A DNA stretch of 49,024 nucleotides from Candidatus Roizmanbacteria bacterium RIFCSPHIGHO2_02_FULL_37_13b. GTDB taxonomy: Bacteria; Patescibacteriota; Microgenomatia; UBA1406; HO2-37-13b. Below are positions 1-49,024 of the stretch, one piece after another. Below the pieces are notes generated by a model. The model ran no database searches, had not been told where the DNA came from, and saw only the letters and a program-made list of their open reading frames with translations. The DNA is taken from contig MFZK01000019.1 in assembly GCA_001789395.1 (NCBI GenBank), positions 1-49,024 on the forward strand. Reading direction: 5' to 3'. The position numbers and the translations under genes were made by a program. Every line of letters begins with the position of its first letter. Position 1 is the stretch's first letter.

Positions 1-67
1 ATTCAGCAGAGCAGGGACCAGCGATTATCATTGGTTTATCACGAGATATTTTTTTAAGGTTTTTCAT
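1..67 (-). CDS. DAHP synthase (3-deoxy-7-phosphoheptulonate synthase), N-terminal fragment cut by window edge
   Basis: Only the first 22 codons lie in the window, reading leftward from an ATG at 67. The translation begins MKNLKKISRDKP and continues MIIAGPCSAE, the characteristic N-terminal strand of DAHP synthases, where the A-G-P-C-S motif lines the active site. The enzyme condenses phosphoenolpyruvate with erythrose 4-phosphate, the first step of the shikimate pathway. It sits downstream of trpA on the same strand behind its own promoter and attenuator, which fits a feedback-controlled entry step for aromatic amino acids. The class (a short AroF/AroG type, or a chorismate mutase fusion) cannot be decided from this fragment. 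The identification rests on a short but diagnostic motif and on context. Confidence 0.75.
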   Translation of the reverse strand, partial: MKNLKKISRDKPMIIAGPCSAE

Positions 68-82
68 AGTTTTTCAGACAAC

Positions 83-106
83 AAAAAAACCTCCCTTTCG
101 GGAGGT
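83..106 (-). terminator. Intrinsic terminator of the aro attenuator
   Basis: A 7-bp stem, ACCTCCC (106-100) with GGGAGGT (95-89), closes a GAAA tetraloop, and the strand continues in a run of seven T (89-83). It lies between the leader peptide and the DAHP synthase start, so it should stop transcription before the enzyme gene unless the antiterminator forms. Confidence 0.9.
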
Positions 107-161
107 CGCGCGCTCTTGGTTTTATTTATTTACAGCGTCAGCAATCCTCCCTTAAGGAAGG
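83..161 (-). promoter_or_regulatory. Aromatic amino acid attenuator ahead of the DAHP synthase gene
   Basis: On the minus strand four blocks lie in order: segment 1 CCTTCC (161-156), segment 2 GGGAGG (151-146), segment 3 CCTCCC (105-100) and segment 4 GGGAGG (95-90). Segments 1:2 form a hairpin with a TTAA loop, 2:3 can form an antiterminator, and 3:4 form the terminator. Leader-peptide codons for Tyr, Trp and Phe (177-157) run into segment 1. A ribosome stalled there would cover segment 1 and release segment 2 to pair with segment 3. The leader stop codon (132-130) lies between segments 2 and 3. This is the classic ribosome-mediated attenuation layout; the mechanism is inferred from complementarity alone. 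Confidence 0.82.
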
Positions 162-204
162 TAAAATAAAACCAATAATTATTTGCTTGACACATTATAT
201 TCAT
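130..204 (-). CDS. Leader peptide of the DAHP synthase attenuator (24 aa, rich in Tyr/Trp/Phe)
   Basis: A 24-codon ORF starts at the ATG at 204 and stops with TAA at 132-130. Its core is NNYWFYFTF: two Tyr, one Trp and three Phe codons within seven codons (177-157), immediately ahead of and running into attenuator segment 1. The tail reads LKGGLLTL. A TATAAT box ends 11 nt before the ATG, so the mRNA would carry almost no 5' leader. Such a dense run of all three aromatic residues is what a sensor of charged tRNA-Tyr, tRNA-Trp and tRNA-Phe needs, and all three amino acids are end products of the DAHP synthase pathway. No other function is expected. A second in-frame ATG at 195 is possible and would not change the aromatic block. 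Confidence 0.85.
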   Translation of the reverse strand: MNIMCQANNYWFYFTFLKGGLLTL

Positions 205-215
205 ATGTTACTTAT

Positions 216-245
216 ATTATAAATAATTATCTACTATAAAGTCAA
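216..245 (-). promoter_or_regulatory. Promoter of the aro leader and DAHP synthase transcript
   Basis: On the minus strand TTGACT (245-240) is followed after 18 nt by TATAAT (221-216), in the gap between the trpA stop at 261 and the leader ATG at 204. It would give the DAHP synthase its own start in addition to read-through from trp. No TrpR-like operator is seen here. Confidence 0.75.
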
Positions 246-260
246 CCGGAAGATAAAATA

Positions 261-1049
261 TCACACTTTTAAATTGTCAAGAAAATCACTAATCTTTCTC
301 TCCAAATTGTCTCTTCTTGATGAATGAATAATATCTATTATTGCGCTTCCAACCACTGCTATATCCACAATTGGGGCAAGCATTTTTATATGTTCTTTTT
401 TAGAAATACCAAATCCCACAGCAATAGGGATAGAAAAATATTTCCTGAGTCTTTGAAGATAAGATGTAAGATTGGGATCTAATTGATCACTTGCACCTGT
501 TATTCCTTGTCGAGCCGTGCAATATATGAAACCATTGGCAACAGCTGAATTTTTCTTAAGACGATCATCGGTTGATACCGGAGAAATAACTTGTATATTA
601 TGTAATTTATATTTTCGACAAGATGCCAAAAAATGTTCTTCGTTTTCCTCATCTATAGACATGTCTGGAACAATTAGTCCGGAAGCACCCGTAGATTGAG
701 AATCCCGGCAAAATTTTTCGACCCCATATTTAAAAACAGTATTATAATAAGCCATAAATAGAAGCGGTATTGAAACGTGAGAGGACAAATATTCCATTGC
801 TTTAAATGCATCTTTAACTTTAGTGCCATTTTCCAATGATCGTTCAGATGCCCGCATAATCGTCGGTCCATCCGCCAGTGGATCAGAGAAGGGGATCTGC
901 AACTCTACAAAATCCACTCCTTTTTCAGCCATCGTTTTTACTATGTTTATGGTTATTTCTAATGTTGGATAGCCAATAACCACATGCGTCATAAGTCCAA
1001 TTTTATTTACGTTCTTTATTTGTTTAAGTTTTATTTCGAGTTTAGTCAT
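261..1049 (-). CDS. trpA: Tryptophan synthase alpha subunit
   Basis: TrpA cleaves indole-3-glycerol phosphate to indole and glyceraldehyde 3-phosphate and passes indole to TrpB through the alpha-beta tunnel. The 262-residue length is typical. The [16 protein letters not shown] stretch near residue 48 carries the catalytic Glu and Asp; the usual ELGIPFSDP has Gly where this protein has Gln. Later landmarks are [23 protein letters not shown] (phosphate loop region) and PIAVGFGIS. Its ATG overlaps the trpB stop by 4 nt, so translation is probably coupled. It is the last trp gene of the run, with the aro leader region immediately after it. Confidence 0.96.
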
Positions 1050-2260
1050 AAGCCTTCTTTAACTATGTTTTCCATAAATTCATAAAATTTTTTATCTCTA
1101 AATGCTTTAGTAAGGATAAAAATATCTTTATCACCTCTGCCGGAAAGATTAACAACAATAACTTTGTTTTTAGCGAGTTTTGGTGCGGTTTTAATTGAAT
1201 ATGAAACAGCATGTGCTGATTCAAGCGCTGGAATGATTCCTTCAAGCTGGGCAAGTATTTGTACAGCCTTTAATGCTTCCTCATCGGTTACACTGACAAA
1301 TTCTACACGTTTTGTATCATGCAAGTGGCTTAATTCCGGTCCGATACCGGGGTAATCAAGTCCCGCTGAGATGCTATGTGTTTTTTGTAATTGTCCATCA
1401 TTATTTTGTAAAAAGTAGGATTTATATCCCTCGATGATCCCAACACTTCCGTTTGGAAAGCGCGTTGCATGTTCACCGATTTTTTTTCCTCTTCCACCTG
1501 CTTCTACTCCGACAAGATGAACTGATGATTCTTTAATAAATTCTGTAAAAGCACCCATTGCATTACTACCTCCACCAACACAGGCGATAACAACATCAGG
1601 TAATTTATTTTCGGCTTTACTGATTTGTTTCCTTATTTCTTTACCGACGACAGTTTGAAAATCACGATTCATCGTCGGAAACGGATGTGGACCAACTACA
1701 GAGCCAAGTACATAGTGGGTATCTTTTACATTTTCAATCCAATCTTTAATTGCCGCGTTAACAGCATCTTTCAAAGTTCGGCTACCAAATACTACCGGGA
1801 TAACCTTTGCACCGAGCTGTTCCATGAGAAACACATTCGGTCTTTGTCTTTTTATATCAACTTCACCCATGTAAACCGTGCAAGAGAAGCCGAGTTTGGC
1901 CGCTACGGAAGCTGTTGCAACGCCATGCTGACCAGCGCCAGTTTCTGCGATAAGTCGAGTCTTACCCATTCGTTTTGCAATTAAACCTTGACCAATACAA
2001 TGAGTGATTTTATGTGCACCTGTATGGTTAAGCCCTTCGTTTTTAAGATATATTTTTGCACCTGCTAATTTTTCTGTTAAATTTTTTGCAAAAACAAGAG
2101 GCGTAGGTCTACCGGCAAAATTTTGGAGTAAATCAATAAAATCCGAATTGAATTGTTTATCTTTCTTAGCCGAAATATAGACTTTCTCTAATTCCTCCAG
2201 TGCCGGAATTAACATCTCTGGTACATATCTACCACCATATTTTCCAAAATGTCCTTTCAT
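1046..2260 (-). CDS. trpB: Tryptophan synthase beta chain
   Basis: TrpB is the PLP enzyme that joins indole with L-serine to make tryptophan. The 404-residue protein starts [15 protein letters not shown], the usual TrpB N-terminus. It carries the HTGAHKI motif, whose Lys forms the PLP Schiff base, the [11 protein letters not shown] loop with the catalytic Glu, and the phosphate-binding [10 protein letters not shown]. This is the TrpB1 type that partners TrpA, consistent with trpA directly downstream. The start overlaps the end of trpF by 4 nt. Confidence 0.97.
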
Positions 2261-2856
2261 AGTTTTACTGCTTTTGCGTTAGAGATAAAATTAATAATTT
2301 TTTGTTCACTGGGTAGGCTATTTGTTTCGATCCCTGAAGCGACATCAACTCCAATAGGTCTAACAGTTCTGACAACCATGCCAACATTTTCTGGAGTTAA
2401 ACCGCCAGCAATAAAAAGTGGTTGTGATTGCGATAGTAGTCTTGCTTTTTTAGGGTCAACCAGTTTTCCTCTACCTTGATATTTTCTATCAAGAAGAAAA
2501 AAAGAAACATGTTTTGATAATTTGTGGAACTCATTTGAGTCCACCCCGACCATTTTGATAACTTTTGATTTAACATTTTTAATGTACTTGATATTTTCTT
2601 TCCCGTGAAGTTGAACGAGATCTAATGAAAGATAGCCAATTAATTCATTAACGTAACTGAGATCTTGATTTTGAAAGACTCCAACGACTTGAATACTAAC
2701 AGAAATATTTGAAAGAATTGTTTTAGCACTTTTTGGATTAATATATCGTTTTGATTTTGGTATAAAGTTAAACCCCAAAAAATCTGCTCCAGCGGAAACG
2801 GCTATTTTTGCATCGTGAGCTGTTCTAATTCCACAAATTTTTACCTTAACATTCAT
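2257..2856 (-). CDS. trpF: Phosphoribosylanthranilate isomerase
   Basis: TrpF converts phosphoribosylanthranilate to CdRP by an Amadori rearrangement. The protein is 199 residues, a usual TIM-barrel TrpF length. [11 protein letters not shown] at the N-terminus holds the catalytic Cys, GADFLGFNF follows, and the C-terminal half has [12 protein letters not shown] and [10 protein letters not shown], where the catalytic Asp and phosphate site lie. It is a separate gene here, not fused to trpC as in enterobacteria. It overlaps both neighbours by 4 nt, showing a tightly packed operon. Confidence 0.95.
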
Positions 2857-3596
2857 ACATTTTTGAGAGACGAAATATAACTTTTAATATTATTTGTTTT
2901 CATCAATCCCGTTCCAACAAGTACCGCTTTTGCACCCGCCTGTATGTATTTTTTAACATCAGATGTTGTGTTAATTCCCGAAAAGCCAAGCTTGATATAT
3001 TTATCAGGAATTTTTTTTATAAGTGCACAGGCCTTGTCGATATCTATGCTAAATGTTTGTAAGTTCCGGGCGTTAACTGCGATGAAAGAAGTTGTCGACA
3101 TAATTGCTTTTTCAAGATCATCTTTGTCATAGATTTCAACGATTGGTTCAAGACCGATGCTTTGAGCCAGTTCAACGAAAAAAATTAGTTTTTGTTTTGT
3201 CACTATTCGTGCAATAAGAAGTATTGTATCGGCACCATTCACTTTTGATTCATATATTTGATACGGATCAATGATGAAGTCTTTTTGTAAAATAGGGAGT
3301 TTTGTATTTTTTTTTACTTTTTTAAGGAGCTTAATATCCCCATTAAAAAAATTCTTATTGGTAATAACTGAAATTACATCGACTCCAGCTTTTTCATACG
3401 ATCGGGCACGTTTGACTATGTTTTGAGCTTTTCCTAAAATCCCCGCCGAGGGCGATTTAAGTTTTATTTCACCAATCAGAGCAACATCCTGTTTATTAAT
3501 TGTCTTTCTAAATCTATTTTGAGATGTTAGGGTATTTTTTATCTGTTTTAATTCCTTAATTTTATATTCCACGATTTCGTTAAGTATTGTTTGCAT
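2853..3596 (-). CDS. trpC: Indole-3-glycerol phosphate synthase
   Basis: TrpC closes the indole ring of CdRP to give indole-3-glycerol phosphate. The ATG at 3596 gives MQTILNEIVEYKIKEL, the usual TrpC opening, and a 247-residue protein; an upstream in-frame GTG at 3611 is less likely. Motifs include ALIGEIKLKSPSAG (substrate loop with catalytic Lys), LQKDFIIDPYQIYES and GADTILLIARI. The usual N-R-N-L segment reads VNARNL, a small departure. The start lies inside the last 17 nt of trpD. Confidence 0.95.
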   Translation of the reverse strand: MQTILNEIVEYKIKELKQIKNTLTSQNRFRKTINKQDVALIGEIKLKSPSAGILGKAQNIVKRARSYEKAGVDVISVITNKNFFNGDIKLLKKVKKNTKLPILQKDFIIDPYQIYESKVNGADTILLIARIVTKQKLIFFVELAQSIGLEPIVEIYDKDDLEKAIMSTTSFIAVNARNLQTFSIDIDKACALIKKIPDKYIKLGFSGINTTSDVKKYIQAGAKAVLVGTGLMKTNNIKSYISSLKNV

Positions 3597-4602
3597 ATTT
3601 TTGCGTCTCACGAATTAAATTTTGTAAAACTAATTGAGCTTTCCCACTATCAATAGATTCTTCAGCACATTTTATTCCAATTACAATAGTTTTGACGGCT
3701 CCTGCAATATATAAAGCACAGGCGCTATTTAAGACTACAATATCTCGCCTCGGGCCTTTTTTACCATTTAAAATTACTCGTATATGAGCGGCGTTTTCAT
3801 CTACAGTTCCTCCCCTAATTTCTTTCAATGAATATTTTATGAAGCCATAATCTGCAGGATTGATGTTAAATTTTTTTACAGAATTATTTTTTACCTCAAA
3901 GATCAATGTTTTTGATGAGATACTTATTTCATCCAAGCCGTCTTGGCTTGTAACAATAAGAAGATGTTTGTAATTAAGATATCTTCCGACATCTGCTAAC
4001 TTTTCCGCAATCTTTACACTTGGTACGCCGATAAGTTGTTTTTTTACAGATGCTGGATTTGTAAATGGTCCGAGAAAGTTAAAAATTGTTTTTGTCTTTA
4101 ATTCTTTTCGAACGCTAACCAGATTTTTCATAGCCGGATGAAATAGGGGAGCGAATAAAAAAACCATCCCTACTTTATTAAAAACACTTTCTGCATGTTT
4201 AGGAGATAATTGTAAATTTATACCTAAATGTTCTAGTACATCGGCGCTTCCACATTTGCTACTCGCGGCTCGGTTACCATGTTTTACAACTTTAACTCCT
4301 GCTCCTGCGATGACAAACGCAACAGCTGTTGAGATGTTGAAAGTTCCACTTCCATCTCCGCCTGTACCGCATACGTCTATAGCACCAGTTGCTTTTACAT
4401 TAATCATGTTTTTTCTCATCGTTTTAATAAATCCAACGATTTCTTTAGAAGATTCTCCTTTCATCCGAAGAGCTACAAGAATGGCTCCAATTTGGGCAGG
4501 TGAAAGTGCACCTTTTATGACATCATTGAGAAACAATTGAGTTTCTTCAGCTAATAAGTCTTGCTTTTTTATTATTTTATTTAATATGTATGTTGTGTCC
4601 AT
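3580..4602 (-). CDS. trpD: Anthranilate phosphoribosyltransferase
   Basis: TrpD transfers phosphoribose from PRPP to anthranilate. The 340-residue length matches the stand-alone form. The PRPP/Mg site VCGTGGDGSGTFNIST and the KHGNRAASSKCGSADVLE stretch are fully recognisable, and FLFAPLFHPAMK and FNFLGPFTNPA are also typical. TrpG is encoded separately just upstream, with a 2-nt gap, so there is no TrpGD fusion. Confidence 0.97.
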   Translation of the reverse strand: MDTTYILNKIIKKQDLLAEETQLFLNDVIKGALSPAQIGAILVALRMKGESSKEIVGFIKTMRKNMINVKATGAIDVCGTGGDGSGTFNISTAVAFVIAGAGVKVVKHGNRAASSKCGSADVLEHLGINLQLSPKHAESVFNKVGMVFLFAPLFHPAMKNLVSVRKELKTKTIFNFLGPFTNPASVKKQLIGVPSVKIAEKLADVGRYLNYKHLLIVTSQDGLDEISISSKTLIFEVKNNSVKKFNINPADYGFIKYSLKEIRGGTVDENAAHIRVILNGKKGPRRDIVVLNSACALYIAGAVKTIVIGIKCAEESIDSGKAQLVLQNLIRETQKYANNT

Positions 4603-4604
4603 AA

Positions 4605-5207
4605 TTACTTTTTTTTCATTAAAAAATTTGTTAATATCAATTTTCCTCCATCTGTAGCGAAAGACTCCGGGTGAAACTGTACTCCCTCTATTGGGTATAT
4701 AAGATGTCTTAAACCCATGATTTCTTTTGTATCATTGGATACAGCAGTGATCTTTAAACAATTGGGTAATGTTTTTTTTTCTGCAATGAGCGAATGGTAT
4801 CGCATAACTTCTAGATTCTGAGGCAGGCCGGTAAAAATTCCTTTTTCATCATGTTGGATAATGCTAGTTTTTCCATGCATCGGTTGTTTTGCCCGAACTA
4901 CTTTTCCCCCAAAATAATGAGCCATACCTTGCATACCCAAACATACTCCCAAAACCGGAGTTTCTTTACCAACGTTAGTTAGAACTTTTGCACATACACC
5001 AAAATATGCTAAGTCACTAGGATTTCCAGGACCAGGAGAAATAATAATTTTGTCATATCGTCTTTTTTTTATTTCTTTGATAGTAATTTCATCATTTCTG
5101 ACTACATTTAGTATGAATTTTTTTCCTTCATCGGTAAGAATTTCGCCGACGTACTGATAAAGATTGAACGTAAAAGAATCGTAGTTGTCTATTATTAATA
5201 TTTTCAT
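4605..5207 (-). CDS. trpG: Anthranilate synthase component II, glutamine amidotransferase
   Basis: TrpG supplies ammonia from glutamine to TrpE. The 200-residue class I amidotransferase has LIIDNYDSFTFNLYQY at the start, the oxyanion segment IISPGPGNP, the nucleophile Cys in GVCLGMQGMAHYFGG, and the His-Glu pair in GVQFHPESFAT. PabA proteins look very similar, but the position between trpE and trpD favours TrpG; dual use with a PabB elsewhere cannot be excluded. The start overlaps the trpE stop by 4 nt. Confidence 0.95.
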   Translation of the reverse strand: MKILIIDNYDSFTFNLYQYVGEILTDEGKKFILNVVRNDEITIKEIKKRRYDKIIISPGPGNPSDLAYFGVCAKVLTNVGKETPVLGVCLGMQGMAHYFGGKVVRAKQPMHGKTSIIQHDEKGIFTGLPQNLEVMRYHSLIAEKKTLPNCLKITAVSNDTKEIMGLRHLIYPIEGVQFHPESFATDGGKLILTNFLMKKK

Positions 5208-6574
5208 GTTTTTTTATACCTGACTGTCGACAGGCAGGCCTCTCTCATCGCAGCAAACTTGCTTTGAATTTCATCATATTCCTTCTCAGGTACCGAATCA
5301 TAGACAATACCTCCGCTTGTTTGGGCGTATGCATATTCATCTGAAATAAAAAGAGATCTGAGTGCAAGTGCGAAAGTGCAATCACCATTAAACCCAAAAT
5401 GACCAACGCCTCCTCCATATGGACCCCGCGGCATAGTCTCATTTGAGTTAATAATCTTAATTGTTTCTACTTTCGGAGTCCCACAGACTGTCCCCATGGG
5501 AAAATTGCAAGAAAGACCGGAAAACATGTCCTCTCCCGGACGGATTAATCCAACGATTTCACTTGAGATATGTTGAACATGGCTAAATTTCTTTATCGTC
5601 ATTAAATCTCTAATTTTAACTGTGCCAAATTTGGCCACTCTCCCAATATCATTTCTATGTAAATCTACAATCATATTATGTTCTGCTCTCTCTTTTGGAT
5701 CATTAAGGAGAGTTCGTGCAAGCATCTGATCCTCTAATTCATTTTTACCTCTTAAAATTGTGCCGGCTAATGGTCGTATAGTCATTTCTCCGTTTCGAAG
5801 TGAAAAAAGAAGCTCTGGACTAGCGCCGATAATTTTTTTATTGCCGAATTTAAGATAATACATAAATGGTGACGGGTTAAGAGTCCTTAGTTTTTGATAT
5901 ATTTTCAATGAATCCCCACTGATTCTATATTCTGTTTTAAAACCTACTTCGCATTGAAAAGTATTACCTGCTCTTATATGCACTTTTACTCTTTCAACCA
6001 TTTTTGCATGTTCTTTTTTGGTTAAGTCATCTTTAATAAAATTCACCTTTAATGATCTCTCTTTATATTTAATCTTCATGGCTTTTTTTAAAATATCGCT
6101 TCTGTCAGTATCGTAATAGAAGTAGAAAAGTTCGTTTGTTAGTTTATCGATTATCAATCCATCGGTAAATACTCCAAACATAAATTGATCAAAACGGTCA
6201 TGGATTTTAATATTCAGACTAGGTTCAAAATAGTTTACTGCTTCATAGCTAAGATAACCTACAAGTCCTCCAGCGTAGTTTCTAGTCAGAGTTGTTGGAG
6301 GCATAATTTCCCGTAATGTTAAATAGGGATTTTTTACTTGATAGATTTCACCATCAATTATTAAGTTATTTTTTCGGGCTGAAATAATATGTATCGGATC
6401 AAATCCAATAATTGAATGTCGAGAGAATTTTCCTTCTTCTCCAAGAGACTCAAATATAAAACATGTATTAAACAACCGCTCTATTTTTTGAAATAGTTTA
6501 AAAAAATCTAGGTTGTTTGCCAGTTTAATCATGACCGGTTTTTGCCTAATTGTAATTTTAGGTAACTTTTTCAT
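5204..6574 (-). CDS. trpE: Anthranilate synthase component I
   Basis: TrpE makes anthranilate from chorismate with ammonia from TrpG, the committed tryptophan step. From the ATG at 6574 the protein is 456 residues; an in-frame TTG at 6586 lies directly behind the terminator U-tract and is less likely. Catalytic-domain motifs are present: RPLAGTILRG, VDLHRNDIGRVA, GTVCGTPKVE, GPYGGGVGHFG and SVPEKEYDEIQSKF. The N-terminal FESLGEEGKFSRHSIIG resembles the segment that binds feedback tryptophan in other TrpE proteins, so allosteric control is plausible. It lies just after the trp attenuator. Confidence 0.96.
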   Translation of the reverse strand: MKKLPKITIRQKPVMIKLANNLDFFKLFQKIERLFNTCFIFESLGEEGKFSRHSIIGFDPIHIISARKNNLIIDGEIYQVKNPYLTLREIMPPTTLTRNYAGGLVGYLSYEAVNYFEPSLNIKIHDRFDQFMFGVFTDGLIIDKLTNELFYFYYDTDRSDILKKAMKIKYKERSLKVNFIKDDLTKKEHAKMVERVKVHIRAGNTFQCEVGFKTEYRISGDSLKIYQKLRTLNPSPFMYYLKFGNKKIIGASPELLFSLRNGEMTIRPLAGTILRGKNELEDQMLARTLLNDPKERAEHNMIVDLHRNDIGRVAKFGTVKIRDLMTIKKFSHVQHISSEIVGLIRPGEDMFSGLSCNFPMGTVCGTPKVETIKIINSNETMPRGPYGGGVGHFGFNGDCTFALALRSLFISDEYAYAQTSGGIVYDSVPEKEYDEIQSKFAAMREACLSTVRYKKT

Positions 6575-6587
6575 AAGATTTTTCAAT

Positions 6588-6613
6588 AAAAAAAACCTCC
6601 CGATTTGGGAGGT
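6588..6613 (-). terminator. Intrinsic terminator of the trp attenuator
   Basis: The stem ACCTCCC (6613-6607) pairs with GGGAGGT (6601-6595) across a five-base AAATC loop and runs straight into eight T residues (6595-6588), 13 nt before the trpE ATG. Confidence 0.9.
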
Positions 6614-6674
6614 GGATTTAATTAAATTTTAATTATTAATAATAATTCGCCTCCCAAAATGGAGAGGCTCGCCA
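6588..6674 (-). promoter_or_regulatory. trp operon attenuator
   Basis: Between trpR and trpE the minus strand holds segment 1 GCCTCTCC (6668-6661), segment 2 GGGAGGC (6655-6649), segment 3 ACCTCCC (6613-6607) and segment 4 GGGAGGT (6601-6595). Segments 1:2 pair over 7 bp with one bulged T. Segment 2 extended to TTTGGGAGG (6658-6650) pairs with CCTCCCAAA (6612-6604) over 9 bp as an antiterminator, and 3:4 is the terminator. The first leader Trp codon (6674-6672) lies 3 nt before segment 1, so a ribosome stalled there would mask segment 1 and favour 2:3. The second Trp codon (6656-6654) enters segment 2. Confidence 0.85.
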
Positions 6675-6704
6675 CAAAAAATTATTTGATTTTTTTTTAA
6701 ACAT
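6636..6704 (-). CDS. trpL: trp leader peptide (22 aa, two Trp codons)
   Basis: A 22-codon ORF starts at the ATG at 6704, which overlaps the last codons of trpR in another frame, and ends with TAA at 6638-6636. It begins MFKKKSNNFLW and ends RASPFWEANYY, with Trp at codons 11 and 17, Phe at 2, 9 and 16, and a final Tyr-Tyr. The upstream GGAAG within trpR, 8 nt before the ATG, could serve as ribosome binding site. Its place across attenuator segments 1 and 2 and its Trp codons indicate a sensing role and no separate product function. I named it by analogy to enterobacterial trpL; the sequence itself is not homologous in any way I can show. Confidence 0.85.
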   Translation of the reverse strand: MFKKKSNNFLWRASPFWEANYY

Positions 6705-6954
6705 ATTTAAATCTTCCCTTTTTTAATTCAGTTGATCCTCTCGTGACTGTCGCTATTCCAACGCCTAACTTTTTCGCAATTTGATGATGGGGCAACCCTT
6801 TTTTTAACATTTTTACAATTTGAACTCGCATCGGGACTTCCACAAGTTCCGAGTCGGTTAATAAACCATATAAAAAATTTTCCATAACTTTTCTGTCACT
6901 TATCTTTATAAACTCACTTATTAATTCATTCAAGTATTTCTTTTCAGTATTCAT
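6697..6954 (-). CDS. trpR: Trp repressor TrpR
   Basis: This 85-residue all-helical DNA-binding protein should bind its operator when loaded with tryptophan. The helix-turn-helix region IAKKLGVGIATVTRGSTELKKG closely matches the TrpR reading head (GIATITRGS in enterobacteria), and the preceding LTDSELVEVPMRVQIVKMLKKG fits the core helices. The related YerC family is shorter in this region and lacks the TRGS segment. The operator-like palindrome 13 nt upstream of its ATG, overlapping its promoter, supports TrpR identity and autoregulation. It is the first gene of the trp transcript, and its 3' end overlaps the leader peptide. Confidence 0.9.
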   Translation of the reverse strand: MNTEKKYLNELISEFIKISDRKVMENFLYGLLTDSELVEVPMRVQIVKMLKKGLPHHQIAKKLGVGIATVTRGSTELKKGRFKYV

Positions 6955-6966
6955 AATTATAATAAT

Positions 6967-7005
6967 ACTAGTGTACTAGTATACACCATAAAATCAAATT
7001 GTCAA
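6967..7005 (-). promoter_or_regulatory. trp promoter with TrpR operator
   Basis: On the minus strand TTGACA (7005-7000) is followed after 16 nt by TATACT (6983-6978), a near-consensus promoter. The palindrome ACTAGTGTACTAGT (6980-6967) overlaps the -10 box and predicted start. It matches the enterobacterial trp operator core (ACTAGTTAACTAGT) in 12 of 14 bases and keeps the CTAG half-site spacing. TrpR bound here would block polymerase, repressing trpR and the trp genes together. Confidence 0.88.
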
Positions 7006-7074
7006 ATATATATAAAAGCGTTTCACTCCTTGCTTTATAAATCTCTTTTTGCTTCAATTAAATTAAGACCAAAT

Positions 7075-9291
7075 ATGAAAATAAAGGGTTTTATTTTTTG
7101 CATAATTCTCTTTTTTACTATATTTACCACTAATTTTGTCTTTGCTGAAGACAATAATTCACCAGGCGGAATAATTCCAAAACTTCAAAAGACACAAAAC
7201 GACCCGAAACTTTTTGAAGGACATGTTTATCCTAATTGGGGTCCACCTTGTCAAAGATATACATACTCAGTAATTTACCGTGATAAAGACGGCCAAAAGC
7301 CTGAGTATATGAAAATTTACTTCAACGGGGATATGATAGACATGCAGCCCGTCTTTGATAAATCCACGGCGGGTAAAAAAGATTATCAGAAAGGCGTTCG
7401 TTATGAATACAATAATGTTCCTAATAAAGTCGACTCTAATTTTTATTACTTTGAAGCATCAAACGGTCTAGGATATGCACGTGCCTCCATTATTGATTCT
7501 CCTGATAATGGTCCGGTTCTTTTTACAACCCCTTTTGATAAAAACGAGATTTCTGTAATCGATAAAAGCACAGGGCAAAAAATTTTAAACTTTCCAACGG
7601 GAAAAGAATGGGTTGGAGGAGTAGCTCTATCTGATGACGGTAAATATTTGGCAGTTAAAACCTCACAACACGTTTATTTATTTGATACGTCTAAACCCAT
7701 TAAACCTTTATGGCAATTTAATTGCGAGCAGTGTCGGATTGGTGATGATGTTAAAGGTGGAGTAGCTATTTCTGGTGATGGTTCCAAAATAATTGCAGCA
7801 TTTGGAGAACGCGTCGCTTTGTTTGCTAAAACCAGTAATCAACCACTATGGATGTATGAGAAAGCAGGTAATGCTTATAATGTAGCCATTTCTAAAGACG
7901 GAGAATATGTAGCCTCAGCTACAGCAGGAGATGAAGCTAATACTAATTCTAATCTGATAATCTTATGGCAGTCAAAAAGCGAAACGCCTTTATGGCAATA
8001 TCATGCCTCGGGTAATTTTCATGATGTTTCACTTTCTGAGGACGGTAAATTTATTGTTGGTTCAACGGGTTGTCCGGACAGAAGATTTTATCTTTTCTCA
8101 CGCGATTCTAATAAACCACTTATTCAAAGTGATCCTCTGACCCGCGATTCACCGGTGCATCGAGCCAAGATTTCTTCAGATGGTACATTAATGGCAGTTG
8201 GTAGCGAATCAGATGCGGGAGCAGTATTTTTGTTTGATAAAAAATCAAAGAGCCCTGTCTGGAAATTTTCCACTCCAAACGGTAGTTCCGTCCGGGCTTT
8301 AAATTTTACACCTAATGGCAAATATATCGGAGCGGCAACTTTTGGTGGAGATACTTATATTTTTGATAAAGACACAAATACTCCTGTGGCAAACTGGAAA
8401 TTAAATGTTTCTTTAGGTGCAATAGATATTGCAGATGATGGAAGCTTTATTGCTGTTGGTGGAACAGACAACAAACTATATATTTTAGATAAAATTTCCA
8501 AATCCAAAACAGACATTCCTTTTAATGAGTATATCGAAGAGATTGATATTTCGGCAAATGGAAAATATATAGCAGCAGGAACTGGTGGATCAGTGTACTT
8601 CTTTGAAACATACATTTCTCAAGATAGAGGAAAAGTTTTTGATTGTTCGAACGTGATTGAACCTCCTTCTGAAAGTCAAATGATGGCAGAGGTTGGAATA
8701 AATAAAAGGGGTGAGCAGGCAAACGTCAGTATTTGTGGAGATGGAAGATGTGAAGGACCTGAAACGATAGAAAATTGCACCCGAGATTGTGACCCAAATA
8801 TTAAAAGTTCTAATAATTTTAAAACCTTACAAATAAATAGGAAAATGCCAGGAATGTTGTTCATATTTGGATTTTTAATATCTCTTCTTGCATTTTCTTT
8901 CTATTTAGCAATCTTAAAATTCCCTCTTTTAAAAGGAATAAAGGAAACGGGAACAAAGCTTAACAACGCCAAATTTTTATCGTTGTTATATCTGAATACA
9001 AAAAAAGTAATTATTATTCTGTCAATAACGACGGGAATCTTTTTAGTTCTCATTATTGTCTCAATAGTTATTAATAAATCAGCTACTATCGTTACAGAAC
9101 CAAAAGAAAATATAAAAACAGAAACTGAAAATTCTCTTCAGAATAATGGTAATCAACCCACTCCGAATCAAGATAAGCAATATTTGCCTTCTGGTAAACA
9201 AGGAAGCAGTGTTTGTGGTAATAATATGTGCGAACCTGATTTTGGGGAAACAAAAGAAAATTGTTCTGAAGATTGTTCAGCTAGTGATTAG
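7075..9291 (+). CDS. Secreted membrane-anchored beta-propeller protein with two Cys-rich motifs
   Basis: From the ATG at 7075 the product is 738 residues, opening with a signal peptide (MKIKGFIFCIILFFTIF, cleavage likely after FVFA). Residues about 142-515 hold about eight WD40/PQQ-like blades built on a repeated pattern such as VALSDDGKYLAV followed by YLFDTSKPIKPLW, so an extracellular propeller is likely. A cysteine motif CGDGRCEGPETIENCTRDC lies near residue 552, membrane helices near 592-614 and 644-668, and a second motif CGNNMCEPDFGETKENC near 712. Both Cys motifs would therefore lie outside the cell. Ligand and function are unknown. An in-frame TTG at 7030 would place extra residues before the signal peptide and was rejected. 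Confidence 0.8.
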   Translation: MKIKGFIFCIILFFTIFTTNFVFAEDNNSPGGIIPKLQKTQNDPKLFEGHVYPNWGPPCQRYTYSVIYRDKDGQKPEYMKIYFNGDMIDMQPVFDKSTAGKKDYQKGVRYEYNNVPNKVDSNFYYFEASNGLGYARASIIDSPDNGPVLFTTPFDKNEISVIDKSTGQKILNFPTGKEWVGGVALSDDGKYLAVKTSQHVYLFDTSKPIKPLWQFNCEQCRIGDDVKGGVAISGDGSKIIAAFGERVALFAKTSNQPLWMYEKAGNAYNVAISKDGEYVASATAGDEANTNSNLIILWQSKSETPLWQYHASGNFHDVSLSEDGKFIVGSTGCPDRRFYLFSRDSNKPLIQSDPLTRDSPVHRAKISSDGTLMAVGSESDAGAVFLFDKKSKSPVWKFSTPNGSSVRALNFTPNGKYIGAATFGGDTYIFDKDTNTPVANWKLNVSLGAIDIADDGSFIAVGGTDNKLYILDKISKSKTDIPFNEYIEEIDISANGKYIAAGTGGSVYFFETYISQDRGKVFDCSNVIEPPSESQMMAEVGINKRGEQANVSICGDGRCEGPETIENCTRDCDPNIKSSNNFKTLQINRKMPGMLFIFGFLISLLAFSFYLAILKFPLLKGIKETGTKLNNAKFLSLLYLNTKKVIIILSITTGIFLVLIIVSIVINKSATIVTEPKENIKTETENSLQNNGNQPTPNQDKQYLPSGKQGSSVCGNNMCEPDFGETKENCSEDCSASD

Positions 9292-9297
9292 AAAGAT

Positions 9298-9933
9298 TTA
9301 ATAACGAATACTTTTTTTCTTCAAATACACGAAAACCGATCCTAAAACAAAGACAATAGACATGACTAAAAGACTTCCGTATAAAAAGCGATCAAGAGCA
9401 TATAAAAGCGTTTTGTCATAAAAGTAATATCTTATAACTACTTTTAGTCCGTGAATAAATATACTGTATAAAACTCCCAAAAAAAACATATTGCCATAGG
9501 AAAAATTGGGAATCTTACTTAATTTATATGCGGAGACCAAAACCATAGCTTCCCATACCCATTGACTTACTCTTAAAGCCATTAAGTTATCGTCGATCTT
9601 GAGCCCAAAAAAGTATTGCCATAGAACGGTAAGAACAGAAATTAGAATTAAATACCAAATCGGTTTGAGATATTCGCTTAGGGTTTTCCCGAAAATCTTG
9701 ACTTTAACGACAGGCAAAAGACAAAGACCTAGAATTACAATTAGAAGAATAAGACTAAATACCAAATCCCCGCGTTTATCTAATGCCTTGTAGATGGGTA
9801 AAATATCTAATTTATCGCCGGTTTGGGTGTAGTTTTTTGTTTGTGACCCAGGACAATCCACTTTTTGATTGCCGACAAAACACTCTCGATTTTTTGTTTC
9901 TATTTTTCCTGAATAGTATGCTATTGTTTTCAT
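9298..9933 (-). CDS. Hypothetical polytopic membrane protein
   Basis: I do not recognise this 211-residue protein. The first 55 residues are polar and include two cysteines (ECFVGNQKVDCPG), suggesting a small extracytoplasmic loop or domain. About five hydrophobic segments follow, the first near LVFSLILLIVILGLCLLP and the last near LLVMSIVFVLGSVFVYL, then a basic KKKSIRY tail. Its ATG overlaps the stop of a 37-residue single-helix ORF (ATGA), so the two are likely co-translated and may act together. It converges on the propeller gene with a 6-nt gap. Confidence 0.6.
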   Translation of the reverse strand: MKTIAYYSGKIETKNRECFVGNQKVDCPGSQTKNYTQTGDKLDILPIYKALDKRGDLVFSLILLIVILGLCLLPVVKVKIFGKTLSEYLKPIWYLILISVLTVLWQYFFGLKIDDNLMALRVSQWVWEAMVLVSAYKLSKIPNFSYGNMFFLGVLYSIFIHGLKVVIRYYFYDKTLLYALDRFLYGSLLVMSIVFVLGSVFVYLKKKSIRY

Positions 9934-10043
9934 CGATAAAATCTTCCTAAACGGGGAAGTACTTGAGTTTTAACTAAAATAATTCCCAGAATAGTGAGAA
10001 TAATTATGGCGACAATATCGATAATTAGTTTTTTATTTTTCAT
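9930..10043 (-). CDS. Small single-pass membrane protein, 37 aa
   Basis: The ORF starts at the ATG at 10043 and ends in a TGA (9932-9930) that overlaps the next gene's ATG. It reads MKNKKLIIDIVAIIILTILG and continues IILVKTQVLPRLGRFYR: a positive start, one strong hydrophobic helix, then a basic tail. Translational coupling to the downstream membrane protein is the main support that it is expressed. Function is unknown. Confidence 0.55.
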   Translation of the reverse strand: MKNKKLIIDIVAIIILTILGIILVKTQVLPRLGRFYR

Positions 10044-10215
10044 TTTTCTATCTAATTTAATATAAACAGAATTGAAATAGTTTTTCAAGATAAATTATAT
10101 GACCTTGAGACATTGAGCTTAAAGTTAAATTAAACTTTTTTATTTCCTTTCACCTCACTTTTATCAACTCTGTTTGAACAATATTCTCAGGGTTTAAGGA
10201 GCTAGGATTTTGTGC

Positions 10216-10221
10216 TACAAT
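10216..10221 (+). promoter_or_regulatory. Possible -10 box of the TrmO-like gene
   Basis: TACAAT lies 22 nt before the ATG at 10244. No convincing -35 box is seen at normal spacing. The rest of the gap 10044-10243 shows no other structure I can support. Confidence 0.4.
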
Positions 10222-10243
10222 AGGGTCATTAAAAAAGTATGAT

Positions 10244-10726
10244 ATGAAAACAGATTTGTGCATGTTTCTTGATGGTAGAGATAAAAACGGTACTATTATA
10301 ATAAAGCCGCTTGGACAGGCGAAAAACAAGGTCGATAAACCAATGTTACCCGGTTGGAAAGATGTTACTACCGAGATTGTCATTGATAAAAATTATGCTA
10401 AAGGTTTGGACGGAATTGAGGATTACTCTCATATAATAATTGTCTATTGGATGGATAAGGAAAAAGAATGTCACCTTAAACACCATCCGCAAGGAAAAGA
10501 AGATATTCCATTTGTCGGAATTTTTGCCTGTCGTTGTCCTCAAAGACCAAATCGTATTGCTATATCGACAGTAGAGTTAGTCAAAAGAAAAGACAATGTG
10601 TTAATAGTGAAAGGCTTGGATATTGTTGATGGTACACCTATATTAGATATAAAACCTTACACTCCTCAATATGATAATGTGGGTAAAGCAAAAGTTCCTA
10701 ATTGGGTAAGTAAGCTTGTTTTCTAA
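10244..10726 (+). CDS. TrmO-like tRNA (N6-threonylcarbamoyladenosine-37) methyltransferase
   Basis: The 160-residue protein has the UPF0066/TsaA-like fold signatures: a short beta-barrel start (IIIKPLGQAKNKVDKP), then GLDGIEDYSHIIIVYWMD, HHPQGKEDIPFVGIFACRCPQRPNRIAIS and LDIVDGTPILDIKPYTPQYD. In TrmO these strands bind SAM and the t6A37 nucleoside of tRNA-Thr for N6-methylation. E. coli TrmO has an extra C-terminal domain, about 70 residues, that is absent here, as in many archaeal and compact bacterial members. The family call is firm; the exact tRNA substrate is inferred. Confidence 0.8.
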   Translation: MKTDLCMFLDGRDKNGTIIIKPLGQAKNKVDKPMLPGWKDVTTEIVIDKNYAKGLDGIEDYSHIIIVYWMDKEKECHLKHHPQGKEDIPFVGIFACRCPQRPNRIAISTVELVKRKDNVLIVKGLDIVDGTPILDIKPYTPQYDNVGKAKVPNWVSKLVF

Positions 10727-10734
10727 AAAACGTT

Positions 10735-10756
10735 AACCCCAGTAACCCGTGGGGTT
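10735..10756 (+). terminator. Bidirectional intrinsic terminator between convergent genes
   Basis: AACCCCA (10735-10741) pairs with TGGGGTT (10750-10756) around an 8-nt loop. The plus strand continues ATTTATATTT and the minus strand reads into a run of T after AACG, so it can serve both the TrmO-like gene and the leftward surface-protein gene. Confidence 0.65.
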
Positions 10757-10865
10757 ATTTATATTTAACTTTGAACCTCCGGTTTTTTTTAGAAATTCTT
10801 AATAAAGCAAAAGAATAATATAGAATATTATTTGAAAAAATAGTTGATAATTGAGTATTTTGAGA

Positions 10866-13800
10866 TTAAAAAATAAAATCAAAGATCTTTTGCAGTAAAC
10901 CACCTGTTTTTTTTGGCTTTTCTTGTATTGGTTTGGGTGGCAAAACAGCAATCTTTTCCTCCTGTTTTTGTATTTTTACTTGTTGTTTATTATCTCTTAC
11001 TATTTCAGCTTTTTGAGTTTTATAGGCTATAGAAGAACCATTGGTGAAACCAGCCACGATCATATAATAGCCTTTAATAGTAGATAGAGCTGCTACAGTT
11101 CTGTTTTTTTTATCGAGGATGCTGGTTGGAAGTATTTTCCACGTTTTTCCATTGTCGACAGATTGAGCAATCTTAAGCGATTTTTCCGGAAGTTTACCAA
11201 GTTGACTTAAATTGTATTTAATGGCAACTATCGATGGTTTTAGCGGATTAACTATTTTAGCGTCGTTAAAAAACGAGCGGAACCATAGATCATAGACATC
11301 AGAGACTTGCCAGTATGAACCAATGTGGTAAGGGTTTTTTTTGGGGTAGACTGATTTGCCTAAATAGCTATCCCAAGCCAGTGTTCCCGACTCGACAATC
11401 ATTATAATTTCATCGCCAATTTTTAATACACCACCATTGTTGGCGAGAAGAGGAGCGGTTCTAGCTTGTGATGCTCCTGAGGAAGACGATGACGAAGAAG
11501 ATGAACTTGAGGCAGTGCTTTTTTTGCCGGCAGAAAAAGGAGCAAAATCCGTAAAATGATTAATAGTGATCGTAATAGTGTTATTATCTTTGTCAATTGA
11601 GGTATTATCTGCTGTCTTCCAAGTATTGGTAGTTGTGTCCCAGTAACCCGCTAAAAGATCATTTTCAGTTATTCCCAGTGAAGTGAGTGTAGCTTCTGAA
11701 TAGGGCATAACAATAGTGACATTCGAATTGAAATTTGAAGTAATTTCAGAACCATTACTATCAAGAGCGGTTATGTCGTAACCAATATTTATTGGTGCTG
11801 CTAAACTTTGACTGGGAAGTTGAGCTTTAGCCGTGATAGTTACAGTGACAGTGCCAGATGAAGCTAAAGCGCCTGCCGGAATGTTAATTGTTGTGCCGTC
11901 TGATAGGGTGATAGTTTTTTGATTAGAAGCTGTGTAGGTAACCGTCGTTGAGTCAGGCATAGTGCCTGTGTTGGAAAGACTTAAATTTAGGCTATTTGTG
12001 CCAGATGATGGTGAAATAACCGTTTCAGATGACCTTATAAACGAAGTTTTAGAAATATCATACATTGCTTTTATATGCCAATTAGTACCGGTTGAGACAG
12101 ATAAAGTGTAGTTACCGCCGCTATTAGCTGTAGTTCCTGAATAACCCCCCGCTTCACTCCAAGCACTGACAAAAGCTGGTTTTACTGTTCCTCCTTGAGA
12201 TACAGTTCCGGTAACAGTAGCATCAGCATTTGTAAATTGTAGATTGACAGTTGAAGTACCTCCATTTATCGGCGTGACCGAGACACTGCGAGGATTTATA
12301 TAAGAGAAGGATGGCGGGACAAACGTCTGTACATAATAAGTTGTGCCGGAAGGAACTTTCACAGAATATACACCATTTGAATCAGTCATTGTTCCTTGAT
12401 TAAACATCGATTCACGACTAAAAGATCCTGCCGTATCATTAGATCTGGTATCAATAGATACCCATGCGCCAGCTAAACCACTTCCATCAGGATCTTTAAT
12501 AGTACCGCTTATTGTGGCGTCATTTTTTTTAACTATAATATTTTTGGTTTGAGTAAGAGCGCCAGTTGCGATCGATACTTTATTATTTGATGGGGGTTGT
12601 CTTAAATAGGTGTTACTTTCGCCATCAGTCAATGATGGATCAATCCAATAGCCAATATACCAGTCACCCGGGCATACCTGCATAGAATAAGACCCATCAC
12701 TTGTATTCACTGTTGCCATGGCAAAATTGGTGGTTCCGGAATTGGCAAACACTTCAGCTCTTACTCCAGTGATAGTTGAGCCGGAATCTGAATCTTTTTT
12801 TAGATAGCCACTGATTGTACCTGTAGCTTGAGTCATAGTAATTGTTGCCGACGAAGTAGCATCAGCAGTGGTTGTCACCGAGCTTGAAGAACCAGTACAA
12901 TAGCCTACACCAGACGGCAAAGACACTCCAACATCAAAAGTTCCAGCAGGTACTTTTAGTGTAAAGACTCCATTTTTCACAGGTGCTCCCATTGAAGAAT
13001 ACATCATTGGCCCAGGACCGCCAGATGATCCACTTGTCTCAACAAATGCATAACCCATTTCCAAACTTGTTAGCGTAGTTCCGTTGGTGTCAACAAGTCG
13101 ACCACTTATGGTTGCATTGGCTATCTGTAAAGTAACATTATTGCCCGAGCTGGTAGCTCCATCAGCTACGGTTACTTGAAGTGGCGCCTGGTCATTAATA
13201 TATGTGGTTCCGCTGTAGTTGCCAGACATGCCGGGATCTTGTGAAACTGATATCATCCAGGTACCGGCAGAAACAAGAATTGAATAATTACCATCGGCAT
13301 CAGTAGAATCATAACCCCAACCACCACCGTTCTGCTTCCAAGTGTTAACAGTTTTATTGGCAACACCCGCTCCGTTTGAATCAATTACACGTCCGCCAAT
13401 AGTAGAATTTTTGGTTACCAATCTTATATTTCCTGCGGCGTATCCGTCACAATTCCCATCAGAATCTGCATCTTTTACTGTGAATTTGATTTCAGCGGGT
13501 GATCCGTAATTAGATTGCCAACTGCTAATACCTAAATTATATGATCCCTCCGGCACCTTTAGATTAAAAGCACCGCTTGAGTTAACATTTCCACTATTGC
13601 CTCCACCTTGATAAGACCATACACTAACATTTACATTTGATTGAGGGTCAGTCAATGCACTGCCGTCAGGAGCCAAAACTGTACCGGTGACAGCACAGTT
13701 TGCCAGCTGAGCAGTAAAATTCACAGTTGTAGATGTCCCCGGACTATCATTATTGGCAAACTTGACTCTGGTTGGCATTTTATTATACGTCCAGTCAACG

Positions 13801-14408
13801 CTCTCAGGACTACCGCCGTAATTAGCGCTTGGTGAAACCATCCAAGCACCAGAGCCGACCTTTAATGTATATTCACCGCTTGCATTAGTTGTAGTCTGAA
13901 CCCACCCCATCCCCATTTCTTTATAAGCGTTAATATACGCTCCTGATATCACCGCGCTGTTTGATTTTGTCAATATACCAGTCACAGTATTATTAGGAAT
14001 AGTAAATGCAATCACGGCACGGCTAGAGCTATCAAAATTTGTACCTACAGTGCCGTCACGATAATAAGTTTGGCCAGAGTCTGTAAAAGTTATTGAGGTG
14101 CTGCTAAGATCTGGGGCTATTAAACCATCCGGATTTTGCCAGGGTGCTCTGAGCTCCAAAATATAAGCAGTCCCGGTAGAAAGATTGGTAAAAGAAAAAG
14201 TTCCGTCAGAAGTAGAAGTCGTCCATAGATTACTACCAGACCAATTATTTGTTCGAAGCATGATTTCAGCACTTGAAAGAGCGGTCGATCCATCCGATTT
14301 GACAGTTTTGCCTTGAAGAGTGGCAGCTAAAGCTTGAGAGAAAAAGGGAAAAGAGAACAAATAAAGAAAAAATAAAACAAGAACAAAACTCAATTTTTTT
14401 TTAGACAT
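10866..14408 (-). CDS. Large secreted repeat protein with carboxypeptidase-regulatory-like domains
   Basis: The 1180-residue product starts with a signal peptide (MSKKKLSFVLVLFFLYLF, cleavage near QALA). It then has about eight tandem beta-sandwich repeats of 80-95 residues following the pattern ATISGRVIDSNGAGVANKTV, then a DGNYSILVSAGTW-type strand pair, which is the carboxypeptidase-regulatory/CnaB-like fold of surface stalks. Residues about 815-965 form a different domain (TITLSDGTTINIPAGALASS to INHFTDFAPFS) resembling ZU5-type modules. A poly-Ser linker follows near 970-985, then a C-terminal region ending in KKTGGLLQKIFDFIF, amphipathic and possibly membrane-associated. There is no LPxTG motif. 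Most likely a cell-surface stalk or adhesin; the ligand is unknown. Confidence 0.8.
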   Translation of the reverse strand: MSKKKLSFVLVLFFLYLFSFPFFSQALAATLQGKTVKSDGSTALSSAEIMLRTNNWSGSNLWTTSTSDGTFSFTNLSTGTAYILELRAPWQNPDGLIAPDLSSTSITFTDSGQTYYRDGTVGTNFDSSSRAVIAFTIPNNTVTGILTKSNSAVISGAYINAYKEMGMGWVQTTTNASGEYTLKVGSGAWMVSPSANYGGSPESVDWTYNKMPTRVKFANNDSPGTSTTVNFTAQLANCAVTGTVLAPDGSALTDPQSNVNVSVWSYQGGGNSGNVNSSGAFNLKVPEGSYNLGISSWQSNYGSPAEIKFTVKDADSDGNCDGYAAGNIRLVTKNSTIGGRVIDSNGAGVANKTVNTWKQNGGGWGYDSTDADGNYSILVSAGTWMISVSQDPGMSGNYSGTTYINDQAPLQVTVADGATSSGNNVTLQIANATISGRLVDTNGTTLTSLEMGYAFVETSGSSGGPGPMMYSSMGAPVKNGVFTLKVPAGTFDVGVSLPSGVGYCTGSSSSVTTTADATSSATITMTQATGTISGYLKKDSDSGSTITGVRAEVFANSGTTNFAMATVNTSDGSYSMQVCPGDWYIGYWIDPSLTDGESNTYLRQPPSNNKVSIATGALTQTKNIIVKKNDATISGTIKDPDGSGLAGAWVSIDTRSNDTAGSFSRESMFNQGTMTDSNGVYSVKVPSGTTYYVQTFVPPSFSYINPRSVSVTPINGGTSTVNLQFTNADATVTGTVSQGGTVKPAFVSAWSEAGGYSGTTANSGGNYTLSVSTGTNWHIKAMYDISKTSFIRSSETVISPSSGTNSLNLSLSNTGTMPDSTTVTYTASNQKTITLSDGTTINIPAGALASSGTVTVTITAKAQLPSQSLAAPINIGYDITALDSNGSEITSNFNSNVTIVMPYSEATLTSLGITENDLLAGYWDTTTNTWKTADNTSIDKDNNTITITINHFTDFAPFSAGKKSTASSSSSSSSSSSGASQARTAPLLANNGGVLKIGDEIIMIVESGTLAWDSYLGKSVYPKKNPYHIGSYWQVSDVYDLWFRSFFNDAKIVNPLKPSIVAIKYNLSQLGKLPEKSLKIAQSVDNGKTWKILPTSILDKKNRTVAALSTIKGYYMIVAGFTNGSSIAYKTQKAEIVRDNKQQVKIQKQEEKIAVLPPKPIQEKPKKTGGLLQKIFDFIF

Positions 14409-14452
14409 ATAAATAACCCAATATTAAATTAGAAAAAATACACTTCATTTAT

Positions 14453-14481
14453 AGAGTAAAGAGATTTTTTCGTCTTGTCAA
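14453..14481 (-). promoter_or_regulatory. Promoter of the large repeat protein
   Basis: On the minus strand a perfect TTGACA (14481-14476) is followed after 17 nt by TACTCT (14458-14453). The predicted start leaves about 38 nt of leader before the ATG at 14408. Confidence 0.55.
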
Positions 14482-14527
14482 GAAGTCACTTTGTTTTGAT
14501 TCTTCAGCCAGTTTCTATACTATAGTA

Positions 14528-14556
14528 TTTACTTATAGGATATATTATGATATAAT
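14528..14556 (+). promoter_or_regulatory. Promoter of the mini-LPYTG, sortase and glycosyltransferase genes
   Basis: TTTACT (14528-14533), 17 nt, then TATAAT (14551-14556), ending 34 nt before the ATG at 14591. The three plus-strand genes that follow are closely spaced and probably share it. Confidence 0.6.
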
Positions 14557-14590
14557 AAGACATTGTTAGTTAAATCATAATATAAAATCT

Positions 14591-14776
14591 ATGTCAATTG
14601 GAGGATTCTCAGGACAAGTACTCGGAGCTTCTACCAGCATGGCAGCAGGAGTTATGATACTTCCCTATACAGGTATAAATACCCTCAGTGCAATTCTACC
14701 TATAGTAGCAATTGGAGTTGGATTTGCTGTACTTTGTACACTTATTGTTACAAGAATTATTCGGATTGTACGGTAA
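14591..14776 (+). CDS. Mini sortase-substrate-like protein with LPYTG motif (61 aa)
   Basis: The protein has only the parts expected at the C-terminal end of a sortase substrate. MSIGGFSGQVLGASTSMAAG is followed by LPYTG, a roughly 25-residue hydrophobic helix (LSAILPIVAIGVGFAVLC) and a basic end RIIRIVR. The next gene, 13 nt on, is a sortase. VLGAST-type segments precede LPxTG motifs in surface proteins of related uncultured bacteria, as I recall. It may be a free-standing anchor module, a remnant of a larger gene, or a real tiny cell-wall protein. No Shine-Dalgarno sequence is seen. Confidence 0.6.
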   Translation: MSIGGFSGQVLGASTSMAAGVMILPYTGINTLSAILPIVAIGVGFAVLCTLIVTRIIRIVR

Positions 14777-14788
14777 GTTTTGATTGGC

Positions 14789-15331
14789 ATGAAAATCTCA
14801 AGTAAAACTTTAATATCAATCCTATGCATTAATATTATTTTACTTCTTTCAGTTGTAACTGTTTTAAAAGAAGAAAACAAAAATATTCGAGATCTTCAGG
14901 TTGTGCAAAATGAAGATAACGCAAGCGAGCCTGATTTACTATATATTCCTAAACTCAATATCAAAAAATCAATAAAACCGGGATTATATGACTTTCAACA
15001 AAAACAATGGAATATTAGCTCCAGTTATCCTCATTATGCCACAGTATCAGCAAAGCCAAATACTTTGGGTGGAAATACCGTTATTTATGCTCATAATTCG
15101 GAAAACTTATTTGAAAAAATAAATCAATTAGACTATAAAGATAAAGTTATTTTGACAACTAAAGATGGAAAAATATTTACATATGAGTATGATAGGGAAG
15201 AGTTTGTTCTTCCTTCAGATGTTTCAGTTATTACCCGAGAGGGAAGGCCCCGTCTTACTTTATTGACCTGCGCTGGAAAGAAAAATAGTCTTCGAAAATT
15301 AGTTCATTTTAAGCTCATGAACGCTATATAA
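14789..15331 (+). CDS. Sortase family transpeptidase
   Basis: From the ATG at 14789 (a TTG at 14780 is less likely) the protein is 180 residues. It has an N-terminal signal anchor ILCINIILLLSVVTVL and a sortase beta-barrel. Landmarks are LLYIPKLNIKKSI, GGNTVIYAHNSENLF with the catalytic His, and RLTLLTCAG with the catalytic Cys. The third catalytic residue, usually Arg in an R-L-V context, reads SLRKLVHF, so Arg is one position early or Lys replaces it. Sortases cut LPxTG-type signals and join the protein to a surface amine. The adjacent LPYTG protein is the obvious candidate substrate. The sortase class is not certain. Confidence 0.85.
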   Translation: MKISSKTLISILCINIILLLSVVTVLKEENKNIRDLQVVQNEDNASEPDLLYIPKLNIKKSIKPGLYDFQQKQWNISSSYPHYATVSAKPNTLGGNTVIYAHNSENLFEKINQLDYKDKVILTTKDGKIFTYEYDREEFVLPSDVSVITREGRPRLTLLTCAGKKNSLRKLVHFKLMNAI

Positions 15332-15334
15332 CAT

Positions 15335-16603
15335 ATGGAATTAATACCCTATTTAATTGTTTTATTTGGAACAGTCAATCTTGTACGGATAGGGTTATTT
15401 ATTATAGGAGCAGATCTTTATGATTTGCAGAGTAGTAAGAAGAAAAAAAAAGAATCTATGAAGGGATCATATCCATTTTTTACAGTTGTAATACCAGTTC
15501 ATAATGAACAAAATACGATTATACGTGGGGTAAAGTCTGTATTAAAGAATGATTATCCTAATAACAAATTGAGAATTGTAGTAGTTGATGATGGATCGAC
15601 GGATAACTCAAAAAGCATAGTGAAAAATTTTATAAAAGAACGCAAGTTAAAAAATGTTATTTTAATTTCCAAAAAAAGTCTAGGGAAAGCAAAAGCTCTA
15701 AACACAGGTATTAAAAAATACGCAAAAGGCAAGTTAATAATGTGTTTAGATGGAGACTCTTATATCAATCCGGACGCTTTAAAAAAGGCTTCTATATACT
15801 TCAGAGATAAGAGAGTGGTAGCGCTTGCATCAAATGTCCGAATTATTCCAACGGGAACATTATTAAATCTGATTCAGCGGTTTGAATATCTTGTCTGTTA
15901 TCAAATGAAAAAAGCTCATTCACTTTTCAATATTGAATACATTATCGGTGGTATTGGTTCTACTTTTCGTCGAGATTTTATTGCCAAAATCGGCTATTAT
16001 GATGGAGATACAATCACAGAAGATATTGATTTGACAATGAAAATTCTTCAGTTTGGAAATAAAGAGAACGGTGTTATATATGGATCAGATGTAATTGCAA
16101 ACACCGAAAGCGTTTTAAACATCAAAGATCTCATGAAACAGAGATTTCGTTGGAAATGGGGTAGATCACAAACATTTTACAAAAATCGGAATTTGTTTTT
16201 TAATACAGATCGTCGATTTACAAAAGCGTTGACATTTGTCTATCTTCCCTATGCCATTTTTAGTGATATTGTTTTTTTCTTCGAGCCATTGATGATTGGT
16301 TATATCATATATATCATCATCACATATAGCGATATCATAACGTTTTTATCTGCTTTGTCCGTCATATCAATCTATCTCACGCTGAACATCGTTATGGAAA
16401 ACACTCTTTCATGGAAAGAAAAAATCATATTTTTACCTCTAGTTCCGAGCATGTATATCTTTTTCTATATTTTAAGCTGTATTGAATATTACGCTCTTGC
16501 AAAAATGCTTATTAAACTACCGACATTAAAGTCAAGCGTCGCTCAACAAATATGTAGTTGGACTCATGTGCAGCGTCAATTGGTCATCTCTAGAGTGAAA
16601 TAA
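15335..16603 (+). CDS. Membrane-bound family 2 glycosyltransferase, processive type
   Basis: The 422-residue protein has an N-terminal helix, a cytosolic GT-A domain and three to four C-terminal helices, as in hyaluronan, chitin or poly-N-acetylglucosamine synthases. The GT2 motifs are in order: VVDDGSTDNS, CLDGDS (UDP/metal DxD), TEDIDLTM (catalytic acid ED) and QRFRWKWGR (the Q/RxxRW processivity motif). It lies 3 nt after the sortase stop, so the genes are coupled. The product is probably an extracellular beta-linked polysaccharide or a lipid-linked sugar; the sugar cannot be read from sequence. Confidence 0.85.
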   Translation: MELIPYLIVLFGTVNLVRIGLFIIGADLYDLQSSKKKKKESMKGSYPFFTVVIPVHNEQNTIIRGVKSVLKNDYPNNKLRIVVVDDGSTDNSKSIVKNFIKERKLKNVILISKKSLGKAKALNTGIKKYAKGKLIMCLDGDSYINPDALKKASIYFRDKRVVALASNVRIIPTGTLLNLIQRFEYLVCYQMKKAHSLFNIEYIIGGIGSTFRRDFIAKIGYYDGDTITEDIDLTMKILQFGNKENGVIYGSDVIANTESVLNIKDLMKQRFRWKWGRSQTFYKNRNLFFNTDRRFTKALTFVYLPYAIFSDIVFFFEPLMIGYIIYIIITYSDIITFLSALSVISIYLTLNIVMENTLSWKEKIIFLPLVPSMYIFFYILSCIEYYALAKMLIKLPTLKSSVAQQICSWTHVQRQLVISRVK

Positions 16604-16725
16604 GATTTTAATTAGCGCTTTCTTCTATTTTGTAATTTATAATCCGTCTCGCTAAATTCGTAGTAAATAGAGAGCTTATTATCGAAAAATAAGGTATAAT
16701 AATAATATGAGAATTGAGGTTGAGC

Positions 16726-17229
16726 ATGATTAATAACCTTGCATTTAAAAAAGGTGATATTCTGATTGATTTCGGAAAAGCATATAAAGTGTCGGGAATC
16801 AAAAATCAAGTTACTTTAAGCGGTAAAAGAGAACCATATATCGTCTATAAGCCCTGTTTTGATAGCTGGTTTAATAACTCCTTAATTTGCTCAATTCCGA
16901 TAAGCTCTCTTTCTGATTCAAACATTCGAAAACCTCTAAATAAACATGAGATGTCCAGTCTTTTGAGTTTAGACTATGATGAATCTATTGACGTCTTAGA
17001 GCAAGATGAAATGAAAGCAGATAAAATATTGCAGTCTAATGATCCGGTCAAAATCATAAAGCTACTAAAGAAATTATGGATATCTAAAAAAGATCTTGTA
17101 TCCAAAATAAACAGAACAAACCAAAGAACTTGTAATGAAGCTATTACCATGTTATCACAAGAAATTGCAGTTGTTTACAATCTCACTGAAGAGAAAGCTG
17201 AAGAAAAATTGCTTTCAATTTTAAAATAG
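16726..17229 (+). CDS. CarD/CdnL-like transcription regulator
   Basis: From the ATG at 16726, preceded by GAGGT at a 5-nt spacing, the product is 167 residues. The N-terminal 60 residues (FKKGDILIDFGKAYKVSGIK, then PYIVYKP and SIPISSLSDSNIRKPL) resemble the RNA polymerase-interacting Tudor-like domain of CarD/TRCF proteins. The rest is helical (SNDPVKIIKLLKKLWISKKD), as in the CarD C-terminal DNA-binding domain. CarD stabilises open complexes at promoters. A TATAAT box at 16694-16699 is a likely -10. Similarity is moderate. Confidence 0.55.
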   Translation: MINNLAFKKGDILIDFGKAYKVSGIKNQVTLSGKREPYIVYKPCFDSWFNNSLICSIPISSLSDSNIRKPLNKHEMSSLLSLDYDESIDVLEQDEMKADKILQSNDPVKIIKLLKKLWISKKDLVSKINRTNQRTCNEAITMLSQEIAVVYNLTEEKAEEKLLSILK

Positions 17230-17266
17230 TATTAGATTTACAATTCCAAAATCTCAACGCTTTAAA

Positions 17267-18682
17267 TCACCGCACTAAATTTTTTGAAATATAAACTCCG
17301 TAGTTGCCAATAATCTTTGTGGTTAATTTTTTGTCCGGTGGTATGCTGATGTGAACAAAAGAGTGGCTTTTAGTATCAGTTTCTAACTTAAATCCTTTTT
17401 GCCGAAAAAGATAAGAAAAACCGGAGGCAATATTATCATCACTAAAGGAAAGTCTATATCCTGTTTTGCCAATATTTTTTTCAAGATAAAGCACTGTCTT
17501 GTCCATAAAGAAGAGACTTTGGGGGTTTATTCTGATGTTATTTTGGTATGTCGGATAATTTATTATTGCCATGAACACTATCACCATGACTAATATAGAA
17601 GATAGTTTAAATTGAAGCGTCAGCTCTGCAACGATCATTAGAAATAAGGGTAGTGAAAACAAAAAATAATATTCTGACGGACGTTTGCCATAAGCTGAAA
17701 AAAGTATCAGCATGAAAACGATGGTCAAGACGGCACTAAAATAGATAATTTGTTTAAATCCTTTCGAATTCTTAAATAAATAAAACCCACCTAATATTGT
17801 AAGAATTAATATTAACGATGATAATAGAGTGCTTTTAACAATTGTATAAGGATGGAAAAAATTGTTTAAAACAGGAATAAAACTAAGGTAATTTTTATCA
17901 CTTGAACCTGAACCAAAAAAGAAATCAATAAATAATTTAAAATTAAGAAAGTTATGACGAAAGTCAAAGAGAATCAGAGGTATAAACGTTATAATAAATG
18001 TAATTAAAAACAATCCTGAACCTCGCCAAGTACATTTTTTTCTTCGTTTAATTAAAAAAATTGCAATCAGGGTAAATCCGATCATTAATATATATTGAAA
18101 GTGCATATGAAAAAAAAATCCTTGAAGCAGTCCAAATAATATCCAGTTAAAATTGCGATCAGGATTTTCATAAATGATTTTTATCATTAGTAAAGTAATT
18201 ATTGTTCCAATCGGAATCATGATTGGCCACCAAGGGCTAATGTCATTTAACTGCGTATGGTAGTTGATTAACCAGAGTGCTAAGACAATGATGGCATGTT
18301 TAGCCGACCACAAACGGGTAAATGCATATGTTATTCCGACGATGATGGTGAAATGCATCAAGATGACAAAAACTATCAGGGCGTTTGGATGAAGATTGGT
18401 TAGAAAATAGAAGGGTATCAATACATAAGTAAAATATGGAGCAAGATAAAACCCAAGATCATTATTTACTCTAGGACCTAAAAGTACAAAATCATGGTTC
18501 CTGACTATGCCCCAAATTTGCTCTGAAAACTGAATTTGATCCCAGCTGAATGGTATTCGATACTGTAAATTGGTCAAGCGTGTATAAAGAAAGAATAAAA
18601 AAATTAAAAAGAAACAGACGGATAATAGGGATTGTTTTTTAACAATGCTTAAAATATTAAAAGCCAGTTTCTTCAATTGCAT
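17267..18682 (-). CDS. Polytopic membrane protein, GT39/ArnT-like glycosyltransferase
   Basis: The 471-residue protein has about ten to twelve hydrophobic helices. After the first helix it reads YRIPFSWDQIQFSEQIWGIV: an Asp in the first extracytoplasmic loop is typical of GT-C transferases such as PMT and ArnT, which use lipid-phosphate sugars. Repeated aromatic-rich helices and the PSEYYFLFSLPLFLMI segment agree. A soluble tail of about 90 residues follows. Its start overlaps the stop of the BASS-family gene by one nucleotide (TAATG). Family placement is by topology and loop pattern only. Confidence 0.6.
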   Translation of the reverse strand: MQLKKLAFNILSIVKKQSLLSVCFFLIFLFFLYTRLTNLQYRIPFSWDQIQFSEQIWGIVRNHDFVLLGPRVNNDLGFYLAPYFTYVLIPFYFLTNLHPNALIVFVILMHFTIIVGITYAFTRLWSAKHAIIVLALWLINYHTQLNDISPWWPIMIPIGTIITLLMIKIIYENPDRNFNWILFGLLQGFFFHMHFQYILMIGFTLIAIFLIKRRKKCTWRGSGLFLITFIITFIPLILFDFRHNFLNFKLFIDFFFGSGSSDKNYLSFIPVLNNFFHPYTIVKSTLLSSLILILTILGGFYLFKNSKGFKQIIYFSAVLTIVFMLILFSAYGKRPSEYYFLFSLPLFLMIVAELTLQFKLSSILVMVIVFMAIINYPTYQNNIRINPQSLFFMDKTVLYLEKNIGKTGYRLSFSDDNIASGFSYLFRQKGFKLETDTKSHSFVHISIPPDKKLTTKIIGNYGVYISKNLVR

Positions 18683-19596
18683 TATTTTATAAATCTAATT
18701 TTACCATCCATCAGTATTTTTGTGAGAAACCACTGAAAGGGAATAATAAGAACATGGACAACCACCGTAAATATAACAGATGGGATGGCGACGGTCGGAT
18801 TAAATAAAGTCAATGCCAAAACCGTCGCAAGAGCAAAGTTTCTATAAACAGGCGAAATTGCATAAGTTATTTTCGATGCTTTATTTGAGCCTAACAAATA
18901 TCCGAGTATAAATAATACAACGCTTAAAATCGTCAATACAATCGCAAGTTTAAACGTTAATATAATATTAATAAGTAGTAAATCTCTTACTGAAGCGATA
19001 ACTCCAATGATTAAAAAAAACAGAACGATAAGAGATAGTTCGCCGCTGCGTTGAGTTATTTGATGTTTCCATGATGTCTTTGCGACGATCTGAGCGATAG
19101 CAAACGGTATAAGAATAAGTTTTATAATGGTTACACTCATTTGAATTGGATCTATAGTTATTTGTGTTTGAGCAAGTATTAATACTAAAATTGGGATAGT
19201 CAAAGGAGCGGCAAAGTTAGAAATAGTAGTTAGTACTAAAGCTTTTGCCGGATTTCCACCAAATAGCTTGGACAAAATAATTATTGCGATGCCTGATGAT
19301 ACACTCGTGGCGATAATCAAACCTAAAAAAATTTCATCTGAAAAGAAATCACGCAGAAACAAAATCATCATTGGACCGGCAAGGTGAATTATAAAAAGAG
19401 CTAAAAGGGTCTTTCCGGGTTTTTTTATATCGGCAATAACATTATCAATTTTGATGTCGATAGTGCCAAGGAATGTTAGCATCATTAATAGTGGTTGTAG
19501 TATTGGTGTAATTAGTCGTCCAAATGTTGGAAGCGTAAATCCTAAAATAAGTCCAGCAAAAACAACAACCGAGATATTATTTTTTAGTCCCTGCAT
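18682..19596 (-). CDS. BASS-family (bile acid:sodium symporter-like) transporter
   Basis: The 304-residue protein has about ten hydrophobic segments. LGFTLPTFGRLITPILQPLLMMLTFLGTIDI near the start and ATSVSSGIAIIILSKLFGGNPAKALVLTTISNFAAPLTIPI in the middle match the crossing-helix regions of the bile acid:sodium symporter/ACR3 superfamily. Substrates in this family range from organic anions to pantoate and arsenite; none can be assigned here. It is in a leftward run with TerC upstream and the GT39-like gene downstream. Confidence 0.75.
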   Translation of the reverse strand: MQGLKNNISVVVFAGLILGFTLPTFGRLITPILQPLLMMLTFLGTIDIKIDNVIADIKKPGKTLLALFIIHLAGPMMILFLRDFFSDEIFLGLIIATSVSSGIAIIILSKLFGGNPAKALVLTTISNFAAPLTIPILVLILAQTQITIDPIQMSVTIIKLILIPFAIAQIVAKTSWKHQITQRSGELSLIVLFFLIIGVIASVRDLLLINIILTFKLAIVLTILSVVLFILGYLLGSNKASKITYAISPVYRNFALATVLALTLFNPTVAIPSVIFTVVVHVLIIPFQWFLTKILMDGKIRFIK

Positions 19597-19626
19597 GAAG
19601 TCTATTATGCCAGAAGTGATGGTAAT

Positions 19627-20547
19627 TTATATTTCCTTTGGAAAAAGTATCGATAGAAGGAGAGAAACTCCAAGTGCCGTCATTATGATTGCAAAAGACA
19701 TTATGGATGAGATATGTAAACCAAATATTGTAAGTAACATTTTCAGACCAATAAAAATCAATATAAATGCCAGACCTTTTTGCAGATGATGAAACTTATG
19801 AAGAACGTTCTCAATCAGAAAAAAAAGTGCCCGAAGACCCATAATTGCAAAGATATTTGATGTATAAATGACAAATGTATTTTGAGTAATAGCGAAAGCA
19901 GCAGGAATCGAATCGATAGCAAAAACAATATCAGTTGTTTCAATAAGTAAAACAATCATAAACAGAATGGTAAAAAATAATTTGCCATTTTCCCTGATTA
20001 AGAAGTTGCCGTTGTGAGGAGCGGTTGAGAAAGGTAAATATTTATGAGCCAGTTTGAAAATTTTATGATGTTTTATATCTATATGTTCTTCCTTTTTATC
20101 CCAGAGCAGCTTTATTCCGGTATAAATTAGAATTGCGCCAAATATATAGAGTACCCAATAAAATTGATGTATGATGTATGCGCCGATTGTTATAAACAAG
20201 GCTCGAAATATTATTGCACCCAAAATACCCCAAAACAAGACTTTATGATGATATTTTTCTTCCAATTTAAAATAACTGAAAATCAGCATAAAAACAAACA
20301 AATTATCAACAGAAAGCAGCTTTTCCGTGACATAGGCACTCATAAATTGTGCTGCCATTTCGCGGCCTAAATAAAGAAGGATTAAAAAAGCAAAACCGAA
20401 TGAAATTGCTACCCAAAAAATTGATTGTATAAGAGCTGACTTAGACGAGACTTTATGAGCCCGGCGATTAAATATTCCAAGATCAACAACAAGAAAGCCG
20501 ATGATTATCACCGTAAAGGTTATAAATAAAATCTGTTGAATATCCAT
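19627..20547 (-). CDS. TerC/Alx family membrane protein
   Basis: The 306-residue protein has seven to nine helices and the family hallmarks: an acidic EKLLSVDNLFVFMLIF helix, LLIETTDIVFAIDSIPAAFAIT with buried Asp and Glu residues, and the NIFAIMGLRALFFLIENVL segment. TerC/Alx proteins export Mn2+ or protect secreted metalloproteins; tellurite resistance is a historical label. No yybP-ykoY manganese riboswitch is visible upstream, where a TATAAA box ends only 3 nt before the ATG. Confidence 0.9.
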   Translation of the reverse strand: MDIQQILFITFTVIIIGFLVVDLGIFNRRAHKVSSKSALIQSIFWVAISFGFAFLILLYLGREMAAQFMSAYVTEKLLSVDNLFVFMLIFSYFKLEEKYHHKVLFWGILGAIIFRALFITIGAYIIHQFYWVLYIFGAILIYTGIKLLWDKKEEHIDIKHHKIFKLAHKYLPFSTAPHNGNFLIRENGKLFFTILFMIVLLIETTDIVFAIDSIPAAFAITQNTFVIYTSNIFAIMGLRALFFLIENVLHKFHHLQKGLAFILIFIGLKMLLTIFGLHISSIMSFAIIMTALGVSLLLSILFPKEI

Positions 20548-20576
20548 TATTTTATACTGTTTTAGTATACCAGTTG

Positions 20577-21074
20577 TTATCGGTATTTCGGTACTCGAAC
20601 TCTTTGCAAAAATTTTAGAATCTCAAATATGAAGGGCTGTTTTTTAAATAGTGTAATTTTTTTAGTGTGTTTTCTTATAAAAGCAACGACTTCGTTAAAT
20701 TCTGTTTTCTGGTCTTTTTGTGACAGTGTTATTTTTTTGGCAAACTCATACATAAGGTTTTCATCAGAGGTAAATTCATGTCTGTTATACATCAAAAATA
20801 CACCGGTTGCGACAATTGAGATCCGTTTATTAGCATTTGAAAAGGGATGAAGTTTGTTTATGAAATATAAATAACAAGAAGCTTTTTCAAATAAACCGGG
20901 ATAAAGATCTTTTTTATTAAAAGTTCGACGCGGTGTTGCGATTACACTCTCTAACTTATCAAAGTAGCTTTCTTGAAAATTCGGGAGAGGATCTTTGTTT
21001 TTTTTGAAAAAATCTTTGAGCTCTGAACAAATAATTTCAAAATCAGTAAGAGTGAGTAAAGTAATATTAAACAT
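20577..21074 (-). CDS. Doc/Fic family protein, probable toxin
   Basis: The 165-residue protein carries HPFSNANKR at its centre, matching the Doc version (HxFxDANKR) of the Fic active site. Doc enzymes phosphorylate EF-Tu, while Fic enzymes with GNGR adenylylate proteins. The upstream ATPRRTF...YPGLFEKASCYLYFINKLHPF order also matches Doc. Its ATG overlaps the stop of a 44-residue basic ORF (TAATG), the usual arrangement of an antitoxin-toxin pair. A C-terminal extension of about 35 residues ends in RVRVPKYR. Toxicity and target are inferred. Confidence 0.8.
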   Translation of the reverse strand: MFNITLLTLTDFEIICSELKDFFKKNKDPLPNFQESYFDKLESVIATPRRTFNKKDLYPGLFEKASCYLYFINKLHPFSNANKRISIVATGVFLMYNRHEFTSDENLMYEFAKKITLSQKDQKTEFNEVVAFIRKHTKKITLFKKQPFIFEILKFLQRVRVPKYR

Positions 21075-21208
21075 TATTCGTAGGATAAGCGGCGTAGCGT
21101 CTTGCTATATTTTTTGATCACGGCACGGGTGTATTTACGGGTCTTTTCTTCCCTATGAGGACTTAAATTCAATACCTTCTTTAATGATTCCGAGAATTTG
21201 AAATTCAT
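21074..21208 (-). CDS. 44-aa basic protein coupled to Doc, candidate antitoxin
   Basis: The ORF starts at the ATG at 21208 and its TAA overlaps the doc ATG by one base. It begins MNFKFSESLKKVLNLSPHRE and continues EKTRKYTRAVIKKY, ending KTLRRLSYE: short, helical and basic. It does not look like Phd and has no clear Fic-inhibitory (S/T)xxxE(G/N) helix. Position and coupling are the evidence. A TATACT box (minus strand, 21224-21219) lies 10 nt upstream, so it begins the transcript. Confidence 0.5.
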   Translation of the reverse strand: MNFKFSESLKKVLNLSPHREEKTRKYTRAVIKKYSKTLRRLSYE

Positions 21209-21287
21209 AATACTAAGTAGTATACCAAGCTGAGATAGAAAAATCATCCATTTTAATTCATTCAGTTATTTTTCAGTTTCAAGGAAT

Positions 21288-21293
21288 TATAAT
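21288..21293 (+). promoter_or_regulatory. -10 box of the two-component operon
   Basis: TATAAT ends 6 nt before the ATG at 21300. The start of transcription would fall at or next to the start codon, giving a leaderless mRNA. The -35 region is weak (TTCAGT at 21261-21266 is poorly spaced), so an activator may be needed. Confidence 0.55.
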
Positions 21294-21299
21294 ATCGTT

Positions 21300-21974
21300 A
21301 TGAGAATTTTGTTAGTAGAAGATGAGCATTTGATTGCCAATTCGATAAAAAAGGGTTTAGAACAGGATCGGTATGCGGTTGATGTCGCCTATAACGGCAA
21401 TGATGGTTTTGATTTGGCATCTGTGGAAGATTATGATCTGATGATTCTTGATCTGATGTTGCCTGGAATGGATGGAATGACAATCTGCAAAAAATTGCGT
21501 AAAGACAATATTCATACCCCAATATTAATTTTAACAGCCAAAGGACAGACTAGAGATAAAGTTGAAGGTCTCGAGAGCGGAGCTGATGATTATTTGACCA
21601 AACCATTCTCATTTGAGGAACTTTTAGCCTGGATTCGGGCGTTGATAAGAAGGCCGAAAAATTCATTGAATATAGTAATTAAAGTCCATGATTTAGAACT
21701 CAATACCAAATCATTTATAGTTACACGTGAAAAAAAAGAGATTGAGTTATCAAGTAAGGAATATTCTCTTTTGGAATATCTGATGAGAAATGCCGGAAAG
21801 ATTCTGACAAAGGAGCAAATTATTGCTCATGTCTGGAATTATGATGCTGATATTTTACCCAATACGATTGAAGTTTATATAAAGAATTTAAGAAATAAAA
21901 TTGATCTTCCATTTAAAAATAAGAAACCATTAATTAATACGATAAGAGGTTTTGGTTATAAAATCGGAAATTAA
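21300..21974 (+). CDS. OmpR/PhoB-family response regulator
   Basis: The 224-residue protein has a receiver domain (MRILLVEDEHLIANSIKKGL; phosphoacceptor Asp in YDLMILDLMLPGMDGM; switch residues ILILTAKG; Lys in DDYLTKPFSFEEL) and a C-terminal winged helix (ELSSKEYSLLEYLMRNAG, NTIEVYIKNLRNKI, INTIRGFGYKIG). It should bind direct-repeat DNA when phosphorylated by the histidine kinase encoded 2 nt downstream. A role in controlling the exporter that follows is inferred from position. Confidence 0.95.
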   Translation: MRILLVEDEHLIANSIKKGLEQDRYAVDVAYNGNDGFDLASVEDYDLMILDLMLPGMDGMTICKKLRKDNIHTPILILTAKGQTRDKVEGLESGADDYLTKPFSFEELLAWIRALIRRPKNSLNIVIKVHDLELNTKSFIVTREKKEIELSSKEYSLLEYLMRNAGKILTKEQIIAHVWNYDADILPNTIEVYIKNLRNKIDLPFKNKKPLINTIRGFGYKIGN

Positions 21975-21976
21975 GT

Positions 21977-23020
21977 ATGTTTAATAAGGCTCGAATGAAA
22001 CTCACAATGTGGTATTTACTGATTATTATGTTGGTTAGTATTTTTTTCAGCGCTGTCATTTATAAAGTATTGACAAGTGAAATAGATCGTTTTGAGAAAG
22101 CTCAACGTTTTCGGATTGAAAGAAAGCTTGAAGACGAAGGATTTATTCTACCTTCCAATCGGTTCCCCAGATTTGAAAATAGATTTCCACTGGCTAATCC
22201 TGAACTTCTCGAGGAAACAAGAGGAAGAATTTTATTTACACTGGTAGTCATAAATTCAGTAATTTTTCTGATTTCCGGTGGGTTGGGATATGTTCTTGCC
22301 GGTAGAACTCTAAAACCAATTCAATTAATGGTTGATGAACAAAATAAGTTTATCTCCGACGCTTCACATGAATTGAGAACGCCTTTAACCGCTCTTAAAA
22401 CCTCAATGGAAGTTCATCTTCGTGATAATAAAATGACGCTCGAAGATGCCAGAGAGAATCTTAATGAGAATGTTTTACAAGTAAATAGACTTCAATCTTT
22501 AACTGATAAGCTAATGGTGTTTAATCAATATAGTAATACCGATCAACAAATAATTATTAAAAAGTATTCTTTAGAAAAAATAATTATGGAAGCAATAAAA
22601 CAAGTAAAACCTCTAACTATGCAAAAGGAGATTAAAATTGAGACACATCTTGTAAATTTGGATATTGATGGAGATAGAGAAAGCCTAATTAATTTATTCG
22701 TCATTCTTTTGGATAACGCGATTAAATATAATTTACGAAAACATAAAATAATTATCAATACTGTAAAAAAAGATGGATCAATAGAAGTATTAATTAAAGA
22801 CAATGGTATAGGAATTGATACAAAAGATATATCTCATGTATTTGACCGCTTTTATCGAGCCGACAGCGCCAGATTAAAAACAGAAGCGAATGGTTATGGA
22901 CTTGGATTATCAATTGCTAAAAGAATCATTGATTTACACAACGGTTCAATTAATATTAAAAGTAAATTGAAAAAGGGGACCACTGTTATCATAAATTTAC
23001 CAATAACTATAAAAATATGA
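21977..23020 (+). CDS. Sensor histidine kinase
   Basis: The 347-residue kinase has two membrane helices (about 8-28 and 83-105) around a short extracytoplasmic loop of about 55 residues, too small for a classic ligand domain. The HisKA H-box is FISDASHELRTPLTALK. The HATPase has N-box LFVILLDNAIKYN, G1 DNGIGID, F-box FDRFYRAD and G2 GYGLGLSIAKRI. The length and loop resemble envelope-stress kinases. It lies next to its response regulator. A 66-nt gap separates it from the exporter genes. Confidence 0.94.
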   Translation: MFNKARMKLTMWYLLIIMLVSIFFSAVIYKVLTSEIDRFEKAQRFRIERKLEDEGFILPSNRFPRFENRFPLANPELLEETRGRILFTLVVINSVIFLISGGLGYVLAGRTLKPIQLMVDEQNKFISDASHELRTPLTALKTSMEVHLRDNKMTLEDARENLNENVLQVNRLQSLTDKLMVFNQYSNTDQQIIIKKYSLEKIIMEAIKQVKPLTMQKEIKIETHLVNLDIDGDRESLINLFVILLDNAIKYNLRKHKIIINTVKKDGSIEVLIKDNGIGIDTKDISHVFDRFYRADSARLKTEANGYGLGLSIAKRIIDLHNGSINIKSKLKKGTTVIINLPITIKI

Positions 23021-23086
23021 ATTATAATATTCTTTTCAGTCTATTTTCAGTATTAGCAATTATATTTTATATATCTGATTAATCGG

Positions 23087-24376
23087 ATGATACCTAAAAT
23101 GAAAAGTTGGTTTTTGTCGAAGTCATTAAAAATAAGAATTATTACGATTATTTTAATCGGTCTATCGATCTGGTTTATATATTCAAAATTTACCGGACCA
23201 AAAACAACCGATGTTAAATATCAAACTGCATCCGTTGAACGGAAAACATTGATCATAGCAGTCATAGGCTCAGGACAAGTATCAACTGCCAATAATGGCA
23301 CAATAACAACCTTAGCGACCGGGGTTATTTCAAAGCTTTATGTCAAAGATGGCGACATAGTCAAGACCGGCGATAAAATTGCCGAAGTTGATTTGGATTT
23401 GACGGGTAAGCAAAATGCCACTCAGGCTATGGCGAGTTATCAAGGCGCTAAAAACAATCTTGAAGCTGTCAAAGCCAATAAGTATTCTTTGCAGTCTGCG
23501 ATGTTTACGGACTGGAAAATATTTATGGAAATTGCCCAAAATTCAACCTATCAAAATGAAGATGGATCACCAAATAATATAAACCGATCACTTCCACAGT
23601 TTCATATTGCTAACGATGATTGGCTAGCGGCTGAGGCGAAATATAAAAATCAACAAGCGGTAGTATCCCAAGCACAAACGGCACTAAGTAGCACTTGGCT
23701 TTCATATCAGCAAACGTCACCGACAATTTTTGCTCCAATTTCTGGCACCGTATCTGGTTTATCGCTTCAGATAGGATCTGTGATTGTTGCATCAACAAAC
23801 ACAACTAATAATGCCCAAAGTGCAACTAAAATCGCCAGTATTAAAACTAAAGCATTGCCTATGGTTTCTATTAATTTGACAGAAATAGATGTTCCTAAAG
23901 TCAAATTAAATGATAAAGCCACCATTACTTTTGATGCTTTTTCTGACAAGACATTTACTGGAAAGGTAATCAGTATAGATACGGCTGGGGTGGTGAGTTC
24001 TGGCGTTACCACATATCCGGCAGTGATAAGACTAGACAGCGAGTCGAATTCAATTCTTCCTAACATGGCAGCGTCAGCAAGTATTATTACCGATACAAAG
24101 AACGATGTTCTAGTAATACCCCTAAGCGCAATCCAAAAACAAACTGATGGATCTCAAACTGTTCGAATATCAAAAAATGGAGCCCCGTCGTCAGTGACGG
24201 TGGAAACAGGATTATCATCAAGTTCTGAAATTGAGGTTATATCCGGTTTATCGGAGGGTGATATGGTCATTACCAGCAATATAACATCAAACGAAACCGG
24301 ATCCGGCAATCAAAACCAGACACAATCTCCTTTTAGTAGCTTTGGTGGTGCTGGAGGTGGTTTTAGAATACGTTAA
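23087..24376 (+). CDS. MacA-like periplasmic-adaptor (membrane fusion) protein
   Basis: The 429-residue protein starts with a membrane anchor (IRIITIILIGLSIWFIYSKF). A lipoyl-like half (GVISKLYVKDGDIVKTGDKIAEVDL), a helical region, the second lipoyl half (PTIFAPISGTVSGLSLQIGSV), a beta-barrel (LTEIDVPKVKLNDKATITFDAF) and a membrane-proximal domain follow, then a Gly-rich tail. The order is that of HlyD/MacA adaptors. In a cell with a single membrane it would extend the permease outward instead of meeting an outer-membrane channel. The ATPase follows after 4 nt. Confidence 0.9.
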   Translation: MIPKMKSWFLSKSLKIRIITIILIGLSIWFIYSKFTGPKTTDVKYQTASVERKTLIIAVIGSGQVSTANNGTITTLATGVISKLYVKDGDIVKTGDKIAEVDLDLTGKQNATQAMASYQGAKNNLEAVKANKYSLQSAMFTDWKIFMEIAQNSTYQNEDGSPNNINRSLPQFHIANDDWLAAEAKYKNQQAVVSQAQTALSSTWLSYQQTSPTIFAPISGTVSGLSLQIGSVIVASTNTTNNAQSATKIASIKTKALPMVSINLTEIDVPKVKLNDKATITFDAFSDKTFTGKVISIDTAGVVSSGVTTYPAVIRLDSESNSILPNMAASASIITDTKNDVLVIPLSAIQKQTDGSQTVRISKNGAPSSVTVETGLSSSSEIEVISGLSEGDMVITSNITSNETGSGNQNQTQSPFSSFGGAGGGFRIR

Positions 24377-24380
24377 TATC

Positions 24381-25088
24381 ATGCGTAAGAATACAATAAT
24401 TCAGGTCGATCACATATCTAAAGTGTATAAAATTGACTCATTAGAAACAGTAGCTCTCGATGATGTGACATTTAACATAGATAAGGGTGATTTCGTTGCC
24501 ATTATGGGTCCTTCAGGATCGGGTAAATCAACATTGATGCATATTTTAGGGGCACTTGATTTACCCACACGCGGAGAATATATTTTGGATGGTAAAAATG
24601 TTGGTTATTTAAGTGATGATGAACTAGCTGATATAAGAAATCAGAAAATTGGATTTATTTTTCAGTCGTATAATCTATTGCCGCGAACAACAGCCATGAA
24701 AAACGTTATGTTACCGATGAGTTATGCCGGTATTGAAAAAGAAGAGCGGATTGAAAGGGCTAAAAAATTATTGGATCAGGTCGGTCTCAATGACCGAATG
24801 GAACACACCTCGAATCAACTATCAGGCGGACAACAACAGAGGGTTGCGATAGCCAGAGCACTTGTTATGAATCCATCAATAATATTAGCTGATGAACCCA
24901 CAGGTAATATCGCAAGTCAACAAGCCGAAGAAATTATGACTATTTTTCAAAGATTAAATAACGAGGGTCACACTATTATCATGATTACTCATGAAGCAGA
25001 TATTGCACATCATGCCACGCGGATAATTCATATTCGAGATGGCAAAATTGTTGACGACAAAATTAACAGCTTAAAATATAAAAAATAA
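24381..25088 (+). CDS. ABC exporter ATPase, MacB/LolD type
   Basis: The start was set at the ATG at 24381, giving 235 residues. Walker A is GPSGSGKST, the Q-loop FIFQSYNLLPRTTAMKNVMLP, the signature LSGGQQQRVAIARAL, Walker B IILADEPTG and the H-loop MITHEAD. MacB/LolD-type ATPases usually have GNLD after DEPTG; here it is GNIAS, a minor change. It is a separate chain, with the permease 3 nt downstream, as in Gram-positive MacB-like systems. Confidence 0.94.
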   Translation: MRKNTIIQVDHISKVYKIDSLETVALDDVTFNIDKGDFVAIMGPSGSGKSTLMHILGALDLPTRGEYILDGKNVGYLSDDELADIRNQKIGFIFQSYNLLPRTTAMKNVMLPMSYAGIEKEERIERAKKLLDQVGLNDRMEHTSNQLSGGQQQRVAIARALVMNPSIILADEPTGNIASQQAEEIMTIFQRLNNEGHTIIMITHEADIAHHATRIIHIRDGKIVDDKINSLKYKK

Positions 25089-25091
25089 ATT

Positions 25092-26315
25092 ATGGATTTC
25101 ATAGAACTATTTTCTGAAAGCTTGGGGACTTTGACTTTAAATAAGACAAGGACAGGATTGGCAATTTTAGGTATTGTTATCGGTATAGGTAGTGTCATTG
25201 CACTTGTATCACTGGGACAAGCAAGCCAACTGGCAATAGAATCCAGAATTGAATCTTTAGGATCAAATTTACTGACAGTCCAGCCTGGATCAGGGCGAGA
25301 AGGTGCAGTACGTGGTGCAGTAGGTGGGAGAACCACTTTAACATTGGATGATGCCAAAGAAATTGCAGCATCATCACAAATAACCACAATTAATAAGGTT
25401 TCTCCAGAGGTTTCTCGAAGGACTCAAATTACAACAGGAAGCAGTAATACCAATACTCAAGTTGTTGGTGCCACTCCGGTTTATGCCGAAGTTCATAAAG
25501 TCACTGTATCATCCGGGAATTTTATCAGCCAGTCTGATGTCGATATTATGAATAAAGTCGCAGTTTTAGGACCTAAAGTTGTCACTGATTTGTTTGGGGA
25601 GAACGCTGATCCAATCGGAAGGACAATTAGGGTTAACGGTCAGACATTAAATGTCATTGGGGTTATCACAGCTAAGGGTGGATCAGGTTTCATGAATCAG
25701 GATGATATTGTATATGTGCCACTCTCAACCGCGCAAAAACAATTATTCGGTCAAAATTATTTAAGCTCAATTGCTCTGGAGGCAAAAAGCCCGGATGTAA
25801 TGACTACTGCTCAAAATGAGGTCGGTTATTTACTTCTTGCACGTCATAAATTAAGCGATCCGACACTGGCTGATTTCTCAATTATTTCTCAACAAGATAT
25901 TCTTAATACCGTCGCGTCAGCCACCGGCACCTTCACAGCTCTTTTAGCAGGAATTGCCGCGATTTCGCTACTTGTTGGTGGGATTGGAATAATGAATATT
26001 ATGTTGGTTACAGTCACAGAGCGTACCCGTGAAATTGGTCTGAAGAAAGCTCTTGGCGCTAAGAAAAAAACCATTACAACACAATTTCTAACAGAATCCA
26101 TAATTTTGACCTTCAGTGGTGGAATAGTTGGCATAGTTGTTGGTGTTATAGCATCTTACTTTATTTGTTATATTACCGGGTCTCCTTTTGTGTTATCACC
26201 GGTATCAATTATTATTGCATTTGTTGTTTCTGCAGGAATTGGTATTTTATTTGGTTGGTACCCGGCTCAAAAAGCCGCAAATTTACAGCCAATCGAAGCA
26301 CTACGTTATGAGTAA
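25092..26315 (+). CDS. MacB-like ABC permease (FtsX-type)
   Basis: The 407-residue protein has the MacB topology: helix 1 (TRTGLAILGIVIGIGSVIAL), a large extracytoplasmic domain of about 220 residues, then three helices containing the FtsX domain (GIAAISLLVGGIGIMNIMLVTV, followed by TERTREIGLKKALGAKK and the last helix FVVSAGIGILFGWYPAQKAA). The TEREIG-type coupling motif is conserved. MacB-type pumps work by mechanotransmission on periplasmic or surface substrates such as peptides and lipopeptides; the substrate here is unknown. Confidence 0.94.
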   Translation: MDFIELFSESLGTLTLNKTRTGLAILGIVIGIGSVIALVSLGQASQLAIESRIESLGSNLLTVQPGSGREGAVRGAVGGRTTLTLDDAKEIAASSQITTINKVSPEVSRRTQITTGSSNTNTQVVGATPVYAEVHKVTVSSGNFISQSDVDIMNKVAVLGPKVVTDLFGENADPIGRTIRVNGQTLNVIGVITAKGGSGFMNQDDIVYVPLSTAQKQLFGQNYLSSIALEAKSPDVMTTAQNEVGYLLLARHKLSDPTLADFSIISQQDILNTVASATGTFTALLAGIAAISLLVGGIGIMNIMLVTVTERTREIGLKKALGAKKKTITTQFLTESIILTFSGGIVGIVVGVIASYFICYITGSPFVLSPVSIIIAFVVSAGIGILFGWYPAQKAANLQPIEALRYE

Positions 26316-27375
26316 ATTAATTATAATTATTTCAGTCTTGTTTATAATCACAGGCGGTTTTATTTATCGACAGAATTCTATTAAAAAAAAACTTGAATTC
26401 TCAAAGGATATAATTGCTGATTTTCCAAATCAACAAAATGATGACCAGGAAATGCCAAAATCACAACATCCATTGACAATCGAGTCGCTACGAAGTCAAA
26501 AGTATCCGGGAAGTGAGATTATAATTGAGCAAACATTAAGTCCCGGAAAAAATTACCGGCGTTATTTAACTTCTTATAAATCTGATGGACTAAAAATATA
26601 TGCTTTGTTAACAGTGCCAACTGGAGAAAAACCGGAAAGCGGTTGGCCGGTTATTATCTTTAATCATGGATATATTCCACCTACGCAATATAGAACTACG
26701 GAGAAGTACATTGCATACACCGACGGATTTTCCCGAAGCGGCTATATTGTTTTTCGACCGGATTATCGGGGTCATGGAAATTCGCAAGGTGAACCTGAGG
26801 GAGCATATGGATCAAATGCTTATACAATTGATGTTTTAAATGCAGTGACGTCAATTAAAAAATATTCTGACAGTGATCCCGGAAGAATCGGCATGTGGGG
26901 ACATTCGATGGGAGGGCATATCACGCTAAAAAGTATGGTCGTTAATAAAGATATAAAAGCAGGAGTAATTTGGGCAGGAGTTGTCGGATCTTACCCGGAT
27001 TTGTTAAATAATTGGAGGAGAAGACAAACAACAACCTCAATACCGCTGCCAAGCGGGGCCAGACGCTGGCGACAGGTTTTGATTGATCAATATGGTCAAC
27101 CGGAGGAAAATCCGACATTTTGGAATTCAATATCAGCAAACAGTTATTTATCTGATATTTCAGGTCCGATTCAATTGCATCATGGGACTAACGATGCTTC
27201 TGTGCCTTTGGAGTTTTCCGAAAAGTTGGACGGGCAGCTTAAATCGGAAGGTAAAGATGTCGAACTGTTTACTTATATTGGAGATGATCATAATATTTCA
27301 CGAAATTTCTCATTAGCGATGTTTCGTTCCATCGATTTTTTTAATAAGTATGTGAAGGGGGGTGAGAGTCAATGA
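26308..27375 (+). CDS. Membrane-anchored alpha/beta hydrolase (S9-peptidase-like)
   Basis: The ATG at 26308 overlaps the permease stop by 8 nt and gives 355 residues. A signal anchor (KLIIIISVLFIITGGFIY) precedes an extracellular alpha/beta hydrolase domain of the prolyl oligopeptidase/dienelactone hydrolase type. The oxyanion region is IIFNHGYIPP, the nucleophile Ser is in GMWGHSMGGH, the acid in LHHGTNDASVP and the His in GDDHNIS. Coupling to the exporter suggests it acts on exported or peptide-like material. Peptidase or esterase activity cannot be told apart. Confidence 0.85.
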   Translation: MSKLIIIISVLFIITGGFIYRQNSIKKKLEFSKDIIADFPNQQNDDQEMPKSQHPLTIESLRSQKYPGSEIIIEQTLSPGKNYRRYLTSYKSDGLKIYALLTVPTGEKPESGWPVIIFNHGYIPPTQYRTTEKYIAYTDGFSRSGYIVFRPDYRGHGNSQGEPEGAYGSNAYTIDVLNAVTSIKKYSDSDPGRIGMWGHSMGGHITLKSMVVNKDIKAGVIWAGVVGSYPDLLNNWRRRQTTTSIPLPSGARRWRQVLIDQYGQPEENPTFWNSISANSYLSDISGPIQLHHGTNDASVPLEFSEKLDGQLKSEGKDVELFTYIGDDHNISRNFSLAMFRSIDFFNKYVKGGESQ

Positions 27376-27809
27376 AAAACATTTCACCATTAGTTATAGT
27401 TGCAGTTTTGATTTCTGCTATAGGAATTTCTTTTTTTGCCGGGATGAAATATCAACAAAATCAAAGAGGTTCTTTTGTGCGCCAGTTTAATAATGGGCAA
27501 ATGGGACAGGGAAGAGAATTGGGTCAAGGCCAGAATCGTACGGCAGGATTTCGGCCGGTAGCAGGAGAAATAATATCCAGCGATTCAGATTCTATCACAG
27601 TTAAATCACAGGATGGCTCAAGTAAAATTGTAATACTTAATGATAAAACTACATTTAATAAAGCAGAGGAAGGATCAAAAGACGATCTTAAAACCGGTAT
27701 AGAAGTCGCAGTTTACGGCAGTGAAAATTCAGACGGAAGCGTCACGGCACAATCGGTTCAGCTTAATCCAATGTTTCGACAAAGACCAACAATACCGATT
27801 AAAAAGTAA
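27372..27809 (+). CDS. DUF5666-like secreted protein
   Basis: The 145-residue protein starts four nucleotides before the end of the hydrolase ORF and has a strong ribosome binding site (GGGGGGTGAGAG). An N-terminal anchor (LVIVAVLISAIGISFFAGM) leads to a Gln/Gly/Arg-rich linker and a single beta-barrel domain. GEIISSDSDSITVKSQDG and TGIEVAVYGSENSDGSVTAQSVQL match the DUF5666 pattern. These small domains often accompany exporters; the function is unknown. Confidence 0.7.
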   Translation: MKNISPLVIVAVLISAIGISFFAGMKYQQNQRGSFVRQFNNGQMGQGRELGQGQNRTAGFRPVAGEIISSDSDSITVKSQDGSSKIVILNDKTTFNKAEEGSKDDLKTGIEVAVYGSENSDGSVTAQSVQLNPMFRQRPTIPIKK

Positions 27810-27941
27810 CGGTTAGCTATAAAGTCATCCTGTGAGTTGCTAAGTTTTTAAACTAACCAAAATTAATTTTATTAAGCTTATAATTTCGATTATTATTATT
27901 TTGATATAATTTTATATGAATTTTGTTATAATTTTTTTCTT

Positions 27942-28127
27942 ATGAAACATTATATTTGTACCGGTGGTTGTCAGGGTGTATCTGATGTACCAGGGACATG
28001 TCAGGCGAAAGATTGTGTCAAGCATGGTCAGCCTTTAAATGAATGTGAATGTACAGATGATCTGCACCAGAAACCGGATCAATCTGAGAATCAAGAAAAG
28101 GAACAAGATACCGACAAATTAAGTTAA
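27942..28127 (+). CDS. Small Cys-rich protein (61 aa)
   Basis: The protein begins MKHYICTGGCQGVSDVPGTC and continues with QAKDCVKHGQPLNECECTDD, followed by a charged low-complexity tail. Six Cys and two His in the first 40 residues suggest a metal-binding knuckle or rubredoxin-like site. TATAAT ends 9 nt before the ATG. Small proteins of this type occur in uncultured CPR genomes, as I recall, but no function is known to me. Confidence 0.65.
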   Translation: MKHYICTGGCQGVSDVPGTCQAKDCVKHGQPLNECECTDDLHQKPDQSENQEKEQDTDKLS

Positions 28128-28143
28128 TATTATTATTTTTTTT

Positions 28144-28311
28144 GAAGCTGGGTATTAGCCATTTTCCGATCAAATCGGAAGAGAAGGTTAGTTTTTATAC
28201 GGGAACACTGTGTGAATCAGTGACTGTGCCGCAGCGGTTAACCCGAACAAATTTTCGTCAAGAAAATTTGCGCGGGTAAAGTCCGAAGACCGACCCAACT
28301 TCCATTTTTTT
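28144..28311 (+). ncRNA. Cobalamin riboswitch
   Basis: The core is clear: GGGAACACTG, TGTGAATC, GTGCCGCAGCGG (the B12 box, a variant of the usual GCCACTG) and GTCCGAAGACC, in the order of the cobalamin aptamer. GAAGCTGGGT (28144-28153) pairs with ACCCAACTTC (28293-28302), one mismatch in ten, as the closing P1 helix. A run of seven T (28305-28311) starts 2 nt after P1, so the ligand-stabilised P1 may act as the terminator arm. A weak TCCC/GGGA hairpin (28313-28326) sits ahead of the start codon. The controlled gene is at 28332. Whether it reads adenosyl- or methylcobalamin is not decided. Confidence 0.88.
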
Positions 28312-28331
28312 GTCCCCGAGCAGGGAAAATT

Positions 28332-29420
28332 ATGGCTTTTGTTGGAGAAACACTAAAAACTTTCAGTATTAATCCTCGTGCAGAAAGCATAAGATTAAAT
28401 CAACTCAATGGGCCGGAACGTCAATGGGTCTTTTGGCAGAATCTTGAAGCGTATACAAATGAAGTCGTTGCAGACAAGCCGGTTTCAATTTTATATCACT
28501 ATTGGGTAGATGGTCAGGGAGAGATTTTTACTGATCCATCGTTTAAACCTGTATTTAACTTGAGTTTGCAGTTAGACGAACGAGAAAGAGGAGGAATGGC
28601 TCGTGAAGGTATTAGAAGAGCTGTTGATTTAGCACGAATTAATCCGGGACAGATGGTAGGTCTTTATAGTCCTCCAGGACCAGCTAGTTTTGATCAAGAT
28701 TCCAGTAATCCCTATACACAAATAACTTATTCTTATGGCCAATTTTATTTAATGTCGAGCGACGGGGAAAAAATCAATGCAATTGCTATTAAAATATCAA
28801 AAGAGGGAGAACCATGGGTTGCTGATATGATGCCGGCAACATTTCATGAAAGGTCGTATGCGGAGGACGATCCAAAGGAGATTGCCATATTAATCCAAAA
28901 CCCAGTGCTGTTAATTGATCTTAATTCATCTACAAATAAACTTGAATCAAGCAATCCTATCGTCTATAAAGGGCGAGATAAAACCTTTTATTTGGATGAA
29001 GTTCTACGTCAAATACATAATACCTTTACAGGATTGAGTAAACCAACTATTAATTATTATGATAAAACTCTATACGCATTGGAAGAATATGAGGTCACAA
29101 AAGAAGCCATTTTACAGGCGTATTTAACGGTAATACAGCAATATATGCAAATAAATGGATTGCATTCCGTTGAGTTAATGGGTAGTTGTGGAGGCAATCA
29201 GGCAACATCATTAATTGAAATCGAAGAGATATTGGGTATTAGTCATAATCTTTTTGATAATCCTTTCGCCAAACTTTTATCCGGTTTGTCATCAATTTAC
29301 AGAGAATTAATCCAAAATAGTGATAATAATGGAAACTATGATTATCATGATGGTATCTGTGATAAGTGCAAGAGACAAGCTAAGATAGGTCCATGTAATT
29401 ATTGTAAGCAATGCGAATAA
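28332..29420 (+). CDS. Unrecognised protein under a cobalamin riboswitch, with C-terminal Cys cluster
   Basis: I do not recognise this 362-residue protein. There is no signal peptide or membrane helix, so it should be cytosolic. The N-terminal 180 residues are mixed alpha/beta (SILYHYWVDGQGEIFTDP, NLSLQLDERERGGMAREG, GQMVGLYSPPGPASFD). A helical part includes HSVELMGSCGGNQATSLIEI, and the end is CDKCKRQAKIGPCNYCKQC, a likely zinc or iron-sulfur knuckle with four CxxC-type cysteines plus one. Control by a B12 riboswitch predicts a role in B12 uptake or remodelling, or a B12-independent stand-in for a B12 enzyme. No DXHXXG cobalamin-binding motif is visible. Confidence 0.8.
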   Translation: MAFVGETLKTFSINPRAESIRLNQLNGPERQWVFWQNLEAYTNEVVADKPVSILYHYWVDGQGEIFTDPSFKPVFNLSLQLDERERGGMAREGIRRAVDLARINPGQMVGLYSPPGPASFDQDSSNPYTQITYSYGQFYLMSSDGEKINAIAIKISKEGEPWVADMMPATFHERSYAEDDPKEIAILIQNPVLLIDLNSSTNKLESSNPIVYKGRDKTFYLDEVLRQIHNTFTGLSKPTINYYDKTLYALEEYEVTKEAILQAYLTVIQQYMQINGLHSVELMGSCGGNQATSLIEIEEILGISHNLFDNPFAKLLSGLSSIYRELIQNSDNNGNYDYHDGICDKCKRQAKIGPCNYCKQCE

Positions 29421-29461
29421 TCTGACTGATAAATGGATTGAAGTGAGTAAAAAAATGCTTC

Positions 29462-29668
29462 TTAATTACTTAAGTGGTAATGGGCAATAGTAATAATGAT
29501 TATTCCAATAGAAAAAGAGGACGCCGCTGATAAAAGAGCATCGTTTGGTAAGATAAATATATCCATTAACATCCATATTCCTCTCCATATTCCGACAACG
29601 GCCGTAGAAATTATTAATGAATAGATTAATTGATAATGTTTATGAAGAAGTTGAAATTTTTTATACAT
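29462..29668 (-). CDS. Small two-helix membrane protein (68 aa)
   Basis: The protein has a basic start (MYKKFQLLHKHYQL), a helix with the motif VVGIWRGIWMLMDIFILP, a short loop, and a second helix (FSIGIIIITIAHYHLSN). The Trp-Arg-Gly-Trp pattern in the first helix suggests a conserved small membrane family, but I cannot name it. It lies alone between a plus-strand gene and the CNNM-like gene. Confidence 0.55.
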   Translation of the reverse strand: MYKKFQLLHKHYQLIYSLIISTAVVGIWRGIWMLMDIFILPNDALLSAASSFSIGIIIITIAHYHLSN

Positions 29669-29761
29669 ATAAAATTATTTTAGTATCTTAATACGCTTAA
29701 TACAATACTTTGTATAGTTGTCGATATAGCGATTAATTAACATTTTTTCAAGTTTTATGGT

Positions 29762-30817
29762 CTATCTACCATACTTGTCACTTGATGTTATTAGAGCGTG
29801 AATTAAATCAGATAAGACCAAAAGACCGATCGTTTTCCCTGATTTATCTACCACTCCCGCTGCATGTATTTTGGTCTGATGCATTTTAATTATTATATTA
29901 TCCGCTCGTTCCGAATCTTTAATTGTAAGTATTTTACGGATTAATCCGTATTTTTTAATTTTTTTATCATAATCGACCGAAGTTTTTATCGTTAGAATAT
30001 CGGTAGCCTGGATAAAGCCAATAATACGTTTCGATGGATCTCTAAAAATAGGATAACGATTATAAATAAAATGACTCGAAAGTACACTTTTTTTGATATA
30101 AGCCAATGTATCGTCTGCATTAAAACCTACCAATGATTTTATATTGATCATGACGTTTTTTATTTTTATTGTTCTAAGTCTAAAGACATTAAAAGTAATT
30201 ATTTTTTCAGCTTTTGATATCACCCGGTCTTTGTGTGACTCATTTAAAATAATTTTTATTTCTTTTACTGAATATCCTTGTTTATCAAAAAGTGAGGTAG
30301 AAAGACCAATGAGAGCTAAAATTTTCTTGGCCATACGATTAAAAAAATTAATTATAGGTAAAAATATCATCACAAATATTGAGAGTGGAGTTATTAATAT
30401 CATTCCATAAGTTAAGGGATTGTAAAGAATGATTAGTTTAGGTATTAATTCACCAAAGATGAGATTAAAAAGCGTCAAAATTATAAAAGCACCAACAGCG
30501 ACCAAAGTAGCATTCCAGAGAAAATACAATGGAGAATTCTTTGCGGGAGCAAAGACAAAGAGTATTTTTTCCAAGATAGGATGACCAAGCCATCCTAATG
30601 CAATACTTGTTATTGTATTGCCGATTTGAGTCGCTGATATATAGATATCCATATTGGCCAAGGCTATTGCCATGAGTCTTGCCAATCTATTTTCTTTATG
30701 CGTCAAGGAGGCGATTTTTGTTCGTCTAACCTGAAGCAAAGCCGTTTCAGAAGCGACAAAGAAACCATTTATAACAATTAGACAAATAATTGTTATAGCT
30801 TGACTAATATACTCCAT
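29762..30817 (-). CDS. CNNM/CorC-like (hemolysin family) membrane protein with CBS domains
   Basis: The 351-residue protein has an N-terminal DUF21 membrane domain with four helices (ITIICLIVINGFFVASETALLQVRR; IGNTITSIALGWLG; LTLFNLIFGELIPKLIILYNP), a cytosolic linker and a pair of CBS domains (about 205-345). DUF21-CBS proteins export Mg2+ or other divalent ions. The FGELIPK signature is intact. The usual C-terminal CorC-HlyC domain is missing, so this is a shorter form. It follows the thiamine pyrophosphokinase gene by 10 nt, and Mg-thiamine diphosphate use could explain the link, though that is speculation. Confidence 0.85.
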   Translation of the reverse strand: MEYISQAITIICLIVINGFFVASETALLQVRRTKIASLTHKENRLARLMAIALANMDIYISATQIGNTITSIALGWLGHPILEKILFVFAPAKNSPLYFLWNATLVAVGAFIILTLFNLIFGELIPKLIILYNPLTYGMILITPLSIFVMIFLPIINFFNRMAKKILALIGLSTSLFDKQGYSVKEIKIILNESHKDRVISKAEKIITFNVFRLRTIKIKNVMINIKSLVGFNADDTLAYIKKSVLSSHFIYNRYPIFRDPSKRIIGFIQATDILTIKTSVDYDKKIKKYGLIRKILTIKDSERADNIIIKMHQTKIHAAGVVDKSGKTIGLLVLSDLIHALITSSDKYGR

Positions 30818-30827
30818 AAATTAATAT

Positions 30828-31493
30828 TCAAGTGTTAATAGTTTTCCTATCTGAAATTAGATCGCGGTGTTCATGTGCAACCAGTAAGACGCCTTTTTTT
30901 ATAGTTATTTGTGCTTTATTACTCGTCAGATAGTTGCTTATCCCTCGTGTTGAACCAAAATAAAGTGTGGCATTATTGAGTGTATAACTTAATCCATTTG
31001 TCGTAACTCCTTCAACTTGTTTTGTAATAGGTAGCAATGAAACAATATCATTTTTTTTACCAATTATTATTTTTTCCTTTCTTACGCTGTAAAGTATTAT
31101 GTTGTAGTCGACAATTGTAATATCGCATCCTGCGATTATATTTCTTCCCAACAGTAAAATATTAGCCAACATATGGTCAAGCCGTCGGCCTAACAATCCG
31201 CAAATAACAATTTGTTTATATTTTTTTTTGTATGCAAATTCTATTGACAATTCTGAATCACTTTTATCTTTTTTTGAAGGATAGGTAATCATTGGCACTT
31301 TTTTTTGAGTAAGTTTTTGGATTGTTTTGCCTGAAATTGAATCAAAATCGCCAATAACAACAGATGGAATGATATTTCTTTTCAAAACTTTCTCGGTTGC
31401 CCCATCGGTACAAATAACAAAATCATCCGGTAAAAATGTAACGTTTTTTATATTCGATAAGTCTCCATTAATAACAATTACTGCACGTTTCAT
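30828..31493 (-). CDS. Thiamine pyrophosphokinase
   Basis: The 221-residue enzyme converts thiamine and ATP to thiamine diphosphate. It shows the TPK fold landmarks: FVICTDGATEKVLKRNIIPSVVIGDFDSIS, KKDKSDSELSIEFAY with the metal-binding acids, VICGLLGRRLDHMLANILLL, and a C-terminal beta domain with GVTTNGLSYTLNNATLYFGSTRGISN. It is transcribed away from the TPP-riboswitch transporter genes, completing a salvage route of import then pyrophosphorylation. Confidence 0.92.
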   Translation of the reverse strand: MKRAVIVINGDLSNIKNVTFLPDDFVICTDGATEKVLKRNIIPSVVIGDFDSISGKTIQKLTQKKVPMITYPSKKDKSDSELSIEFAYKKKYKQIVICGLLGRRLDHMLANILLLGRNIIAGCDITIVDYNIILYSVRKEKIIIGKKNDIVSLLPITKQVEGVTTNGLSYTLNNATLYFGSTRGISNYLTSNKAQITIKKGVLLVAHEHRDLISDRKTINT

Positions 31494-31517
31494 AGAAAGT
31501 CATTATACCCAAACTAA

Positions 31518-31546
31518 TTGACAACGGATATCCGATTTAGTACCAT
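31518..31546 (+). promoter_or_regulatory. Promoter of the TPP riboswitch transcript
   Basis: TTGACA (31518-31523), 17 nt, then TACCAT (31541-31546). The predicted start, about 31553, is just before the riboswitch aptamer. Confidence 0.65.
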
Positions 31547-31556
31547 GTAATCAAAC

Positions 31557-31642
31557 TTATGGGGAGCTTGTTAAATCAGGCTGAGATTCCCGAAATTATC
31601 GGGTGACCCAATGAACCTGTACGGATAATGCCGTCGGAGGGA
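31557..31642 (+). ncRNA. TPP riboswitch (THI element)
   Basis: The conserved thi-box parts appear in order: GGGGAGC, CAGGCTGAGATTCCCG, GGGTGACCC, AATGAACCTGT, GGATAATGCC and GTCGGAGGGAA. Both the pyrimidine-sensor (CTGAGA) and pyrophosphate-sensor helices are recognisable. GGAGGG (31636-31641) in the last conserved strand is also the ribosome binding site 6 nt ahead of the ATG at 31648. No terminator is seen, so TPP binding should block translation. It controls the thiamine transport genes that follow. Confidence 0.95.
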
Positions 31643-31647
31643 AAAAT

Positions 31648-31947
31648 ATGCCAAACGCTTCAATTGCTTTACAAATTCTACCAACTGTCAAAAATACCCG
31701 TGATTCATGGAAAATTATTGATAAAGTAATCGCGTTTATTAAAAAATCGGGCGTGAACTTTGAAGTTGGGCCGATGGAAACAACCATGGAAGGCGATCTT
31801 GATAAACTGCTTCAAATTGTCAATGCAGCACAAAAACTAGCTATTGAACATGGTTCATCTGGAGTATTTTCGAATGTCAAGATTATCTATAATCCAAAAG
31901 GGATTGCATCAATGAAGAAGAAAGTCACAAAACACCGAGAAAAATAA
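31648..31947 (+). CDS. MTH1187/YkoF-like thiamine-binding protein
   Basis: The 99-residue protein matches the DUF77 family: ALQILPTVKNTRDSWKIIDK, FEVGPMETTMEGDLDKLLQI and HGSSGVFSNVKIIYNP. Members form tetramers and bind thiamine or a related pyrimidine; they are often the first gene of thiamine transporter operons. The TPP riboswitch directly upstream agrees. It likely buffers or delivers thiamine or hydroxymethylpyrimidine in the cytosol. Confidence 0.9.
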   Translation: MPNASIALQILPTVKNTRDSWKIIDKVIAFIKKSGVNFEVGPMETTMEGDLDKLLQIVNAAQKLAIEHGSSGVFSNVKIIYNPKGIASMKKKVTKHREK

Positions 31948-31959
31948 TATCTAAGGTAT

Positions 31960-32715
31960 ATGAAAAAAATCAAGCATTATTTATTTCCAATATTTACATT
32001 GATTTTAGTCGTAATTATTTGGGATAGCGTAGTAAAAATAGCACATATTGACAGTTGGATATTACCAAGTCCGTATCGTATTTTAATCGCGTTGTGGGAT
32101 TCGAGGCAGCTTTTATTACGACATTCATTTATAACGATTTTTGAGTCGTTGAGTGGATTAGTACTGGCTGTTATCGTGGCATTTATCGTCTCGACTGCGA
32201 TGTTTTTCTTCAGCACTTTGAAAAAATCGCTATATCCATTACTCATCATCTCTCAAACGATTCCGTTTATTGCTCTGGCTCCCCTATTGGTTGTTTGGTT
32301 TGGGTTTGGATTTCTACCCAAAATACTCATTGTTACCCTTGTATGTTTTTTTCCAATAGCAGTAAATTTAACAGATGGATTTCAATCTGCTGACCCGTCC
32401 ATCATTTCAAGCATGAAAATCCTTGGCGCTGATCGTAAGCAGCTATTTCAATTTGTCATTTTGCCAACGAGTTTGCCATTTTTTTTCTCCGGCTTGCGTA
32501 TTTCTGGAAGTTATGCATTATTAACAGCGGTGGTCGCTGAGTGGATCGGATCTTCAAGTGGTTTAGGAGTTTTATTAATCCGGGCATCAAAATCCTATTT
32601 GACAGAACGTGTATTTGCGACGATTTTCGTTATTAGTTTGATAAGTCTGATTTCAATAGTAATTATCGATAAACTTTATAATCGTTCTAAGCAATGGAAT
32701 GGAGTTAATAATTAA
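31960..32715 (+). CDS. Thiamine (precursor) ABC transporter permease, ThiX-like
   Basis: The 251-residue protein has six helices and the BPD-type EAA loop (FQSADPSIISSMKILGADRKQLFQFVILPTSLPFFFSGLRIS). It resembles SsuC/TauC/ThiX permeases for organic precursors. Together with the NMT1/ThiY-like binding protein and the ATPase downstream, it forms a complete importer. The TPP riboswitch points to hydroxymethylpyrimidine, formylaminopyrimidine or thiamine as the substrate. Confidence 0.88.
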   Translation: MKKIKHYLFPIFTLILVVIIWDSVVKIAHIDSWILPSPYRILIALWDSRQLLLRHSFITIFESLSGLVLAVIVAFIVSTAMFFFSTLKKSLYPLLIISQTIPFIALAPLLVVWFGFGFLPKILIVTLVCFFPIAVNLTDGFQSADPSIISSMKILGADRKQLFQFVILPTSLPFFFSGLRISGSYALLTAVVAEWIGSSSGLGVLLIRASKSYLTERVFATIFVISLISLISIVIIDKLYNRSKQWNGVNN

Positions 32716-32723
32716 TTAAACAT

Positions 32724-33716
32724 ATGAGAAAAAAACTAATCTTGTTTATTATTGTAGTCTTGGTGATATTGATGATTTCTTTTAATCGTACAAAGGAGTC
32801 GCAAAAAAAATCCTCAACTCCAACTAAGAAAATTACCATATTACTTGATTGGTTCCCGAATACTAATCACACCGGCTTGTATGTGGCAGCCGTTAAGGGA
32901 TATTTTCAACGTGAAGGTCTCGAGGCGGAGATTATTCAACCCAGCGAAGGAGAAGTTTCACAGATTATAGCGTCAGGTAAGGCTGATTTTGGTATCAGTT
33001 CTCAAGAATCCGTGACCCTAGCGCGGGCTAAAGATATACCAATTGTGTCGCTTGCGGCAATCATTCAACATAATACTTCTGCTTTTGCCTCAAAAAAAGA
33101 AACGGGAATTATTAATGTTGCTGATTTTGAAGGCAAACGCTATGGCGGTTGGGGATCGCCAATTGAAGAAGCGACATTACAAGCATTGATGAAATCAGTA
33201 AATAAAGATTATTCAAAAATAAAAAATATCACCATCGGTAGCACTGATTTTTTTTCAACAATCGGTAATAAAAGTGATTTTCAATGGATTTTCTATGGCT
33301 GGGATGGTGTGGAGGCAAAACGCCGCGGGATTGACCTCAACCTTATCTGGCTCAAAGATCTTGATCCGGTACTTGATTACTATACGCCAGTCATCATAAC
33401 CAATGAAAGACATCTAAAAGACCAAAAAGAGCTTACACGTCGATTTATGAAGGCGGTATTTGACGGATACGAATATACTATAGCACATCCTAAGGAAGCT
33501 GCTGAAATATTGATAAAATCGGCGCCGGAGCTTAATAAGGATTTAGTGTATAAGAGCCAGGAATGGTTGACCGAACAATATAAAAAAGATGCAGACAAAT
33601 GGGGTATACAAAAGAAAGCCGTATGGGAGGGTTACATAAAGTGGCTTTATGATCGCAAACTTATTGAAAAAATGATTAATCCTGACAACTCTTTTACGAA
33701 TGAATTATTGCCATGA
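32724..33716 (+). CDS. ThiY/NMT1-like substrate-binding protein
   Basis: The 330-residue protein begins with a membrane anchor (KLILFIIVVLVILMISF) with no lipobox cysteine, so it is held by the uncleaved helix. KITILLDWFPNTNHTGLYVAAVKGYF is the NMT1/THI5-like signature that binds pyrimidine rings. SGKADFGISSQESVTLARA and GWGSPIEEATLQALM follow. The fold is a type II periplasmic binding protein. The stop overlaps the ATPase start by 4 nt. Confidence 0.9.
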   Translation: MRKKLILFIIVVLVILMISFNRTKESQKKSSTPTKKITILLDWFPNTNHTGLYVAAVKGYFQREGLEAEIIQPSEGEVSQIIASGKADFGISSQESVTLARAKDIPIVSLAAIIQHNTSAFASKKETGIINVADFEGKRYGGWGSPIEEATLQALMKSVNKDYSKIKNITIGSTDFFSTIGNKSDFQWIFYGWDGVEAKRRGIDLNLIWLKDLDPVLDYYTPVIITNERHLKDQKELTRRFMKAVFDGYEYTIAHPKEAAEILIKSAPELNKDLVYKSQEWLTEQYKKDADKWGIQKKAVWEGYIKWLYDRKLIEKMINPDNSFTNELLP

Positions 33717-34498
33717 AGAAAAATGAAAGCAAGCTTATTATTCGTGTTCTTTCAAAATCATTTAATACTCCCGATAATAATATTCAGGTATTAACAAATA
33801 TTAATTTGCATGTTGAAAAGGGTGAGTTGGTAGCACTTATTGGTCCATCCGGTTGCGGTAAAACTGTGTTTCTTGACTGTATTTCAGGTTTATTAACTCA
33901 TGATACTGGTGAAATATTGGTTGGTGATAACGCAATTAACAAAGGTAAACATTTCGTCTCTTATTTACTTCAAAATGATGGGCTTCTTCCTTGGCGTCGT
34001 ATTATCGATAACGTAATGTTGCCACTCGAAATAAAAGGTGTCGATAAAAAAAATGCAAAAAAAAGAGCTCAAAAACTTCTAAAACAATTCGGACTTTCTG
34101 AATTTGAGAAATATTATCCTTCGCAATTATCCGGGGGAATGATACAGCGGGCAGCGCTAGCACGGACATATCTTGTCGATAATGACATAATACTGATGGA
34201 TGAGCCGTTTAGCCGGCTAGATGCATTAACAAAACTAACCACGCAACAGTGGTTTTTATATATCTGGGAAAAATATAAAAAAACAGTACTGTTTGTAACT
34301 CACGATATTGATGAAGCCATTTTTCTTGCCGATCGAATTTATGTAATGTCCGTTCGTCCCGGTAGAATAATTGCCGAATATACGGTGTCAATACCACGAC
34401 CTCGAAAGAATGATGTTTCAACAACGTCTCAATTTATTTCTCTCAAAAAGAAACTTCTAGAAGCTCTTAAAAAAAACAGGGGATTTAATAGTGATTGA
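33713..34498 (+). CDS. Thiamine (precursor) ABC transporter ATPase, ThiZ-like
   Basis: The 261-residue ATPase belongs to the nitrate/sulfonate/taurine subfamily. Walker A is GPSGCGKT, the Q-loop LLQNDGLLPWRRIIDNVMLPLE, the signature LSGGMIQRAALARTYL, Walker B IILMDEPFSRLDAL and the H-loop FVTHDIDEAIFLADRI. The extended DEPFSRLDALTK and MSVRPGRI segments support the ThiZ/SsuB type. It is the last gene of the importer operon. Confidence 0.92.
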   Translation: MKKNESKLIIRVLSKSFNTPDNNIQVLTNINLHVEKGELVALIGPSGCGKTVFLDCISGLLTHDTGEILVGDNAINKGKHFVSYLLQNDGLLPWRRIIDNVMLPLEIKGVDKKNAKKRAQKLLKQFGLSEFEKYYPSQLSGGMIQRAALARTYLVDNDIILMDEPFSRLDALTKLTTQQWFLYIWEKYKKTVLFVTHDIDEAIFLADRIYVMSVRPGRIIAEYTVSIPRPRKNDVSTTSQFISLKKKLLEALKKNRGFNSD

Positions 34499-34559
34499 CT
34501 TCTATTATTTCATGCGTTATATTTATCACTTAATTTTATAAGTATTTTCATAAAAAAAT

Positions 34560-35039
34560 ATGAATAATAAAATAATGATCGGGATAGTTGGATTGGTTTT
34601 ATTAATAGTTGTTGGAGGATTTGCATACATGAGTTCTAAGGGTAGCCAATCGGTAGAGGAAACAATTATAGAGCAACCTGTGGAGGACGCCGCGACAAAT
34701 GAAACAAATACATTGCCTGACGAATCGACGCCTCAAGTAGAAGTGACAAATCCGGTGGATCAGGCGGTCAAAGAATTCACGGTTGATGGATCTAATTTTA
34801 AATTTTCCGTCACTGAAATGAATGTTAAAAAAGGCGATACTGTAAAGGTTATTTTTAATAATACTGAAGGTATGCATGATTTTGTCATTGATGAATTTAA
34901 TGCAAAGACCAAGCAGCTAAAGACAGGGGAATCAGAGGCAATTACCTTTGTTGTTAATCAGACCGGAACATTTGAATACTATTGTAGCGTCGGAAAACAC
35001 AGACAAATGGGAATGGTAGGCAAATTGATTGTAGAATAA
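34560..35039 (+). CDS. Cupredoxin-domain protein, membrane-anchored
   Basis: The 159-residue protein has an N-terminal helix (MIGIVGLVLLIVVGGFAYM), a Thr/Glu/Pro-rich linker and a plastocyanin/azurin-like domain. The type-1 copper ligands are all present: His in NNTEGMHDFVI, then Cys, His and Met in YYCSVGKHRQMGM. It should bind one copper and could carry electrons or hold copper at the cell surface. No partner oxidase is in this window. It lies 61 nt after the thiamine importer. Confidence 0.85.
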   Translation: MNNKIMIGIVGLVLLIVVGGFAYMSSKGSQSVEETIIEQPVEDAATNETNTLPDESTPQVEVTNPVDQAVKEFTVDGSNFKFSVTEMNVKKGDTVKVIFNNTEGMHDFVIDEFNAKTKQLKTGESEAITFVVNQTGTFEYYCSVGKHRQMGMVGKLIVE

Positions 35040-35103
35040 AAAAATACCTTCTTTTAACATGATTTGACTTTCTAGTGATAAGAGTAATATTATTATAATA
35101 TCT

Positions 35104-35601
35104 ATGGTAGATATTGGTGAAGGTAATCCGCCGCCAGCTACAAGAACAGCGTTACGTCAACCGTCGACAATGTCAAACGGTCATCCTCCTCAGGAGGGAA
35201 TTAATGGTGGATTGGTAGAAGAAAGATTTATGGATCTTGGTGAAAGGATAATTCATGGTGGTGTTTCGTTAAATAAGGATATAGTAGAAAGTTACGCAGT
35301 AGATGGTAAAGCGTTTTATGGTGATCTAGTTGAGAAAGGTAAACAATTTCTAGGGGGAGGAAATGGTCAAGCTGGCTCAATTGCACGTCTAAGGCATTCT
35401 CTATTTGAATCTGCAACTTCATCATCCGATGGTATGGCAGCTTTATGTCGTGATTTAGCTAACGAAGCAAAAGTAGAGATGAGAGCGGCGCAGAATAATC
35501 CCGCTGGAGGTGTAGACCCAAAGGTTTTAGAAGCGCGAGCTGTGGAATTGGAGGCATTGGCTAAACTATACGCCGATGAGTCTAAAACTGAAACATCATA
35601 A
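35104..35601 (+). CDS. Hypothetical protein, 165 aa
   Basis: I do not recognise this protein. It has a proline-rich polar start (GEGNPPPATRTALRQPST), then a mostly helical body (ERFMDLGERIIHGG; LCRDLANEAKVEMRAAQNN; LEARAVELEALAKLYADE). There is no signal peptide or membrane helix. TATAAT ends 4 nt before the ATG, so the mRNA is probably leaderless. Codon pattern and ORF length make it a likely real gene. Confidence 0.6.
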   Translation: MVDIGEGNPPPATRTALRQPSTMSNGHPPQEGINGGLVEERFMDLGERIIHGGVSLNKDIVESYAVDGKAFYGDLVEKGKQFLGGGNGQAGSIARLRHSLFESATSSSDGMAALCRDLANEAKVEMRAAQNNPAGGVDPKVLEARAVELEALAKLYADESKTETS

Positions 35602-35687
35602 AAAACCTATAAAATTATCCTAACCACATCTTTCTTTGTTTATCATTTATGCCGTCTTCAAATGATATTGAAAAGACAAAGTTGATT

Positions 35688-36458
35688 TTAGAACCTAATT
35701 AAATTTGGAAGCTCAGCGATGGAGTCAATAATATAATCAGCCTCTTTAGTTGTCTTTTTTTCAAAATTTGATACCCCGGTTTTAACCAAAATAGAGATTA
35801 AACCAAGTTTCTTTGCCGGCAAAATCTCTTTTTCGATAGAATCGCCGATGACAGCGATGTTTTTCTTATTAATATTAAATTTGGCACAAGCGAGTTTAAA
35901 TGCATTGACAGATGGTTTGCCAATTATGATAGCTGATTTACCACTGGCTTTTTCAAATAGGGCGGTCCATGACCCTACGTTTAATATCGGCCCTTTCTCT
36001 GTCAAATCATAAGGATCGTTCTGCATAGCGATAAGTTTCGCACCTTTATAAAGACAACGAAGTGCTTTATTTAAAACATCGAGATTTATTTCATTGCCAA
36101 AATCTCCAAGAACAACAAAATCGGGATGATCATCATTTCTTTCAATCCCGTCAAATTCCGACATGGCAGATTTCTCAACCAAAATAAGACTTTTATTATT
36201 GGTTCGTTGTCTAAGATAGTCACCAGTCAAAGACGATGCCGTTAAAATATCATTTTTATCAACTTTAACACTCAGTGTCCGGTTAATTTTTTTAGCCATA
36301 TTTTCTCTTGATAAAAGAGTGGTATTAGTAAGCATGACAAATGGAAATTTATTTTTTTGAAGTAGTTGGATAGTCTTTGTAGCGCCAGGAATCGGTTTGG
36401 ATCCTAAGATTAAAACCCCATCTATATCAAAAATGATTGCCTTAATAGTCTTTTTCAT
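35688..36458 (-). CDS. HAD-IIA phosphatase (NagD-like)
   Basis: The 256-residue protein carries the HAD motifs: AIIFDIDGVLILGSKPIPGA (motif I, DxD), VMLTNTT (motif II), Lys in IIGKPSVNAFKLA (motif III), and IAVIGDSIEKEI (motif IV). The cap lies between motifs II and III, as in NagD/4-nitrophenyl phosphatase enzymes. Such enzymes clear phosphorylated metabolites, for example sugar phosphates or glycerol phosphate. The substrate is unknown. Confidence 0.88.
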   Translation of the reverse strand: MKKTIKAIIFDIDGVLILGSKPIPGATKTIQLLQKNKFPFVMLTNTTLLSRENMAKKINRTLSVKVDKNDILTASSLTGDYLRQRTNNKSLILVEKSAMSEFDGIERNDDHPDFVVLGDFGNEINLDVLNKALRCLYKGAKLIAMQNDPYDLTEKGPILNVGSWTALFEKASGKSAIIIGKPSVNAFKLACAKFNINKKNIAVIGDSIEKEILPAKKLGLISILVKTGVSNFEKKTTKEADYIIDSIAELPNLIRF

Positions 36459-36491
36459 TGTAGAGATATTATAGAATAAAAAAATGATTTG

Positions 36492-36519
36492 TTGTAATTC
36501 TAAGGTTTAGGCGTATAAT
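36492..36519 (+). promoter_or_regulatory. Promoter of the cDPGS-like gene
   Basis: TTGTAA (36492-36497), 16 nt, then TATAAT (36514-36519), about 39 nt before the ATG at 36559. Confidence 0.55.
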
Positions 36520-36558
36520 AAATCTTATTATAAGTCGTTAATAAAAAATAATCCTGAT

Positions 36559-37875
36559 ATGAAAAAGAAAAATGTAATCATAATGGGTGCTGCTGGAAGG
36601 GATTTTCATAATTTTAATACTTTTTTCAGGGGTAATAAGAATTACAATGTTGTTGCTTTTACTGCATTTCAAATTCCAAATATCGAGGATCGAAGATATC
36701 CCAAAGAGTTAGCGGGTAAATTATATCCAAAGGGTATCAATATTTATCCTGAATCAGAACTCCCTAAACTTATTACAAAATTTAATGTTGATGTTGTAGT
36801 TTTTTCATATTCAGATGTATATCACAAAAATGTTATGCATAAATCTTCAATTGTAAATGCATCGGGACCTGATTTTTGGCTTCTTGGGCCAAAATCTACA
36901 ATGATAAAATCAAAAAAACCTGTCATCTCAGTATGTGCTGTCAGAACGGGTTGTGGGAAGAGTCAGACGTCAAGAAAAATAGCACAATATTTTAAAAAGA
37001 AAGGGAAACGAGTATCAATCATTCGTCATCCAATGCCGTATGGTGTTTTAAAAGAACAGATTTGGCAACGGTTTGCAACTTATGAAGATTTTGTTAAACA
37101 TAAGTGCACAATTGAGGAATTGGAGGAATATGAACCAGTTGTCGAGATGGGAATGGTGATTTGGTCAGGAGTTGATTATGGAGAAATTTTAAGAAGAGCT
37201 GAAAAGCAGGCTGATGTGATTTTGTGGGATGGTGGAAATAATGATTTTTCTTTTTATAAAACAGATTTAAATATCGTTGTTGTTGATCCGCATCGACCTG
37301 GTCATGAGTTGAAGTATTATCCGGGAGAAACAAACTTCCGTATGGCTGATGTTATAGTAATAAATAAAATGAATACGGCTACAAAACAAGGGATAGAAAT
37401 TGTTAAAGCCAATATAAAAGCAATTAATCCAAAAGCAATTGTTATTGAAGGGGATTCGATTGTCACTACAGATAAACCGGATCTAATAAAGGGGAAAAAG
37501 GTTGTGGTTGTTGAGGATGGTCCAACATTAACACATGGAGAAATGACATATGGAGCAGGTATGGTAGCCGCAAAGAAATATAAAGCAAAGACAATTGTTG
37601 ATCCACGCCCATATGCAGTTGGTTCAATTGCAGAGACGTTTAAGAAATATTCTCACATGACTCAAATTTTACCGGCAATGGGATATGGTAAGAAACAAAT
37701 GCACGATCTTGAAAAAACAATTAATGCAATTCCTTGTGATACAGTGGTAGTTGGAACACCTATCGATTTATCGCGATGGATTAATATTAAGAAACCGTCG
37801 ACAAGAGTTCATTATGAACTACAGGAGCGCGGTACCAACAATCTAAACAAGATATTGTCCAAAATTAAAGTCTAA
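36559..37875 (+). CDS. Cyclic 2,3-diphosphoglycerate synthetase-like P-loop protein
   Basis: The 438-residue protein starts with a Rossmann-like half (VIIMGAAGRDFHNFNTFFRG) and then has a P-loop (VCAVRTGCGKSQTSRKIA) with IIRHPMPYGVLKEQ and VILWDGGNNDFSF following, and late VVVEDGPTLTHGEMTYGAG. This matches the cpgs family, first known from thermophilic methanogens, where it makes cyclic 2,3-diphosphoglycerate from 2,3-diphosphoglycerate and ATP. Homologues in bacteria are common in genome annotation, but their role is not settled. The activity here is inferred from family likeness only. No related metabolic gene is adjacent. Confidence 0.75.
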   Translation: MKKKNVIIMGAAGRDFHNFNTFFRGNKNYNVVAFTAFQIPNIEDRRYPKELAGKLYPKGINIYPESELPKLITKFNVDVVVFSYSDVYHKNVMHKSSIVNASGPDFWLLGPKSTMIKSKKPVISVCAVRTGCGKSQTSRKIAQYFKKKGKRVSIIRHPMPYGVLKEQIWQRFATYEDFVKHKCTIEELEEYEPVVEMGMVIWSGVDYGEILRRAEKQADVILWDGGNNDFSFYKTDLNIVVVDPHRPGHELKYYPGETNFRMADVIVINKMNTATKQGIEIVKANIKAINPKAIVIEGDSIVTTDKPDLIKGKKVVVVEDGPTLTHGEMTYGAGMVAAKKYKAKTIVDPRPYAVGSIAETFKKYSHMTQILPAMGYGKKQMHDLEKTINAIPCDTVVVGTPIDLSRWINIKKPSTRVHYELQERGTNNLNKILSKIKV

Positions 37876-37891
37876 TTAAATTAAATTAGCT

Positions 37892-38548
37892 TCATTTCAA
37901 CTGATTTTGATAATCCTGATAATTTGGTATCTGATTTTGCAAGTTTGTTCCATTTTGATTTGGTATAAGATTTGAATAAAAGGAAGCTAGAATTTTAGCA
38001 AATAAGACACCTGTCAGAACCATATTTATTAAAAATGAGATGATCAAAGAAATTATAGCTTGAACTGTTGAGAGTTTAGCCATTTCTCGCACGGCTATCA
38101 CCGTTAATACTAATCCATAAAGTACAATAATTAAGCCTATAATCGGAATCCAACCTAGGAGTGATACAGATGCTAATGATGATAGAACTGCTAAAACAGC
38201 ATTGAAGCTACTTTTTGATTTGAAAACATATTTTACAACCGCATAGATCACGAAAGCATTAACAAAAAATAAGACAATGGCAATGACAAAGGCCACAATG
38301 AAATAAGTCAATCCAAATGACGAGGTTGCCATATTGCGCATAGCTTGAGGCAAAAAACTAAATATTGAAAGAGATGACAAAAGAAAACCCATAATTTGCG
38401 CAAAAGCATAACAGATAAGTGCAAAAACTAATGAATCGGCAACAGGAACCTTTTCCCAACTAACCGTTTGGAAAAATTTAACTGGTGAAAGCAGCACACC
38501 TTTGACTGTTGAAACAAAGGTGTTTACTGGCGATTTAAGACTGAACAT
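37892..38548 (-). CDS. Yip1-like polytopic membrane protein
   Basis: The 218-residue protein has about five hydrophobic helices. The start (VKGVLLSPVKFFQTVSWEKVPVADSLVFALICYA) fits the Yip1/YIF1-type domain, in which a PxxFF motif precedes the first helix. A C-terminal Asn/Gln-rich tail (NLIPNQNGTNLQNQIPNYQD) is cytosolic or surface-exposed. The function of bacterial members is unknown. Confidence 0.65.
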   Translation of the reverse strand: MFSLKSPVNTFVSTVKGVLLSPVKFFQTVSWEKVPVADSLVFALICYAFAQIMGFLLSSLSIFSFLPQAMRNMATSSFGLTYFIVAFVIAIVLFFVNAFVIYAVVKYVFKSKSSFNAVLAVLSSLASVSLLGWIPIIGLIIVLYGLVLTVIAVREMAKLSTVQAIISLIISFLINMVLTGVLFAKILASFYSNLIPNQNGTNLQNQIPNYQDYQNQLK

Positions 38549-38637
38549 AATATTGTAAAATTGTTAATAATTTAAGTATATACAAATGGCGAAATAAAAA
38601 ACAATACTTAAAATACAACGAACTCAGAGTGACATAT

Positions 38638-39144
38638 TTACCTTACCGTCTCACATCTACCACTCGGTAAACAGGGGAACGGCGGACAACTTTGTAGCCG
38701 GCCATTACAACGACTAGGGTTGGTCAATTTAGGGCAAAGAGTACATACAAGGCTACATCCAATATTCCATCCTCCACAAGGGCACGGGATCTTTGTCGGT
38801 CTTGGTGGTTTCGTTGGTTCAAGCTTCTCTGTCGGTTTAATTACCTCTGTTGGAATGACTACTGTCGGATTTATGGTTATGGTAGGTAGTGTCACCGTTG
38901 GTTCAGCTATTGTTGGTGCTAGTGTAGGGGTGATGGCGGGACATTCTCTTAGTGAGTCAAATCCGCCTTGAACATGAGCCATATGGCCTTGGATCAAACC
39001 ATCATCATCGGTACATATAGTTACAGGATTATGTACAATGTTATGGCAGAAACAAATAGCTTCATGTTCTTCGGTTTGAGCATTAACAAAGGAAAAATAA
39101 GAAGCTGCAAGAACCAATGCGAAAAAAAGTATTATTTTTTTCAT
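38638..39144 (-). CDS. Secreted Cys-rich protein with Pro/Thr linker
   Basis: The 168-residue protein has a signal peptide (MKKIILFFALVLAASYFSF, cleavage after VNA), a short His/Cys part (EAICFCHNIVHNPVTICTDD), a Pro/Thr-rich spacer (VTLPTITINPTVVIPTEVI and on to KPPRPTKIP) and a C-terminal Cys-rich knot (CPCGGWNIGCSLVCTLCPK). Such layouts are common in surface proteins, and disulfides are likely. The ribosome binding site AAGGAGGTGAT (39159-39149, minus strand) is unusually strong for this window. Confidence 0.65.
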   Translation of the reverse strand: MKKIILFFALVLAASYFSFVNAQTEEHEAICFCHNIVHNPVTICTDDDGLIQGHMAHVQGGFDSLRECPAITPTLAPTIAEPTVTLPTITINPTVVIPTEVIKPTEKLEPTKPPRPTKIPCPCGGWNIGCSLVCTLCPKLTNPSRCNGRLQSCPPFPCLPSGRCETVR

Positions 39145-39262
39145 AAAATCACCTCCTTATCTTAAGAGATAAATGATATTTGACCTAGATTGAAGTTGCA
39201 ATATGGCATAACTATATATAAGCAGAACGTAGTATACTTTTTTATAAGTAGAGGTGAGAATT

Positions 39263-39571
39263 ATGAAAGGATTCGTAGAATTTATCAGAGAACAAGGTGT
39301 TATGGGATTAGCCGTAGGTTTTATTCTAGGAGGTGCGGTATCTAAATTAGTAGCTTCATTAGTCAAAGATATAATAAACCCGATTTTGGGTATAATTTTA
39401 GGAGCAGCAGGTGATCTGAGTAACTCATATTTAGCCATAGGTACTGCTAAAATTATGTGGGGAAGTTTTATTAATACAATAATAGATTTTTTGGTTATTG
39501 CCTTAGTGGTTTATTATGGGGTTAAATTGTTACGACTGGATAAGCTTGATAAGAAAAAAACAAACAATTAG
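39263..39571 (+). CDS. mscL: Large-conductance mechanosensitive channel MscL
   Basis: The start was set at the ATG at 39263, where GAGGTGAG gives a good ribosome binding site; a GTG at 39254 lies inside that site. The 102-residue protein has the MscL N-terminal helix and pore helix (FVEFIREQGVMGLAVGFILGGAVSKLVASLVKDIINPILG), a reduced periplasmic loop, helix 2 (INTIIDFLVIALVVYYGVKLL) and a basic C-terminal helix cut short. It is a pentameric emergency valve under hypo-osmotic shock. A TATACT box lies at 39233-39238. Confidence 0.93.
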   Translation: MKGFVEFIREQGVMGLAVGFILGGAVSKLVASLVKDIINPILGIILGAAGDLSNSYLAIGTAKIMWGSFINTIIDFLVIALVVYYGVKLLRLDKLDKKKTNN

Positions 39572-39621
39572 TTAGATTATTGATTTCTTTAATTAAATAT
39601 AATAGTGTTAATTTATCATCA

Positions 39622-41052
39622 ATGGAAGGTGTTAAAGAATTACCGGACTCATCATTAAAAAACAGACTCGTGATTTCTTCAATAGCTGTAGCGATGCTGT
39701 TTTTCAGTATTAGTTTAATCTATCTATCAAGACAATTTGTAGGAAATTCAACCCTAAGTTTACTACCAAAGGCTGAAGAGGCGGGCGGTGGTTATACCAG
39801 ACCTAAAAATTGTGATCTTTGTGATAAAGTAATTGATCCTAGCAGTGAAACTAATGGTGTCGAAAAATGCATGAGGCGAATTCAAGAGCTCAGACAAGAA
39901 AAAAATTCCTTTATGAATCTTAGACCAAGATTTTCTTATCGAATCACATGGAATAATTTTTCTTGGGATGATTATCGCTCAGCCCGACAGCAATATTCGA
40001 CACAACTTAATCTCTGGTATGCTCAATATGGAGATCGTTATGAAAGTAATTCTCAAGAATTGATCAGAATTTCAAGGGAATGTAATAATTATTGTGACTT
40101 TGCTGCGCCGAAACGAATATTAAATAGTAGTGACATAACAGCATATCACTCGATGTGTATAGTACCATCATCAACGCCCACACCGACTCAACAAGTGATT
40201 ACACCTTTAATTTCAACGCCGACGACGCTACCAACAATCAATTTTAATCGGGAAATATGCGATATAGATAAAAACGGAATTCATAATATGGCGGATATGC
40301 AAAAACTTAACGAATATATATTTGTCAATCAATGCAAGTTCGCTGATATAAATGGTGATAGAGTAGTTGATGCAGGTGATGTCTCAAGCAAGACGCTTTG
40401 TAATAGTGATCAGAACAGTTTTCCGGGATGTGTATATATTGCTAATTTACATCCTTCATTTATAACCGATTGTATCTTTTCATCTGAGAGGACTAATGTT
40501 GAAACATCATTAAAATCCATCTTCGGATCTAATCCACATCGTCCTCCCGATTGTAATAATGATCTGAAAGTTGATGCGGGGGATATTTCTGCACTTAATA
40601 TAATTATATCTACATCAGGTGTATCGCCAACACCTACAAACGCACCGACAGTATCTCCTACCTTTAATACGCAAGCATGCAATGTTGATAAATCAACCGA
40701 AGGAATAACGAGGGAAGATATCGATAAAATTACCTCTTACATCTTTCTTTCCAATTGCAAATATGCTGATATTAATGGAGATAGGGTTATCGATGCCGGT
40801 GATCTTTCTGCAAAACCATTGTGTGCTTCCGATCTTTCTGGGTCGCTCAATTGTATATTTAGCGCTAATTTTACCTCCTCCGATATAACCAACTGTATTT
40901 TTTCAACAGAGAATCCATCACTTGGACAATCTCTTCAAAATATATTCGGTAGCAATCCTAATGTTCCACCGGATTGTAATGGTGATGGACAAGTCAATGC
41001 AGGAGATCTTTCAGCAGCAAATATCATAAGTCATTCGGCAACGACTCAATAA
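39622..41052 (+). CDS. Membrane-anchored protein with four dockerin-like (EF-hand) repeats
   Basis: From the ATG at 39622 the product is 476 residues; the in-frame TTG at 39580 lies before the TATAAT box at 39598-39603. An N-terminal anchor (LVISSIAVAMLFFSISLIYL) precedes a Cys-containing region and Thr/Pro linkers. Four calcium-loop repeats, two per block, follow: DINGDRVVDAGDVSS, DCNNDLKVDAGDISA, DINGDRVIDAGDLSA and DCNGDGQVNAGDLSA (near residues 241, 309, 383 and 451). The two blocks look like an internal duplication. They are dockerin type I-like, but no cohesin is in the window. Surface location is likely. Confidence 0.75.
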   Translation: MEGVKELPDSSLKNRLVISSIAVAMLFFSISLIYLSRQFVGNSTLSLLPKAEEAGGGYTRPKNCDLCDKVIDPSSETNGVEKCMRRIQELRQEKNSFMNLRPRFSYRITWNNFSWDDYRSARQQYSTQLNLWYAQYGDRYESNSQELIRISRECNNYCDFAAPKRILNSSDITAYHSMCIVPSSTPTPTQQVITPLISTPTTLPTINFNREICDIDKNGIHNMADMQKLNEYIFVNQCKFADINGDRVVDAGDVSSKTLCNSDQNSFPGCVYIANLHPSFITDCIFSSERTNVETSLKSIFGSNPHRPPDCNNDLKVDAGDISALNIIISTSGVSPTPTNAPTVSPTFNTQACNVDKSTEGITREDIDKITSYIFLSNCKYADINGDRVIDAGDLSAKPLCASDLSGSLNCIFSANFTSSDITNCIFSTENPSLGQSLQNIFGSNPNVPPDCNGDGQVNAGDLSAANIISHSATTQ

Positions 41053-41054
41053 AC

Positions 41055-41621
41055 TTATTTATTTACCCGTTCGACATATTCACCTGTCTCTGGATTAACA
41101 GCGATAATATCGCCATTTTTTATAAACAATGGTGTTAAAATAGTAATACCAGTTTCCAAAACTACTTGTTTTTTAGCATATGTTGCTGTGTCACCTTTTA
41201 AAGCATCATCAGCTTGTATTACTTTAAGCTTTACACTTTGTGGTGGTCTAATCGCCAGACATTCTCCTTGATAGATTAGACAGTGAATAATATCTCCTTC
41301 CTTTAAGTAATTTCCTGTCGATCCAACAATGCCTTTTAAAATACTCTGTTGTTCAAATGTAATTTGGTCCATAAATACATATGATTCACCGGACTTATAT
41401 AAGAATTGCATTTTTATAGTTTCAACATCTAAAATATCTGTCATATCAGCTGTTCGGAAGCTGATATCGAGAGAATTCCCCGTTTTTATATTTTTAGTTT
41501 TAAGTCGACAAGTGGCTGAGCCACGACCTCTGAAGTTGTGTTCAAATTTAAGAACTTGGAGTATTTCATCGTTCTGTTTTATAAAATCTCCTTTTTTTAG
41601 ACTTCCGGCATCAATTTTCAT
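41055..41621 (-). CDS. efp: Elongation factor P
   Basis: The 188-residue protein has the three-domain EF-P build: KOW-like domain I, then two OB domains, ending in NGDIIAVNPETGEYVERV, the usual C-terminus. It rescues ribosomes stalled at polyproline. The tip loop, normally P-G-K-G, reads FRGRGSAT with Arg at position 33, not Lys. No modification enzyme is in the window. It is encoded after dnaJ, with a TATAAT-like box (minus strand, 41655-41650) 28 nt before its ATG, so it may have its own promoter. Confidence 0.93.
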   Translation of the reverse strand: MKIDAGSLKKGDFIKQNDEILQVLKFEHNFRGRGSATCRLKTKNIKTGNSLDISFRTADMTDILDVETIKMQFLYKSGESYVFMDQITFEQQSILKGIVGSTGNYLKEGDIIHCLIYQGECLAIRPPQSVKLKVIQADDALKGDTATYAKKQVVLETGITILTPLFIKNGDIIAVNPETGEYVERVNK

Positions 41622-41666
41622 AAATTACAGAATAACATTTAAAAATCATATTATATACGAGAAGAA

Positions 41667-42551
41667 TTAGTATTTAGGAGATGTCGATTCCTTTTCAAAT
41701 TCTTCAAGAAGTTTCTTTTGTCGGGAGTTAATTCTATCCGGGATATTGATTTTAAAAACCACATAATGATCACCGTGACGATTGGAATTTGGATAGGGAA
41801 TTCCTTTTTCCCGAAGACGCAGCATACTGTTTGACTGGGTTCCTGATTTGACTTTGACTTTGATTTTTTCTCCGGTCGCAGTTTCAATCGTAATAATTCC
41901 TCCCAATATAGCCGTTGTTAAAGGAACCGTAATTTCAGAAATTATATCTTGTCCTTGGCGTTTGAACCGACTGTCAGGTTTGACTCTGATAACCAAATCA
42001 AAATCAGAAAATCTGATGTGATTGCCGTCATCAACCCCGGCTGGAATTTTTATGGTTTTTGATCTTCCTTCGAGATTGACTTCTTTGGTTGATCCGGCAA
42101 CCGCTTCTTCAAAGCTGATCGTTATTTGATAGGCACTGCGACGTTGTCTGGGCCTACTTTGAGAACCAAAACCAAAAAATTGTTCAAAAATCTCAAATGG
42201 ATCAGAAAAGCCACCAAAATCAACTCCTTCAAATGGATTGGATCCTTGTGATGTCGTATAGGTATAACTAAATGGTCCGCTTGAATATGATTGAGAGGAG
42301 GGCCCCCCGGATCTTCCATATCCTGTCCCTCGGCTGGTAAAGGCTTCATGTCCGACTTGGTCGTAAATCTCTTTTTTCTTAGGATCAGAGACAACTTCAA
42401 AAGCTTGATTGATATCTTTAAATTTTTTTTCAGCTTCAGAAGATTTATTTCTATCAGGATGCCACTTCATAGCTTGCTTGCGGTAAGCAGCTTTTATTTC
42501 ATGGAGAGTAGCGTTTTTTGATACACCGAGAATATCATAGTAATCAGTCAT
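41667..42551 (-). CDS. dnaJ: DnaJ-family co-chaperone (type II, CbpA-like)
   Basis: The 294-residue protein has an N-terminal J domain ([20 protein letters not shown], with HPD in MKWHPDRNK), a Gly/Ser/Phe-rich linker (residues about 75-140) and the two C-terminal beta domains. The CxxCxGxG zinc-finger region of DnaJ type I is absent, so it resembles CbpA. It stimulates DnaK ATPase. It is the last gene of the hrcA-grpE-dnaK-dnaJ run and may serve as the main J protein. Confidence 0.92.
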
Positions 42552-42571
42552 AAAATTACTAATTAGGTTAA

Positions 42572-44470
42572 TTAATTCACTACCTCTCCTTCTTCGACCT
42601 CACCTTTTTTGGCTTCTTCTTTTGGGGACTCATCCTTTTTTGTAGATTCATCCGACTTAATTTCTTCTGATGCTTTGTTCTTGTCATACATATACTGGCC
42701 GACCTTTTGCAGACTGTCGGATAAATCTTTTGTTGAGGATTCAATATCTGATGTGTCTCCCTTTTCCAATACTTCTTTTACTTTTTTAATTTTAGCTTCA
42801 ATTTCATCTCTGAGACTTTTCGGTGCTTTATCTCCGGCTTCTTTTAAGGATTTTTCCGCCGTATAGACAAGGCTATCGGCTTTGTTTCTACTTTCAATTT
42901 TTTCAGTTTCTTTTTTATCTTCCTCAGCATGTTTTTCAGCTTCCTGCTGAATTTTAGTTATTTCATCTTTGGTTAGACCGGTTGAACCAGTGATTTTAAT
43001 AGATTGCTCTTTGCCGGTTGCTTTATCTTTTGCCTTCACTGTCAGAATACCATTTGCATCAAGATCAAAACTGACTTCGACTTGAGGTACACCCCGTGGA
43101 GCAGGTGGTATTCCTTCTAAGATAAAGCGTCCAAGAGATTTATTATCCTTGGCCATTGGTCGCTCTCCCTGCAAAATATTAATTTCAACTTGGGTTTGAT
43201 TATCAGCGGCTGTTGAAAAGATTTCTGATTTTGAAGTCGGAATTGCAGTGTTTCTTGGAATTAAAGGAGTAGAGACGCTACCTAGTGTTTCAACCCCAAG
43301 AGTCAGTGGAGTTACGTCTAAAAGAACAACATCTTTTACATCACCTTGAAGTATGCCAGCTTGAATCGCTGCTCCGATCGCTACAGCTTCATCAGGATTG
43401 ACGGATTTATTAGGTTCTTTACCAAAAAATTCCTTAACTTTTTCGCTCATTTTTGGCATTCTCGTCATACCACCAACCAAAATAACTTCATTGATATCGC
43501 CTGGTTTCATTTTGGCATCTTTAAGACAGTCCTTAGCCGGTCCAAACGATTTGTCGATTAAATCTTCCACCAACGATTCAAGTTTGGCTCTAGTCAATTT
43601 GGTGACAAAATGTTGAGGTTGACTATCTTTTACAGTGATAAACGGTAAATTTATTTCTGATTCAAGGCTGGTCGATAACTCGATTTTTGCTTTTTCCGCA
43701 GCGTCTCTCATTCTTTGAGTTGCTTGAATATCCTTAGAAAGATCTATCCCATTTTCTTTTTTAAATTGTGTTATGAGATAGTCCATAATTGTCTTATCAA
43801 AATCATCTCCACCTAAATGAGTGTCGCCATTCGTTGCTTTTACTTGAAATACACCTTCACCAAGTTCAAGAATTGTAATATCAAAGGTACCTCCACCAAA
43901 ATCATAAACAGCAATGGTATGAAGTTTTTGTTTTTCCAATCCGTAAGCAAGTGATGCCGCAGTTGGTTCATTGATTATTCTAATTACATCAAGTCCTGCG
44001 ATTTCACCAGCTTGTTTGGTGGCCTGGCGTTGTGCATCATCAAAGTAAGCGGGAACTGTAATAACAGCCTTATCGACTTTATCTCCTAGGTATTCTTCAG
44101 CGTCCTCTTTTATTTTTTTAAGTATCATTGCCGATACTTCTTGTGGTGTATATGTTTTTCCTTCAACTTCGATAACGGCCATTCCATCCCGGCCTTCTTT
44201 TACGATATAGGGTAACCATTTTATATCACGTTGTACTGATTCGTCTTTATATTTACGGCCAACTAATCTTTTAATGGAAAAAACGACCTGTTTGGGTTTG
44301 ATAATCATTTGTCGCTTTGCCACATCTCCGACAACTCGACTGACGACATCAACAACTGAAGGTATAACATTGCGACCTTCTTTTGAGTGAATAATTTTTG
44401 GTTTGCCACCTTCCATTACTGCAACGGCTGAATTGGTGGTTCCTAAATCTATACCTATTGTTTTGGACAT
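42572..44470 (-). CDS. dnaK: Chaperone DnaK (Hsp70)
   Basis: The 632-residue protein begins [27 protein letters not shown] and has the phosphate motifs ([27 protein letters not shown]), a complete substrate-binding domain ([15 protein letters not shown]) and a lysine/glutamate-rich helical lid. Length and order are those of ordinary DnaK. It works with the adjacent GrpE and DnaJ. It should be induced on heat stress through the CIRCE site ahead of hrcA. Confidence 0.98.
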
Positions 44471-44506
44471 AATTATTTTAAAAGTAACTTAATTACTTAT
44501 AACTAG

Positions 44507-44986
44507 TTACTCGCTTTTATTAACTTGTAATTTTTTTTGACTAACTTTAACTTGTGCGGGTCTAAGCAGCGTGTCACCAATCATATATCCTTTTCTAACA
44601 ATTTCTTTGACGATGCCTTCATTATCATCATCGACTAGAGCAACGCATTCTGCTACATGCGGGTTAAATGGCTTACTCAAAATATCCATTTCGACTATTT
44701 GCTCATCTTTTAAAACTTTCACTAGTTCATCCCTGACAATTTTTAGCCCAGGGTCAGTAATAAAAATTTCCGCTCTATCAATATTATCCAATACTGACAA
44801 AAAATGAGAAAGGAATGTTTTTTTAGCATTTATTATTCCACTATTCAATTGATCACTGGTTCTTTTCTCTAAATTATGATAATCAGCTAATGCTCTTAAG
44901 TATTTATTTTTCCATTCTAGCGTTTCTTGTTTGACTTCGCTTTTGATTTCTTCCTTAACAGGTTTTATTTTTTTTGGTGTATCCAT
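44507..44986 (-). CDS. grpE: Nucleotide exchange factor GrpE
   Basis: The 159-residue protein has a charged N-terminus, a long coiled coil (LEWKNKYLRALADYHNLEKRTSDQ) and the C-terminal beta domain that opens DnaK (PFNPHVAECVALVDDDNEG; GYMIGDTLLRPAQVKVSQ). It is shorter than the roughly 190-residue E. coli protein at the N-terminus. It lies between hrcA and dnaK in the same orientation, with 29- and 36-nt gaps. Confidence 0.95.
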   Translation of the reverse strand: MDTPKKIKPVKEEIKSEVKQETLEWKNKYLRALADYHNLEKRTSDQLNSGIINAKKTFLSHFLSVLDNIDRAEIFITDPGLKIVRDELVKVLKDEQIVEMDILSKPFNPHVAECVALVDDDNEGIVKEIVRKGYMIGDTLLRPAQVKVSQKKLQVNKSE

Positions 44987-45015
44987 TGTTAAAAAAAATT
45001 GATCAATTGATAATT

Positions 45016-45756
45016 TTACAGTCCTTGTTCTATCACCATTGATTCAATTAAACCAGTAAGATATTTAACATTTGGAATAACTACATCATAGTGCATTCGT
45101 TTCGGACCCATAACTCCAATTATACCTTTCAAAGATTGTCCTTCAAATTCGCCAAAGACCGTAGCGCAATTTTCTAGAGTGTTATCTTTAAGATCTTTTT
45201 CACCCAAGAAAAAAATGATTTCATTTTCTAAACGCTTAAATTCATCCAAGATTTCCTTAAAAAAGGAAGTTTCATCAAGCCGTTCTAAGAAATCACAAGC
45301 AATGTCTAGATCCCAAAATTCTCTTTGACGTAAAAAATTATTGATGCCGTAATAATATATATCGCCTAAATTTGTAGAAGAGACTGCTAACATGTTTGTC
45401 CGTTTAGCTAAAAGGCGGGTAGAATTCTGTAACAAACGATGCAACTCATTGCGATAATCCCAAATATCGCTTTTTGTTGATACTTCCTCTGCCGTAGATA
45501 ACTCTTTTTCTTCCATCAGGTTTTTGATATAAAATCTGAAAGCATCAGCGGTGGGAATTCTTCCAGAAGAAAAATGTGATTTCTTTAAATATCCTTTTTT
45601 TGCCAATTCAACCATTTCGTTTCTTACTGTGGCTGGACAAACGCCTAAGTTGTATTTTTTATCCAAAATTTCAGATCCAACAGGTTCTCCTGCTTCAGTA
45701 TACTCTTGGATTATTTTTTTTAAGATATCTGTCTGTCTCGGGGTTAAGTCAATCAT
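45016..45756 (-). CDS. hrcA: Heat-inducible transcription repressor HrcA, shortened
   Basis: The 246-residue protein has the HrcA winged helix (LTPRQTDILKKIIQEYTEAGEPVGSEIL; CPATVRNEMVELAKKGYLKKSHFSSGRIPTADAFRFYI), a GAF-like middle and the C-terminal GIIGVMGPKRMHYDVVIPNVKYLTGLIE signature. Typical HrcA is about 340 residues, so about 100 residues are missing, mostly in the middle domain. It likely binds the CIRCE site overlapping its own promoter and represses the chaperone genes until unfolded protein titrates its cofactor. Confidence 0.9.
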   Translation of the reverse strand: MIDLTPRQTDILKKIIQEYTEAGEPVGSEILDKKYNLGVCPATVRNEMVELAKKGYLKKSHFSSGRIPTADAFRFYIKNLMEEKELSTAEEVSTKSDIWDYRNELHRLLQNSTRLLAKRTNMLAVSSTNLGDIYYYGINNFLRQREFWDLDIACDFLERLDETSFFKEILDEFKRLENEIIFFLGEKDLKDNTLENCATVFGEFEGQSLKGIIGVMGPKRMHYDVVIPNVKYLTGLIESMVIEQGL

Positions 45757-45766
45757 AAGATTTTAA

Positions 45767-45803
45767 TTAGCACTAGTTTATAGTATCTGCTAACGATTGT
45801 CAA
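45767..45803 (-). promoter_or_regulatory. hrcA promoter with degenerate CIRCE operator
   Basis: Reading on the plus strand, TTAGCACTA-N9-ATCTGCTAA (45767-45793) matches CIRCE (TTAGCACTC-N9-GAGTGCTAA) in 8 of 9 bases on the left arm and 6 of 9 on the right, with the 9-nt spacing kept. On the minus strand TTGACA (45803-45798) and TATAAA (45782-45777) or TAAACT form the hrcA promoter, which the operator overlaps. HrcA should repress here. Confidence 0.82.
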
Positions 45804-45826
45804 GAGGGAGTCTTACTGTTTTTCTA

Positions 45827-45855
45827 TTGCATAAAGACAGAGAATCGACTATAAT
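45827..45855 (+). promoter_or_regulatory. Promoter of rpsO-pnp
   Basis: TTGCAT (45827-45832), 17 nt, then TATAAT (45850-45855). TATAAT ends 12 nt before the rpsO ATG, giving a very short mRNA leader of about 5 nt. Confidence 0.75.
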
Positions 45856-45867
45856 TAATGACCAGTC

Positions 45868-46275
45868 ATGAAAAAAAACACCGCAAAAACAGCTAAAATT
45901 AAAGTAAAAAAAGCCGCGATAAAAAAGAAGTCAGAAAAAAAAGCTAAAGCTAAAACAACGCTCAAAGATACTCAGGCAAAAACACCCTCAAAAAAAGAAG
46001 TACTTCTTGATTTAACAACTCTGGATAAACAAGCAATAATTCATCATTTTGCTTTAAAAGAAGGTGATACAGGTTCACCAGAAGTCCAAGTGGCTCTTGC
46101 AACTCAGAAAATAATTAATTTAGTTGAGCATTTGGATCAAAACCCAAAAGATAATCATTCAAGACGGGGATTGTTAAAGATAGTTTCTAAAAGACGTCGA
46201 GTATTAAATTATCTTCAGAATAAAGACATTAAACGCTATAATGAATTAATAAAGAAACTAGGATTGAAAAAATAA
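45868..46275 (+). CDS. rpsO: Ribosomal protein uS15 with Lys/Ala-rich N-terminal extension
   Basis: The C-terminal 88 residues are ordinary uS15: [51 protein letters not shown] and the final KKLGLKK. It binds 16S rRNA helix 22 and starts assembly of the small-subunit platform. In front lies an extension of about 45 residues of Lys and Ala runs ([20 protein letters not shown], then [14 protein letters not shown]), giving 135 residues instead of about 89. The in-frame TATAAT-ATG spacing supports this start. Its TAA overlaps the pnp ATG by one base (TAATG). Confidence 0.95.
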
Positions 46276-48380
46276 TGGACATAATTGAAGAAACTTTAAC
46301 CCTTCAGGATCGAAAAATTACACTACAAATAGGTAAATTAGCTCAAGCAGCCGATGTAGCTATCTTTGGCAGAATGGGTGATACTTGTGTATTGGTAACT
46401 GTTGTTGTAGGTCCTGAACGACCAGATATGGATTATTTTCCTTTGATGGTTGAATATGTTGAAAAGCTTTATGCCGGTGGAAGGATAAAAGGATCGCGTT
46501 GGGTGAAGCGCGAAGGAAAAGCGTCAGACGATGCTATATTAACCGCTAGGTTGATTGATCGATCTATTCGACCACTCTTTCCTAAAAGTTTTAAACGGCA
46601 AGTTCAAATTGTAATTACATTGCTTTCCATTGATGGTGTTAATTCTCCAGAGTTGATCTCGGCGATTACTGTATCAGCAGCTCTCCATATTTCGACAATT
46701 CCATGGCAAGGTCCCATCAGCACTATGAGAGTTGGGTATATTAAACCAAATGGTAACGAAGGGACTATTGTTGTTAACCCAAATGAAGAAACCCAGGCTT
46801 TTTCAACACTTGATTTAGTTGTTTCATCTACAGAAAGCAAAGTAGTAATGCTTGAGACACAAGCCGATCAACTTGAAGAAGGAATAATTACAGAAGCAAT
46901 AAATAAGGCTAAGCAGGAAAATGATATCATCATTGATTTTATAAAAAAATTGGGAAGTAAAGTTGGTAAGACAAAAAGCTCCATACCTGTAGATCCAAAA
47001 CTCGAAGAAATTTCAACTATCCTAAAAAAAGAATATCTTCAAAGGATTGAAAAACTTGCTCAAAAAAATCAAGCAAAAGGTGAGGGTGAGGAATTAACAA
47101 TTTTAGTCGATGATATATATGAGAAATATTCAGATAAGTTTGATAAGAAAAAGATTAATGAAGTTTTGTCATACCTGATTTTTGAGAAAATTAGATCCAA
47201 TATATTAAAAAACAAAAAACGTATTGATGGAAGAGGTATTGATGATGTTCGCGATCTATACTGTGAGACCAGTATTTTACCAAGGACCCATGGTTCAGCC
47301 ATATTTCAACGAGGTCAGACCCAGGTTATGTCTGTTGTCACATTAGGATCACCGACTTTGGAGCAGTTAATCGAAAGCCCTGAAGGAGAAGAAGCTAAGC
47401 GTTATATTCATCATTATTATATGCCTCCTTATTCAGTCGGAGAAGTGGGGAGGATGGGATGGCCATCTCGTCGGGAGATTGGGCATGGAGCTTTGGCTGA
47501 AAAAGCAATTGAGCCGGTTTTGCCGAGTAAGGAGACTTTTCCATATGCCATAAGGGTAGTCTCTGAGGTTATGTCGTCTAACGGATCAACGTCAATGGCT
47601 TCAACATGTGGATCATCTTTAGCTTTGATGGACGCTGGTGTTCCTATAAAAGCTGCAGTAGCAGGAATTTCAATAGGATTAATATATAAATCGGATGAAG
47701 AATACGTACTACTTACTGATATAGCCGGCATTGAGGATTTTGCCGGACATATGGATTTTAAAATCGCCGGTACAGACCATGGTGTGACAGCTATCCAGCT
47801 CGATGTCAAATGTGACGGACTGACACCTGAAATGATCAAAGAAACCTTCAAGAAAGCCAAAGTTGCACGTGATAAAATTCTTCTAAAGATGAAATCTTCT
47901 ATAGACAAACCTAGAATGGAGTTATCAAAATATGCACCTAAAGTGATAGTTTTGTCTCCACCACAAGATAAAATTGGTGAAATTATTGGCCCGGGCGGTA
48001 AAAATATAAAAAGGATAATTGCCTTAACTCAAACTGATATTAACATTTCTGATGATGGCAAGGTCAGCGTCTCAGGAATCGACAAAGAAAATGTGGATAA
48101 AGCCGTTGAACTTATTAACAATATTTTTCGCCAAATTCAAGTAGGAGAAGAATTTGACGGAGAAGTGAAACGTATATTACCATTTGGTGCTTTCGTTGAG
48201 CTTCTTCCGGGGAAAGAGGGTATGGTCCATGTCTCAAAAATGGGAAAAGGATTCGTCAAAGATCCATCTGATGTTGTCAAAATCGGCGATAAAGTCAAAG
48301 TCAAAGTCATTCAAATTGATCAAATGAATCGGATCAATCTCCAAATGATAGGTTTAGATTCCGCCAATGAGTCGTTGTAA
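46275..48380 (+). CDS. pnp: Polyribonucleotide nucleotidyltransferase (PNPase)
   Basis: The 701-residue enzyme degrades RNA 3' to 5' with phosphate. It has two RNase PH domains, with GRIKGSRWVKREGKASDDAILTARLIDRSIRPLFP in the first and the active-site stretch ASTCGSSLALMDAGVPIKAAVAGIS in the second, then a helical linker, a KH domain (IGEIIGPGGKNIKRI) and a C-terminal S1 domain (GEEFDGEVKRILPFGAFVELLPGKEGMVHVS). It is translated from the TAATG overlap with rpsO, the same gene pair as in E. coli. The 3' end overlaps the gene on the other strand. Confidence 0.98.
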   Translation: MDIIEETLTLQDRKITLQIGKLAQAADVAIFGRMGDTCVLVTVVVGPERPDMDYFPLMVEYVEKLYAGGRIKGSRWVKREGKASDDAILTARLIDRSIRPLFPKSFKRQVQIVITLLSIDGVNSPELISAITVSAALHISTIPWQGPISTMRVGYIKPNGNEGTIVVNPNEETQAFSTLDLVVSSTESKVVMLETQADQLEEGIITEAINKAKQENDIIIDFIKKLGSKVGKTKSSIPVDPKLEEISTILKKEYLQRIEKLAQKNQAKGEGEELTILVDDIYEKYSDKFDKKKINEVLSYLIFEKIRSNILKNKKRIDGRGIDDVRDLYCETSILPRTHGSAIFQRGQTQVMSVVTLGSPTLEQLIESPEGEEAKRYIHHYYMPPYSVGEVGRMGWPSRREIGHGALAEKAIEPVLPSKETFPYAIRVVSEVMSSNGSTSMASTCGSSLALMDAGVPIKAAVAGISIGLIYKSDEEYVLLTDIAGIEDFAGHMDFKIAGTDHGVTAIQLDVKCDGLTPEMIKETFKKAKVARDKILLKMKSSIDKPRMELSKYAPKVIVLSPPQDKIGEIIGPGGKNIKRIIALTQTDINISDDGKVSVSGIDKENVDKAVELINNIFRQIQVGEEFDGEVKRILPFGAFVELLPGKEGMVHVSKMGKGFVKDPSDVVKIGDKVKVKVIQIDQMNRINLQMIGLDSANESL

Positions 48381-48908
48381 ATCGTTTGAATCGGAAGGCA
48401 AAAGTCTGTCTCGATGTGCAACCATTATTGCTCCGGGATCAACTCTTAGTATCGGTATTTCAACACCATTTTGAAGAGATGAAGCGGCAGATAAAGTAAG
48501 CCTATTCCCAACGTCGATTGCTTGTCCTAATAAACTCTCAGGTAATCCAATATCTCTCTCTAAGAGTAGTGCTCTTAATCTATCAACCTCATGAGGATCT
48601 GATATTCGGACAAGTACACCACCGATTGACGTTATATATTTTGGACCAGCAGTTCTCTCTGTAGCTAAATCGTCATCATAAAGTACATAAGTACCACTTT
48701 TACCGCTAGTAACACCCTCGATAATAGCTTCATTTGGATCTCTTCCAGCTACAAGCGGTAAGAAAACACGACTTCTAGCCGGTAAAATTCTTAATCTAGC
48801 TGCCAAAGTATCAAGCTCTATACCAGTAAGATCTGGAGGGCTAATCCTTAATGGATCGACAAAAAGAGGCAATTGATATGGACGGTCAAGGCATTCTATC
48901 ACGGCCAT
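48354..48908 (-). CDS. Hypothetical protein, 184 aa
   Basis: I do not recognise this soluble 184-residue protein. It has short alpha/beta segments (ECLDRPYQLPLFVDPLRI; SRVFLPLVAGRDPNEAII; YITSIGGVLVRISDPHEVDRLRAL; PILRVDPGAIMVAHRDRLLP) and no membrane helix. TATAAT (minus strand, 48921-48916) ends 7 nt before its ATG, so the mRNA is probably leaderless. Its last 27 nt overlap the 3' end of pnp on the opposite strand. Confidence 0.6.
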   Translation of the reverse strand: MAVIECLDRPYQLPLFVDPLRISPPDLTGIELDTLAARLRILPARSRVFLPLVAGRDPNEAIIEGVTSGKSGTYVLYDDDLATERTAGPKYITSIGGVLVRISDPHEVDRLRALLLERDIGLPESLLGQAIDVGNRLTLSAASSLQNGVEIPILRVDPGAIMVAHRDRLLPSDSNDLQRLIGGI

Positions 48909-49024
48909 AACATTTATTATATCATGCTATAGGTTTTTTGTTACTGTTATTTTCAGGTTCCTACATTCTAAGTTGAAGTGCAACACTTGTTTCTTTTGAA
49001 GACGTAAATCTTCTGAACTTGTAA

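Follow-up and report, generated by a model that had tools for sequence, protein, structure and literature searches.

A putative Tyr-Trp-Phe attenuator ahead of DAHP synthase, conserved among relatives in the Patescibacteria

The DAHP synthase gene of the window, the whole analysed stretch of 49,024 nucleotides, is preceded by an attenuator which, judged by its sequence and by comparison with relatives, is real, widely conserved and of the classical mode of working. We hold with considerable confidence that it is a ribosome-mediated transcription attenuator controlling DAHP synthase and, along with it, the operon genes for shikimate, Phe and Tyr synthesis. Because nearly every relative making DAHP synthase carries the same switch, the leader very probably does sense all three end products. 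The parts of the element, their conservation, the coevolution of its pairing segments and the match between the codon run and the switch point emerge from the sequences compared, while translation, stalling and the response to each of the three amino acids are inferred.

Structure of the Leader Region

Direct reading of the minus strand confirmed the coordinates and sequences of the original prediction, which had placed a 24-codon aromatic leader on segment 1 of a four-segment attenuator in the gap between trpA and DAHP synthase. The leader and the terminator lie on this strand between the end of trpA at 261 and the DAHP synthase ATG at 67. The leader ORF, MNIMCQANNYWFYFTFLKGGLLTL, occupies 204-130 (minus strand; 24 codons and TAA, with the ATG at 204 and the stop codon at 132-130) and overlaps segments 1 and 2. 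A short ORF with codons for the products of the controlled pathway is present, as in ribosome-mediated attenuators. The control codons taken from stall modelling, Y10, W11, F12, Y13 and F14, span 163-177 (minus), and F16 follows at 159-157. Segment 1 (CCTTCC, 161-156, minus) lies inside the leader ORF and pairs with segment 2 (GGGAGG, 151-146, minus, likewise inside the ORF) before segment 3 is made, and this 1:2 domain is extended by an anti-run segment, AAATAAAACCAA (116-127, minus), which pairs with the aromatic codons TTGGTTTTATTT (175-164). Segment 3 (CCTCCC, 105-100, minus) belongs to the 5' arm of the terminator, ACCTCCC (106-100), and segment 4 (GGGAGG, 95-90, minus) to its 3' arm, GGGAGGT (95-89), after which a T-tract runs to 82. 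Together they form an intrinsic terminator upstream of the structural gene (106-82, minus; loop GAAA, U-tract) with a folding energy of -14.2 kcal/mol when taken alone.

The folding of the leader region gave a z of -3.75, and a leader with a terminator arose by chance in 1 of 2000 dinucleotide shuffles of 40-262 under the rule that was also applied to the relatives. The codon run TWYTGGTWYTWYTWYRCC occurs once in the genome, at the leader site; when a single codon-run pattern was used as a regulon search, most of the matches examined in other genomes lay in unrelated reading frames. About 12 nt downstream of segment 2, at window 145-129 (minus), stands the block GYURACGYUGUAAA, which in relatives lies partly beyond the stop codon; it looks good by eye in about ten relatives and is possibly an RNA-polymerase pause site.

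Promoter and Start of the Leader

Between trpA and the leader a promoter-like site was observed at 245-216 (minus), with TTGACT at 245-240, a spacing of 18 nt and TATAAT at 221-216, its -10 box ending 11 nt ahead of the leader ATG. A promoter was predicted for 39 leaders, and in 30 of these the distance from the predicted -10 box to the start codon is 6-15 nt. As transcription usually starts 6-8 nt downstream of the -10 box, the 5' end of the RNA would lie a few bases from the leader ATG. No Shine-Dalgarno sequence was seen ahead of the leader ORF of the window, whereas the second leaders of two tandem pairs (G042b and G046b), which are devoid of such a promoter, do have one (TAGGAGGA and AAAGGAAA), a difference that favours leaderless initiation. 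On these sequence features, the leader ORF is probably leaderless.

Operon Context

The window corresponds to contig C19 of a genome of 1.16 Mb. It starts inside DAHP synthase, whose 5' end (MKNLKKISRDKPMIIAGPCSAE..., 1-67, minus), recognised by a family match, is cut at the contig end. Contig C10 (locus L012) ends in the remainder of the gene and has a 49-base identical overlap with the window start, which makes it very likely that the operon continues into the aro block found there, where DAHP synthase is followed by aroB, an aroA-shikimate kinase fusion, aroE, aroD, aroC, chorismate mutase and, after the latter, a prephenate dehydrogenase/prephenate dehydratase fusion (TyrA/PheA). The join is supported by the relatives G392, G271 and G358, in which the trp genes and then the aro block stand on single contigs.

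Upstream lies the trpEGDCFBA operon (261-6586, minus), preceded by trpR, and the trpR-trpE gap harbors a second attenuator (6588-6704, minus) with the leader MFKKKSNNFLWRASPFWEANYY at 6704-6636, its ATG overlapping the end of trpR, and a terminator with a U-tract at 6613-6595. This one is a Trp attenuator, and its hairpins exhibit the same GGGAGG/CCTCCC motifs as the attenuator of DAHP synthase. From this operon context, the genes under the DAHP synthase leader are probably those of the common pathway and of the Phe/Tyr branch, with trpE having its own Trp leader. Elsewhere in the window, cobalamin and TPP riboswitches were detected above the Rfam gathering scores at 28133-28312 and 31550-31659 (plus).

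Modelling of Ribosome Stalling

Stalling was modelled by setting the ribosome A site at each codon, blocking the covered bases and computing the probability of the terminator, P(terminator), in a thermodynamic model at equilibrium. In the window P(terminator) was 0-0.2 at Y10, W11, F12 and Y13, rose to 0.8 at F14 and stayed at 1.0 between F16 and the stop codon, a pattern that was stable for footprint edges from +9 to +15, and within this thermodynamic model the control codons are thus placed for a switch between stall and stop. The proposal that one peptide reads Tyr, Trp and Phe is supported by the model, as Y10, W11, F12 and Y13 are all predicted inside the antiterminating zone. The last antiterminating codon precedes the last core aromatic codon by no more than 4 codons in 33 of 36 leaders, a geometry reached by a mean of 12.1 and a maximum of 22 leaders in 5000 random placements.

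Among the 34 modelled Microgenomatia leaders, P(terminator) at the stop-codon position was at least 0.8 in 30, and stalls were antiterminating for Tyr in 27 of 34, for Trp in 16 of 21 and for Phe in 30 of 34. In 11 of the 34, at least one aromatic amino acid is present in the leader without antitermination at a threshold of 0.5, and the close relative G380 has no codon with P(terminator) below 0.5. Under the equilibrium model many leaders also show antitermination when the ribosome stalls at an early codon; the model by itself thus leaves selectivity unexplained, and this must come from which codons are slow. The free RNA at equilibrium favours a nested fold of 1:4 and 2:3, so that termination would need the ribosome or co-transcriptional 1:2 folding.

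The proposed mechanism would begin at the promoter between trpA and the leader, giving an RNA with the leader ORF a few bases from its 5' end. With charged tRNA-Tyr, -Trp and -Phe plentiful, the ribosome would move to the stop codon and keep segment 2 off segment 3, and with segment 2 blocked, segments 3 and 4 would form the terminator. If any one of the aromatic amino acids were scarce, the ribosome would wait at Y10, W11, F12 or Y13 and cover segment 1, whereupon segments 2 and 3 would pair and transcription would read on into DAHP synthase; one peptide would thereby report on all three end products.

Distribution among Relatives

The suggestion that the genome is Patescibacteria-like was borne out by its named close relatives, Levyibacteriota, Roizmanbacteria and Microgenomates, from which the class for comparison, Microgenomatia, was also named. 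An aromatic-run leader with a terminator ahead of DAHP synthase was found in 33 of the 34 Microgenomatia genomes with the enzyme, the source genome included, the sole exception being G337, in which DAHP synthase is part of a long fused reading frame; the leader is also carried by two genomes found subsequently. In all 16 first relatives, which were read by hand, DAHP synthase is preceded by an aromatic-run leader (standing in G380 before an intervening two-gene insertion), and in G263 the terminator was seen too; examples are MNINRSANYYWFYFTPRREVS, MNKVQTNYFWFYFTTIMGVG, MNIQSQVNYFWFYFATRREVS and MNRAFYFWFYFTPYSGGVLVA. Distant DAHP synthases of family f25, about 31-35% identical, are likewise preceded by a leader. 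When this same rule was applied to 442 other upstream regions of related genomes, 4 scored, three of which appear to be real leaders, namely G380's own and two ahead of pheS. The original prediction had staked itself on conservation of the leader and of its pairing in relatives, and it came through clearly, with 33 of 34 genomes and a coevolving 2:3 pairing.

These comparisons bear on a simpler account, in which the hairpin is the terminator of the trp operon, the ORF over it is there by chance and DAHP synthase is supplied separately and constitutively. The hairpin does come after trpA, where a terminator would be unremarkable; against this, the leader and terminator recur, far above background, at DAHP synthase genes with no trpA before them (after rplT or unrelated genes), and the alternative pairing coevolves. 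We consider this account extremely improbable, and in our judgement a chance ORF over a trp terminator is ruled out by the comparison with relatives.

Outside the class, 13 of the 29 Patescibacteria loci of a phylum sample passed the strict rule, and the leader of one of them (L206) is the same as that of the named REEB54 locus. Similar aromatic leaders were also observed in Vampirovibrio (L070 and L072) and in a Chlamydiae bin (L076), where the DAHP synthase is near the Patescibacteria type, and gene transfer or mis-binning is possible for these cases. On balance, and tentatively, we lean towards a phylum-wide Patescibacteria family in which a leaderless leader peptide would combine the supply signals of Tyr, Trp and Phe in one attenuator acting on the first pathway step, the Trp codon being retained in producers of Trp and often lost in the others, and the element being common to unrelated DAHP synthase types and to the Vampirovibrio and Chlamydiae bins.

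Several further arrangements were recorded. Three genomes of one genus without true trpB (L060, L061 and L066) have tandem attenuators ahead of DAHP synthase, each with its own aromatic leader and with runs devoid of Trp, and in L058, L063 and L064 the leader and DAHP synthase stand between infC-rpmI-rplT and pheST. Candidate aromatic leaders ahead of DAHP synthase were seen in Ktedonobacter (NNSYFYYWFSPPA), Ignavibacteriales, Planctomycetota and Desulfobacterales (L139, L147, L128, L112, L134 and L121), that of L121 (Deltaproteobacteria) being a Trp run. Leader ORFs with Phe, Phe/Tyr or Phe/Trp/Tyr were observed ahead of pheS in L162, L171 and L167; a common origin with pheST leaders was considered, and only a few of the 30 sampled pheS genes have a leader by the same rule.

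Coevolution of the Alternative Pairings

Covariation was tested by duplex permutation, because parts of the segments came out misaligned when twelve leaders were aligned with MAFFT. Across the family the 2:3 duplex of a leader with its own partner reached -15.6 kcal/mol against -11.9 kcal/mol for crossed partners (0 of 20,000 permutations), and the pairing of the aromatic run with its own anti-run segment beat crossed pairing in 20,000 of 20,000 permutations, results which are strong and, as permutation ignores shared ancestry, are to be read as such and not as formal covariation p-values. A mutually exclusive antiterminator with conserved pairing is thus indicated by the own and crossed 2:3 duplexes. 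The 2:3 motifs switch among relatives between GGAGG:CCUCC, GGCGG:CCGCC and GGGG:CCCC, and in L052 the run TTGGTTCTATTTT pairs with the anti-run AAAATAGAGCCAA.

That the aromatic codons pair with a downstream segment could also be expected of a riboswitch or T-box binding a metabolite or a tRNA, the U-rich run then being structural, and T-box-like sequences do stand ahead of trpE in some relatives. Such an RNA would not explain why the reading frame is preserved from the start codon through into the run, with C/T variation at the third position, nor why the position of the run fits the ribosome footprint, and we regard it as highly improbable. In the core windows, third codon positions carried C in 46 cases, against 0 at position 1 and 6 at position 2, a bias in keeping with synonymous drift, although the windows had been selected for aromatic codons. 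No Rfam match to a riboswitch or T-box was obtained in the leader or in the leaders of relatives. The T-box-like sequences (AAGGTGGCACCGCC ... GGCCCTTGTTAAATC) belong to L180-L185, and the sequences upstream of trpE in these loci gave no Rfam T-box at the gathering score.

The Trp Codon and the trp Genes

The comparative record also bears on whether the attenuator, taken as ribosome-mediated, reads three amino acids or fewer. Among class genomes, a Trp codon occurs in the leader of 18 of the 19 that have trpB and of 5 of the 15 that lack it (Fisher p = 0.0002); with the phylum sample added the figures are 23 of 25 and 10 of 23, respectively (p = 0.0004). G183, which has a trpB with internal stops and no leader Trp, was left out of these counts, and G042, with one Trp after the run, was scored as lacking Trp; some trpB absences may be false, as the genomes are incomplete. 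On independent pairs the link kept its direction (about 3.3 for and 1.0 against), with low power and p of about 0.6, which is not significant.

A sensor of one or two aromatics only (Phe, or Phe and Tyr), with the Trp codon tolerated and not read, is the less probable reading, to which we assign a modest chance. It is favoured by the composition of the leaders, in which F (18%) and Y (11%) dominate over W (3%), by several genomes without trpB that keep the leader W, and by the best Rfam family match, Phe_leader (RF01859; 38.1 bits over the full model, E = 3e-5), which falls below the gathering cut-off of 55 and so does not place the leader in that family; Trp_leader (RF00513) scored 21.9 against a gathering score of 41 bits and gives no assignment either. 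The Phe-Tyr-Phe leader AroR of C. glutamicum, the nearest case with a tested response, responds to Phe only (PMC11802643) and points the same way. On the other side, W11 is predicted within the antiterminating zone in the window, W is found in nearly all class genomes with trpB and is absent from most without, and Trp shares the DAHP synthase step.

Significance and Comparison with Known Systems

Hardly any work has addressed how Patescibacteria regulate their genes, and the present element stands at nearly every DAHP synthase of a whole class. Its design, with one peptide for three end products and probably leaderless, is testable in E. coli without culturing the organism and could show directly whether three tRNAs can be read by a single attenuator. 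The relatives, compared with one another, document how sensor codons change with the loss of pathways.

Trp leaders (trpL) and Phe leaders (pheA and pheST) are familiar, and we know of no combined Tyr/Trp/Phe leader on DAHP synthase in a Patescibacteria-like genome. The E. coli pheA leader (RF01859) is similar in having a peptide leader with a Phe run and alternative hairpins, and differs in that it reads Phe only and controls pheA. In E. coli, pheM presumably fills the slot after infC-rpmI-rplT with pheST downstream, which matches the slot of the leader in L058, L063 and L064; unlike pheM-pheST, the leaders described here have DAHP synthase downstream, and most sampled pheS genes are without such a leader. 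The ilvGMEDA and thr leaders of E. coli are like the present one in that one peptide reads more than one end product, these being branched-chain amino acids or Thr/Ile, in contrast to the aromatics here.

A literature search, with subscription journals mostly outside its reach, found no attenuator described in Patescibacteria and, within the same scope, none among the known or proposed DAHP synthase attenuators that combines Tyr, Trp and Phe. A candidate aroF attenuator has been proposed in Shewanella. The uORFC-13-1 motif of Acholeplasma aroF (PMC8632094) is a candidate uORF with a promoter and a terminator ahead of DAHP synthase, and shares with the present leader this arrangement and a Phe codon; peculiar to it are a ribosome-binding site, at least one Phe codon and occurrence in one genus, with no multi-aromatic run described.

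The closest known system is the aroR-aroF attenuator of C. glutamicum (Neshat 2014, via PMC11802643 and PMC4046766), whose Phe-Tyr-Phe leader responds to Phe and not to Tyr. The novelty originally claimed accordingly holds for the combination of Tyr, Trp and Phe and does not extend to DAHP synthase attenuators as such, which were already known or proposed in AroR and uORFC-13-1; what appears new, provisionally, is the combination, the phylum and probably the leaderless design. Like AroR, the leader of the window is an aromatic leader with attenuation directly ahead of DAHP synthase and works like the AroR type, and both C. glutamicum and the source genome have a Trp attenuator ahead of trpE. 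Unlike AroR, which is described from a distant phylum as Phe-Tyr-Phe with no Trp, it holds Tyr, Trp and Phe together.

Follow-up and report, generated by a model that had tools for sequence, protein, structure and literature searches.

Our data indicate that a protein family without annotation, here called X, is associated with a cobalamin riboswitch and with the genes for the adenosylcobalamin (AdoCbl)-dependent ribonucleotide reductase (RNR) NrdJ and for cobalamin adenosyltransferase. The family member under study was found in a window of 49,024 nucleotides, the whole stretch of DNA that was analysed (contig MFZK01000019.1 of Candidatus Roizmanbacteria bacterium RIFCSPHIGHO2_02_FULL_37_13b). 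As X lies behind a B12 switch and accompanies a B12-dependent RNR, it probably helps the cells to cope with B12 scarcity. With somewhat less than even confidence, we propose that the riboswitch could be a B12-repressed translational switch over X, and that X could be a low-AdoCbl response protein which binds corrinoid or manages its supply to the adenosyltransferase and NrdJ.

The riboswitch and its expression platform

A cobalamin riboswitch had been recognised here in the initial annotation, and the covariance model bears this out: over its whole length the aptamer scores 55.4 bits against an RF00174 gathering score of 31.5. The start given there, 28144, does lie inside the aptamer, but the match begins 11 nt earlier, at 28133. 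A genome scan showed that this is the sole RF00174 match in the 1.16-Mb assembly. The features of the locus are collected in Table 1.

Table 1. Coordinates of the riboswitch and of ORF X in the window
Feature	Coordinates	Strand	Evidence
Cobalamin riboswitch aptamer (RF00174)	28133..28312	+	cmscan 55.4 bits, E 3.7e-11, full model 1-189
L5 loop UGCCG, proposed partner of L13	28227..28231	+	Sequence; UGCCG and L13 hairpin in 60/67 homologous leaders
B12-box-like segment AGTCCGAAGACCGAC	28280..28294	+	Sequence; inside RF00174 match
P13/L13 platform hairpin TCCC-CGAGCA-GGGA	28313..28326	+	Sequence; same hairpin ahead of homologues
ORF X, 362 aa, ATG start, member of the Microgenomatia family	28332..29420	+	ORF list, family alignments
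PAS-like core of X (tentative), residues ~49-157	28476..28802	+	AlphaFold2 model, conservation
Cys286 in GSCGG, conserved internal Cys	29187..29189	+	Alignments
Five-Cys zinc-ribbon-like tail CDKCKRQAKIGPCNYCKQC (C343, C346, C355, C358, C361)	29358..29414	+	57-member alignment

The 3' arm of the P13/L13 hairpin holds a Shine-Dalgarno-like AGGGA just ahead of the start of X, and the L13 loop, CG-N1-2-GCA, is complementary to the UGCCG of L5 with one or two bases bulged. This kissing-loop complementarity, together with the platform, is present in the window and in 60 of the 67 upstream regions, as compared to 0.6% of shuffles for the same pair of motifs. Stem changes in the L13 hairpin of homologues preserve pairing (for example CCT..AGG), and the hairpin lies 4-12 nt from the start in most leaders. 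Such a platform suggests a translational OFF switch, and it is from this anatomy that we infer repression of X by B12. When AdoCbl is plentiful, ligand binding would favour kissing of L5 with L13, the Shine-Dalgarno sequence would be hidden in the L13 hairpin and X would not be made; when AdoCbl is scarce, X would be translated. In two relatives (G087 and G111) an intrinsic-terminator-like hairpin stands ahead of X and its CTCGGG arm complements the CCCGAG of L13, a layout which is predicted to be an OFF arrangement as well. G132 also carries a terminator-like hairpin after L13, with a 5' arm CTCGGG complementing CCCGAG.

The gene 3' of X (29762-30817) lies on the minus strand and X is therefore the only gene behind the switch, as had been claimed. 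Directly 5' of the riboswitch, at 27942-28127 on the plus strand, there is a Cys-rich ORF of 61 residues with no Pfam match. Elsewhere in the window a TPP riboswitch (31550-31659, plus strand, 64 bits) overlaps the start of an ORF at 31648; this ORF is the first of a group of genes that look like a thiamine-type ABC transporter. By reading, the ORFs at 261-6586 on the minus strand resemble a complete tryptophan biosynthesis operon, which is notable for a reduced genome.

Anatomy and divergence of X

X had been described as a protein of 362 residues with no recognisable family and the searches agree, as neither Pfam nor NCBIfam gave a match up to E 10 and none was found among PDB sequences. No known B12-binding motif was found in X by sequence and Pfam. 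The AlphaFold2 model of residues 40-198 has a pLDDT of 82.7. The best VIA match, at Z 7.8 over 127 aligned residues, was the PAS domain of VqmA, just under the background line of the tool at Z 8, and PAS domains form the majority among the VIA matches listed for the core. Foldseek gave no match at E ≤ 0.001, either with the full model or with the core alone. The core of X may tentatively be taken as a PAS-like domain. S113 is invariant in an alignment of 57 members, while for R86 and P114 this is nearly the case. By alignment reading the internal Cys is also conserved, mostly in the context GSC[G/P] and in a few members as YGCS or SGCxGG, its exact column shifting among members.

The Cys-rich tail is as the initial annotation described it. 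C343 and C346 are invariant and C355, C358 and C361 are present in at least 90% of the 57 members; the pairs C343/C346 and C355/C358 supply the two CxxC knuckles of a zinc ribbon. Weak Pfam zinc-ribbon matches were obtained for several members, and the tail is predicted to bind zinc. Tail types vary between members and the same type reappears in distant X groups. In each genome searched strong tail matches fall on X alone, and the tail was accordingly rejected as a shared sorting signal.

When 144 relatives were searched with the single sequence, 31 genomes gave matches, including the genome of the window, with named members in Roizmanbacteria and Gottesmanbacteria. After the addition of diverged members found behind riboswitches, profile comparison showed three X groups to be homologous, and a profile of 57 members brought the number of X loci among the relatives to 84. 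When 379 genomes of the phylum were sampled, all clear matches fell within the class Microgenomatia; matches outside the class were weak and mainly limited to the Cys-rich C-terminal region. Judged by these searches, full-length X is confined to Microgenomatia. The full-family alignment was too diverged for a locus search, which was for this reason done with an alignment of five sequences; with the same alignment no relative was found among viral contigs.

The family has diverged rapidly, as the median identity of X is 25% as compared to 67% for nrdR and 49% for pduO (nrdJ was left out of this comparison, its median having two sequences only). At the same time X is under purifying selection, as three pairs of closely related homologues have dN/dS of 0.05-0.23. 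It could be argued from these two observations that X is exported or acts at the surface and helps to get B12 from a partner cell, the fast-changing body and the varied tails being matched to different partners. The recurrence of several tail types in distant X groups, and genes nearby which read like parts of a secretion apparatus in several relatives, would agree with such a role. However, a signal peptide or membrane segment is not apparent on sequence reading, X apparently being cytosolic as the earlier description had it, and the tail, unlike a general export signal, is absent from the other proteins of the genome. Of all the roles considered for X, export is the one we hold least probable.

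Pairing of the riboswitch with X among relatives

The proposed link of the protein to B12 has gained ground, as the same arrangement stands ahead of every homologue examined. The initial annotation had raised the case of homologues occurring mostly without the riboswitch; instead a B12 riboswitch lies upstream in all 84 of the 84 X loci. In 71 it was found by the genome scan, with an RF00174 match at most 450 nt upstream of X on the same strand, and in the remaining 13 by closer reading. Among these 13, the covariance match is at or above gathering in G008, G132, G122 and G064, below gathering in G097 and G042, and very weak (E 0.42) in G009. In the other six (G028, G034, G087, G111, G058 and G138) it was recognised by visual inspection of the conserved core and of the platform, which is weaker evidence.

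Conversely, 71 of the 93 riboswitch sites in these genomes precede X. The remaining 22 sites were not assigned to X; some lie ahead of divergent X-like genes whose tail is rich in Cys. Others head X2, a larger protein family in the same slot as X, an ORF reading as metE (G033), or genes which are DUF4430-like by sequence likeness (G099 and G061). At the metE site (L040) the riboswitch scores 98.7 bits and the genome also has X; MetE is a textbook B12-repressed gene. In some families X2, of 540-810 residues, is found behind the switch and after nrdJ-pduO (L085, L086, L126, L142 and L151). One member of X2 was tested against Pfam and had no match, and profile comparison found no relationship between the X2 proteins of L085 and L086 and X.

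Operon context and the possible role of X

The general association with B12 can now be sharpened to a link with the AdoCbl-dependent RNR and the cobalamin adenosyltransferase. This link is invisible from the window, because X has left the operon concerned in its own genome. The only PF02867 match of that genome is the class II NrdJ on contig C22, where the gene order is nrdR-nrdJ-pduO-DUF4430-DUF6580-Y with thioredoxin on the opposite strand; the family names of the smaller operon genes were checked by Pfam on relatives. The order conserved in relatives is nrdR-nrdJ-pduO-(DUF4430-DUF6580)-[switch-X]-Y-thioredoxin, and in many of them the riboswitch and X sit between the nrdR-nrdJ-pduO-DUF genes and Y. 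On C22 the slot for X is empty and the riboswitch and X stand by themselves on C19, so that the switch appears to have moved along with its gene. In its own genome the riboswitch governs X alone and the DUF4430 and DUF6580 genes are without one; X therefore need not belong to acquisition. Uptake had been among the functions first suggested, but as a membrane importer X finds no backing, since it has no Pfam match and the place of an importer in the operon is filled by the DUF4430 and DUF6580 genes.

At 33 of the 84 X loci nrdJ or pduO is found on the same strand, no more than 6 kb upstream. NrdJ is present in 77 of the 84 X genomes, a count which leaves out G069, and PduO in 75. When both types are considered, a PduO- or BtuR-type adenosyltransferase accompanies X in nearly all X genomes. 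In G084, G108, G123 and G139, which are without PduO, a CobA/BtuR-type enzyme is encoded near nrdJ and appears to have replaced the PduO type. X or an X-like gene is kept beside it, and X is therefore unlikely to be an adenosyltransferase itself; this candidate was rejected as X has no Pfam match and separate PF01923 or PF02572 genes are present. X as a recognisable RNR was likewise not supported, PF02867 being absent from it. It should be noted here that in eight genomes (G041, G047, G049, G061, G072, G100, G103 and G121) the match to NrdJ breaks near profile position 281 inside a much longer open frame, a pattern that looks like inteins. A possible X remnant in a genome without NrdJ (G003) was set aside because the contig stops at the gene.

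The gene order and the co-occurrence with nrdJ, and the retention of X with either type of adenosyltransferase, could also mean that X manages NrdJ rather than the cofactor when B12 is low. The PAS-like domain would then sense a ligand and the tail would dock on NrdJ or regulate it; X might hold the apo-enzyme, damp dNTP synthesis or signal arrest. NrdJ of the same genome ends in a six-Cys domain, and the tail of X has a related layout, CxxC-xn-CxxC-xn-C. Domains of the six-Cys kind mediate re-reduction of the active site, and a native reductant has not been found (PMC5704485). On the other side, the tail of X has five Cys and not six, and its types are unlike the NrdJ domain in length and sequence; and a reductant for NrdJ turnover should not be repressed at plentiful B12. 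We regard management of NrdJ as rather unlikely.

In four genomes (G132, G433, G449 and G475) one switch heads pduO and X follows pduO at -13 to +12 nt, so that both genes are probably one transcription unit under a single switch. Such sharing fits use of the cofactor and not its replacement, and it bears on the idea that X is a B12-sparing enzyme which, when NrdJ is short of AdoCbl, provides deoxynucleotides by a route free of this cofactor or reduces the demand for them. In other bacteria B12-repressed genes often code for B12-independent isozymes, and the metE-like ORF behind such a switch in G033 is in line with this; R86, S113 and the internal Cys are conserved and could be catalytic. However, X has no RNR domain, its models have no RNR-like barrel and just one internal Cys is widely conserved. 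A sparing enzyme is thus improbable, and hardly more credible than export. A broader form of the idea sees in X a B12-sparing factor of a new kind, which keeps up the supply of DNA precursors when AdoCbl runs out, either through a cofactor-free activity at a Cys/Arg/Ser site or by re-tuning NrdJ, and so enables these reduced genomes to make do with one B12-dependent RNR. We give it a small chance, slightly above that of the enzyme proper.

We return to corrinoid handling as the preferred reading. X would serve the AdoCbl economy of a cell in which the class II NrdJ is the one PF02867 RNR recognised, and would bind and handle scarce corrinoid by capture, reduction or transfer to the adenosyltransferase and NrdJ. 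Several points speak against it. X shows no direct sign of corrinoid binding, neither a B12-binding motif nor a Pfam match, and the modelled PAS-like fold falls under the background line of Z 8. Its divergence, much faster than that of nrdR and pduO, is unusual for a core factor in cofactor handling. G109, a genome 96% complete, keeps the switch and a short X-like gene with no recognised NrdJ or adenosyltransferase, and in some lineages the same slot is filled by the larger and apparently unrelated X2.

The kind of riboswitch is known; of the X family, its link with nrdJ and the adenosyltransferase and its spread in Microgenomatia no description was found in the searched literature, most subscription papers lying outside the search. 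Within it no paper joined cobalamin riboswitches with the Candidate Phyla Radiation or Patescibacteria, and nothing was found on Microgenomates together with RNR and adenosylcobalamin. Members of Microgenomatia seem to need B12 from outside for the synthesis of DNA. For this large class of uncultivated bacteria X is a concrete candidate for a low-B12 response gene, and a strong candidate either for a step that is missing from B12 handling or for a means of surviving when B12 is lacking.

Comparison with known systems

The aptamer of the window matches the clan of RF00174 and AdoCbl-II (RF01689) riboswitches with an L5-L13 kissing loop, such as env8, and its ligand would be cobalamin in the AdoCbl or MeCbl form. 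It differs from the known members of the clan in that the regulated gene belongs to a family without annotation, and in that some X clades carry a terminator-like platform in place of the translational one.

Proteins of the MMADHC/MMACHC type handle corrinoid in the cytosol after its import and before its adenosylation, and contact the cobalt through a thiolate. They resemble X in idea only; no sequence or fold match to them was present among the matches listed for X. A precedent for X is offered by BtuH of Bacteroidetes, a formerly unknown protein of a B12 system which is reported to bind B12 directly (PMC8941943). BtuH comes from transport systems, whereas X is apparently cytosolic and without a match in Pfam.

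The Cys-rich zinc-finger domain at the C terminus of class II RNRs has six Cys, of which four bind zinc and two have a redox function (Loderer 2017, PMC5704485). X shares with it the Cys layout near the C terminus and is encoded near nrdJ in many relatives. In X, however, the tail sits on an unrelated body, and as it has five Cys and the opposite regulation by B12 is expected, we do not claim X as a member of this class of domains. The closest parallel in gene content is the class II RNR operon nrdJ-pduO. The same genes are present in conserved order in the relatives, and on C22 of the genome of the window they are found without X; as compared to the known operons, the unit of Microgenomatia has an extra riboswitch-controlled gene, which is either X or X2.
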